DNA of 39,639 nucleotides from a virus (IMGVR_UViG_3300046001_002700:1-39639), one strand, 5' to 3'. Shown: positions 1 to 39,639, counted from the stretch's first letter. The notes: generated by a model not told the origin, from the sequence alone. A program made the numbers and translations.

Positions 1-300
1 TGGAGTTGGGGGTTTAACAATCACGGTCAACTTGGTCTCAACGACACTGTTAGCCGTTCCAGCCCAGTACAAGTAGGTGCGTTGACTACGTGGTATCAAA
101 CCAGTTCTAGCAAGCAAAATTGTACCTCTCTTAAAACAGACGGCACTCTCTGGTCTTGGGGTCGTAATCAAACTGGTCAGCTTGGCCTTGGAAATATTAC
201 TTATTGCTCAAGCCCTGTTCAAGTTGGCTTGCTAACAACATGGAGTGCGATTGCAAGTTCAACTGCCCAAGGTAAGTCTATGAGCGCCATCAAAGGATAA
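1..300 (+). CDS. RCC1-repeat protein A, C-terminal end (5' end outside window)
   Basis: The reading frame is open from base 1 and ends at TAA 298-300. It encodes the last two RCC1-type blades, with the signatures LWSWG-like at the edge and again near residue 50, plus RSSPVQVG linkers, and ends in SAIKG. The stretch matches the end of the FnIII-RCC1 gene at 35681-37078 with about 16 base differences in 300. It is therefore the paralogue, or another allele, of that gene. RCC1 repeats fold as a seven-bladed propeller in the founding family. Here the protein is most likely an exposed virion or fibre component, which is inferred from context only. Confidence 0.85.
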   Translation, partial: WSWGFNNHGQLGLNDTVSRSSPVQVGALTTWYQTSSSKQNCTSLKTDGTLWSWGRNQTGQLGLGNITYCSSPVQVGLLTTWSAIASSTAQGKSMSAIKG

Positions 301-302
301 CC

Positions 303-335
303 ATGAACATCAACCAATCAGGCTTGAGGTGCTAA
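303..335 (+). other. 10-codon mini-ORF, possible deletion scar of a sulfotransferase gene
   Basis: ATG AAC ATC ... TGC TAA encodes MNINQSGLRC and ends directly before the next ATG (336). Its beginning, after 'aaaggataac', resembles the start of the sulfotransferase genes at 2034 and 38253, and its 'cttgagg' resembles the extreme 3' end of the sulfotransferase at about 3784-3790. A 10-residue product is unlikely to matter. The segment now supplies the GAGG ribosome binding site for the gene that follows. An identical copy lies at 37081-37113. Confidence 0.45.
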
Positions 336-905
336 ATGCCGTCGTATAGTGGAGAACTTCAGCCAACAAAAAAGTTCAATGCTTATATTCACGCTAGGCC
401 AGATGGAACGCCTTTTTATGTAGGCAAAGGGAATAGAAGTAGGGTTCATAGACTTAGCAAACGAAACCCACACCACACAAATATCGTTGCAAAGTATGGC
501 AGACAGAATATCTTGATTGGCAGTCTAGAATGCTCAACCGAAACAATAGCGTTTGAACTTGAGATAGGTATGATTAAATGCTTGCGTCGAATGGGTGTTG
601 AGTTAACAAACCGAACAAATGGCGGGGAAGGCTGCACTGGATTAGTAGTTTCTCCAGAAGCTCGTGCTAGGATTTCAACATTCTTAACGGGCCGCAAAGG
701 CACTCCTTGGAGTGATGAGCAAAGAGCAAAATTTAAAGCAGCAACAGTTGGAAGAAAAAGAACTCCAGAACAGCGTGCAAGAATAGGTGATGGTCACCGT
801 GGCAAAGTCGTTTCCGATGAAACCCGCGAAAAACTTAAAGCAGCAGCCTACGTATTTTGGGCCAAGCGCAAACAAAAGTTAGGAGAACGCGATGCCCTCG
901 TATAG
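336..905 (+). CDS. GIY-YIG homing endonuclease with NUMOD3 repeats
   Basis: This 189-residue protein carries a GIY-YIG nuclease core: AYI at 16-18 and PFYVGKG at 26-32, then an Arg/His-rich helix, a Glu-containing helix around residues 73-77, and Asn residues near 92-95. Residues 106-170 hold three to four short NUMOD3-type DNA-binding repeats (SPEARARIS, SDEQRAKF, TPEQRARIG, SDETREKL). This architecture is typical of mobile phage homing endonucleases. The first six residues, MPSYSG, are those of the RCC1-B protein. The gene has thus captured that gene's start codon and ribosome binding site. Its 3' end overlaps the rebuilt RCC1-B start by 14 bases, and its own last codons supply AGGAG for RCC1-B. 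The corresponding site at 37114 is uninterrupted. Confidence 0.9.
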   Translation: MPSYSGELQPTKKFNAYIHARPDGTPFYVGKGNRSRVHRLSKRNPHHTNIVAKYGRQNILIGSLECSTETIAFELEIGMIKCLRRMGVELTNRTNGGEGCTGLVVSPEARARISTFLTGRKGTPWSDEQRAKFKAATVGRKRTPEQRARIGDGHRGKVVSDETREKLKAAAYVFWAKRKQKLGERDALV

Positions 906-2031
906 CGGCGTTTGGACGCTACAAGCTCAGATGCAGGCCGAGGCTGCGGGTAATTGGCCGAAGCCACCTGTGCAGGGTGAGCTATATGCGTGGGGGTATG
1001 GTGGCAATGGCCGACTTGCCCTTAACGACACAGCAAACCGTTCCAGCCCCGTGCAGGTGGGTGCTTTAAACACATGGTCACAAATAGCAGGAGGAACATA
1101 TTCTTGTCTTGCAGTAAAAGTTGACGGAACTCTCTGGAGCTGGGGATATAACAGCTCTGGGCAACTTGGTCAAAACAATACAACAAACCGATCAAGCCCT
1201 GTGCAAGTGGGCGCACTAACAACGTGGTATCAGCCAAGTTCGAGTACAAGTAAAATCTCTGCCGCAGTTAAAACTGACGGCACGTTATGGAGCTGGGGCC
1301 TAAATACCGCTGGGGCGCTTGGTCTTGGGGATACAGTTAGCCGTTCCAGCCCTGTGCAAGTGGGAGCGTTGACTGCTTGGGCTACAGTTTCTGCTATTTC
1401 TTCTGGATGCGCCGCTATTAAAACAGATGGAACATTATGGGTGTGGGGTGGTAATAATTACGGTCAACTTGGCCAAAACAATACTACAAGTCAATCTAGC
1501 CCCGTTCAAGTGGGGTCTTTAACAACATGGTATAAAGTGTCCGGAGGTAATAGCTTTTTTGCTTCAATTAAAACGGACGGCTCTCTGTGGGCTTGGGGCC
1601 GCAACTACCACGGTCAACTTGGCCTCAACGACACTGCTAACCGATCAAGCCCTGTTCAAATTGGCTCATTAACAACATGGTCTAGCATTAATTGTAGCGG
1701 CCCTATTTGCACTGCAATTAAAACTGACGGCACGTTATGGAGCTGGGGGCGAAACAATGTTGGTCAGCTTGGTCTTGGAGACGTTGTTCTTCGTTCTAGC
1801 CCGGTTCAGATAGGCGCGTTAACGAGCTGGGCGAAAACAAATGTTGGAGGAAATCACTGCCTTGCCACTAAAACAGACGGTACGTTGTGGAGTTGGGGGG
1901 CTGGCGCAAATGGTAAACTTGGCCTTAACGACGTAGCCAACCGATCCAGCCCTGTTCAAGTGGGTTCGTCAACTACTTGGCAAGTAGTTGGTGCTGGCGG
2001 TTACTATTCCTCATTCGCCATCAAAGGATAA
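892..2031 (+). CDS. RCC1-repeat seven-bladed propeller protein B
   Basis: The 379-residue product begins with a short anchor (MPSYSGVWTLQAQM, then NWPKPP at about 23-28), followed by seven RCC1 units of about 51 residues. Each unit carries an LWSWG-type strand, a GQLGLND-type turn and RSSPVQVG. Seven units equals one closed RCC1 propeller. The start follows AGGAGAACGCG, which lies inside the endonuclease gene. Compared with the copy at 37114, the first nine codons differ almost only at third positions. The middle blades are closest to protein C (3800-5014), including the shared ATVSAIS and TTWYKVSGG blocks. A role as a receptor-binding or decorating virion protein is inferred. The bacterial host is not expected to use it as a Ran exchange factor, the eukaryotic RCC1 role. 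Confidence 0.88.
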   Translation: MPSYSGVWTLQAQMQAEAAGNWPKPPVQGELYAWGYGGNGRLALNDTANRSSPVQVGALNTWSQIAGGTYSCLAVKVDGTLWSWGYNSSGQLGQNNTTNRSSPVQVGALTTWYQPSSSTSKISAAVKTDGTLWSWGLNTAGALGLGDTVSRSSPVQVGALTAWATVSAISSGCAAIKTDGTLWVWGGNNYGQLGQNNTTSQSSPVQVGSLTTWYKVSGGNSFFASIKTDGSLWAWGRNYHGQLGLNDTANRSSPVQIGSLTTWSSINCSGPICTAIKTDGTLWSWGRNNVGQLGLGDVVLRSSPVQIGALTSWAKTNVGGNHCLATKTDGTLWSWGAGANGKLGLNDVANRSSPVQVGSSTTWQVVGAGGYYSSFAIKG

Positions 2032-2033
2032 CA

Positions 2034-3803
2034 ATGAACAAACACCTCCACTTCCTCTCAGGCGTACCGCGTTCCGGCTCAACGGTCTTGGCGGCTATCC
2101 TGAATCAGAACCCGATGACGCACGTATCCACCACCTCGGCTCTGGGTGCAGCTCTGGACGGTCTAGCTACTGCTTGGCATCGTGACAACCTTTTGGTCAA
2201 CAACGACCCTAATCGCAGCAAACTGGCGCACACCATGCGCGGAGTGATTGACGCTTTCTACGAAGACGTCCCTAAACCTGTAATCATCGACAAGGCGCGT
2301 AACTGGCCGATTCCCGTAATCATGCAGGCGATGGGCCAGGTGCTGGGTCACAAGCCCAAGATCATTGCCACAGTGCGTTCTATCCCTGACTGCATGGCGT
2401 CCTTTGTGCGGGTAGCCAAGCCTGAGAACCTCGACGACTTCCTCGTTAACAGCTCACTCACGAATCACTTGAAAGGCTCCTACCAAACCCTACAACAGGG
2501 CTACGCTTACGATGCTGAGTCGTTCCTGTTTGTGGAGTACGAAGACCTGCTGGCCGACCCTAAAGCTCAACTACAACGAATTCACGCATTCTTAGACCTG
2601 CCCGACTTTGACTACGACTACGCCAACATCGACGGCTCTACGGTCAAAGAGGATGACGAGAACCTGCACGGTTACTCAGGTCTGCACGACATTAAACCTG
2701 TTCTTGAGAAGCAGCACCAACAAAGCCCCAAGGACGTGCTCAAACACCACTACGCGCAGTTCTGTCAGCCTGAGTTCTGGTTGGATAGACCTCGCACTGT
2801 GCCGGATATCCACGACCTTGATCTGCAACTGGTGGCCTCAAGAATGGGCGACTTTGCAGAGGGCTGGAGACTGTGCCAGAAGCTGGAGAAGGACGAGCCT
2901 GATAACCACCGAGCTGCGTACAATCGTGGCTGGTATCTCTTACGTCAGGGCCAGATTCAGAAGGGCTATCAACTGCTGGATCGTGGTCGCATTGTGAACG
3001 TCTTTGGTAACGCCAAGCCTAACGTCCCGACTGTTGCGTGGGATGGCAAGAGCAAGGGCATTGTGATGCTGCACCTTGAAGGTGGCCTGGGAGATCAGAT
3101 ACACCAAGTCAGATACGCTAAGTCCATTGCTGATCGTGGCTGTAAAGTCATCGTGTCCTGCTCTGGCGCACTGGCGTCCTTGTTTGTGGACGTTGAGGGT
3201 GTCTCTGCGGTAATCCAGCACGAAGCGTCTTTCGGTATTTACCATGACTTCTACGTCCAAGGGATGAGTGCTGTTGTGCCTCTGGGGCTTGAATTAAGCG
3301 ATCTTAGTGGCAAGCCGTACATCACGAAGCCTAAGACCATCAAAGCCCGCAGGAAGCGCATAGGGCTGCGCTGGCAGGGTCAGTCAGCCTTTGAGCACGA
3401 CCACAACAAGAAGTTTCCGTATGAGCTGCTGTTCGATGCAGTCAAGGACGCTGATGCTGAGTTTATCTCCCTACAACGCGATGAGGGTGCCGATTCCTGC
3501 CCGTCTTGGGTGAAGCAGGTTCCTTTAGATTCATGGGAAGATACCCGTGCTGCGGCGGCATCGTGTGATCTGGTGATCTCTTCTTGTACTTCAGTGAGTC
3601 ACTTGGCTGCTGCGATGGGCGTGGAGACTTGGGTTGTGACTCCGGTGATGCCGTACTTTCTATACGCACTAGAGGGCGATACCTGTCCTTATTACGATAC
3701 AATGCGCCTGATGCGTCAGGAAGTATTCGGTGACTGGACTGCCAGCTTTGAGAAGATCAGAGAGCGTCTTGGTGAGAAACAAGCCTTGAGGAGAGTCAAG
3801 TGA
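2034..3803 (+). CDS. Sulfotransferase-TPR-glycosyltransferase fusion
   Basis: This 589-residue protein has three parts. Residues 1-255 are a PAPS-dependent sulfotransferase, with the 5'-phosphosulfate loop SGVPRSGST (9-17) and a 3'-phosphate site resembling VRSIPDC (114-120). Residues about 265-320 look like a TPR pair (RMGDFAEGW, AAYNRGWYLLRQGQ). Residues about 340-589 resemble a GT9/heptosyltransferase-type domain, with GGLGDQ at 350-355 and DLVISSCTSVSHLAAAMG at 512-529. The ATG at 2034 is preferred because it follows the RCC1-B stop and begins with the sulfotransferase core; the frame extends 19 codons further upstream. The stop overlaps the next GTG. The likely role is to glycosylate and sulfate a phage or host surface polymer. 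The acceptor is unknown. Confidence 0.85.
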   Translation: MNKHLHFLSGVPRSGSTVLAAILNQNPMTHVSTTSALGAALDGLATAWHRDNLLVNNDPNRSKLAHTMRGVIDAFYEDVPKPVIIDKARNWPIPVIMQAMGQVLGHKPKIIATVRSIPDCMASFVRVAKPENLDDFLVNSSLTNHLKGSYQTLQQGYAYDAESFLFVEYEDLLADPKAQLQRIHAFLDLPDFDYDYANIDGSTVKEDDENLHGYSGLHDIKPVLEKQHQQSPKDVLKHHYAQFCQPEFWLDRPRTVPDIHDLDLQLVASRMGDFAEGWRLCQKLEKDEPDNHRAAYNRGWYLLRQGQIQKGYQLLDRGRIVNVFGNAKPNVPTVAWDGKSKGIVMLHLEGGLGDQIHQVRYAKSIADRGCKVIVSCSGALASLFVDVEGVSAVIQHEASFGIYHDFYVQGMSAVVPLGLELSDLSGKPYITKPKTIKARRKRIGLRWQGQSAFEHDHNKKFPYELLFDAVKDADAEFISLQRDEGADSCPSWVKQVPLDSWEDTRAAAASCDLVISSCTSVSHLAAAMGVETWVVTPVMPYFLYALEGDTCPYYDTMRLMRQEVFGDWTASFEKIRERLGEKQALRRVK

Positions 3804-5014
3804 GTCAAAAGTATCCCGGCGGAATAATTAGTAAAACAGCTCCTGTCACTGTCGGCCCTGTCGATGGTGAGGGCGGCTCTGCGCCGGGTGTGTGGACTCT
3901 GACTCAGGCGTTGGAATTGAATAAGCAGAACCTGTGGCCGAAGCCGCCTATACAGGGCGAATTGTACAGTTGGGGTTATAACGGCTTTGGCCGACTTGCC
4001 CTTAACGACACAGCGGATCGTTCTAGCCCCGTGCAGGTCGGTGCGTTAACTGCTTGGTCAAAAATAGCAGGAGCAACGTATTCTTCTCTTGCGTTAAAAA
4101 CTGACGGCACCCTGTGGAGCTGGGGATATAATACTCACGGTCAACTCGGTCAAAACAATACAATAAGCCGTTCCAGTCCAGTGCAAATAGGCGCGCTAAC
4201 AACGTGGTATCAACCAAGTTCAGGTCAGAATCATCTTTCTGTCGCAGTTAAAACTGACGGCACCTTATGGAGTTGGGGTAGAAATATCAATGGTCAACTT
4301 GGCCTTAACGATACCGTTAGTCGTTCCAGCCCTGTACAAGTGGGTGCGTTGACTAGTTGGGCTACGGTTTCTGCTATTTCTACTGGATGCGCCGCTATTA
4401 AAACAGATGGAACATTATGGGTGTGGGGTGGTAATGGCTACGGTCAGCTTGGTCAAAACAATATTACGAGCCAATCAAGTCCCGTTCAAGTTGGAGCTTT
4501 AACAACGTGGTATAAAGTGTCAGGGGGTAGTGGCTTTTTTGCTTCAGTTAAAACAGATGGCTCTCTTTGGAGTTGGGGCCGTAATCATTTTGGTCAGCTT
4601 GGTCTTAACGACACCGCAAATCGTTCTAGCCCTGTACAAATTGGCGCGTTAACAACATGGGTTAATATTAGTTGTGGCGGCTCTACTTGCACTGCAATAA
4701 AAACTGACGGCACATTATGGGGATGGGGTAGAAATGCCAATGGTCAGCTTGGTCTTGGAGATACTACATACCGCATCAGCCCCGTACAGGTTGGCGCATT
4801 AACAAACTGGGCAAGAACAAATGTTGGGGGGAACCACTGCCTTGCCACTAAAACAGACGGCAGCTTGTGGAGTTGGGGGGCTGGCGCAAATGGCAAACTT
4901 GGCCTTAACGACGTAGCAAACCGTTCCAGCCCTGTGCAGGTTGGGGCGTTAACTACTTGGCAAGTGGTTGGTGCTGGCGGTTACTATTCCTCATTTGCTA
5001 TCAAAACACCTTAA
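3800..5014 (+). CDS. RCC1-repeat seven-bladed propeller protein C
   Basis: It starts at GTG 3800 in a GTGA overlap with the sulfotransferase stop, preceded by GAGGAGAG. The 404-residue product opens with a Pro/Gly-rich leader (YPGGIISKTAP, then APGVWTL and NLWPKPP). This resembles the N-terminal anchors of phage fibre-like proteins and parallels the shorter anchor of protein B. Seven RCC1 units follow. Blades 3 to 7 are nearly the same as in protein B, ending in GAGGYYSSFAIK in both. Genes B and C therefore form long direct repeats on each side of the sulfotransferase gene. It is probably a structural, surface-exposed protein, though no virion evidence is visible here. Confidence 0.88.
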   Translation: MSQKYPGGIISKTAPVTVGPVDGEGGSAPGVWTLTQALELNKQNLWPKPPIQGELYSWGYNGFGRLALNDTADRSSPVQVGALTAWSKIAGATYSSLALKTDGTLWSWGYNTHGQLGQNNTISRSSPVQIGALTTWYQPSSGQNHLSVAVKTDGTLWSWGRNINGQLGLNDTVSRSSPVQVGALTSWATVSAISTGCAAIKTDGTLWVWGGNGYGQLGQNNITSQSSPVQVGALTTWYKVSGGSGFFASVKTDGSLWSWGRNHFGQLGLNDTANRSSPVQIGALTTWVNISCGGSTCTAIKTDGTLWGWGRNANGQLGLGDTTYRISPVQVGALTNWARTNVGGNHCLATKTDGSLWSWGAGANGKLGLNDVANRSSPVQVGALTTWQVVGAGGYYSSFAIKTP

Positions 5015-5029
5015 ATCAGGAGATACACA

Positions 5030-5428
5030 ATGTTCTTTGTAAAAATAGAAAACAACGAAGTAACCCAGTGCTGGGACACTCAGCCCCCTAAAGGCGAGTC
5101 AGGCTGGAAGTCAGCCATCGAAGTACGCCCTGCGGTGACACCTAACCGTCAGCAGTACACCGGCCACAGCTTTGACATCACCAAAGACCCGGTTGAGATC
5201 GTCTGGGGTGTTCAAGACATCACTGCCGAAGACCGTAAAGGCGGGCTTCGCTCACAGGCTGCGGCTGAGTTCCAGCAGGTTGTACAGGAAGAGATGCGTA
5301 AAGAGGTCGATGAGTTCCCCACTACTCAGTACAACCCTGCTACTGTTGACGCTGCCCGTGTAGCCTTTGAAACCAAGGTCACTGCAATCAACGCAGCCAC
5401 TACGCACGACGAGCTTGATAAGCTGTGA
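5030..5428 (+). CDS. Small tail-fibre-associated protein, function unknown
   Basis: This 132-residue soluble protein has a clear ribosome binding site (AGGAGATACACA-ATG). It starts MFFVKIENNEVTQCW and has a charged helical C-terminal half from about residue 70. Short proteins of this shape, with an N-terminal 'value/expression' segment followed by helices, often follow fibre genes in tailed phages and can act in fibre assembly. That role is inferred from context. The stop overlaps the GTG of the next gene by four bases. Confidence 0.7.
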   Translation: MFFVKIENNEVTQCWDTQPPKGESGWKSAIEVRPAVTPNRQQYTGHSFDITKDPVEIVWGVQDITAEDRKGGLRSQAAAEFQQVVQEEMRKEVDEFPTTQYNPATVDAARVAFETKVTAINAATTHDELDKL

Positions 5429-6120
5429 GACTGAACTACTCGTATGACATGACGCCATCCAAAGCCTACATAATCCGTGTTGTGGGTAACGCTGCCTCTG
5501 AAGAGAAAGCCAAGCGGTGTGCAGTGTCATGCGAAAAAGTAGGCCAGCCCTACGAGTTCTGGGACGCCTATGATGGTTTAGCAGACGAGATCAAAGCACC
5601 TGCTCACCACAATGCGGTTATGGATTGTATCAAGGTCACAGATCACTACCTGACCCGTGGCGAAGTAGCGTGTGCGCTATCCCACATAAGCCTGTGGGCA
5701 AAGTGTGTTCTTGAAGACAAGCCTTTGGTGATCTTGGAGCATGACTCGTTGATGTTGCAGCCCTACACGCAACACGCTGTGTTCAACTCAATCTGCTATC
5801 TAGGCTCGCACGAGCAGGTCAAACTTAACTGGCAAGTGTCTGCTACGCCGCCACACGCAACGGAGGGTGAGAACTACCACTTCCTATGCCGTGCTCATGC
5901 GTATGCGATTGACCCGGCTGTCGCTAAGAACCTGTTGTCCTACGTTATCAAAATTGGCATCTGCACCTCCCTCGATATGCTGGTTCGTGCTGACCTGTTC
6001 CCCATTCACCAGATGGGTGTCTACGCTTATAATGTGTTTGAGAGCCGAGAAGAAACAACGATTAAGGGAAGGGCGTTAGAGGGCAGAGCCACTAAACGCA
6101 ACGATGGGCTGCTGGTATGA
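5425..6120 (+). CDS. Glycosyltransferase family 25-like protein
   Basis: The 231-residue product shows the GT25 (LPS-type galactosyl/glucosyltransferase) pattern. An early strand AYIIRVVGN (14-22) is followed by VACALSHISLW (81-91) and by the metal-binding strand VILEHD (102-107), where many relatives have EDD. GTG 5425 is in a GTGA overlap with the upstream stop; ATG 5449 (residue 9, MTPSKAY) is the alternative start. The stop overlaps the following ATG. Its position between the propeller genes and the APS-kinase-like gene suggests it decorates the same target as the sulfotransferase fusion. The sugar donor and acceptor are not predictable from this sequence. Confidence 0.82.
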   Translation: MRLNYSYDMTPSKAYIIRVVGNAASEEKAKRCAVSCEKVGQPYEFWDAYDGLADEIKAPAHHNAVMDCIKVTDHYLTRGEVACALSHISLWAKCVLEDKPLVILEHDSLMLQPYTQHAVFNSICYLGSHEQVKLNWQVSATPPHATEGENYHFLCRAHAYAIDPAVAKNLLSYVIKIGICTSLDMLVRADLFPIHQMGVYAYNVFESREETTIKGRALEGRATKRNDGLLV

Positions 6121-6527
6121 AGATTCTCGTGATGGGCCTACCCGGCAGCGGGAAAACAACCTTTGCTCGGTTCCTGGCTGAACAGTTTCGTTGTGTGCAT
6201 TTTAACGCTGATGACATTCGTGAGAACATCAACAAAGACTTAGGCTTTAGCCCTGAAGATCGGATTGAGCAGGCAAGGCGAATGGGGCATCTGTGCAACA
6301 TTGCTAGTCGCTGGGGGCAGAAGGTAATTGCGGACTTTGTGTGTCCGACCAAAGAGACTCGCCAAGCGTTTGCTCCAGACTTTGTAATCTGGATGAACAC
6401 AATCAAAGAAGGCAGGTTTGAAGACACCAATAAGCTGTTTGTACAACCGGATTACGACTATCGCATTGATAACTTTGCTATTCCCATGCTGTACCATGCC
6501 AACGAGATTCAAAAATTATGGAAATAA
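6117..6527 (+). CDS. APS-kinase-like P-loop protein (PAPS supply)
   Basis: This 136-residue P-loop kinase has Walker A GLPGSGKTT (7-15), FNADDIREN (29-37), RIEQARRMG (49-57) and ADFVCPTKETR (72-82). A late segment reads EGRFEDTNKLFV (98-109). The order and motifs fit the adenylylsulfate kinase (CysC) family, which phosphorylates APS to PAPS, but the protein is shorter than bacterial CysC (about 200 residues). PAPS is the donor for the sulfotransferase encoded at 2034 and 38253, which gives a coherent reason for its presence. Another small phage nucleotide or polynucleotide kinase remains possible. ATG 6117 overlaps the GT25 stop (ATGA). Confidence 0.72.
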   Translation: MKILVMGLPGSGKTTFARFLAEQFRCVHFNADDIRENINKDLGFSPEDRIEQARRMGHLCNIASRWGQKVIADFVCPTKETRQAFAPDFVIWMNTIKEGRFEDTNKLFVQPDYDYRIDNFAIPMLYHANEIQKLWK

Positions 6528-6763
6528 AGGAAGCAGAGTTACGCATAATCATTAGAGAAGAGATGAAGTCCGTCCTCAAGGAAGTCGGCTTGCACGACGA
6601 TAACGCTGGCAATGATGTACGCGACTTGCGTAGCTTAATTACAGACTGGCGCGGCATCAAGAAAACAATCTTTCAAACCGTAGCTCGATGGGGAACGCTC
6701 ATCGTACTGGGCCTTATGACTCTTGGCACTTGGAACAAGTTTAACGGAGGTGGTGGTGATTGA
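6518..6763 (+). CDS. Small membrane-anchored phage protein
   Basis: The 81-residue protein has a charged helical N-terminus (EAELRIIIREEMKSVL), a GLHDDNAGND turn, and one hydrophobic segment near residues 58-72 (WGTLIVLGLMTLG). It resembles a family of small proteins that precede phage lysis genes. A holin-partner or other membrane role is possible but unproven. It overlaps the kinase gene by 10 bases, and its end overlaps the next start. Confidence 0.7.
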   Translation: MEIKEAELRIIIREEMKSVLKEVGLHDDNAGNDVRDLRSLITDWRGIKKTIFQTVARWGTLIVLGLMTLGTWNKFNGGGGD

Positions 6764-7232
6764 TCCAGTCTCAGCTCTTGCCATAGCGACCTCTGCGTTT
6801 AATCTGCTAAAAAAGGGAATATCCGCAGGTCGAGAATTGGAAGACATGGCTGGACAGTTGGGAAGCTGGTTCGGAGCGGTCAGCGATATCAGGAATGCCG
6901 AGGAGGAAGCTAAAGACCCGCCACTGTTTAAAAAGTTAATCGCCAGCGGCAGTGTTGAACAACAGGCACTCCAGGCACTCTTTGCCCGTAAGAAGATTGA
7001 GCAGCAAGAGAAGGAACTCCGAGAGCTAATCGTATGGAGATGGGGTACTGAAGAGTACACAGCAATGATGCGAGATCGAGTCAAGATTAAAGACACTCGC
7101 GCAAGGGCACTCCAGGCTCAACGTAGAAAGATGCGAAACTTTATTATAAACACGCTGACCATTGTTGCTCTGCTGGGGCTGACTGGGATTCTTATTATGT
7201 TTACTGTCGGCATTATCACAAATTTGAGGTAA
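6756..7232 (+). CDS. Coiled-coil protein with C-terminal membrane segment (lysis region)
   Basis: I place the start at GTG 6756, which has GGAGG five bases upstream and gives M(V)IDPVSALAIATSAF; the frame itself is open further upstream to TTG 6723. The product is 158 residues. It has a small-residue-rich N-terminus, a central charged helix (KKIEQQEKELREL), a basic segment, then one transmembrane segment near the C-terminus (FIINTLTIVALLGLTGILIM). The function is unknown. Its position between other membrane proteins and the holin suggests a part in lysis or in virion-membrane interaction. Confidence 0.7.
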   Translation: MIDPVSALAIATSAFNLLKKGISAGRELEDMAGQLGSWFGAVSDIRNAEEEAKDPPLFKKLIASGSVEQQALQALFARKKIEQQEKELRELIVWRWGTEEYTAMMRDRVKIKDTRARALQAQRRKMRNFIINTLTIVALLGLTGILIMFTVGIITNLR

Positions 7233-7238
7233 CAAACA

Positions 7239-7724
7239 ATGATGACCCTAATCTCTACCCTGCTGGGCTTTGCCTCTGGCGGTCTGCCTAAAGTCCTAGA
7301 TTTTGTCCAAGACAGAGGAGACAAGAAACACGAACTAGCTCTGATGGCTGCCGGTCGTGAGCGTGAGATTGCATTAGCTAAAGAAGGCTTTGTTGCCCAA
7401 GCCAGAGTTGAAGAGATAAAGACAGAACAGATTGCCATGCAGACACAGGCTCAAGAGAAACTTGCTATGTGGAAGCACGACATGAAGATTGGAGAGGGAG
7501 CCAGCACCTGGGTGATTAACCTACGAGCCTCTGTCAGACCAATCGTGACTTATCTATTTGTAGGGCTACTAATCGTAGTAGATGTGGCTGGCATCTGGTA
7601 TGCCTACTCTACCGGAGTGCCTTTTGCTGCGGCAATGGACATGGTTTTCTCAGACGATGAGATGTCGATACTAGCTGCAATCATTGCATTCTGGTTTGGC
7701 AGTCAAGCGTTCTCCAAGAAATGA
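7239..7724 (+). CDS. 3TM-type holin-like protein
   Basis: The 161-residue protein has a hydrophobic N-terminus (LISTLLGFASGGL), a long charged helix (residues about 25-85), and two hydrophobic segments near 98-120 (PIVTYLFVGLLIVVDVAG) and 142-158 (MSILAAIIAFWFGSQAF). This matches the Holin_3TMs pattern known from phages and gene transfer agents, which permeabilise the inner membrane for the endolysin. Its stop overlaps the endolysin ATG (ATGA), so the two are translationally linked. Confidence 0.8.
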   Translation: MMTLISTLLGFASGGLPKVLDFVQDRGDKKHELALMAAGREREIALAKEGFVAQARVEEIKTEQIAMQTQAQEKLAMWKHDMKIGEGASTWVINLRASVRPIVTYLFVGLLIVVDVAGIWYAYSTGVPFAAAMDMVFSDDEMSILAAIIAFWFGSQAFSKK

Positions 7725-8203
7725 AGATATCGGAGGCGGGAATCCAGCTAATCAAGTCGTTTGAGGGGTGTCATAATATGCCCTACAAGTGCCCTGCTGG
7801 GCTTTGGACGATAGGGTATGGTCATGTACTGTATCCTGACCAAGCTCGTGCCAAAACGCTTGAGAGAGGGCTATACGATATCAAGCCTGAACATAACAGG
7901 ACATTTGAATATGATGAGATTGACCAGTTACTTGAGAAAGATATTGAAAGATTTGAGAATGGGGTATCGAGACTATGTCCTGCTAGTAATGATAGGCAGT
8001 CTCATTTTGATGCAATGGTCTCTTTTGCGTTTAATGTGGGGCTAGGTAACTTGCAATCTAGTACATTGAGAATGCAGTACAATAGGGGCGAATTTGAGAG
8101 TGCAGCAGATGAGTTTCTCAAGTGGACTAAAGCCAGTGGTAAAGTCCTTAAAGGGCTTGTGCGTCGAAGAGAAGCGGAACGTGCTTTATTCTTAACTGGC
8201 TGA
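7721..8203 (+). CDS. GH24 endolysin (lysozyme)
   Basis: This 160-residue glycoside hydrolase 24 enzyme cleaves peptidoglycan glycan strands. The E-8-(D/C)-5-T active-site spacing is present as E15, C24 and T30 (SFEG, then YKC, then WTIGYGH). The Asp position is a Cys, a variant that some phage lysozymes of this family share. A later FNVGLG segment and RRREAERALF near the C-terminus also fit. I see no signal peptide or SAR segment, so export through the holin is expected. Confidence 0.93.
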   Translation: MKISEAGIQLIKSFEGCHNMPYKCPAGLWTIGYGHVLYPDQARAKTLERGLYDIKPEHNRTFEYDEIDQLLEKDIERFENGVSRLCPASNDRQSHFDAMVSFAFNVGLGNLQSSTLRMQYNRGEFESAADEFLKWTKASGKVLKGLVRRREAERALFLTG

Positions 8204-8240
8204 CTAAACATATAATGTTCTCCACTGGAGATGAAGAGTA

Positions 8241-10001
8241 ATGGCTATCCCCCAAGACCAATTAGCTCAGGCATTCGCAGACTGGTCAGCAGCCAATCCT
8301 AACGCTACAGACGCTGATATATCTAGGGCTATGCAGTCAGCAGGGGTAACCCCCCAAGAGCTGTCCAAAGCCCTTGGACTTGACCCTAACGAGGCCATTA
8401 ACAGATATAACCTAGCTGTTCAGCAGAACCCCTTAGCTAATCCGCTTACTAGCAATACTAACTCTACAAACAATCCTCTCTTAAATGCGAGCATTGCCTC
8501 TTTAGGAGACTCTGTTTATAAGTATCTTGATAACCAGCTAACAGGCGCAGCTACAACCGCAGCCGTAAACTCTGCTACAACCGCAGCGCAGTCTCTTGCT
8601 GCCGGTGGTGTTGGCGGTGTTGGCGCAACAATGGACGCTGCATCTGGGCTTGATGCAATGAAAGGCAGGCTTCCCGGCTCGTTAGCAACCGGCATCTTTA
8701 ACTTTGCAACAGCAGATGATGCGTCTGAGCGAAAGAAAGCGGCACTCAATACTTTAGTCAGTGTTATTGGTGGGCCTCCAGCGGTGTTGTTCAAGGCATT
8801 CCTTGACCAGTTTGGGTTCTTCAAAGGGGGGTCTAAGGCAGTTAACCTAACCCCTGAACAGCAGGTAGAAGAAGCCTATAAGCTATTCCAAGATCAACAG
8901 GTCCAAGATCAGCTAGAAGCCACTAGAGGTGGCGCTACTGAGGGAAGAGCAGAAGGAAGAGACGCAAGACTAAGTTCCATGATCTCTGAAGCTGACAAGA
9001 TTGGTCTAGATACCACTGACCTTAGAAGCCAGCTAAAGAATGAGTTTGGCATAACCTCTGTGCCGGGAGACTTACCAGAAGGATATGTTAAGGATTCTCA
9101 GGGATTTATAAGGGATGTAGCTACAGAAGGATATTGGACTATAGGGAGCGATGGTGAGCCAACAAGACGCCCCGTGCCTCTGGTTAACGTACCTATGCCG
9201 TCAGTAGACTCGGGTGGTGGCGCAACAGTCAGCACTAGCGGAGCTACTCCATCAGGCTCTACGGGCGCTACTGTCTCAGAGGGCGTAAGCTCTACAGGGG
9301 CTGGTGAGTGGGTTTACGACTCTAAGTCTAAAGTCTTTAGACAGACAGGCGGTATCGAGACAATCATACCGAAAGAGGGAACCTATGCTGACGGTCAAGT
9401 AGTCAGTTCAAAGGACATGAAAGACGTATTTGGAAGCTGGGGAACAAACCAGACACCCGACTTAACCACCCCGACCGACTGGGCAAGCATACTTAACACA
9501 AGGGGAGTCGGCGATGTTATTGCGGAAATGGCGAGGCGCAATAAAAGCTCTTCAGATGTTGCCAAAGAATCTGGGTTCTCTGTTGCTCAGGTTAACCAAG
9601 CCATTGCTGATTATAACTCTCAGGTTGCTGCTGGGACTGTTGTTGGTAATACTGGCACTGGAGTTACTACAGGTGGTGGGTTTACTGGGACAGCAACCCC
9701 TTCAACAATCACAGGAACTGGCACTGTTCCTGATGGCAATGTTGGCCCAAGAAGCACTTACGGAGGAGTCGGAGTTCCAGTAACAACTGTAACAACCGGA
9801 ACAACTGGTAAAGACGGAATTTCTGGCAAAGATGGAACTGCGGGCAAAGATGGAACTGCGGGCAAAGATGGAAGAGATGGGCTAATAACAAGCCTAGTTA
9901 ATACTACTCCTATTTCATCTACGCTATTCAAGCCAGAATTATTTAAAGCAGAAAACAAGGTCAGCGGACTATTTGACATGGTAATGAGGACAAGAGCATG
10001 A
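8241..10001 (+). CDS. Large structural protein with Ser/Thr/Gly linker and collagen-like repeats
   Basis: The 586-residue protein starts MAIPQDQLAQAF and has a small helical module (DISRAMQSAGVTPQEL, about 24-39). A Gly/Ala-rich helical middle (100-180) follows, then Thr/Ser/Gly-rich linkers (about 330-400 and 470-520). Near residues 525-550 are collagen-like Gly-X-Y repeats (GKDG..GKDGTAGKDG), encoded in part by an 18-base tandem repeat around 9827-9868. Such repeats can trimerise fibres. Together with its place before the adaptor gene, this suggests a tail or virion structural protein. I do not recognise the family with confidence. Confidence 0.75.
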   Translation: MAIPQDQLAQAFADWSAANPNATDADISRAMQSAGVTPQELSKALGLDPNEAINRYNLAVQQNPLANPLTSNTNSTNNPLLNASIASLGDSVYKYLDNQLTGAATTAAVNSATTAAQSLAAGGVGGVGATMDAASGLDAMKGRLPGSLATGIFNFATADDASERKKAALNTLVSVIGGPPAVLFKAFLDQFGFFKGGSKAVNLTPEQQVEEAYKLFQDQQVQDQLEATRGGATEGRAEGRDARLSSMISEADKIGLDTTDLRSQLKNEFGITSVPGDLPEGYVKDSQGFIRDVATEGYWTIGSDGEPTRRPVPLVNVPMPSVDSGGGATVSTSGATPSGSTGATVSEGVSSTGAGEWVYDSKSKVFRQTGGIETIIPKEGTYADGQVVSSKDMKDVFGSWGTNQTPDLTTPTDWASILNTRGVGDVIAEMARRNKSSSDVAKESGFSVAQVNQAIADYNSQVAAGTVVGNTGTGVTTGGGFTGTATPSTITGTGTVPDGNVGPRSTYGGVGVPVTTVTTGTTGKDGISGKDGTAGKDGTAGKDGRDGLITSLVNTTPISSTLFKPELFKAENKVSGLFDMVMRTRA

Positions 10002-10645
10002 CCTACTTACAGATTGTAAATTCAGTCCTCACAAGACTGCGTGAGAACCAAGTAGATACAGTAGATTTTGATGAGTACTCCTCTTTGATAGGAGCCTTTG
10101 TCAATGATGCTAAGGCTCAGATAGAGAACTCGCACTCATGGTCATCTCTTAGGTCTACTAAACTACTCAATACTGTGTCGGCAACAAGCGAATACTCAAT
10201 CACTGGCAGTGGAGATCATCCAATTATTAATGCCATTGTTAACGATACATCTAATTTAAACATTACCTTCAGGGATATGAACTTCTTTAACCAGGCTTAT
10301 TACAGAAGCCAAGTGTTAAGCGGCTCACCCACTAACTTTACTAGGATTGGCGTTGATGGCAGTGGTGATATAAAGATCAAACTCTATCCACAGCCTGATG
10401 CTGTATACGCCTTACGAATTGATGGGGTGTACCCACAGGCAGACCTTAGCGCAGATGCTGATGTTATTCTTATCCCGTATAATCCAGTGGTTCAGTTAAC
10501 TTACGCTATGGCATTAAGAGAGCGTGGAGAGAGTGGAGGCCAGTCAGCGCAGGAACAGATGATATACGCAGACAGGATTCTCTCTGACTATATTGCTATT
10601 GATGCTAATTACTTCCCAACTGAAACCGCATTTGTAGTCGTCTAG
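9998..10645 (+). CDS. Phage adaptor / head-tail connector protein
   Basis: The 215-residue product begins MTYLQIVNSVLTRLRE and has a helical N-terminus ending near WSSLR, a beta-rich middle (FTRIGVDGSGDIKIKLYPQP) and a closing helical segment (AMALRERGESG...YADRILSDY). This pattern is common in podovirus and related adaptor (tail-tube A/gp11-like) proteins that sit under the portal. ATG 9998 overlaps the upstream stop (ATGA). The nozzle gene follows, as expected. Confidence 0.75.
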   Translation: MTYLQIVNSVLTRLRENQVDTVDFDEYSSLIGAFVNDAKAQIENSHSWSSLRSTKLLNTVSATSEYSITGSGDHPIINAIVNDTSNLNITFRDMNFFNQAYYRSQVLSGSPTNFTRIGVDGSGDIKIKLYPQPDAVYALRIDGVYPQADLSADADVILIPYNPVVQLTYAMALRERGESGGQSAQEQMIYADRILSDYIAIDANYFPTETAFVVV

Positions 10646-10652
10646 GAATCCT

Positions 10653-12182
10653 ATGGCACAGCAGATTCAGAATATAACGATTACGGCTCCAGGCTTTGCG
10701 GGCATTAACACCCAAGATGCCCCTCTATCCCAAGACCCTAGCTTTTGTGCTGTTGCTGATAACTGCGTGATAGACAAGCAGGGCAGGATAGCCGCACGAA
10801 AGGGGGCATTGCTTCTTACAACCAGCGCAACACCTCTTGGGAGTTCTGCTGGGATTAAGGCCGTTCATCAGTTCCGTGATGACTCAGGAGCAACTCTTGT
10901 TTTCTCCGTAGGCAATAACAAGATATTCACAGGGACTACGACTCTTACAAATGTCACTCCAGCCGCCTATACAATAACCTCAGATGACTGGAAGATCGTT
11001 AACCACAACGAGCATACCTACTTCTTCCAAAGAGGGTATGTTCCACTAGTCTATTCTACAGCGAATACTCCTCTCCATGTTATTACGGCGCACCCTGGAT
11101 ACAACGGCACTGCCCCTAATGGCAATGAAGTCTTATCCGCATTCGGAAGACTCTGGGTTGCAGACACCACAACGGATAAGTCTACGATCTACTGGTCTGA
11201 CTTGCTTGAAGGGGCTAAGTGGACAGGCGGTAGTTCAGGCTCTATTGACATCACTAAGGTCTGGCCTAACGGCTATGACGAGATTGTAGCCCTTGCTGCA
11301 CACAACGGGTTCCTGGTTATCTTTGGTAAGGAGTCAATCGTAATCTATCAGGGCGCTAGTGACCCTTCTACGATGACCCTTTACGACACCATATCGAGCA
11401 TTGGCTGCGTTAGTAGAGACGCAGTGACATCTACGGGCAAGGACTTGGTGTTCTTGGATAAATCAGGGCTTAGAAGCCTCTCTAGGACTATTCAGGAGAA
11501 GTCTGCACCTCTTGGGGATATATCCAAAAACGTAGATGAAGACATCAAGTTAGCCATCTCTAACGAGACAGGCAGGATGCAGCTTCATTACTCCCCTATT
11601 GAAGCTTTTGTTATTGCCCTTTTTCCTTCTCAGGATTTAAGCTATGTCTTTGACACCAAGAGACAGCTAGAAGATGGGAGTTATCGAGCTACTACTTGGA
11701 CATCGATGGGGGCATTGTGCTTTACGAACCTGATAGACGATACCCTTTACATAGGAACAGTAAGCGGCATATCCACATATTCTGGATATAATGATAACTC
11801 TTCTGCAACTTATGTTCTTAATTACTCCAGTCATCCATTGACCTTCGGGAACTCCTCTACTCTCAAGTTCCTCAAGAGGATTAACGTCACAACATTCAAT
11901 GGAGCAGGCGCTCTAGTTACTCTAAGTTTTGCTTATGACTATGCCACTGCTTACAAGAAAAGGTCATACACACTCCCATCTACTAACGTGGCTCAATATG
12001 GAATAGCGGAATACAATTTAGCGGCAGAGTACTCTAACTCTATTACTTTGATTAATCGTGAGAAGGTGAATGCTGCTGGGCAAGGAGCTGCTGTGTCGGT
12101 CGGATTAGAAACAACGGTAAATGGCAACTCAATTGCTATTCAAGAACTTAACATTCAGGCACTTGTCGGCAGAATAATCTAG
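10653..12182 (+). CDS. Tail nozzle-like beta-propeller protein
   Basis: This 509-residue, beta-rich protein starts MAQQIQNITITAPGFAGINTQ. Motifs such as DNCVIDKQGRIAARKG (37-52) are typical of phage tail-tube B, nozzle or P22 gp10-like stabilisation proteins. The body has repeated hydrophobic beta strands and aromatic loops (YWSDLLEGAKW, GKESIVIYQG). It would form the distal tail tube below the adaptor. Neighbouring adaptor and internal-virion genes support the assignment. Confidence 0.78.
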   Translation: MAQQIQNITITAPGFAGINTQDAPLSQDPSFCAVADNCVIDKQGRIAARKGALLLTTSATPLGSSAGIKAVHQFRDDSGATLVFSVGNNKIFTGTTTLTNVTPAAYTITSDDWKIVNHNEHTYFFQRGYVPLVYSTANTPLHVITAHPGYNGTAPNGNEVLSAFGRLWVADTTTDKSTIYWSDLLEGAKWTGGSSGSIDITKVWPNGYDEIVALAAHNGFLVIFGKESIVIYQGASDPSTMTLYDTISSIGCVSRDAVTSTGKDLVFLDKSGLRSLSRTIQEKSAPLGDISKNVDEDIKLAISNETGRMQLHYSPIEAFVIALFPSQDLSYVFDTKRQLEDGSYRATTWTSMGALCFTNLIDDTLYIGTVSGISTYSGYNDNSSATYVLNYSSHPLTFGNSSTLKFLKRINVTTFNGAGALVTLSFAYDYATAYKKRSYTLPSTNVAQYGIAEYNLAAEYSNSITLINREKVNAAGQGAAVSVGLETTVNGNSIAIQELNIQALVGRII

Positions 12183-12194
12183 CTGGAGATAAAC

Positions 12195-13217
12195 ATGACA
12201 TTGGAAGAGCTTCAGAGAATACTTGGTGGAGTAGGCCAGTTCACTAACCAGTACGGAGATATCCTTGCTGGTATTGGTGGGGCCGCAGCTACAGAAAAGG
12301 GCATCTCTGATATTCGGGATACCCAGACTGGGCTAATGAAAGGGCTTACAGGAAGCTCTACCTTAGCAGGGGCTTTCCCTCAAGGGCTGATTAGCTCTGT
12401 TAAAGAGGGTATGCAGTTCAAACCATTCACTGTGACCTCTGGGACTGGTGCCACTGCTGCTACGGATGCAGCCGGAGGACTTAACCTTAACCTAGCCCCT
12501 CAAGAGCAAGCTCTCCAGCAACAACTGCTTGGGCTTACTGGTGATCTAGCAGGAGGAATAGGGTACGGCAGACAGCAGACTCTCATGGACTTGTTGACTG
12601 GCAGTCCTCAAGATCAGAGAACTCGTGAAGCAGACATCTTTGGCAGGCTTAATGCTATGCAGCTTCCAGAACAGGAGCGAGCAAGGCTTGGGCTAGAGCA
12701 GAGACTGTTTAACCAAGGCAGACTTGGAGTCCAGACTTCTATGTTTGGTGGGACTCCTGAAGCCCTAGCCTTAGAGAAGGCAATTGCAGAACAGCAGGCT
12801 GGTACGGCAGTTAGTGCAATGGGTCAGGCAAGAGAAGAACAATCTCAGCTTTCCAACCAAAGACTACAGGCTCTTCAGACGCAGCTTGGTGAGCAAGGCT
12901 TAATGGCTCAGTCTATCCCTGAGTTCTTAAAGGCTGCTTACACTCCGCAGGCTGGATTGCTGGGGGCATTGAGTCCTTCTGTTGACCTCTCACGAATCCA
13001 GTCAGCCCTACAAGCAGGTGGGACGGAGGCTGTATCTAACCTTGGCATACAGGGTCTTACAACTCAGACTAACCTTGAGTCCCTTATTAACGCCCAGAGA
13101 CAGCAGCAGCTTCAGGGATTGTTTGATCTTCTTGCCGCAGGTCAGAACAAGACCGCAGGAACAACTGGAGGGACAAAGGTTAATCCACTCCTCCAAGCCG
13201 GAATGAATTACTACTAG
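12195..13217 (+). CDS. Internal virion protein candidate 1
   Basis: The 340-residue, Gln/Leu/Gly-rich, mostly helical protein begins MTLEELQRILGGVGQF. It has glutamine-rich helices (about 200-240) and no enzyme motif that I can see. Genes of this kind lie between nozzle and ejection protein genes in podoviruses, so I infer an internal or tail-associated virion protein. The ribosome binding site is GGAG before ATG 12195. Confidence 0.65.
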   Translation: MTLEELQRILGGVGQFTNQYGDILAGIGGAAATEKGISDIRDTQTGLMKGLTGSSTLAGAFPQGLISSVKEGMQFKPFTVTSGTGATAATDAAGGLNLNLAPQEQALQQQLLGLTGDLAGGIGYGRQQTLMDLLTGSPQDQRTREADIFGRLNAMQLPEQERARLGLEQRLFNQGRLGVQTSMFGGTPEALALEKAIAEQQAGTAVSAMGQAREEQSQLSNQRLQALQTQLGEQGLMAQSIPEFLKAAYTPQAGLLGALSPSVDLSRIQSALQAGGTEAVSNLGIQGLTTQTNLESLINAQRQQQLQGLFDLLAAGQNKTAGTTGGTKVNPLLQAGMNYY

Positions 13218-13257
13218 TCGTAAACAGGGTTAATTAACACAGACATAGGACATTAAA

Positions 13258-14736
13258 ATGGCTATTGAAATTACCTCCCTGTTCCGAGATATCCTTGAAT
13301 CTCCTGAGCAGAAGCAACAAAGACAGATGGCAGAAGGGTTTGCAAGAAGCCAGAACGCAGTATCCCAGCTAACAGGCTTGGCTACAGCAGCAGCCCCTTT
13401 GGTAGGGACTATGGCCGAACTACAGGGTCGTCGCACTGAAGCCCTTCAGAGAGGCACAGGAAGGCTCTTGGGTAGAGATGTTCGATCTACCTCTGAGAAG
13501 CTACAGGAAGCCCTTGGTCAGTTCAATCCCCAAGACCCTGCAAGCGTATCTCGAACGGCTCAGATGCTTCAGCAGATGGGTCTAGGAGCGCAGGCAGCGC
13601 AACTCTCTGGCATGGCTCTTGAGGAGCAACAGAGGAAGGAAGCAGTAGATTTGCAGACCAAAGGCGCACAGCAAACTATTGCTATGAATCAAGCCTCTAT
13701 TGATGCCGAAAAAGCAAGGAAAACGCAGATAGAAGCAAATCGCCCAAGATTGCAATCTATACTGGACAGCTCTACAGCATCTGATGCCAAAAAGAAAGCG
13801 TTGGGCATTGTTGTTGATTCAGGGGGATTTGATGCACAGCCTCAAGCACTCATAGATGCCGCATTCCCTGACGATCAAGATAGGTACAAGGTGGTCGGAT
13901 TGGGCGTGTTCGATACCGTCAATAGCAAATTTGTAACAAACGCTAACGCTCCAGCAGCATCAGCAAATGAAGTGCTGTCAACAATTGACCCGGATCAGTA
14001 CGACATAACATCTCAGGCGGCTTTTCGCACAGCCTATAACGCCGCAACAACACAAGAAGAAAGAGACTTGGCTGTGCTGCAATTACAAGAAAAGCCTGAG
14101 CCAGGGAAGCGATGGGTTCCTGCATTTGACGATCAGAATGAGCCTATGTTTACGCAGGCTCCTATCCCTGGCACTGACGCATTCATTGAAATGAGGAAAG
14201 AAGTTGAGGCGGCAAATGCTACAGCCAATCGAGTTATTGACAACTCATCTAACACTGTCGCCGTTCTTGACAAGCTGATTAATGCTCTGGAGTCCGCTCC
14301 GGAAAGTGATGAGTTTGTAGAAACAGGAATCACAGGGATAGTGCTTTCTGTTATCCCCGGCACTGGAGAAGCTAATTTTGCGGCAGACACTGAGACTCTT
14401 TATTCCAACATGGGAATAGGGGAGCTTGAAAGCATGAGGGCGGCATCTGCTAATGGTGCATCAGGGTTTGGTCAGCTAACAGCACCAGAACTTAATCTTC
14501 TGAAGACAAGAATCAGGAACTTATCTGTCAAGCAAGGCAGACAGCAACAGATTGATAACATGAAGTATATTAGAGATAGGTTTGCTGACATGGCAAATGG
14601 CGCTAAAACAGATTGGACTATGGACGAATGGATAGGCGCAAGCCCAAGAACTGGGGCACAGCAGCGCGAACAGAGTCCCGCAGCAACCGAGTCAGTCCAA
14701 ACCCCTGGCGGCACATTTACCATAGTACCGAGATAG
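13258..14736 (+). CDS. Internal virion protein candidate 2
   Basis: The 492-residue helical protein begins MAIEITSLFRDIL. Its first 175 residues are Gln/Ala-rich coiled-coil-like helices; the rest is mixed, and the C-terminus ends TPGGTFTIVPR. A TGVTGI-like small-residue stretch near 350-370 may contact membrane. The context suggests an ejection or internal-core protein. No catalytic motif is visible. Confidence 0.65.
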   Translation: MAIEITSLFRDILESPEQKQQRQMAEGFARSQNAVSQLTGLATAAAPLVGTMAELQGRRTEALQRGTGRLLGRDVRSTSEKLQEALGQFNPQDPASVSRTAQMLQQMGLGAQAAQLSGMALEEQQRKEAVDLQTKGAQQTIAMNQASIDAEKARKTQIEANRPRLQSILDSSTASDAKKKALGIVVDSGGFDAQPQALIDAAFPDDQDRYKVVGLGVFDTVNSKFVTNANAPAASANEVLSTIDPDQYDITSQAAFRTAYNAATTQEERDLAVLQLQEKPEPGKRWVPAFDDQNEPMFTQAPIPGTDAFIEMRKEVEAANATANRVIDNSSNTVAVLDKLINALESAPESDEFVETGITGIVLSVIPGTGEANFAADTETLYSNMGIGELESMRAASANGASGFGQLTAPELNLLKTRIRNLSVKQGRQQQIDNMKYIRDRFADMANGAKTDWTMDEWIGASPRTGAQQREQSPAATESVQTPGGTFTIVPR

Positions 14737-14747
14737 TAGGAGTCACA

Positions 14748-16565
14748 ATGCCTGAATTTGATATTACAAATGACGCAACTGGCGAGACCATTACCGTTTC
14801 AGGAAGCCAAGCTCCTACGCCGGAGGATGCTGCGGCAATCTTTGCCTCTAGGGCAAAGGCGGCTCCGCTTATTGCCCCTAGAGCGCCATCATCTATACAG
14901 CCCCCTGTAGAAGGGGTTGGGGCTATGCAGCAGACTGGGAACGTGGCGATGGAGGCAGTTGCTGGCTTTAACCGGCCTTTTGCCTGGTTGGCCGACAGAA
15001 GCATATTGGCTCCGATTAATCTTGTGCAGCAGATGCGCGGAAAGCCCATGCTCTCCCTAGAATCAATGGTTGGCGAGAAGGGTCAGTTTGCTGGCGAGGG
15101 CATGATTACAGATGCTGCTGCCGCCGCCGGAGAGTTGTCGAGCGCATTTCTCGGGGGTGGAACAGTTACTCGCACGTTTGCCTCCCTGCTTGATGACGCA
15201 GCAAGGTATGGGGAGAACGCAGTTCGGGGAGTAATAAGGCAGATGGGCAGAGTGACTCCCTCGCAGGACATTGCGATGGGCGGAGCGGCCGGGATTGGCG
15301 GGGAGGTCACTGCGGCAGTAGCAGAGCGGGTTCTTGGCGAGGAGTACGAGGATGCGGGTCGCACTGTTGGGCAGTTTGCGTTTCCTGTTGCTGCGTCAGT
15401 AACCCTACAGGCTGTTGCTAATATCGGAAAAGAGATGTTAAGCAGGGCTGCGTGGAGGGTGGCTGGAGGAGACTCAAAGCTAATTGCCAGCGCACCAACG
15501 CCACAAGACTTGAGGGGTGCAAGCAGGGCTATTTACACAAAGGTATCAGAGGAAGCCGGGCTTATTTCTCCAGATGGAGGAGCAGGACTTTCTACCGCAG
15601 TTGATAAAATAGTTTCGGATAATTTCATAACCAGGGACATATACCCAGCAACAGCAAGGGTTGCGAACAATATAAAGCGCAGGGTAGAGAGCGGGAAAAT
15701 AACATTTGCATACCTAGATAAGATGCACTCTCTTCTTGGGGTAATAAACTCCGAGAATGCGGCAGAAGCTAGGGTGGCAACGATTCTTAACGAAGTGGTT
15801 GACCAAGCGATATTCAGTCTTCGCCCTACGAATCCAGGTGCCTTGACCGGCCTCCCTGGAAATGGAACTATCGAAAGCATAGTACAGACGGGGAGGACTC
15901 TATACCAGAGGAGCCTTTCCGTTGGCAAGCTAGACCGGATATTTGAGGCCACAAGAATGGAAGTCCTTGGAAACGGAAAGGACTTTCAGAAAGTTCTTAG
16001 GTCTAAGCTGACCTCGCTCATGGCCGATAAGAAGTCCATGAGTGGAATGCTGCCGGAGCACAGGAAAGCAGTAGCCGGGCTGTTTGAAGGCGGAAGTGTA
16101 AGAAAGCTGCTTGAGCTTGGAGGTAAGCTGGGAGCCAACTCTCAGGATTTTTATAAGACGATGATGTATTACGCCCCCGCTGCTATTGGAGGGGCTTTGT
16201 CTTCAGGCAACCCGCTGATTATCGGAACAACTGTAGGCGTTCCTGTGGTAATGACCGCATCAAAGATAATGTCAGCTAGGGCAAACGCGATATTCAAGCA
16301 GGATGGCAGCTTAATGAAGGCTATTCTTGCCTCCGGGACTGACGGGAAGAGGGTGTTGCAGGCTTACTTCTCCAGAACCCCGCCAGGGAAGAGAAATGTC
16401 CAGGATATGACCGCATTGCTAATTACTAGCGGGGCAGACCTCGCCGCCCTCAATAGCGTCCCATTGGCTAAGTCTGTACTTGTAGGAGATGCAATCTATC
16501 TCGCAGGGATTGGTCAAGGAATAATCGCAAGAGAGGCTGAGGCCGAGCAAAGACAAGCCCCATAA
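14748..16565 (+). CDS. Large internal virion / ejection protein candidate 3
   Basis: I start this gene at ATG 14748 (MPEFDITNDATGETITV), which follows TAGGAG; the frame extends 45 codons upstream inside the previous gene. The product is 605 residues. A short N-terminal beta motif (EFDITNDATGE and TPEDAAAIF) is common at the start of phage internal proteins. The remainder is Ala/Gly-rich helix with hydrophobic stretches near 200-240 and 470-500. It probably travels inside the capsid and is ejected with DNA. No lytic transglycosylase signature is seen. Confidence 0.68.
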   Translation: MPEFDITNDATGETITVSGSQAPTPEDAAAIFASRAKAAPLIAPRAPSSIQPPVEGVGAMQQTGNVAMEAVAGFNRPFAWLADRSILAPINLVQQMRGKPMLSLESMVGEKGQFAGEGMITDAAAAAGELSSAFLGGGTVTRTFASLLDDAARYGENAVRGVIRQMGRVTPSQDIAMGGAAGIGGEVTAAVAERVLGEEYEDAGRTVGQFAFPVAASVTLQAVANIGKEMLSRAAWRVAGGDSKLIASAPTPQDLRGASRAIYTKVSEEAGLISPDGGAGLSTAVDKIVSDNFITRDIYPATARVANNIKRRVESGKITFAYLDKMHSLLGVINSENAAEARVATILNEVVDQAIFSLRPTNPGALTGLPGNGTIESIVQTGRTLYQRSLSVGKLDRIFEATRMEVLGNGKDFQKVLRSKLTSLMADKKSMSGMLPEHRKAVAGLFEGGSVRKLLELGGKLGANSQDFYKTMMYYAPAAIGGALSSGNPLIIGTTVGVPVVMTASKIMSARANAIFKQDGSLMKAILASGTDGKRVLQAYFSRTPPGKRNVQDMTALLITSGADLAALNSVPLAKSVLVGDAIYLAGIGQGIIAREAEAEQRQAP

Positions 16566-16573
16566 CGGGGCTT
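16555..16573 (+). terminator. Hairpin at the end of the late operon
   Basis: AAGCCCC (16555-16561), loop ATAAC, GGGGCTT (16567-16573). The stop codon of the last plus-strand gene lies in the loop. It separates convergent operons. The tract after it on either strand is only moderately T-rich, so termination may be weak or bidirectional. Confidence 0.6.
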
Positions 16574-16586
16574 ATTCTCTGGGTGG

Positions 16587-17090
16587 TTACTCGGCGGACT
16601 CGATCAGTTTGTTGAGATACCACCTAGCTTTCTTCAAAGACTCCACTCCTCCCTTCTCTCTCCATCTCCACATATACTTCACCACGTTTCCCTTCATGTG
16701 CCCCTCAAACTCTTCCTTGGACATCTGCGCTCTCATGGCGTCGATACATTCAATGTCACCACTAGCGTAGTGAGAAGGTTTCTCAACTGAATCGAAGGCT
16801 GCGGCATAGCGTACCTGCGAGTCTTTGGGGAAAAACTCAGAGCCTCGATCAGGCTCCTGCGTAGAGGTTAGCGGGCGCGACAGATAACCAAGTGACATAT
16901 ACACTTTAGTTCCTGCTCGATAATACACTGCACCCGGCTTGAGGTCGGTAGGCTTAAGCGTCTCAAACAGGGGCTGGCAACTCCCGTTATCTTCGGTCAA
17001 CATGACGGCAGTCCCCGGAGGAAGCCAAGGGTGCCCTACTACACTGAAGCAATCTCCGACTTTATATCCAGCTTCTTCGCAGGGAGTCAT
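16587..17090 (-). CDS. DUF3310 domain protein
   Basis: The 167-residue protein has an N-terminal 95-residue unknown segment (VGDCFSVVGHPW, a beta-rich part) and a C-terminal DUF3310 domain from about residue 104. That domain contains EKPSHYASGDIECIDAM, NVVKYMWRWREKGG and LKKARWYLNKLI. DUF3310 also occurs in T7 gene 1.7, a nucleotide kinase, but the domain alone does not prove that activity. It is the last gene of the minus-strand operon and overlaps its upstream neighbour by four bases. Confidence 0.8.
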   Translation of the reverse strand: MTPCEEAGYKVGDCFSVVGHPWLPPGTAVMLTEDNGSCQPLFETLKPTDLKPGAVYYRAGTKVYMSLGYLSRPLTSTQEPDRGSEFFPKDSQVRYAAAFDSVEKPSHYASGDIECIDAMRAQMSKEEFEGHMKGNVVKYMWRWREKGGVESLKKARWYLNKLIESAE

Positions 17091-17272
17091 GAGACCTCCA
17101 GCGGAATGGCCTTCTCGCCACTTGAAATTGGCCTAACAGCGTAAAGAGGGCATGACCTTGACGTACACGCCTCTACCTGTTGTCTCCACGTTCCTGGCCC
17201 TGAAACAACGTCATAAATGCACTCCTTACATTTATCGTTAATAGCCTTCCTCATGCTTGGTCGCTTAATCAT
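17087..17272 (-). CDS. Small cysteine-rich (zinc-binding-like) protein
   Basis: I start at ATG 17272, preceded by TAGGGGGAT; the frame is open to an ATG at 17332 with no good ribosome binding site. The 61-residue product has CKEC, then CTSRSC 20 residues later (GTWRQQVEACTSRSCPL). This four-Cys arrangement is common in small phage proteins and probably binds zinc. The function is unknown. Confidence 0.7.
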   Translation of the reverse strand: MIKRPSMRKAINDKCKECIYDVVSGPGTWRQQVEACTSRSCPLYAVRPISSGEKAIPLEVS

Positions 17273-17334
17273 ATATCCCCCTAGTGTATTTGTATGTCCT
17301 TGTCTTGTTCTGCGATAATCCCGCACTTGCATTG

Positions 17335-17463
17335 CTAGGATTTAAGCATCCCTTTTAAGTGTTTAATCTCACGCTCAAGCTGCACTCTTCGATCATCATC
17401 ATAGAGTTCTTTCTGTGCAGTCTTCTGGGCTATGGCGTAACGTATAAAGTTCTCGTCAATCAT
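17335..17463 (-). CDS. 42-residue helical protein
   Basis: ATG 17463 lies in an ATGA overlap with the stop of the SleB-like gene, and the frame ends at TAG 17335-17337. The product starts MIDENFIRYAIAQK and continues as a charged helix with a heptad-like end (LEREIKHLKGML). The tight coupling is the main support for it being a gene. The function is unknown. Confidence 0.55.
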   Translation of the reverse strand: MIDENFIRYAIAQKTAQKELYDDDRRVQLEREIKHLKGMLKS

Positions 17464-17858
17464 TTCACACCTTTATAGAAAATATGATTATCAATTGTAG
17501 CTACAACGTGGCTACCAAGCACCCAGTCAGGATGAACACTTTTAGCATGGTAGTGGGTTGCCTCACCTACAACGGGAGCACTGCGCCCCTCATATACAGC
17601 CTTGGCTACACGCTGCGCTGAGTCCCAGTCCACACTGTTAAGATTAGGCTGGTCACTTTTACCATCACAGTAAAAGCTGAAGGCACACTCGTGGAGAGTC
17701 TCGCCGCCATCGTAGACCACCGAACAGGCATCACTGGGGTATCTAGGGTCGCGCATTCTGTTAATCACGACCTCCGCTACTGCGAATCTACCTGCAAGCG
17801 GCTCCCCCCTAGCCTCAAAGTATATTGCGACCGCAATACACATGATCTCGTACAACAT
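17460..17858 (-). CDS. SleB-type cell wall hydrolase
   Basis: This 132-residue protein matches the Hydrolase_2 (SleB/CwlJ) core. It has AIYFEARGEP (11-20, with the catalytic Glu at 15), AEVVINRM, CAFSFYCDGKSD, GEATHYHA and a C-terminal DNHIFYK. SleB-type enzymes act on peptidoglycan glycan strands. There is no clear signal peptide; the N-terminus MLYEIMCIAVAIYF is mildly hydrophobic but overlaps the catalytic helix. It is unusual here because it lies in the early minus-strand block, while the GH24 endolysin lies in the late operon. Confidence 0.85.
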   Translation of the reverse strand: MLYEIMCIAVAIYFEARGEPLAGRFAVAEVVINRMRDPRYPSDACSVVYDGGETLHECAFSFYCDGKSDQPNLNSVDWDSAQRVAKAVYEGRSAPVVGEATHYHAKSVHPDWVLGSHVVATIDNHIFYKGVK

Positions 17859-18085
17859 TACAGGCCAACTCTTTTAGCTAAAGACAGCTTATCTGTTTCC
17901 ATAAAGTAGCAGGCGTAGTTATTGCCATCCTTTCTCAAAAGGACTTTACCAATCTTATGCCCCTTTTGGCGTAACTCGAATATCCTGGCTGCAAGTCTGA
18001 AACTCCCAAATAAACTAAGTGCATCCATAGGAGTTAAGGTCTTGCCAGATTCTAGGTATTTTAGTATTCCTGCGTTCTGAGTCAT
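17858..18085 (-). CDS. HTH domain protein (HTH_39-like)
   Basis: The 75-residue product reads as a compact winged-helix-like domain. Its motifs are LTPMDALSLFGSFRLAARI (17-35), IFELRQKGHKI (35-45) and a following beta wing (GNNYACYFM). It resembles the helix-turn-helix domain often found alone in phage genomes. It may bind DNA as a regulator. The end meets the start of the SleB gene. Confidence 0.7.
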   Translation of the reverse strand: MTQNAGILKYLESGKTLTPMDALSLFGSFRLAARIFELRQKGHKIGKVLLRKDGNNYACYFMETDKLSLAKRVGL

Positions 18086-18097
18086 GCTGTTCCCCGT

Positions 18098-18343
18098 TTA
18101 TGAGTTCTTTCTTGTTTTGTAATTAATCCAGTCGTTAATAGTATTTGGCGATCTCTTTAACTTGTCACCAATCTCTTTCTGAGGCACTCCCATCCTGTCG
18201 AGTCTTCTTGCCTCTTCCACCTCGGCAAAAGGAACAACCTCCCTACAATGCCTTAGTGGATTCTTTTCCATCTTGCTTGGATTCGTCAAAGAGATGAAGC
18301 CTAGCGTTTCAATCTCCTTGAGAACATCAGTCAAGTTAATCAT
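18098..18343 (-). CDS. Small HTH protein, probable DNA-binding regulator
   Basis: ATG 18343 (MINLTDVL) is chosen because GAGGTGG lies five bases upstream; an ATG eight codons earlier overlaps the NinG stop. The 81-residue product has a C-terminal helix-turn-helix of the homeodomain/sigma-4 type (EEARRLDRMGVPQKEIG then LKRSPNTINDWI). The role is probably transcriptional or terminase-like DNA recognition. The target is unknown. Confidence 0.68.
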   Translation of the reverse strand: MINLTDVLKEIETLGFISLTNPSKMEKNPLRHCREVVPFAEVEEARRLDRMGVPQKEIGDKLKRSPNTINDWINYKTRKNS

Positions 18344-18350
18344 AACCACC

Positions 18351-18773
18351 TCACAGTTGTGATTCATATTCTTTTATCTGAGCCTTCAGGGTCTTGGTTA
18401 AAGCCTCTATCTCAGCCCTGTTAAACTTCGTAGGAGTCCAAGCCAGAGCCTCAAGATGATCTAGGAAGTCCTCTCCGTACATATCAACCATGTGCCTTCG
18501 ATAAGCTGTTACAACCTTGGTATCCCCGTGAGACATCTTGATATTACAGCCCTTACACTGAGGGTGGATGTTCTCTTCCATGAGCTTTACTGACTTATCC
18601 CCACGAGAGAAGTAATGCCCTGCATCTAGCTCCTTCCAGTGTTTTTTAACCCCACAAGAGACACAAGTCACATACCCGTCAAGGTTCTCAGCTATCGCAG
18701 CCTTCATCCTCACGACCTTCTGTAAGGCCACTGCACAGTCTTCTACTACTTTGGATATGGTCTTCTTCTTCAT
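18351..18773 (-). CDS. ninG: NinG/Rap-like recombination endonuclease
   Basis: The 140-residue protein has a zinc/HNH-like core: CVSCG (37-41), LDAGHYFSRG (49-58) and NIHPQCKGCN (68-77). This is the lambda NinG (Rap) pattern, a structure-specific nuclease that processes branched recombination intermediates. It is preceded by AAAGGA and follows an inverted repeat at 18789-18840. It belongs to the recombination set with Erf and the YqaJ exonuclease. Confidence 0.85.
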   Translation of the reverse strand: MKKKTISKVVEDCAVALQKVVRMKAAIAENLDGYVTCVSCGVKKHWKELDAGHYFSRGDKSVKLMEENIHPQCKGCNIKMSHGDTKVVTAYRRHMVDMYGEDFLDHLEALAWTPTKFNRAEIEALTKTLKAQIKEYESQL

Positions 18774-18788
18774 GTTAGTCCTTTAGTT

Positions 18789-18840
18789 CCCGCCCCTGCA
18801 CTGCTTACCCAATTACAAGCGTGAAAAAAGCAAGGGCGGG
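18789..18840. repeat. Inverted repeat with 30-base loop upstream of ninG
   Basis: CCCGCCCCTGC (18789-18799) pairs with GCAAGGGCGGG (18830-18840) with one mismatch. It is the only sizeable gap between early genes in this part, and could be an RNA hairpin or processing site in the minus-strand transcript. No U-run follows on the minus strand. Confidence 0.5.
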
Positions 18841-18843
18841 GAT

Positions 18844-19032
18844 TCATTTAAAGAATCGATTCTGCTTCAATGCAATAATGGTTCTATCGCACCGATCTCT
18901 CTCTTCAACGCTCATGCTAAGTCTTTTCTCCATAAGCAAAGGTATTCGTGAGTTTGGTGAGTAAGGATGTACTTGCCTGAAAACCTTAACAGCCGCTGCG
19001 CTCAATATGTGCGTTTTCTTGTAGTCTTCCAT
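18844..19032 (-). CDS. Small hypothetical protein
   Basis: The 62-residue product starts MEDYKKTHILSAAAV. It is basic and helical and has no recognised domain. Its start shares one base with the preceding stop (TAATG), which supports it as a gene in the operon. Confidence 0.55.
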   Translation of the reverse strand: MEDYKKTHILSAAAVKVFRQVHPYSPNSRIPLLMEKRLSMSVEERDRCDRTIIALKQNRFFK

Positions 19033-19433
19033 TATCTCAAGTCCTTGCTGGGCCAGGGGACGTAAACTCCATGTTTGGAAAGAGCAAAGTTTACCCTATC
19101 GTAAACCTCGCCCATCTGCTTGGGGGTCAAATCTGATGAATGTTCCTCCCCAGTCAGAGCTTGCTGCATCTTGTGCCATATCTCAATCTTAACAGTCTCG
19201 TCATTGAAGGGAACCTCGTACCCTTCTTTGAAGAAGGTGTTAATCGACAGTCCTGCATCATTCAAAGTCCGGGATACTTGTCGTAGGTAAACATGGAGTG
19301 CGGCATTCTGCTTTGATGTTCTAGTCTCCCCCTTCCATGTCCACACTACGAACTTATCCTTCATGTAATCTTGGGCAAACTCAAGGAATTGCTTTCTTGT
19401 GTGGTCATCCTTTGTCACCCAAAACTCACTCAT
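19032..19433 (-). CDS. NinB/Orf-like recombination mediator candidate
   Basis: The 133-residue product contains RTSKQNAALHVYLRQVS (38-54), a central EVPFNDETVKIEIWHKMQ, and a late LTPKQMGEVYDRVNFAL followed by HGVYVPWPS. These blocks fit a phage family often placed with NinB-like proteins; lambda Orf loads recombinase on SSB-coated DNA. The match is by pattern only. Its position beside SSB-like, exonuclease and annealase genes fits. Confidence 0.55.
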   Translation of the reverse strand: MSEFWVTKDDHTRKQFLEFAQDYMKDKFVVWTWKGETRTSKQNAALHVYLRQVSRTLNDAGLSINTFFKEGYEVPFNDETVKIEIWHKMQQALTGEEHSSDLTPKQMGEVYDRVNFALSKHGVYVPWPSKDLR

Positions 19434-19639
19434 TCAATATCCCCAAAGGAAACGTCTAAGGCTTTACAGATAACCCACAAAGTAGAGGCGTTCATGCTGC
19501 TTCTATTCAAGAGACGGTTGTAGTTGCCTGCATCCATCCCTATCTTCTCGGCAATGCTTCTTTGAGAAATGCCTTTCTGTGCGTGTATCTTCTTCACGAA
19601 ATTTCCAAAATGGGGAATGCTAGAAAGGGATGTCGTCAT
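19430..19639 (-). CDS. XRE/Cro-type regulator, 69 residues
   Basis: I start at ATG 19639 (MTTSLSS), preceded by AAAGGAG nine bases away; the frame is open much further upstream only because it overlaps the SSB-like gene. Residues about 14-60 form a Cro/CI-type HTH (VKKIHAQKGISQRSIAEKIG, then NYNRLLNRSSMN and STLWVICKALDV). Its first 20 bases overlap the 3' end of the SSB-like gene in another frame. It could act on the dyad array at 26660-26816, which is inference. Confidence 0.75.
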   Translation of the reverse strand: MTTSLSSIPHFGNFVKKIHAQKGISQRSIAEKIGMDAGNYNRLLNRSSMNASTLWVICKALDVSFGDIE

Positions 19640-19931
19640 CGAAGTCATCTCCTTTGGTTGCTGGCTTTGAGACAGGCTTTGATCTTGACGGAGTATCGCC
19701 ACTATCCTTCCAAAATATCTTAACATTGCCCAGTATCGGCCCTTTTTCTCCAGCATCTTTCGCCTCCTTAGAAACATCCTGAGTGACCATGCCGTGATTG
19801 CCGTACTTATCTGGCGTATCAACATCAATGAACACCGTGGCATTAAGATATGCACCCTTTTCGTTCTTGTACAGCAAAGCCTTGTCGATCTTCGTAACAT
19901 CAATCTTTACTGAAACCCCAATCTTACTCAT
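19620..19931 (-). CDS. SSB-like single-stranded DNA binding protein
   Basis: The 103-residue protein begins MSKIGVSVKIDVTKIDK, with a beta-rich body (GAYLNATVFID, GPILGNVKIFW), a flexible Lys/Ser/Pro linker and an acidic tail DDFDDDIPF. The acidic tail ending in IPF resembles SSB C-termini that recruit partners. The neighbours are a YqaJ exonuclease and an Erf annealase, so it probably coats ssDNA in replication and recombination. Confidence 0.75.
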   Translation of the reverse strand: MSKIGVSVKIDVTKIDKALLYKNEKGAYLNATVFIDVDTPDKYGNHGMVTQDVSKEAKDAGEKGPILGNVKIFWKDSGDTPSRSKPVSKPATKGDDFDDDIPF

Positions 19932-20533
19932 GTATTGCTCCTAAACTTCATTGTTAGTATTTCAATCATTTGTACTGCTTCGATTACGGCACACTCAAGC
20001 GCCTTAATGAACTCCTCGTCTCGGAAGACTCTGACGATTAGAGGTTCCATCTTGGGGTGATAGGACATGAAATCCCACCAGTCCCTTCCTGAAATCCACA
20101 AGCATCCCTGCACCTGCTGGAAATACTTTATTGGCAAGTCACCATCTCTGAGGTACTCAACGTGCGTATGGGCAGAGGGACACTTGATCTCTAAACCCCC
20201 ATTCTCGCCTATGAGTCCATCAGGACTAGCTCCTGCCTGTAAAGTGTCGTGCATCAGGAACCCTACTTGATGAACAAGGTTCCCTGTTTCCATCTCGTAA
20301 GCAGTCCTTGCTTGAGGTTCTAAATCCATGCCCCTTTGCATTGGGTCTGTGACCTGGAAGAATGTAGGCTCTCCCGTAATCCTTTCAGCCACTAGCTGAT
20401 TGATGTAAGCAGTGGCCTGGGCAGAAGCCCTGCCAGTGGTCGTTACCAGCTTTGCGTAAGAGCTGGCACTAGGTATTCCTAGCCTTGCCTGCAGCCACTC
20501 AGGGCTACCTTGTTCGCATTCGATGATTCTCAT
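19928..20533 (-). CDS. YqaJ/lambda-exonuclease-family recombination nuclease
   Basis: The 201-residue PD-(D/E)XK nuclease shows GSPEWLQARLGIPSASS (9-25), a LEPQAR Glu (72), D105 in ASPDG and E115-K117 in LEIKCP. YqaJ-type enzymes resect dsDNA 5'-3' to make ssDNA for annealing. ATG 20533 overlaps the Erf stop. With Erf and the SSB-like protein it forms a two-component recombinase system. Confidence 0.9.
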   Translation of the reverse strand: MRIIECEQGSPEWLQARLGIPSASSYAKLVTTTGRASAQATAYINQLVAERITGEPTFFQVTDPMQRGMDLEPQARTAYEMETGNLVHQVGFLMHDTLQAGASPDGLIGENGGLEIKCPSAHTHVEYLRDGDLPIKYFQQVQGCLWISGRDWWDFMSYHPKMEPLIVRVFRDEEFIKALECAVIEAVQMIEILTMKFRSNT

Positions 20534-21027
20534 TTCAGCTTCTCCTTTGCTGCCTTAAAGTCGTCTATATAATCCTCCTTGTTCTCTGTACTCATGCTCT
20601 TGTATAGGGCATTCAACTCTTCAATGGTTGCCGCCGAGTTTATTGCCTTGCGATACTCGTCGGTGTCTGCATCCTTTGTGTCGTCAATGGCAAGCAGTCC
20701 ATTGAGTGCGTACTTACGAGCGTAGCTGGATGCAGTCCCTGTGATCTGGCTCTCTGACATTCCCTTTTGCGACTCAGGCTCTCTTGCAAACGCCGTTGAT
20801 GTTGCCAGCATTTCACTACCCTTGAACACCGAGGCGGTAGCCTTGACGTAAATCCTGTCGCCAGCCTGAACAATTTCATCCGAAATATTTAGATAGCAAT
20901 CGTGCTTTAGAAGGACAGGCTTTGCGGCCTCAACAATGTCCTCGCATGAGCGATAGTAATACGTCCCGAACTTATTGTACTGCCCCTTTGGTGCCTTCAG
21001 TTCTGCCTGAATATCTTTCATTGACAT
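20530..21027 (-). CDS. erf: Erf-family ssDNA annealing protein
   Basis: The 165-residue protein has the ERF core: FGTYYYRSCEDIVEAAKPVL (20-39), VKATASVF, and SQITGTASSYARKYALNGL (93-111) followed by DDTKDAD. Erf proteins form rings and anneal complementary ssDNA, and P22 Erf circularises the genome. Annealases tolerate mismatches, so this one could recombine the diverged RCC1 repeats. The start follows GGAGAGCGAGCT and overlaps the 3' end of the upstream gene. Confidence 0.9.
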   Translation of the reverse strand: MSMKDIQAELKAPKGQYNKFGTYYYRSCEDIVEAAKPVLLKHDCYLNISDEIVQAGDRIYVKATASVFKGSEMLATSTAFAREPESQKGMSESQITGTASSYARKYALNGLLAIDDTKDADTDEYRKAINSAATIEELNALYKSMSTENKEDYIDDFKAAKEKLK

Positions 21028-21299
21028 AGCTCGCTCTCCACTCTGTTTGTCTCTCTTTGTTGTTTTGTGTATTCAACCCCAAATTCTTCCAGCTTTTGCT
21101 GAAAGTAATCTTTGTGCATATCAGTTAAGTAATAAACGTAGTCCCTTACGGCTTCTTTCATGTATAAATTTCCGGGATTCTGCATCCCCAGAGCCTGCGC
21201 TAGGTCTGTAACGTCCTCGCTGGACAGGATGATATATCCACCACCACCTTCCACTAGAGAGGTCAGCTTGCTATCAATCCAGTCTTCTATTATCTTCAT
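21018..21299 (-). CDS. Hypothetical protein
   Basis: The 93-residue product starts MKIIEDWIDSKLTSL and is mixed alpha/beta with an acidic and then Gln/Glu-rich helical end. It has no recognised domain. AAGGGG precedes the ATG. The 53-base gap upstream of it (21300-21352) holds a weak minus-strand promoter-like TTGATC/TATATA pair that I do not rely on. Confidence 0.6.
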   Translation of the reverse strand: MKIIEDWIDSKLTSLVEGGGGYIILSSEDVTDLAQALGMQNPGNLYMKEAVRDYVYYLTDMHKDYFQQKLEEFGVEYTKQQRETNRVESELCQ

Positions 21300-21352
21300 T
21301 TCATTCCCCTTTTTGCTGTAGTATTACAATATATAGCAGATCAAAACAGAGA

Positions 21353-22291
21353 TCAAGCATTCCTTTTCATCACCTCATCTAGGTTCTTTACTCGGTTTTC
21401 CTCGGAGGTAAACTGAAGACTTTGATCGTGGAAGAACAGATTAACCTTCCCTTCCCATGCTCCGTGCCTCTGCTTCTCAACGATTAATACTTGATCTGAA
21501 TTAGACTGGAAATACTCTAAATTCTTCAGTTCTAAGTTCATCCCCTTCATGGACTCCCGTTTCTTATTCTTCCAGACAATAATCAAGTTATCGCATAGGT
21601 CTACCAATTGACCTGCTCCTCTAACGTCGAATTTATTGGGCTGATACTCTTCACCAACGTTGTTGGGCTTCCTAACATGGCAAACCAGATGTACATGGCA
21701 ATTTAACCTCTTAGCAGCCCACTGTAGCCTGTCAATAAAGTCGGACTCTTTATCCCTGTCAGTTGTGCCTAAACCGCATTTCGTGAGGCTGTCGATGACT
21801 ATGTGCTCGCACCCCTTTACCTTCGCGCAGTAGTGGACGAAACCTAATATCCTGTCAGACTTAACCGTATCAAGCTGGTCGTAGATTAAAAGAGTCCTGT
21901 CAGCGTAGTCGGAGAACCTCTTTACAAAGGCTTCTGGCGGGTTGCCAGTCCCTGCTGCCTGTAAGCACATTCTCCATAGGGTCTCGGTAGGCTTCATTTC
22001 TAACGAGGCAATGGCTACCTTGTGAGTCTCTAGAAGGTTAAGCATCACCTGGCCTAGTAACATGGACTTCCGGTGTCCATTCATGCCGCCCCAGAGAGTG
22101 AGTTCACCAGGTCGTAGGCGAAACAAAGGGAAAGTCTTAGCCCAAGGTAAGCAGTCTCCAGTCACCTTCTCCCCATGACTTCTTTCGATTAAATCCTTTT
22201 TCCAGTATCCTGCCTTGTGTATCTCTTGCACTTCTCCCTCGCCTACCGCTTCTATGTAGTCGGCAAAATCAATTCCACTCGGTATCTGCAT
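21353..22291 (-). CDS. DnaB-like replicative helicase (RecA fold)
   Basis: The 312-residue protein has an atypical P-loop WGGMNGHRKS (67-76) where relatives usually have GxxGxGKS/T, a strand ASLEMK (95-100), Walker B HIVIDS (163-168) and an HVHLVCHVRKP segment. This is the C-terminal DnaB/T7-helicase-like ATPase without an attached primase domain. It would unwind DNA at the fork. It is the neighbour of a DUF1376-like initiator/loader candidate and a primase zinc-domain protein, which together form the replication block. Confidence 0.85.
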   Translation of the reverse strand: MQIPSGIDFADYIEAVGEGEVQEIHKAGYWKKDLIERSHGEKVTGDCLPWAKTFPLFRLRPGELTLWGGMNGHRKSMLLGQVMLNLLETHKVAIASLEMKPTETLWRMCLQAAGTGNPPEAFVKRFSDYADRTLLIYDQLDTVKSDRILGFVHYCAKVKGCEHIVIDSLTKCGLGTTDRDKESDFIDRLQWAAKRLNCHVHLVCHVRKPNNVGEEYQPNKFDVRGAGQLVDLCDNLIIVWKNKKRESMKGMNLELKNLEYFQSNSDQVLIVEKQRHGAWEGKVNLFFHDQSLQFTSEENRVKNLDEVMKRNA

Positions 22292-22951
22292 TTAAACCTC
22301 TTTTACAAAACTTGTATTCGTGGGAATGGATAGCTTCTGCGCTTCCCTTCTCTTCCAGTTCTGAACTGTTGCCTGCCAGTCCTTCATTGCCACCCCGTTA
22401 CTCAGCTTCCAGCCTTGGGCTATGTAATAAGTCACAAAGCCTTCGTGGTCTAACTCAAATCCTATGCTCTTTGCGTACTCGTCAACCTGCTCCGCTGTTG
22501 GCGGTGTAAAAGTCTCTCGCTTCTTACGAGTTGTTTTCGCCTTTACTATATTGGTATTGGTATTGGTAATGGTATTGGTAGTAATACCTTCGTATACAAG
22601 GCTAGTATTACGTTCGTTATTCGTTCGTAATACGTTCGTATTCGCCCATCTGCAAGCTATTGACTTCTTTGCCTTTTCTGACTTTGACGCATAGGCTGCA
22701 ATCTCCTTATCAGCCCTGTTTGAGTGCCAATACTCCCCACGAAGCTCAAAAAACTCAGTCAGAATTGCCTTGATGACCTCTTCTGAGTCACGCATTTTGA
22801 TGTGTCGAGCCACTGCTGGCATATCGTTAGCGATAGGGCTTTCGTGGAGGTAATAGTGATCGAGCAGTCTCCGGTAGCAGATGTCCTCCTTGGGTGTTAA
22901 ATGGTCGGTGTGGCTCTTAAAATCACCGATATGGAACGGATAAAAATTCAT
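22292..22951 (-). CDS. DUF1376-like replication protein
   Basis: The 219-residue product starts NFYPFHIGDFKSHTDHLTP and continues EDICYRRLLDHYYL, the DUF1376 N-terminal pattern. A Thr/Asn-rich low-complexity linker (TNTITNTNTN) lies around residue 125, and a C-terminal helical segment ends EQVDEYAKSIGF and MKDWQATVQNW. Proteins of this layout occur as phage replication initiators or helicase loaders. The linker DNA is a simple ATTGGT-type repeat and may vary in length. Confidence 0.75.
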   Translation of the reverse strand: MNFYPFHIGDFKSHTDHLTPKEDICYRRLLDHYYLHESPIANDMPAVARHIKMRDSEEVIKAILTEFFELRGEYWHSNRADKEIAAYASKSEKAKKSIACRWANTNVLRTNNERNTSLVYEGITTNTITNTNTNIVKAKTTRKKRETFTPPTAEQVDEYAKSIGFELDHEGFVTYYIAQGWKLSNGVAMKDWQATVQNWKRREAQKLSIPTNTSFVKEV

Positions 22952-23340
22952 TGCTGCCCCCTGTTTTTCAGAACCCGCAATCTTGCATGGAGCACAGCTT
23001 GCTTGTCCACCTCTGATAATCTCTCGCCACGAGAAAGCATGGATTTACTGATCTCAATAAGCATCTCATCCACCAGAGGCTCGTCTTTACGAGTAATCCG
23101 TGTCGCAGAGTAGGTCATGCCTTTGTCAGGCATTAACGCCCCCCAGTCGAGTCCTATAGAGTCCAGGATGTCACCAGTTGAGCACCCTGCATGGCAGTGA
23201 ATTAACACCCGCTCATTGTCTGGCTGGCTTATTACCAGACTCGGACTTGAGTCTTTATGAGCTGGACATCGAGCAATCCAACGATTATTCCCACTGGCTC
23301 GACAGTGCTCCAGCCTTTCAGTTATTAAATGTGCTTTCAT
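22948..23340 (-). CDS. Primase-type zinc finger protein
   Basis: I start at ATG 23340 (MKAHLITERL), which follows GGGGAG; a longer frame runs 19 codons upstream without a good site. The 130-residue product has ARCPAHKDSSPSLVI (23-37) and LIHCHAGC (46-53), the CHC2-type zinc pattern of DnaG/T7-like primases. A TOPRIM catalytic domain is absent. It may recognise priming sites together with the helicase or a host primase. Confidence 0.8.
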   Translation of the reverse strand: MKAHLITERLEHCRASGNNRWIARCPAHKDSSPSLVISQPDNERVLIHCHAGCSTGDILDSIGLDWGALMPDKGMTYSATRITRKDEPLVDEMLIEISKSMLSRGERLSEVDKQAVLHARLRVLKNRGQQ

Positions 23341-23404
23341 GGTCTCCCCATCTGATATAATGCGTTTCTTGTCTCCGCCTAGAGAATCCCCCTCCAAGGC
23401 GTTT

Positions 23405-23430
23405 AAGCCTCTTCATTGAGGCTTTTTTTT
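23405..23430 (+). terminator. Intrinsic terminator read on the plus strand
   Basis: AAGCCTC (23405-23411), loop TTCATT, GAGGCTT (23418-23424), then T to 23430. This is a canonical rho-independent shape on the plus strand. All flanking genes are on the minus strand, where the same hairpin is followed by AAACGCC and has no U-run. Confidence 0.65.
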
Positions 23431-23457
23431 ACCTGCTACCCTAGTACCACCTCTACC

Positions 23458-23625
23458 CTAAAATCGCACATAGAGGCTCTTATAGGCTTTAATAGTGCCT
23501 AAATGAGGCGGCCTAGGGCTTCTGTCCTTGTCTCTGTACTTAACTTGTAGAATTTTGGAGCACCTACTGTGATCCTTGCCAGCGCCCTTTAGTTCTGAAC
23601 ATATTTCACATACATAACCACTCAT
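23458..23625 (-). CDS. 55-residue Cys-containing protein
   Basis: ATG 23625 follows GAGGTGGTT and overlaps the preceding stop (ATGA); the frame ends at TAG 23458-23460. The product starts MSGYVCEICSELKGAGK and has a third Cys soon after (HSRCS), which may be a small zinc-binding fold, then a basic tail. The function is unknown. Confidence 0.6.
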   Translation of the reverse strand: MSGYVCEICSELKGAGKDHSRCSKILQVKYRDKDRSPRPPHLGTIKAYKSLYVRF

Positions 23626-23786
23626 AACCACCTCGATGGCGGGACTTCACTCAGTTTCCTATATGAGTCCCTCGGCTCTAGCTGGATAGGCTTTTTCCCA
23701 TGCTCAGAATCGATCTCTTTTTGCATCTCAGAAACGTTATCAGTTAACAATACTTTGCGCGAGAATTTTCTGAATATCTTCATCAT
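23622..23786 (-). CDS. 54-residue basic protein
   Basis: The ATG-ATG start at 23786 overlaps the dUTPase stop (ATGA), and the end overlaps the next ATG in the same way. It starts MMKIFRKFSRKVLL and is basic, with no recognised domain. The support is the double overlap and the absence of any other gene in the gap. Confidence 0.55.
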   Translation of the reverse strand: MMKIFRKFSRKVLLTDNVSEMQKEIDSEHGKKPIQLEPRDSYRKLSEVPPSRWL

Positions 23787-24205
23787 TTCCCTGTGCTCCC
23801 AAACCCACCATCGCCCCTCTCAGTTGTTGAAAGAGCGTCTACTTGAATTAGCTCCACTTGTAAAACAGGTATCACAACTAGTTGGGCGATAGCCTGTCCT
23901 TTACGAATGTAGTGTCCCCCATTGCCTGCCGTGTAGACTAGTAAAAGCTTAATTTCGCCTCTGTAGTCACTGTCAATCACGCCCACAGAATTGGCTAAAG
24001 AGACTCCCGCTTTTCCTACACTAGACCTGATAAACACAAGTCCTACATGGCCTTTAGGTATCTCAACTGCGATACCAGTGCCGAGCATTACGGAACCACC
24101 TGACGACACAAGTACATCGTGAAGAGCGTGTAAATCAAGCCCTGCTGCGCCTGTCGTGCCTCTTGTGGGGGTTATTGCCGTGCTTGTTAGTTTTGTAAAT
24201 TTCAT
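23783..24205 (-). CDS. dut: dUTPase
   Basis: The 140-residue trimeric-type dUTP pyrophosphatase has motif 1 AGLDL (21-25), motif 2 RSSVGKAG (60-67), motif 3 GVIDSDYRGE (75-84), IRKGQAIAQLV, and the C-terminal arm RGDGGFGSTG (130-139). It converts dUTP to dUMP and keeps uracil out of phage DNA. The length is normal for the family. It is part of the early operon. Confidence 0.95.
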   Translation of the reverse strand: MKFTKLTSTAITPTRGTTGAAGLDLHALHDVLVSSGGSVMLGTGIAVEIPKGHVGLVFIRSSVGKAGVSLANSVGVIDSDYRGEIKLLLVYTAGNGGHYIRKGQAIAQLVVIPVLQVELIQVDALSTTERGDGGFGSTGK

Positions 24206-24214
24206 TTTGCATCC

Positions 24215-24394
24215 TTAAGCTGTTGTGTGAATTATTATTCCAGTCTCGACCGTTTGCAGGTATTGCGCGGCCTGCGATTCCTGCCTGATCCTGCTTACTA
24301 GGGCACGCACGTCATCTGAGCGAACGTACATAATCGCACCTCCCATTGCCTGCGGGCTTTCGTGTTCGTCCAACCAGTCCTGTAGATTTAGCAT
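24215..24394 (-). CDS. 59-residue hypothetical protein
   Basis: ATG 24394 overlaps the end of the upstream gene by a few bases, and the frame ends at TAA 24215-24217. The product starts MLNLQDWLDEHES and has a helix rich in Arg/Gln (VRALVSRIRQESQAA). It has no recognised domain. Confidence 0.55.
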   Translation of the reverse strand: MLNLQDWLDEHESPQAMGGAIMYVRSDDVRALVSRIRQESQAAQYLQTVETGIIIHTTA

Positions 24395-24651
24395 TGCACA
24401 CCCCTAATAGTATATTGTGGGTAATCGGGCACGTCTGGCCCATCCGATTCAGGTTGTTCACAGTCTAGGGCTTTTTGAATCAGCGCCTCAATTTCTGTAT
24501 CCGCCCGTTCTGTTAGCATATTGGGGGGCAGTTCCTCATAAATCTCGCCCTTAGGATCAAGGGTGTACATGCTTCTGAGGCTCCAGGTGCCGTCCTTGTA
24601 GGAATCTACATACACTCCCAAATCGATTGAATGCCATGTTATTTTAATCAT
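24388..24651 (-). CDS. 87-residue hypothetical protein
   Basis: The product starts MIKITWHSIDLGVYVD. It has a beta-rich first half and an acidic, Pro-rich second half. The start is in an ATGA overlap with the gene before it. I do not recognise the family. Confidence 0.55.
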   Translation of the reverse strand: MIKITWHSIDLGVYVDSYKDGTWSLRSMYTLDPKGEIYEELPPNMLTERADTEIEALIQKALDCEQPESDGPDVPDYPQYTIRGVQC

Positions 24652-24809
24652 GATTGCGCCTCTTTTAATTTTTTGATTTCGAAGGATAGAAACCTGACTT
24701 CATTGCTCAAGACCATTCCAGAGTGAGAGCTGATCTTTTTATCTAGATCTCTCATGATGTCAGAGAGTACATTTTCCAGCAAGGCAATTAATTTCCCATT
24801 GTCGGTCAT
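24648..24809 (-). CDS. 53-residue coiled-coil protein
   Basis: ATG 24809 shares one base with the preceding stop (TAATG) and ends in an ATGA overlap. The product is a single long helix pattern (LIALLENVLSDIMRDLDKK, then VRFLSFEIKKLKE). The function is unknown. Confidence 0.5.
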   Translation of the reverse strand: MTDNGKLIALLENVLSDIMRDLDKKISSHSGMVLSNEVRFLSFEIKKLKEAQS

Positions 24810-24994
24810 TATAAGATTCCCTTTGTAAGATTTAGAATTCGTGAGGCATAAGCCAGGGCCATTTCTTCTGTTGGATACCCTCTTCGAAGTTCCACCAAGC
24901 AGCCTGAATCTAGGTCTATCGTTCGCACAGTAAACCCTTTTGCATCGCTATAGACTTCAGACTGCATTCCTTTATCTGTATTCGTGAGGGTCAT
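24809..24994 (-). CDS. 61-residue hypothetical protein
   Basis: I start at ATG 24994 (MTLTNTDKGM), because it forms an ATGA overlap with the upstream membrane peptide and has GGGAG about ten bases before it; the frame is open to 25036. It contains a beta-rich GFTVRTIDLDSGCLVELRRG stretch and then a helix EEMALAYASRI. It has no known domain. Confidence 0.5.
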   Translation of the reverse strand: MTLTNTDKGMQSEVYSDAKGFTVRTIDLDSGCLVELRRGYPTEEMALAYASRILNLTKGIL

Positions 24995-25074
24995 AGTATC
25001 AATGCTCCCGCAATAATTATTGAACATAGTAGACAACCTAGCATTGCCAGCGTTTCTTTTGTTTTATCGTTCAT
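24991..25074 (-). CDS. 27-residue single-pass membrane peptide
   Basis: ATG 25074 follows AGGGGAAAACTAT and ends at TGA in an ATGA overlap. The product MNDKTKETLAM followed by a hydrophobic run (LGCLLCSIIIAGALIL) reads as a short charged head and one transmembrane helix. It is probably real given spacing and coupling. Its role is unknown. Confidence 0.5.
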   Translation of the reverse strand: MNDKTKETLAMLGCLLCSIIIAGALIL

Positions 25075-25110
25075 ATAGTTTTCCCCTTATTTGATTTAAT
25101 GGCTTTCACC

Positions 25111-25132
25111 GATAGCACTATGCAATGCTATC
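25111..25132. repeat. Small perfect inverted repeat between early genes
   Basis: GATAGCA (25111-25117) and TGCTATC (25126-25132) with an 8-base loop, in the gap after the gene ending at 25143. It may be a weak hairpin in the early transcript. No U-run is present. Confidence 0.4.
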
Positions 25133-25142
25133 TAGTAAACCA

Positions 25143-25862
25143 CTATGCTGCTTTTCTGTTATTCAGGAAATTTCCCTTTCTTGAACCATGCACAGCAATT
25201 ACTATGCTGACCGGCGCTGACGATCCCTTGCAGATACCACAATCGTGGCAGCTAATACCTTTGCTGTCTGATAAACACTCTATTTCGCCATCGAATTTAT
25301 CTGTTATATCTACAGCAATTCTGAATGTTTTCGCGCCTATTGCATGAGCAGCAGCAGCTTGTTTAGGAGTATCAGCAGATACCATGCACAAGGACAGGAA
25401 GCGAGTATCAAAGCCCCTATGCTTCTGCTGGTGCGTATATGCCGTGTGCCCGTCTGATAGTGAAACGATATGCTCTGCTATCTCAAAAGGCATTGCAGCT
25501 GGATCGCCATATGCACCTAAGCGAATTTTGCGACCTTTGAATAATCCGGCATGAATCGATGGATCATAGGACGGGTATAGTCCTCGCTTGTATGCCTTGA
25601 ATATGGAAGCTGGAGCTTGTCCAATATTGACGTAGCAAGCACCACCTAAAGACTGACGATGCGGACAATTGCCACAGATAACGTCATCTAGTTTATCTGC
25701 TGACAGTTGGACAGGATGCGTATCCTCCGACAAAATCCAGACTTGCACCATGTCGCCTGTCTTTCTGTTATTGCTGGAAAGAGTAGCAATTACCACAATT
25801 TCGCGTGACCGATCTAGGGCAGATGGCCCTTTATAGAGTATTAATCCTGATGGCGTTTTCAT
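25143..25862 (-). CDS. Cysteine-rich conserved phage protein of unknown function
   Basis: The 239-residue product starts MKTPSGLILYKGPSALD and contains SNNRKTGDMVQVWIL (29-43), CGNCPHRQS, ACYVNIGQ, RLGAYGDPAAMP and GHTAYTHQ. Near the C-terminus it has CHDCGICKG. This block order is shared by a widespread family in phages and some bacteria (resembling DUF7227). The Cys clusters suggest metal binding. No activity is known to me. AGGGGAAACGAC precedes the ATG. Confidence 0.7.
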   Translation of the reverse strand: MKTPSGLILYKGPSALDRSREIVVIATLSSNNRKTGDMVQVWILSEDTHPVQLSADKLDDVICGNCPHRQSLGGACYVNIGQAPASIFKAYKRGLYPSYDPSIHAGLFKGRKIRLGAYGDPAAMPFEIAEHIVSLSDGHTAYTHQQKHRGFDTRFLSLCMVSADTPKQAAAAHAIGAKTFRIAVDITDKFDGEIECLSDSKGISCHDCGICKGSSAPVSIVIAVHGSRKGNFLNNRKAA

Positions 25863-25881
25863 GTCGTTTCCCCTTGATTGA

Positions 25882-26097
25882 TTAGATTGTGGTGACGCCT
25901 GATTCGGTTTCTATCCATACTTTCGCGCCACAAGACAACGGCTTATCTGCGCTATACACCACGCGTGATGGGCCGTTTATGAGCGCCTCGTTACATCTGA
26001 TGTTCTCTTTATAAGTCTTCACCGTGAGCACTGGCAGGTCTGCGCCTTTAGTGTTGGCGCGTATATTGTGCTGGTTCACATGGATTCTAGTTATCAT
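25882..26097 (-). CDS. Small conserved phage protein
   Basis: The 71-residue product starts MITRIHVNQHNIRANTK and has PVLTVKTYKENI and ending DKPLSCGAKVWIETE. These blocks look like a common small phage family of unknown role. GGAGATTCAAG precedes the ATG. Confidence 0.65.
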   Translation of the reverse strand: MITRIHVNQHNIRANTKGADLPVLTVKTYKENIRCNEALINGPSRVVYSADKPLSCGAKVWIETESGVTTI

Positions 26098-26136
26098 CTT
26101 GAATCTCCGGTAGTCGCCATCCGTGGCATTGATTGA

Positions 26137-26409
26137 TTAGTTAGCTAAGGATATGCAACCGCAGTTTTCCCATTCCCAATAAGTGCCATTCGCTTTAGCT
26201 ACCGCCTCAATGCCGGAAGCTATGTAGCAATCGCCCCAATAGTCGGCAAAATCAAGACCGTCTTCAGCAGACACACACAGACGGCCTGCATCGTTGACCC
26301 ACACTGTTGGGCTTACAGTTACTTCATCATGCGTCTTGGTTGTCTTGTTCCACACTAATGACGTGCCAGTTACTGCCTGTACCTGCAATTTGATAGCTTC
26401 GATGTTCAT
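26137..26409 (-). CDS. Hypothetical protein, first gene of the early operon
   Basis: The 90-residue product starts MNIEAIKLQVQAVTG and is acidic, with Trp/Tyr-rich ends (YWGDCYIA, TYWEWENCG). AAAGGGAAAACAGC precedes the ATG. It is the first gene downstream of the strong minus-strand promoter at 26476-26503, so it should be expressed early. The function is unknown. Confidence 0.65.
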   Translation of the reverse strand: MNIEAIKLQVQAVTGTSLVWNKTTKTHDEVTVSPTVWVNDAGRLCVSAEDGLDFADYWGDCYIASGIEAVAKANGTYWEWENCGCISLAN

Positions 26410-26475
26410 GCTGTTTTCCCTTTAGAGTGCTGGTTATTTATACAGTGTCTGTTGTTGTTCGCTTTCGACGTGGTC

Positions 26476-26503
26476 ATTATATCAATGCTGTCTCTTATGA
26501 CAA
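26476..26503 (-). promoter_or_regulatory. Sigma70-like early promoter, leftward
   Basis: Read on the minus strand: -35 TTGTCA (26503-26498), 16-base spacer, -10 TATAAT (26481-26476). Five of six and six of six consensus positions match. It would start near 26468 and drive the whole minus-strand block from the gene at 26409. Confidence 0.7.
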
Positions 26504-26567
26504 TACCCCAAATCAAATATATTCAAAGTATTTTCATGGTGGTTGGTATACAGATGTAACGCATTCG

Positions 26568-26604
26568 ATGGGTGACTACATGAGCTGACTGCAATGGGTG
26601 ACTA
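26568..26604. repeat. Direct repeat ATGGGTGACTA x2
   Basis: Copies at 26568-26578 and 26594-26604, 26 bases apart centre to centre. They lie just upstream of the leftward promoter as seen from the array. They may be protein binding sites. Confidence 0.5.
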
Positions 26605-26659
26605 GATAGGTGCATATAGGTAGCTATATAGGGAGCATATCCATCCCATTCTTTCCAAT

Positions 26660-26816
26660 CTATCAATCCCGTCTCAACGATAGACTTAAACTATCGATAG
26701 ATAAAAGCTATTGATCCTGGCTTATTGATAGTCGATACAGAAAATCTATTGATCTCGTGGTATTGATAGACTCAGTGATCGATAGAGAAAAGCTATTGAT
26801 ATGAGGAAATTGATAG
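26660..26816. repeat. Dyad-repeat (iteron) array, half-site ATCRATAG/CTATYGAT
   Basis: Three 23-base units lie at 26693-26715, 26731-26753 and 26778-26800. The first and third differ at one base. Each is ATCGATAG or a near match, seven A-rich bases, then CTATTGAT. Further single half-sites are at 26660-26667, near 26678, at 26724-26732, at 26761-26769 and at 26809-26816. An array of about ten half-sites in 160 bases is a typical sign of a multi-site operator or replication origin. Confidence 0.75.
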
Positions 26817-26926
26817 GGGGGAGGGGGGATTGGACAGCAGTATTATTATAGTACCCTCCAAACTTTGCAAAAGGGTAATTTGAAACACTCCTAAATCCCC
26901 AGCTAAATCATAGACTTAAAAAAAGG

Positions 26927-26946
26927 TATAATTTAGATATCTAAAT
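26927..26946 (+). promoter_or_regulatory. -10-like box overlapping a 16-bp palindrome
   Basis: TATAAT (26927-26932) runs directly into ATTTAGATATCTAAAT (26931-26946), a perfect palindrome, and GGAGG follows. No -35 is visible at the right distance. It could be an operator-controlled or activator-dependent promoter. Confidence 0.45.
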
Positions 26947-27024
26947 GGAGGTTTCTATATAACAAAAACAGATAAGCAATAGGTTCTATATCGGAATTTA
27001 TCATAAGCAAATGACAGATTTAAC

Positions 27025-27052
27025 TTGACAGATTTTTGATGATTAATATAAT
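27025..27052 (+). promoter_or_regulatory. Sigma70 consensus promoter, rightward
   Basis: TTGACA (27025-27030), 16-base spacer, TATAAT (27047-27052). Both hexamers are full consensus. GACAGATTT occurs twice around the -35. It should start near 27059 and drive the leader and the genes from 27330 on. Confidence 0.8.
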
Positions 27053-27058
27053 GCACTA

Positions 27059-27329
27059 AGGGTCAAAGGCGCAGACACTCGCCAAGCTCGCATCTGCCAG
27101 CAACTCAGAAAGATTAGATCAGTTAAGATCAATAACGCTGAGTTTTACCTCCCACGGCAGGGGGAGAACCAAGTCTAGTGATAATCATGCAATAATCTCC
27201 TTTCTGATGTATCCTCCAATAGGGCCTATCAAGGCAATCTATATAAATTTCTTCTCCATGAAAGAATAACAAAATTTACGGGGCAGTCTCTCACCCGATA
27301 AGGAGAGGCACAATCTGAGGTAAAACCAG
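27059..27329 (+). promoter_or_regulatory. Structured 5' leader with long-range pairing to a ribosome binding site
   Basis: A 270-base leader lies between the rightward promoter and ATG 27330. GTTTTACCTC (27142-27151) is perfectly complementary to GAGGTAAAAC (27317-27326), which holds the GAGG of the 27330 gene. Two local hairpins, AACTCAG/CTGAGTT (27102-27108, 27138-27144) and CTCCC/GGGAG (27149-27153, 27162-27166), overlap the first arm and could compete with it. It resembles a translational switch. No known riboswitch class is recognised. Confidence 0.5.
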
Positions 27330-27506
27330 ATGAAACATGAAGTTGAAACTGCAATCGAGGTTCTGACACTCAAGGGCCAAAAAGCAACAGACTCCGGTGA
27401 TGCACTAAGATATACGCAAGCTGCATTGAACCTAGCCCATGTACTTGCAACGCATACGATGACAGAGATACAGGGTTACGAATACATCGAAAAACTTAAT
27501 AAGTAA
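27330..27506 (+). CDS. 58-residue helical phage protein
   Basis: ATG 27330 is preceded by GAGG (27317-27320), and the frame ends at TAA 27504-27506. The product reads MKHEVETAIEVLTLKG, then SGDALRYTQAALNLAHVLA, two amphipathic helices. Proteins of this pattern are common before terminase genes in phages. The function is unknown. Confidence 0.7.
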   Translation: MKHEVETAIEVLTLKGQKATDSGDALRYTQAALNLAHVLATHTMTEIQGYEYIEKLNK

Positions 27507-27511
27507 TACGG

Positions 27512-27542
27512 CTGCCACCTCTGCGATGTTGGTACGTGGCGG
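27512..27542 (+). repeat. Hairpin between small genes
   Basis: CTGCCAC (27512-27518) pairs with GTGGCGG (27536-27542) with one G-U pair and a 17-base loop. There is no U-run, so it is more likely an RNA stability or processing element than a terminator. Confidence 0.4.
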
Positions 27543-27569
27543 TTATCATCAAATGCTAGATGGTGACAT

Positions 27570-27848
27570 ATGAAAGACCCTAGAATTGAAAGAGCCGGTG
27601 TCGAAGGGTTTAACAAACCTAAGAGAACACCTAATCACCCCACGAAATCTCATGTAGTTGTGGCTAAGTCTGGCGACCAAATCAAGACTATTAGATTCGG
27701 CCAGCAAGGTGTCTTAGGTTCCCCCAAGAGAGAAGGTGAGTCTGATGCCGATAAAGCCAGGCGAGCTTCATTTAAAGCAAGGCATAGCGAGAACATAGCC
27801 AAGGGCAAGATGTCTGCGGCATTTTGGGCTGACAAGGTTAAATGGTGA
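27570..27848 (+). CDS. Conserved small phage protein (DUF6321-like)
   Basis: The 92-residue basic protein contains AGVEGFNKPKRTPNHPTKSH (9-28), SGDQIKTIRFGQQGV and KARHSENIAKGKMSAAFWADKVKW at the end. This is a widespread small phage protein located upstream of terminase genes, and its strong Lys/Arg content suggests DNA or RNA contact. The exact function is not known. A weak GGTGA precedes the ATG. Confidence 0.75.
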   Translation: MKDPRIERAGVEGFNKPKRTPNHPTKSHVVVAKSGDQIKTIRFGQQGVLGSPKREGESDADKARRASFKARHSENIAKGKMSAAFWADKVKW

Positions 27849-27851
27849 TTT

Positions 27852-28001
27852 ATGGCAATGGGCGTTAAGCACTACTTCAAAGACGGCACTGAATACAAAG
27901 GTGCTACCCATAAGTCCAAAGGACGGCTTATGTCTGGTAAGACCCATACTGCCAGCAGCCAGTACCTGGTTCACAAAGCTGACCTTCCCAAGAAAAAGTA
28001 A
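27852..28001 (+). CDS. 49-residue basic protein
   Basis: ATG 27852 to TAA 27999-28001. The product starts MAMGVKHYFKDGTEYKG and ends LPKKK, with GKTHTASSQYLVHKA between. It is basic and compact. Its position in a run of small basic proteins before terminase supports it as real. The function is unknown. Confidence 0.65.
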   Translation: MAMGVKHYFKDGTEYKGATHKSKGRLMSGKTHTASSQYLVHKADLPKKK

Positions 28002-28004
28002 TGC

Positions 28005-28020
28005 AACCGCAATTGCGGTT
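28005..28020. repeat. Perfect 16-bp palindrome
   Basis: AACCGCAATTGCGGTT, just after the preceding stop. It can form a 6-bp hairpin with an AATT loop. The following ATAGCC is not a U-run, so termination is doubtful. Confidence 0.45.
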
Positions 28021-28069
28021 ATAGCCTCAAAGTAAAACTAAACGGTAATATCATAGTTTTGTAATTTAA

Positions 28070-28117
28070 AAGGGTTCACTTCTCTAGTAAGGATATCTAT
28101 TAGAAAAGTGGACCTTT
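28070..28117 (+). repeat. Long hairpin upstream of terminase genes
   Basis: The left arm is 28070-28089 and the right arm 28098-28117. The stem is about 20 bp with a few G-U pairs and one mismatch, and the 8-base loop is AGGATATC. It is followed by ATAAAG rather than a clear U-run. The size resembles RNase III processing stems known from T7-like transcripts, or an attenuator. Confidence 0.55.
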
Positions 28118-28158
28118 ATAAAGTCCCTTAACTCCTACCCCGGCAAAGGTGATACGAT

Positions 28159-28242
28159 ATGATGAAAGCTAAATCAACTAAAGCAAAAGGCAAGAAGAAA
28201 AAAGCTAATGGAAGCTCAAAAGGAACCTACTCCGGATACTAA
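28159..28242 (+). CDS. 27-residue lysine-rich peptide
   Basis: The ATG-ATG start at 28159 follows AAAGGTGA, and the frame ends at TAA 28240-28242. The product is MMKAKSTKAKGKKKKANG followed by SSKGTYSGY. It overlaps the next gene in another frame. Short Lys-rich peptides occur at this place in related phages. It may bind nucleic acid. Confidence 0.5.
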   Translation: MMKAKSTKAKGKKKKANGSSKGTYSGY

Positions 28243-28630
28243 TTCGGAGGTTAAGCGAGGCAGAGGCAGGCCCAGAAAGGAAGACCGTCTGATGACCCGT
28301 GAACAGTGGGAAGATCAGAAGAAGCTGGCTGTCGGTCGGCCAAAGGGTATGCGTACTGCTATCAAGAAACTGGAAGAAAGGCTTCTTGATGCCAATAGAA
28401 TAGACCTGGTAATTGACTCTATAGTAAGAGCCGCCTGTGATGATGAGAACAAGAACCAAGCTGCGGCTTGGAAACTTATCATGGACAGGATGGCTCCTAT
28501 GAGTCATTACGATAAGAACAAGCTGGGCGATAGGCCAATGATTAACATCAACGTGACTACCGCAGGGGATACTTCAATAAAGCAGATGGGCGAAGTATAT
28601 GAGCAAGACTCTGAAGAAGACCTTGAATAA
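28208..28630 (+). CDS. Terminase small subunit candidate
   Basis: The 140-residue product begins MEAQKEPTPDTNSE and has an AT-hook-like KRGRGRPRK (16-24), a helical middle (GRPKGMRTAIKKLEERLLD, then QAAAWKLIMDRMAPMS) and an acidic end (DSEEDLE). It lies directly before terL. The small subunit recognises packaging DNA, so an AT-hook fits. The family assignment rests on position and helical DNA-binding character. Confidence 0.65.
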   Translation: MEAQKEPTPDTNSEVKRGRGRPRKEDRLMTREQWEDQKKLAVGRPKGMRTAIKKLEERLLDANRIDLVIDSIVRAACDDENKNQAAAWKLIMDRMAPMSHYDKNKLGDRPMININVTTAGDTSIKQMGEVYEQDSEEDLE

Positions 28631-28651
28631 CCTCTCCCACGAGTATCCCTA

Positions 28652-29896
28652 ATGGATTTGGATATATCGCTATTGGCTTGGCAGCAAGATGTCTGGAATG
28701 ACCCCACAAGATTCAAGGTTGTTGCGGCAGGCAGACGTACTGGTAAATCTAGACTAGCAGCCTATCTTCTATTGGTTAATGCCCTACAGACAACCCGTGG
28801 AAACATATTCTACGTTGCCCCCACGCAAGGGCAAGCAAGAGACATTATGTGGAATACCCTTCTTGAGTTAGGCCAAGGGCTTATCGAGAGTTCCCACATT
28901 AACAATCTACAGATTAAGCTAGTCAACGGGATTATGATCTCGCTAAAAGGCGCGGATAGACCAGAGACCATGAGGGGTGTAAGCCTCAAGTATCTAGTTC
29001 TAGACGAATACGCCGACATGAAGCCAGATGTTTGGGAGCTTATCCTAAGACCAGCCCTAGCAGACCTTAAAGGCAGTGCTTTGTTTATCGGCACACCAAT
29101 GGGTAGAAATCATTTCTATGAACTCTACAGGTTGGCAGAGCTAGGTCTAGATGATGATTATAAGGCATGGCATTACACTAGCTATGATAACCCTATCCTA
29201 GAGAAGGAAGAGGTTGATAAGGCCAAGAAGTCTATGAGTTCCTATGCTTTTAGGCAGGAATTCATGGCTTCCTTTGAGGCTAGAGGCTCCGAGATGTTCA
29301 AGGAGACCTGGATTAAGTTCTCAGAGGATGAACCTGCTGGTGACTACCACGTTGCCATAGACTTAGCAGGCTTTGAAGAGGTTGGCAAGAAGACTAAATC
29401 CAAGAGGCTGGACAATACTGCCATAGCTGTGGTAAAAGTCGGCCCAGATGGGTGGTGGGTTAAGGATATAATAGTCGGAAGATGGACATTAGACGAGACC
29501 GCTACCAAGATATTCCAGATTGTGCGTGATTACGAGCCAATTTCTGTAGGTATTGAGAGGGGTATTGCCAGACAAGCGGTAATGTCGCCATTAACAGACC
29601 TAATGAAGAAGAGTGGCAGGTTTTTTAGGGTAGAAGAGTTAACTCACGGCAATAAAAAGAAGACAGATCGGGTCATGTGGGCGCTACAAGGGCGCTTTGA
29701 GAATGGCCTGGTGACTCTTAATAAGGCCGAATGGAATACTCAATTCATGGATGAGCTTTTCCAGTTCCCAGACTCGCTTACTCACGATGACATGATAGAC
29801 GCACTGGCATATATTGACCAATTAGCAAAAGTATCCTACTCCTCTGACTACGAGGAAGATGATTTCGTTGCACTAGACCATGTTTCTGGATATTAA
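28652..29896 (+). CDS. terL: Terminase large subunit
   Basis: The 414-residue packaging motor has Walker A AAGRRTGKS (25-33), Walker B LVLDEY (115-120), coupling motif GTPMG (147-151), and nuclease acidic residues at D237 (AIDLAG), D380 and D383 (HDDMIDALAY). It drives DNA into the prohead with ATP and cuts the concatemer. It is shorter than T4-type enzymes but complete. The ribosome binding site is weak, which suggests coupling to the upstream gene. Confidence 0.95.
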   Translation: MDLDISLLAWQQDVWNDPTRFKVVAAGRRTGKSRLAAYLLLVNALQTTRGNIFYVAPTQGQARDIMWNTLLELGQGLIESSHINNLQIKLVNGIMISLKGADRPETMRGVSLKYLVLDEYADMKPDVWELILRPALADLKGSALFIGTPMGRNHFYELYRLAELGLDDDYKAWHYTSYDNPILEKEEVDKAKKSMSSYAFRQEFMASFEARGSEMFKETWIKFSEDEPAGDYHVAIDLAGFEEVGKKTKSKRLDNTAIAVVKVGPDGWWVKDIIVGRWTLDETATKIFQIVRDYEPISVGIERGIARQAVMSPLTDLMKKSGRFFRVEELTHGNKKKTDRVMWALQGRFENGLVTLNKAEWNTQFMDELFQFPDSLTHDDMIDALAYIDQLAKVSYSSDYEEDDFVALDHVSGY

Positions 29897-29898
29897 CT

Positions 29899-31833
29899 AT
29901 GCTTGATTCTAACGAAGAAACAATATCCCAGATCGAAACCCTTGATGGGTGGATTATGGAGAAGTGTCGGTTATGGCGTGATCACTTTGAGAACAATTAC
30001 GAAGACCGATTTGATGAGTACAACCGTCTGTGGCGTGGTATTCATGCTGATGAAGACAAGACCCGTGAGTCTGAACGCTCTAAGATCATCTCCCCTGCCC
30101 TTCAGCAGGCTGTTGAGTCATCTGTAGCAGAGATTGAGGAGGCAACCTTCGGAAGAGGGCGCTTCTTTGATATGCGAGATGACTTACAAGACCCAGAGTC
30201 TGCTGATGTTGAGTATTTAAGAGATCAGCTATACCGAGACCTTCAAAGGAACAAAGTTAGAAAAGCTGTAGCCGAGTGTCTAATTAACTCAGCCGTCTAC
30301 GGTACGGGTATGGCTGAGATAGTAATCGCCCAAGAAAAGGAGATGAAGCCTGCCAAGCAGGATATGATGGGGGGTCAATTACAAGCCGTTGGAGTAACCA
30401 TCGCAGACAGAACTGTCTGTAAATTAAGACCAATCCTTCCGCAGAACTTCCTGATTGATCCTATTGCTACATCTGTGGATGATGCTATTGGTGTTTGTAT
30501 TGACGAATACTGCTCTCCCCACGAGATTGAACTACTCCAAGAGTCCGGGGTATACCGAGACGAGCCTTTCAATGTTACTTATCCAGACCTGGCTTTGGAT
30601 GTAGATCACGAACTTATAGACCAGCCTGACCACAAGGTTCGTCGGACTAAATACTTTGGTCTGGTTCCTAGATCATTACTTGAAGACTCTGAAGAATACG
30701 AAGACCTTGATGAGGAAGAAGACTCTTTCTACGTTGAGGCTATTGTCGTTATCATTAACGGCAGCACCATCGTTAAGGCTGAACGAAATCCTTACATGAT
30801 GAATGACCGACCTGTCATAGCCTTCCCTTGGGACATAGTCCCTGGCAGGTTCTGGGGTCGAGGTGTGTGTGAGAAGGGCTATAACTCACAGAAGGCTTTG
30901 GATGCAGAGCTTAGAGCTAGGATAGACGCACTTGCCCTCACGATTCATCCTATGATGGCAATGGACGCCACCAGAATGCCTAGAGGCTCTAAGCCTGAAG
31001 TAAGACCTGGCAAGATCATCATGACCAATGGTAACCCATCAGAGATTCTCCAGCCCTTTAGCTTTGGGCAGGTATCTCAGATTACCTTTGCTCAGGCTGG
31101 TGAGCTTCAAAGAATGGTTCAAACCGCTACAGGTGCTATTGATTCAGCCGGAATCTCTGGTTCTATCAATGGAGAAGCTACTGCTGCTGGCATCTCCATG
31201 TCTCTGGGCGCAATCATTAAGCGTCACAAGCGAACCTTAATTAACTTCCAAGAGTCATTCTTAATCCCAATGATTGAGAAGATTGCTTGGAGATATATGC
31301 AGTTTGAGCCAGAGTTGTACCCTGTAGCTGACTATAAGTTTGATATTACCTCCTCTCTAGGGATTATTGCCAGAGAGTACGAGGTTACCCAGCTAGTTCA
31401 ACTACTACAGACTATGCCGCAGACCTCTCCTGCCTACAGTTCTTTGATAGAAGCAGCTATTGATAGCATGAATCTGTCTAACCGAGAAGAGCTAATCAAG
31501 ATGCTCAGGTCTGCTGGTCAAGTCTCCCCAGAACAACAGCAGGCTCAACAGGCTCAACAAGAAGCTGCACTAAAACTTCAGACAGACTTCCAGCAGTCTC
31601 AGACAAATGCCCTTAACGGGCAGGCTAAGGAGTCAGAAGCTAGGGCAATTAAGATGCTGGCTGAGACCAAGGCTATCCCTGTAGAGCTTGAGACTTCCCA
31701 GATAAAGGCTATTACAAGTAATCTAGCGGTAGGCAATGCAGACGACAAAGAGTTTGAAAGACGACTCAAGGTTGCAGACCGAGTAATGAACGAGAAGAAA
31801 GTAAACTTAGCCATCGCCAAGGAGTTAGCGTAA
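29899..31833 (+). CDS. Portal protein
   Basis: The 644-residue protein contains CRLWRDHFENNYEDRFDEYN (33-52), the RNKVRKAVAECLINSAVYGTG helix, the PILPQNFLIDPIA loop, FPWDIVPGRFWGRGV and a C-terminal Gln-rich helix (QQQAQQAQQEAALKLQ). These are features of large podovirus and related portals. The 12-mer would sit at the capsid vertex and bind TerL and the adaptor. The next gene starts at its stop codon (TAATG). Confidence 0.9.
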   Translation: MLDSNEETISQIETLDGWIMEKCRLWRDHFENNYEDRFDEYNRLWRGIHADEDKTRESERSKIISPALQQAVESSVAEIEEATFGRGRFFDMRDDLQDPESADVEYLRDQLYRDLQRNKVRKAVAECLINSAVYGTGMAEIVIAQEKEMKPAKQDMMGGQLQAVGVTIADRTVCKLRPILPQNFLIDPIATSVDDAIGVCIDEYCSPHEIELLQESGVYRDEPFNVTYPDLALDVDHELIDQPDHKVRRTKYFGLVPRSLLEDSEEYEDLDEEEDSFYVEAIVVIINGSTIVKAERNPYMMNDRPVIAFPWDIVPGRFWGRGVCEKGYNSQKALDAELRARIDALALTIHPMMAMDATRMPRGSKPEVRPGKIIMTNGNPSEILQPFSFGQVSQITFAQAGELQRMVQTATGAIDSAGISGSINGEATAAGISMSLGAIIKRHKRTLINFQESFLIPMIEKIAWRYMQFEPELYPVADYKFDITSSLGIIAREYEVTQLVQLLQTMPQTSPAYSSLIEAAIDSMNLSNREELIKMLRSAGQVSPEQQQAQQAQQEAALKLQTDFQQSQTNALNGQAKESEARAIKMLAETKAIPVELETSQIKAITSNLAVGNADDKEFERRLKVADRVMNEKKVNLAIAKELA

Positions 31834-31970
31834 TGGTAACTCCGCAAAACTTGCAAGATGTAGTAGCTCAAGTAAATGGTATAATAAAGAACCTTGAGGA
31901 AAGAATCGCGCAATTAGAGAAGGCGCAAGAAGCGCCTAAGCGTGAGCGCCTTAAAAGGAATGTTCAGTGA
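31833..31970 (+). CDS. 45-residue coiled-coil protein
   Basis: ATG 31833 lies in TAATG with the portal stop, and the frame ends at TGA 31968-31970 with a GTGA overlap. The product reads MVTPQNLQDVVAQVNG, then IIKNLEERIAQLEKAQ, a strong heptad pattern, and a basic tail. It may be a portal-associated or scaffold-linked coiled coil. Confidence 0.65.
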   Translation: MVTPQNLQDVVAQVNGIIKNLEERIAQLEKAQEAPKRERLKRNVQ

Positions 31971-32200
31971 CCAACTCAGAATACTTTAACGCTATGGATG
32001 ATCTGTTTGCATCTGATGGCTGGAAATTATTGATAGGTGAGCTTGAAGAAAACGCTTACAACATAAATTCTGTTGAGGCAACAAAGGATGTGAATGATCT
32101 GTTCTTTCGCAAAGGGCAGTTAAACAGTCTATCTTTTATCCTTAACCTAGAATCTACCATAGACCATAGCAAAAAAGAGGCAAGCAATGAGAGTCTTTGA
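31967..32200 (+). CDS. Small acidic helical protein
   Basis: It starts at GTG 31967 in the GTGA overlap. The 77-residue product starts VTNSEYFNAMDDLFAS and has two acidic helices. It is conserved in placement between portal and scaffold. The function is unknown. Confidence 0.6.
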   Translation: MTNSEYFNAMDDLFASDGWKLLIGELEENAYNINSVEATKDVNDLFFRKGQLNSLSFILNLESTIDHSKKEASNESL

Positions 32201-32414
32201 TTATCAATGTAGAAACACTCATGTATTTGAGTGCTTTGTCAGAGGTAATGAAGATTGTTATTGCCCTCAGTGCGATGAGATTGGTAGCCGCATGATCTGT
32301 GCTCCACGAGTATATCTAGACCCTACATCTGGGCACTTCCCAGGTGCTACGATGAAGTGGTTAAACTCAAGAGACAAGCAGATCGCAAAAGAACTTAAGG
32401 CAAACCAAGAATAG
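32187..32414 (+). CDS. Zinc-ribbon protein (FmdB-like N-terminus)
   Basis: The 75-residue protein begins MRVFDYQCRNTHVFECFV and has CYCPQCDEIG (24-33). The DYxC..H.F.. C..C pattern is that of small regulatory zinc ribbons. It overlaps the end of the previous gene by 14 bases. Its role in the virion or in regulation is unknown. Confidence 0.75.
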   Translation: MRVFDYQCRNTHVFECFVRGNEDCYCPQCDEIGSRMICAPRVYLDPTSGHFPGATMKWLNSRDKQIAKELKANQE

Positions 32415-32473
32415 TCCGTTATTACTGTAGCGAAACAGTGAATCGGGTAGCTAGATTGGTCTTATGAGGCTTA

Positions 32474-33244
32474 ATGATGGCAGAACTAATTGATAGTGTA
32501 GAACAAAATGAAGAAGATTTCTCCGTACTCGATGAATCTGGCGACGAAGAAGTATCGCTAGAGGCACAGAGAGAACCGGAAGTTCCCAACAAGTACCGTA
32601 ATAAGTCTATTCAAGACCTGGTAAAGATGCACCAAGAAGCTGAGTCCCGCATCGGTCAGCAAGGGTCAGAGGTAGGTGAGTTACGCAAAGTTGTAGACAA
32701 ATTCATTCTCTCACGATCAGATGAAAAAAAGATCGAACCCGTGGAGGAAGTTGACTTCTTCTCTGACCCTGATAAAGCTGTTGATAAGCGCATTAACTCC
32801 CACCCTGCCATTAAACAGGCACAAGAGTTTAACGCTAGGATGCAGGGAGAGCAGGCAAAGAGTGCGTTGATGTCAAAGCATCCAGATGCTGCTGAGATTG
32901 CTGGAGACCCTGCATTTGCAGAGTGGATTCAGTCAAGTAAGTGGCGTAAAGAGTTATACTCCCGAGCAGATAGTCAGTTTGATGCTGAAGCGGCAGATGA
33001 GTTGTTCTCCCAGTGGAAATCAGCTAAGAGCGCGTCTTCAAGCTTACTAGATGCAGAGAAGGCTTCTCGAAAGGAGACTTTGAAGAAAGCATCAACGGGG
33101 TCGTCAAAGGGAAGTTCTGAGCCGAAAGGCAAGACTTTCTACCGTAGACGGGACATTATTGAACTCATGCAAACCAATCCAGAACGCTACCACGCTATGG
33201 AGCCTGAAATAAGACAGGCTTACGCTGAAGGTAGGGTTCGTTAA
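32474..33244 (+). CDS. Scaffolding protein candidate
   Basis: This 256-residue, highly charged helical protein has an acidic start (EQNEEDFSVLDESGDEE), a central helix LVKMHQEAESRIGQQGSEVGEL, a Ser/Lys-rich linker (about 205-222) and a basic C-terminal helix (YRRRDIIELMQTNPERYH). That build, together with its position just before the coat gene, fits a capsid scaffold that leaves or is cleaved after assembly. Confidence 0.75.
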   Translation: MMAELIDSVEQNEEDFSVLDESGDEEVSLEAQREPEVPNKYRNKSIQDLVKMHQEAESRIGQQGSEVGELRKVVDKFILSRSDEKKIEPVEEVDFFSDPDKAVDKRINSHPAIKQAQEFNARMQGEQAKSALMSKHPDAAEIAGDPAFAEWIQSSKWRKELYSRADSQFDAEAADELFSQWKSAKSASSSLLDAEKASRKETLKKASTGSSKGSSEPKGKTFYRRRDIIELMQTNPERYHAMEPEIRQAYAEGRVR

Positions 33245-33260
33245 ATAGAGGCTACACATC

Positions 33261-34265
33261 ATGGCTAGCGAAACTTCAGGCGCGTTTTTTACCGCAAACG
33301 CAGTAGTAGATAAGACAGCAGCAGATAAGTTTATCCCCGAGATTTGGTCTGACGAGGTGATTGCCGCCTATCAGAAATCTCTCAAGATGGCTCCGCTTGT
33401 TAAGAAAATGAACTTCCGAGGCAAGAAGGGCGATGTTATCCATCTGCCCAAGCCTGTTCGTGGCTCTGCCAGTGCCAAGGCAGAAGCAACAGCGGTTACG
33501 ATTCAAGCGAACCTTGAGTCTGAAACCACTCTGACGATTAACCGTCACTTCGAATACTCTCGTTTGATCGAGGATATTGTGAATGTTCAGGCTCTGTCTT
33601 CTCTGCGTCAGTTCTACACAGAAGATGCGGGTTACTCACTGGCTCGTCAGATTGACAACGATCTGTTCCGCGCTGGTACTGCGTTTGGTAACGGCACCCT
33701 TGACCTGACTACTCCGGTATCAGGAACCTGTACTGGTGCTCAGTGGGTCAACACCAACAGCTATTACGTTGACTCCTCTACCGGCCTGACTGCTTATGCA
33801 GTTGATACCGTAGTGACCGGCGACGTGTTTACTGATGCTGCCTTCCGCGCACTGATTAAGAAAATGGATGACGCAGACGTCCCAATGACTGATCGTTGCT
33901 TCGTGATTCCTCCTGCATTGCGCTCTGCAATCATGGGCGTTGACCGCTATGTGTCAAGCGACTTCAGCGATTCACGCGCTGTTCAGTCAGGTCTGATTGG
34001 TAGTGTGTACGGCATTCAGATTTACGTATCTTCCAATTGCCCGCTGATTGAGGATGCTACATCTAACACTGCTGGTACTATCGACGTGCGTGGTGCGTTC
34101 TTCTTCCACAAGGATGCACTGGTTCTTGGCGAGCAAATGAGCGTTCGTTCACAGACTCAGTACAAGCAGGAATACCTGTCTACTCTGTACACTGCCGACA
34201 CCCTTTACGGTGTTCAGGCTCACCGTCCAGAAGCAGGTTTCATCCTTGCGGTTCTTGATGCGTAA
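33261..34265 (+). CDS. Major capsid protein
   Basis: The 334-residue protein contains FIPEIWSDEVIAAYQKSLKM (24-43), a GDVIHLPKP strand, and the RHFEYSRLIEDIVNVQAL long helix. Later blocks include DRCFVIPPALRSAIMG and QYKQEYLSTLYTADTLYGV. These are typical of HK97-fold coat proteins in podoviruses. The codon use is richer in CTG/CGT-type codons than the neighbours, as expected for high expression. A strong terminator follows. Confidence 0.93.
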   Translation: MASETSGAFFTANAVVDKTAADKFIPEIWSDEVIAAYQKSLKMAPLVKKMNFRGKKGDVIHLPKPVRGSASAKAEATAVTIQANLESETTLTINRHFEYSRLIEDIVNVQALSSLRQFYTEDAGYSLARQIDNDLFRAGTAFGNGTLDLTTPVSGTCTGAQWVNTNSYYVDSSTGLTAYAVDTVVTGDVFTDAAFRALIKKMDDADVPMTDRCFVIPPALRSAIMGVDRYVSSDFSDSRAVQSGLIGSVYGIQIYVSSNCPLIEDATSNTAGTIDVRGAFFFHKDALVLGEQMSVRSQTQYKQEYLSTLYTADTLYGVQAHRPEAGFILAVLDA

Positions 34266-34277
34266 GTAAGAGACGAG

Positions 34278-34306
34278 GGGAGGGGTAACTCCCTCCCTTT
34301 GTTTTA
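34278..34306 (+). terminator. Intrinsic terminator after the capsid gene
   Basis: GGGAGGG (34278-34284), loop GTAACT, CCCTCCC (34291-34297), then TTTGTTTTA. A 7-bp GC stem and T-rich tail make this the best terminator in the window. Confidence 0.85.
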
Positions 34307-34332
34307 CCCTCATTAATTTATAGGGCTATCAG

Positions 34333-35277
34333 ATGAGTAATTATACAAAGACCACAAACTTTACGGCCAAAGACAGCCTTATATCTGGTAATCCTTCAAA
34401 GATTGTTAAAGGCTCTGAGCATGATGCCGAGTACACGGCAATCCAGACGGCTGTTAACTCTAAGGCTGACGCTGCCTCTCCTTTGTTTACAGGAACCCCA
34501 TCCTTAAATGGGGTAGCCATTACATCAACAGCCGCAGAATTGAATATCCTTGACGGTGTTACTGCTACAGCAGCAGAGATCAACGTCCTTGATGGCATTA
34601 CATCTACAGTAGCAGAACTAAATATTCTTGACGGAGTGACAGCTACAGCCGCAGAGCTTAATGCTCTTGATGGCATAACCTCCACAGTCACAGAATTGAA
34701 TTACACTGATGGTGTTACTAGCGCCATTCAGACCCAACTAGATGCCAAAGCTCCTCTAAACTCTCCTGTTCTTGTTACCCCTAACCTTGGTACTCCTTCA
34801 GCGGGAACATTGACTAACGCTACAGGGTTGCCCATTGTTGCCGGTACTACTGGAACTCTCTCTACTGCCCGTGGCGGCACAGGAGTTACTACAGCTAGTA
34901 ACGGTCAGCTTCTCATAGGGAATGGCTCAGGCTTCACAGCAGCGACCCTCACAGCAGGCTCTGGCGTAACCCTAACCAATGGGGCAGGGTCTATCCAGGT
35001 TGCCTTCTCCGGCCCAGGCACTGGCACAGTAACAAGCATTGATGTATCGGGTGGCACTACAGGCTTAACAACCTCTGGAGGCCCGGTAACCTCAACGGGC
35101 ACAGTTACTCTTGCGGGAACTCTGATACCAGCCAATGGCGGTACAGGTTTAACCTCACCTGGGAGCAATGGCAACTTGTTAACATCGAACGGCACAGCAT
35201 GGGTGTCTAGCGCACCCGCAGCGAGTGGCGCGACTAAAGGTCAGGCCATCGCTTTTTCACTCATATTCGGACTCTAG
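34333..35277 (+). CDS. Tail fibre-like protein with 13-residue tandem repeats
   Basis: The 314-residue product begins MSNYTKTTNFTAKDSL. Residues 68-132 are five 13-residue repeats (AELNILDGVTATA type), followed by SPVLVTPNLGTPSAGTLTNA and Gly/Thr-rich beta-helix-like sequence (GTLSTARGGTGV, PANGGTGLTS). These motifs are common in phage fibre shafts. The C-terminus (SGATKGQAIAFSLIFGL) may be the tip or a trimerisation end. Confidence 0.85.
   Translation: MSNYTKTTNFTAKDSLISGNPSKIVKGSEHDAEYTAIQTAVNSKADAASPLFTGTPSLNGVAITSTAAELNILDGVTATAAEINVLDGITSTVAELNILDGVTATAAELNALDGITSTVTELNYTDGVTSAIQTQLDAKAPLNSPVLVTPNLGTPSAGTLTNATGLPIVAGTTGTLSTARGGTGVTTASNGQLLIGNGSGFTAATLTAGSGVTLTNGAGSIQVAFSGPGTGTVTSIDVSGGTTGLTTSGGPVTSTGTVTLAGTLIPANGGTGLTSPGSNGNLLTSNGTAWVSSAPAASGATKGQAIAFSLIFGL
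34534..34728 (+). repeat. Five 39-bp tandem repeats in the fibre gene
   Basis: Units encode AELNILDGVTATA and variants, residues 68-132. Alternating VTATA and ITSTV endings show a two-unit (78-bp) higher period, which points to duplication of a pair. Confidence 0.8.
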
Positions 35278-35286
35278 GAGACTACC

Positions 35287-35670
35287 GTGGCCGCACCTAA
35301 TATTGTAAACGTCACAAACATTGTTGGTAACACCAGTACCAATTTAATCAGCTCAACGGCTGACCCGTTTGCGACTGCGCTGGCAAGTAACGCTGCCTCA
35401 AGTGGCAAGGTCTACAAGATCAACTCCATTGTGGCGGCTAACGTCGATGGCTCCTCTGCCTGCGACATCACGATCAAGATATTCTCTGCTGCGGCGCTGG
35501 GCGGTACGGGCACTGCAATTGCCTCGACGATCTCTGTCCCTGCTGACGCGACCTTGATTATCACTGACAAGACAACGAGCTTCTATCTGTTGGAAGACAA
35601 GTCTATTGGTGCTACGGCCAGCGCAGCGAATGATGTCGTTGTTACAGTATCGTGGGAAGAAATTACGTAA
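35287..35670 (+). CDS. Small beta-rich structural protein
   Basis: It starts at GTG 35287 after AGGAGACTACC. The 127-residue product is beta-rich and polar (AAPNIVNVTNIVGNTSTNL, SACDITIKIFSAAALGG, and VVVTVSWEEI at the end). It looks like a small virion or fibre-associated protein of aquatic phages. No enzyme motif is seen. Confidence 0.7.
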   Translation: MAAPNIVNVTNIVGNTSTNLISSTADPFATALASNAASSGKVYKINSIVAANVDGSSACDITIKIFSAAALGGTGTAIASTISVPADATLIITDKTTSFYLLEDKSIGATASAANDVVVTVSWEEIT

Positions 35671-35680
35671 GGAGTGCCCC

Positions 35681-37078
35681 ATGTCTTTACGCCGACCCAA
35701 TGGCTTTATCTCTGCGGGCTTTAATCCGCTGGAAGTCCCTAACGCGCCTACAATTGGTACGGCTACGAGTGCTGGGCCTACTGCTGTTTCAGTAACCTTT
35801 ACTGCGCCTTCTAACGTGGGCGGGTCTGCTATTACAGGGTATGTGGCTACTGCAAGAAAGACGTCAGACGGCACGACCATCAGCGGCACAGGCTCATCCT
35901 CTCCGGTTACTATTTCTGGCCTAACTGTTAGTGTTGCCTACACGGTGACTGTGGCAGCTGTTAACTTGTTTGGCCTTGGTCTATCAAGTGCGGCGAGTAA
36001 CTCGGTTACGCCGTTGGCGCAAGAGCTGTTTAATTGGGGATATAACAACAAAGGACAACTTGGCCTTAACGACACTGCCAATCGCTCTAGCCCAGTTCAG
36101 GTCGGAACATTAGGGGATTGGTCTCAAATATCTTCTGGCAACTACCACTGCACTGCCGTAAAAACAGACGGCACCCTGTGGAGTTGGGGGTATAACCTTA
36201 ACGGTCAGCTTGGCCTTAACGACACCGCTAACCGCAGCAGCCCTGTTCAAATAGGTGCGCTAACAGCATGGAGTCAAATTAGCGCCGGAGATTATTTTTC
36301 AATCGCTATAAAAACTAATGGTACTTTGTGGGGTTGGGGCAAAAATAATAACTATCAGCTTGGGCTTGGCGATGGCGTTGCTCGTTCCAGCCCAGTACAA
36401 GTTGGAGCCTTGGTAAATTGGTATAAGGTAGCGGCGGGTTCTACTTTTTGCGCGGCGATCAAGACAGACGGCACTTTATGGGCTTGGGGGAGTAGCGCAC
36501 AAGGTCAGCTTGGTCAAAACAACACTACTCCCAGTAATAGCCCTATTCAGGTTGGATCATTAACAAACTGGTCAAAAATAGCGGCTGGTAATAAAACGTG
36601 TGTTGCTGTTAAAACCGACGGCACATTGTGGAGCTGGGGATACAACTACAGTGGCCCACTTGGTCTTGGCGACACTAATAACCGCTCTAGTCCAGTTCAG
36701 GTAGGGGCGTTAACTACTTGGTCATCTGTTTCAGTTGGTTACGTAGTTTGTACTGCAATAAAAACTGACGGCACGCTATGGAGTTGGGGGTCTAACAATC
36801 ACGGTCAACTTGGTCTAAACGACACGGCAAACCGTTCCAGTCCAGTACAAGTAGGCGCACTGACTACGTGGCATCAAACCAGTTCTAGCAAGCAAAATTG
36901 TACCTCTCTTAAAACAGACGGCACTCTCTGGTCTTGGGGTCGTAATCAAACTGGTCAGCTTGGCCTTGGAAATATTACTTATCGCTCAAGCCCGGTTCAA
37001 GTTGGTTTGTTAACAACATGGAGTGCGATTGCAAGTTCAACTGCCCAAGGTAAGTCTATGAGCGCCATAAAAGGATAA
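35681..37078 (+). CDS. FnIII + seven-bladed RCC1 protein A'
   Basis: I start at ATG 35681, which follows AAGGAG; the frame extends 25 codons upstream inside the previous gene. The 465-residue product has a fibronectin type III domain at about residues 20-110 (APTIGTATSAG, VSVTFTAPSNVGGSAITGY, LTVSVAYTVTVAAVN). It then has seven RCC1 units, from ELFNWGYNNKGQLG to the LWSWGRNQTG blade. Ig-like and FnIII modules on virions often bind carbohydrate or cell surfaces. The end of this gene is the close relative of 1-300. Confidence 0.9.
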   Translation: MSLRRPNGFISAGFNPLEVPNAPTIGTATSAGPTAVSVTFTAPSNVGGSAITGYVATARKTSDGTTISGTGSSSPVTISGLTVSVAYTVTVAAVNLFGLGLSSAASNSVTPLAQELFNWGYNNKGQLGLNDTANRSSPVQVGTLGDWSQISSGNYHCTAVKTDGTLWSWGYNLNGQLGLNDTANRSSPVQIGALTAWSQISAGDYFSIAIKTNGTLWGWGKNNNYQLGLGDGVARSSPVQVGALVNWYKVAAGSTFCAAIKTDGTLWAWGSSAQGQLGQNNTTPSNSPIQVGSLTNWSKIAAGNKTCVAVKTDGTLWSWGYNYSGPLGLGDTNNRSSPVQVGALTTWSSVSVGYVVCTAIKTDGTLWSWGSNNHGQLGLNDTANRSSPVQVGALTTWHQTSSSKQNCTSLKTDGTLWSWGRNQTGQLGLGNITYRSSPVQVGLLTTWSAIASSTAQGKSMSAIKG

Positions 37079-37080
37079 CC

Positions 37081-37113
37081 ATGAACATCAACCAATCAGG
37101 CTTGAGGTGCTAA
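37081..37113 (+). other. 10-codon mini-ORF, second copy of the possible scar
   Basis: Identical to 303-335. It lies between RCC1 A' and B', ends directly before ATG 37114, and supplies GAGG for that start. Confidence 0.45.
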
Positions 37114-38250
37114 ATGCCGTCGTATAGTGGAGTATGGACGCTACAAGCTCAGATGCAGGCCGAGGCTGCGGGTAATTGGCCGAAGCCGCCTGTGGGTTTG
37201 TTTACATGGGGGAAAAACAATTTTGGTCAACTAGGCCATAACGACACAGTTTATCGTTCCAGCCCAGCTCAGGTAGGTGCGGTTAGCAAGTGGTCTAAAA
37301 TTGCAAGTGGAAGTCAATTTAGCCTCTCCATTAAAACCGATGGCACCTTGTGGAGCTGGGGATATAACAACAATCTTGGTGCGCTGGGTCTTGGCGACAA
37401 AGTTAACCGCTCAAGCCCAGTTCAAGTCGGAGCACTAACTGGTTGGTATCAGATTGCAGCAGGAGGCGCTTTTGGCCTCGCTATTAAAACAAATGGCACC
37501 CTGTGGAGTTGGGGGGATGGCAGAGCAGGCAGGCTTGGTCACAACGACACAGTCTATCGCTCCAGCCCAGTTCAAATAGGAGCGCTAACAACGTGGCATC
37601 AAATCGCTTCTGGGGATGAATCTAGCCTTGCTATTAAAACAGATGGCACCCTATGGAGTTGGGGGGCTAACAACTTCGGAAGGCTTGGTTTAAACGACAC
37701 CGCTGACCGTTCAAGCCCTGTACAAGTAGGGGCTTTAACAGCGTGGTCTCAAGTTGCGGTTGGACAGTCACACTGCCTCGTTGTTAAAACCGACGGCACG
37801 TTATGGACTTGGGGGTATAACGGCAATGGTCAACTCGGACTTAACGACACAACTAACCGATCCAGTCCAGTACAGGTAGGCGCGTTAACAACTTGGTATC
37901 AAATTTCTGCTGCAAATCAGCACAGTATTGCGGTTAAAACTGATGGCACTTTGTGGAGCTGGGGAACTAACAGTTATGGTCGGCTTGGCCTTAATGATAC
38001 CGCCAACCGATCAAGCCCTGTGCAAGTGGGAGCGTTAACAACTTGGTCTCAAATTGCGGGCGCGAGTAACTTTAGCCTCGCTATTAAAACCGACGGAACA
38101 TTCTGGGGTTGGGGTCGTAACAGTAACGGTCAACTTGGTCTTAACGACGTAGCCAACCGATCAAGCCCTGTTCAAGTTGGCTCACTAACTGCGTGGCTAA
38201 CCTTACCAAAAATGCCAATGAGTCAGTCACCCCTTGCCATCAAAGGATAA
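37114..38250 (+). CDS. RCC1-repeat seven-bladed propeller protein B' (uninterrupted site)
   Basis: The 378-residue product has the same anchor as protein B (MPSYSGVWTLQAQM, NWPKPP) and seven RCC1 units from LFTWGKNNFG to FWGWGRNSNG. Its blades differ strongly from those of B, and it ends SLTAWLTLPKMPMS. Shared anchor with different blades suggests recombination at the anchor boundary. Here no endonuclease interrupts the start region. The next gene begins two bases after the stop. Confidence 0.88.
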   Translation: MPSYSGVWTLQAQMQAEAAGNWPKPPVGLFTWGKNNFGQLGHNDTVYRSSPAQVGAVSKWSKIASGSQFSLSIKTDGTLWSWGYNNNLGALGLGDKVNRSSPVQVGALTGWYQIAAGGAFGLAIKTNGTLWSWGDGRAGRLGHNDTVYRSSPVQIGALTTWHQIASGDESSLAIKTDGTLWSWGANNFGRLGLNDTADRSSPVQVGALTAWSQVAVGQSHCLVVKTDGTLWTWGYNGNGQLGLNDTTNRSSPVQVGALTTWYQISAANQHSIAVKTDGTLWSWGTNSYGRLGLNDTANRSSPVQVGALTTWSQIAGASNFSLAIKTDGTFWGWGRNSNGQLGLNDVANRSSPVQVGSLTAWLTLPKMPMSQSPLAIKG

Positions 38251-38252
38251 CA

Positions 38253-39639
38253 ATGAACAAACACCTACACTTCCTCTCAGGCGTACCGCGTTCCGGCTCA
38301 ACAGTCTTGGCGGCTATCCTGAATCAGAACCCGATGACCCATGTGTCCACCACCTCGGCTCTGGGTGCAGCTCTGGACGGTCTGGCTACTGCTTGGCACC
38401 GTGACAACCTTCTGGTCAACAACGACCCTAATCGCAGCAAACTGGCGCACACCATGCGCGGAGTGATTGACGCTTTCTACGAAGACGTCCCTAAACCTGT
38501 AATCATCGACAAGGCGCGTAACTGGCCGATTCCCGTAATCATGCAGGCGATGGGTCAGGTGCTGGGCCACAAGCCCAAGATCATTGCCACAGTGCGTTCT
38601 ATCCCTGACTGCATGGCATCCTTTGTCCGGGTAGCCAAGCCTGAGAACCTCGATGACTTCCTTGTTAACAGCTCACTGACCAACCACCTGAAAGGCTCCT
38701 ACCAGACCCTACAACAGGGCTACGCCTACGATGCTGAGTCGTTCCTGTTTGTGGAGTACGAAGACCTGCTGGCCGACCCTAAAGCTCAGTTACAGCGCAT
38801 ACACGCATTCCTTGACCTGCCCGACTTTGACTACGACTACGCCAACATCGACGGCTCTACGGTCAAAGAGGACGACGAGAACCTGCACGGTTACTCAGGT
38901 CTGCACGACATCAAGCCTGTTCTTGAGAAGCAGCACCAACAAAGCCCTAAGGACGTACTCAAGCACCACTACGCGCAGTTCTGTCAGCCGGAGTTCTGGT
39001 TGGATAGACCGCGTACTGTGCCGGATATTCACGACCTCGATCTGCAACTGGTGGCCTCAAGAATGGGCGACTTTGCCGAGGGCTGGAGACTGTGCCAGAA
39101 GCTGGAGAAGGACGAGCCTGATAACCACCGAGCTGCGTACAACCGTGGCTGGTATCTCCTGAGGCAGGGCCAGATACAGAAGGGCTATCAACTGCTGGAC
39201 CGTGGCCGCATTGTGAACGTGTTTGGTAACGCCAAGCCTAACGTCCCAACCGTTGCGTGGGATGGCAAGTCTAAAGGCATTGTGATGCTGCACCTTGAAG
39301 GCGGTCTGGGCGATCAGATACACCAAGTAAGATACGCTAAGTCTATTGCAGAGCGTGGCTGTAAAGTCATCGTGTCCTGCTCTGGCGCACTGGCGTCCTT
39401 GTTTGTGGACGTTGAGGGTGTCTCTGCGGTTATCCAGCACGAAGCATCTTTCGGTATCTACCATGACTTCTACGTGCAGGGGATGAGTGCTGTTGTGCCT
39501 CTGGGCCTTGAACTGAGCGATCTGTCGGGCAAGCCGTACATCACGAAGCCTAAGACCATCAAAGCCCGCAGGAAGCGCATAGGGCTGCGCTGGCAGGGTC
39601 AGTCAGCCTTTGAGCACGACCACAACAAGAAGTTTCCGT
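38253..39639 (+). CDS. Sulfotransferase-TPR-glycosyltransferase fusion, second copy (3' end outside window)
   Basis: The frame is open from ATG 38253 to the right edge and covers residues 1-462 of the 589-residue copy at 2034. No insertion or deletion separates the copies. Base changes are frequent but nearly all silent; one I see is Asp to Glu in KSIAERG. The PAPS loop (SGVPRSGST), the VRSIPDC site, the TPR part and GGLGDQ are all intact. Confidence 0.88.
   Translation, partial: MNKHLHFLSGVPRSGSTVLAAILNQNPMTHVSTTSALGAALDGLATAWHRDNLLVNNDPNRSKLAHTMRGVIDAFYEDVPKPVIIDKARNWPIPVIMQAMGQVLGHKPKIIATVRSIPDCMASFVRVAKPENLDDFLVNSSLTNHLKGSYQTLQQGYAYDAESFLFVEYEDLLADPKAQLQRIHAFLDLPDFDYDYANIDGSTVKEDDENLHGYSGLHDIKPVLEKQHQQSPKDVLKHHYAQFCQPEFWLDRPRTVPDIHDLDLQLVASRMGDFAEGWRLCQKLEKDEPDNHRAAYNRGWYLLRQGQIQKGYQLLDRGRIVNVFGNAKPNVPTVAWDGKSKGIVMLHLEGGLGDQIHQVRYAKSIAERGCKVIVSCSGALASLFVDVEGVSAVIQHEASFGIYHDFYVQGMSAVVPLGLELSDLSGKPYITKPKTIKARRKRIGLRWQGQSAFEHDHNKKFP

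Follow-up and report, generated by a model that had tools for sequence, protein, structure and literature searches.

The question of the locus

What use could a phage have for an APS-kinase-like gene that lies close to a sulfotransferase gene and among genes of fibre-like proteins? An auxiliary gene, cysC, has been reported from aquatic phages and is read, in the passages retrieved from two papers, as part of assimilatory sulfate reduction (PMC10914622, PMC9529941). According to the same passages, some lake samples contain more viral than non-viral cysC transcripts (PMC10914622; PMC9529941), and 109-135 residues of a viral CysC were modelled as APS kinase (PMC9529941). Elsewhere phage cysC is listed as not validated (PMC12713726). 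Phage sulfotransferases have also been reported, with their function stated to be unclear (PMC10580990), and one paper notes viral contigs in which modification genes occur together with genes of sulfotransferases and glycosyltransferases (PMC10829341). In a library of open-access papers we found none that links a phage APS kinase to a phage sulfotransferase; within that library, the opinion of a sequence-only reading of this DNA that the combination had not been described is upheld.

Genes of the window

The window, i.e. the whole analysed stretch of 39,639 nucleotides, is a virus record of 39.6 kb; its structural genes lie on the plus strand and its replication-type genes on the minus strand. 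Open frames at 2034-3803, 5425-6120 and 6117-6527 were confirmed, as were RCC1 genes at 892-2031, 3800-5014, 35606-37078 and 37114-38250, all of them on the plus strand. The features relevant here are the following.

336-905, plus strand: homing-endonuclease-like gene (phrog_314 1.1e-15; NUMOD3), outside the module and missing in the right variant
892-2031, plus strand: RCC1-repeat fibre-like protein, left strain variant (PF00415 6.1e-73)
2034-3803, plus strand: sulfotransferase (residues 1 to about 250) fused to a TPR-like and GT-B-like half (about 260-589) (PF13469 1.5e-15)
3800-5014, plus strand: fibre-like RCC1-repeat protein whose N-terminus, MSQKYPGGIIS...GVWTL, is adaptor-like (PF00415 1.3e-73)
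5030-5428, plus strand: 132-aa protein, tail-fibre-chaperone-like by position only, kept between fibre genes and kinase
5425-6120, plus strand: GT25-like glycosyltransferase (PF01755 2.8e-15)
6117-6527, plus strand: APS-kinase-like P-loop kinase of 136 aa, hereafter KIN (PF01583 4.3e-15)
35606-37078, plus strand: RCC1-repeat protein upstream of the module (phrog_7220 1.3e-56), its end repeated at window 1-300
37114-38250, plus strand: RCC1-repeat protein, right strain variant of 892-2031 (PF00415 1.1e-81)
38253-39639, plus strand: second strain variant of the sulfotransferase gene 2034-3803, cut by the contig end

Curated Pfam cut-offs are exceeded by Sulfotransfer_3 (1.5e-15), Glyco_transf_25 (2.8e-15), APS_kinase (4.3e-15) and RCC1 (<1e-70). 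The first two scans recovered the 132-aa protein, which has no match in Pfam, in 86 loci. Coding frames overlap by 4 bases at the junctions 3800, 5425 and 6117, which suggests translational coupling. The gene order of the window was found again in dozens of other contigs, and the arrangement is therefore not a product of chance. As the sequence-only reading had it, the genes of the enzymes and of the RCC1 proteins share one late-strand run. Purifying selection acts on both enzymes, with dN/dS of 0.03 between two sulfotransferase variants and 0.05 between the kinase and a relative. Scans for promoters and terminators returned no more signals than shuffled sequence did. One scan of genome contigs for the host yielded three metagenome-assembled contigs from different phyla, which is too weak to name a host.

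One sulfotransferase gene in two strain variants

The sequence-only reading had counted the sulfotransferase fusion twice, at 2034 and again at 38253. We reject a second gene: window 1-3420 and 36779-39639 represent one locus in two variants that differ by about 5%. Identity is 95.5% between 1-354 and 36779-37132 and 92% between 1859-3420 and 38075-39639, and only the left variant has the insertion of the homing-endonuclease-like gene (336-905). The two copies of the sulfotransferase gene share 94.7% of their DNA (73 differences in 1389 aligned bases, nearly all synonymous, dN/dS 0.03). Moreover, three contigs (L002, L003 and L005) join the right-hand genes of the window to its left-hand genes with just one sulfotransferase between them. 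Given these bridging contigs and the overlap of the ends, the genome unit is therefore about 36.8 kb long and has one sulfotransferase gene.

The adjoining RCC1 variants (892-2031 and 37114-38250) are far more divergent than the sulfotransferase, at 61% amino acid identity. With the RCC1 gene at 3800 the left variant has 75% identity, and this sequence comparison is a hint of gene conversion. The homing-endonuclease-like protein begins with MPSYSG, the six residues with which the product of the adjacent RCC1 gene also begins.

Identity of the kinase

The gene at 6117 had been called APS-kinase-like, and both profile and fold agree. KIN scores 56.5 bits against PF01583, above the gathering score of 21.1, and 54.2 bits against the NCBIfam apsK equivalog TIGR00455, below the cut-off of 138.7. 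Because it stays below the apsK cut-off and is shorter than the cellular enzymes, we name it APS-kinase-like and not CysC. It shares fold, P-loop and APS-type motif with cellular CysC and PAPS synthetase, from which it differs by its 136 aa and its sub-threshold apsK score. Its predicted structure has a pLDDT of 94.7. The top 43 rows of a Foldseek search with this model are all APS-kinase or PAPS-synthase structures. VIA-align ranks APS kinases at Z 18.0, ahead of gluconate kinases, the second family, at 14.8. Superposition on the APS kinase fold covers 123-136 residues with Z of 17-18 and rmsd of about 2 A.

KIN aligns with human PAPSS1 across NK-LGFSPEDR...RR, and the APS-type motif NKDLGFSxEDR is retained in the kinase branch of the window. 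Among 47 relatives, Walker A, D32, R35, F44 and R49 are invariant; we take the latter four to be the Asp, Arg, Phe and Arg of the APS site. The position that we equate with the Asn of this site is Gln or His in most rows of the alignment. KIN probably makes PAPS for the sulfotransferase with which it is paired.

Sulfotransferase fusion and GT25-like protein

The gene at 2034 had been described as a sulfotransferase-TPR-GT fusion. Its sulfotransferase part stands, with 58.5 bits against PF13469 (gathering score 27), and both PAPS motifs (5' and 3') are present: G10, P12-T17 and A112-S116 with S123 are invariant in 33 relatives. The labels of the second half proved weak. TPR models remain below cut-off there, and so does the best glycosyltransferase match of the window protein, GT9 (E = 0.025); a sequence search of the PDB with this half gave no match. 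An attempt to place it in a curated glycosyltransferase family failed on these two results. The predicted structure of the fusion is of low confidence (pLDDT 66.5), and we use its fold matches lightly. The best solved folds for the first half are tyrosylprotein sulfotransferases, the second half matches SPY and TibC weakly, and together these matches mildly suggest modification of a protein or a protein-linked glycan, a fold not fixing the substrate.

The GT25-like assignment of the gene at 5425 was correct: it scores 57.2 bits against PF01755 (gathering score 24), covering only positions 18-101 of the 199 in the profile. This gene occurs in 34 loci and in only one branch of the family.

Co-occurrence of sulfotransferase and kinase

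In one scan, virus contigs with the fused protein were collected, and loci with at least 4.5 kb of sequence downstream were counted. The recurring order is RCC1, sulfotransferase fusion, RCC1, 132-aa protein, GT25 in some, and kinase. The kinase follows the fused sulfotransferase in 29/36 loci, or in 13 of the 20 groups left after clustering at 95% protein identity. About a fifth of the fused loci have no kinase, contigs of 35-37 kb among them; in those inspected, the 132-aa gene (or GT25) is directly followed by other genes.

In another set of contigs (L094-L104, L112), the gene directly before the kinase encodes a Sulfotransfer_3 protein that stands alone and measures about 273 aa (PF13469 6.2e-18). 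When it was used for a scan, the kinase lay 0-177 bases away in 75/75 loci with sequence beyond the gene, a count that stands for lasting adjacency and not for an unbiased frequency, the seed having been found via the kinase and its relatives being 85-100% identical. Of the longer records, 27 encode a protein related to the major capsid protein of the window; neither Sulfotransfer_3 nor the kinase was detected in any of them. Fisher's test of the fused loci against these 27 gives 1e-11 if shared descent is ignored. Chance co-location is rejected by the two locus counts and the capsid comparison, and the two counts clearly display the co-occurrence in related phages for which the sequence-only reading had asked.

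Sequences from fused and from stand-alone loci are mixed in the kinase tree, where well-supported branches force at least three label changes (fused group). It follows that kinase types moved between sulfotransferase loci and stayed beside a sulfotransferase. One record of 222 kb (L109:4459-11365) carries a tandem of two sulfotransferases and two kinases that belong to the two different types.

The pair is carried by uncultivated aquatic phages. In cultured phages it was not found; sulfotransferase and kinase hits fall into separate records, and the related sulfotransferases come without kinase. Cyanophages S-SKS1 and S-SRM01 and the OM43 phages (PMC10580990) have Sulfotransfer_3-type enzymes like the first half of the fusion, about 25-30% identical to it and lacking its second half, and their records returned no relative of the kinase. 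For the T4-like kinases, which form a more remote branch, no neighbouring gene is clearly a sulfotransferase.

Several further genes near kinases deserve mention. Eight T4-like contigs encode, about 4 kb upstream of the kinase, a protein with sulfotransferase-like motifs PRSGNN and NVRSP (L145:373-1101 and relatives) and no sulfotransferase match in Pfam. A Sulfotransfer_2-like gene below the Pfam cut-off lies upstream of the kinase in L110 and L111, its relatives of 25-33% identity being without kinase, and a 186-aa gene with no Pfam match precedes the kinase in L100, L105 and L106. The latter two genes serve us as leads only.

Association with fibre type

Two types of fibre module, RCC1 and Lcl_C, contain the pair. 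Nearly all stand-alone loci have fibre, chaperone-sized protein, sulfotransferase and kinase in that order; their fibre exceeds the Lcl_C cut-off of 34.9 in L104 (45.1 bits) and falls just below it in L094 (33.1). A similar N-terminal segment is found in the L104 Lcl_C fibre, the RCC1 protein at 3800 of the window and other fibre types. In a scan with the L094 fibre, both genes accompany 23 of the 39 loci that match its domain; among 39 further loci that match mostly only the N-terminus, one has both and 38 have neither. The sulfotransferase-kinase module follows fibre type. The link of the two genes is weaker in an RCC1 scan (10 loci with both, 21 with the sulfotransferase only, 2 with the kinase only, 23 with neither; Fisher 0.047, ignoring shared descent).

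In seven large-phage contigs (L376, L377, L383, L398, L403, L405, L411), RCC1 genes are interleaved with separate sulfotransferase and TPR-glycosyltransferase genes. Between the Lcl_C fibre and the sulfotransferase-kinase pair of L104 (1084-3571) there are a gene for a reverse transcriptase (RVT_1 1.4e-18) and a small gene of possibly accessory role, by sequence likely a diversity-generating retroelement.

A proposed model of phage sulfation and its alternatives

From these data we infer the substrate specificity of KIN and the chemistry, target and benefit of the module. We consider it fairly probable that the genes form a module for sulfation by the phage: KIN would provide PAPS for the sulfotransferase, whose target is most likely the fibres or a glycan on them. 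Host sulfate-activating enzymes would supply APS, which KIN would phosphorylate at the 3' position. The N-terminal half of the fusion would then transfer sulfate from PAPS to an acceptor, and the second half, together with GT25 where present, would probably add the sugar that carries it. The most likely acceptor is the RCC1 fibre protein or its glycan. Of the sulfation cassette envisaged earlier, the PAPS-making kinase and its sulfotransferase hold up well, on co-occurrence, kinase exchange, fold and motifs; the identity of the sulfated molecule, a preference of the kinase for APS and the exact role of GT25 are proposals.

The main alternative keeps the same chemistry and directs it at a host surface glycan (LPS, capsule or exopolysaccharide), as a late means of hiding the receptor. 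We regard this as possible, though on the unlikely side, and equally tentative is the benefit it would bring: progeny would not stick to the dying cell, or rivals would be kept out. GT25 is named for LPS biosynthesis, the faint GT9 match in the second half of the fusion is to heptosyltransferases, and a link to fibre type is equally expected if an enzyme modifies what the fibre binds. Against it, the genes sit in a structural run with 4-base overlaps, beside fibre and chaperone-like genes, and the best folds include protein-modifying enzymes (tyrosylprotein sulfotransferases and, weakly, SPY and TibC), as far as a fold, which does not fix the substrate, can tell.

Another alternative is that the kinase acts on some other derivative of a nucleotide, such as a precursor of NAD or a donor resembling CDP-phosphoramidate, and that the enzyme of sulfotransferase fold moves a group other than sulfate. 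Such a division of work has a cellular counterpart: in Cj1415-Cj1418 of C. jejuni, a CysC-like kinase supplies surface transferases with a nucleotide donor phosphorylated at the 3' position. That system is the phosphoramidate pathway (PMC11800397); likened to the window's module by description alone, it differs in its donor and in being a cellular capsule locus. A point in favour comes from relatives of KIN, many of which carry, other than in this window, a small fused HxGH domain whose closest matches are NMN adenylyltransferases (20/45 kinases of fused loci, 53/73 of stand-alone loci). This NMNAT-like domain takes the place that ATP sulfurylase has in PAPS synthetase, and PF01747, the ATP sulfurylase domain, is not among its matches. 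In cultured phages with such kinase-adenylyltransferase relatives (Casjensviridae, DLP6), the gene lies beside nucleotide-metabolism genes, in Casjensviridae NADAR and MazG. However, cellular APS kinases rank first by fold and by sequence, NKDLGFSxEDR is kept in the window's branch, and the paired enzyme keeps its PAPS motifs, so that we hold this explanation to be improbable.

The standard view of phage cysC in the passages retrieved (PMC10914622, PMC9529941), a classical auxiliary gene that provides PAPS for cysteine synthesis in infection and adjoins a sulfotransferase incidentally, is very improbable for this kinase, as the immediate adjacency in 75/75 loci (lasting, if not an unbiased frequency), the exchange of kinase types and the lack of both genes in capsid relatives all suggest that the PAPS is used by the sulfotransferase. 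The cysC genes of those passages are viral and APS-kinase-like as KIN is, with no subfamily identity implied; unlike KIN, they are not linked to a sulfotransferase or a fibre gene there.

Sulfation of fibres is our preferred reading, and it offers for this kinase family an alternative to the published assimilatory one. If it is true, a part of the viral genes classed under sulfur metabolism would be fibre or surface modification genes, the count of viral effects on sulfur cycling would change, and sulfation would join the known ways in which phages alter virions or host surfaces. We know of no phage with a sulfated fibre as virion modification. The sulfotransferase and kinase make up a two-gene unit that can be tested directly.

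Kinases fused to the HxGH domain

The role of the HxGH domain is only hinted at: it may be an APS-making partner, or have an NAD-type function of the kind that neighbouring genes in Stenotrophomonas phages bring to mind. In the former case, the kinase-HxGH protein would be a minimal two-domain PAPS synthase (ATP and sulfate to PAPS) and, with a neighbouring sulfotransferase sulfating the fibre, would complete a self-contained phage pathway, a speculation to which we give little probability. Two records with the kinase-HxGH fusion are rich in Sulfotransfer_2 matches, 11 in L126 (105,904 bases) and 4 in L135 (36,828 bases), and one frame of 657 aa in these records holds three of them.
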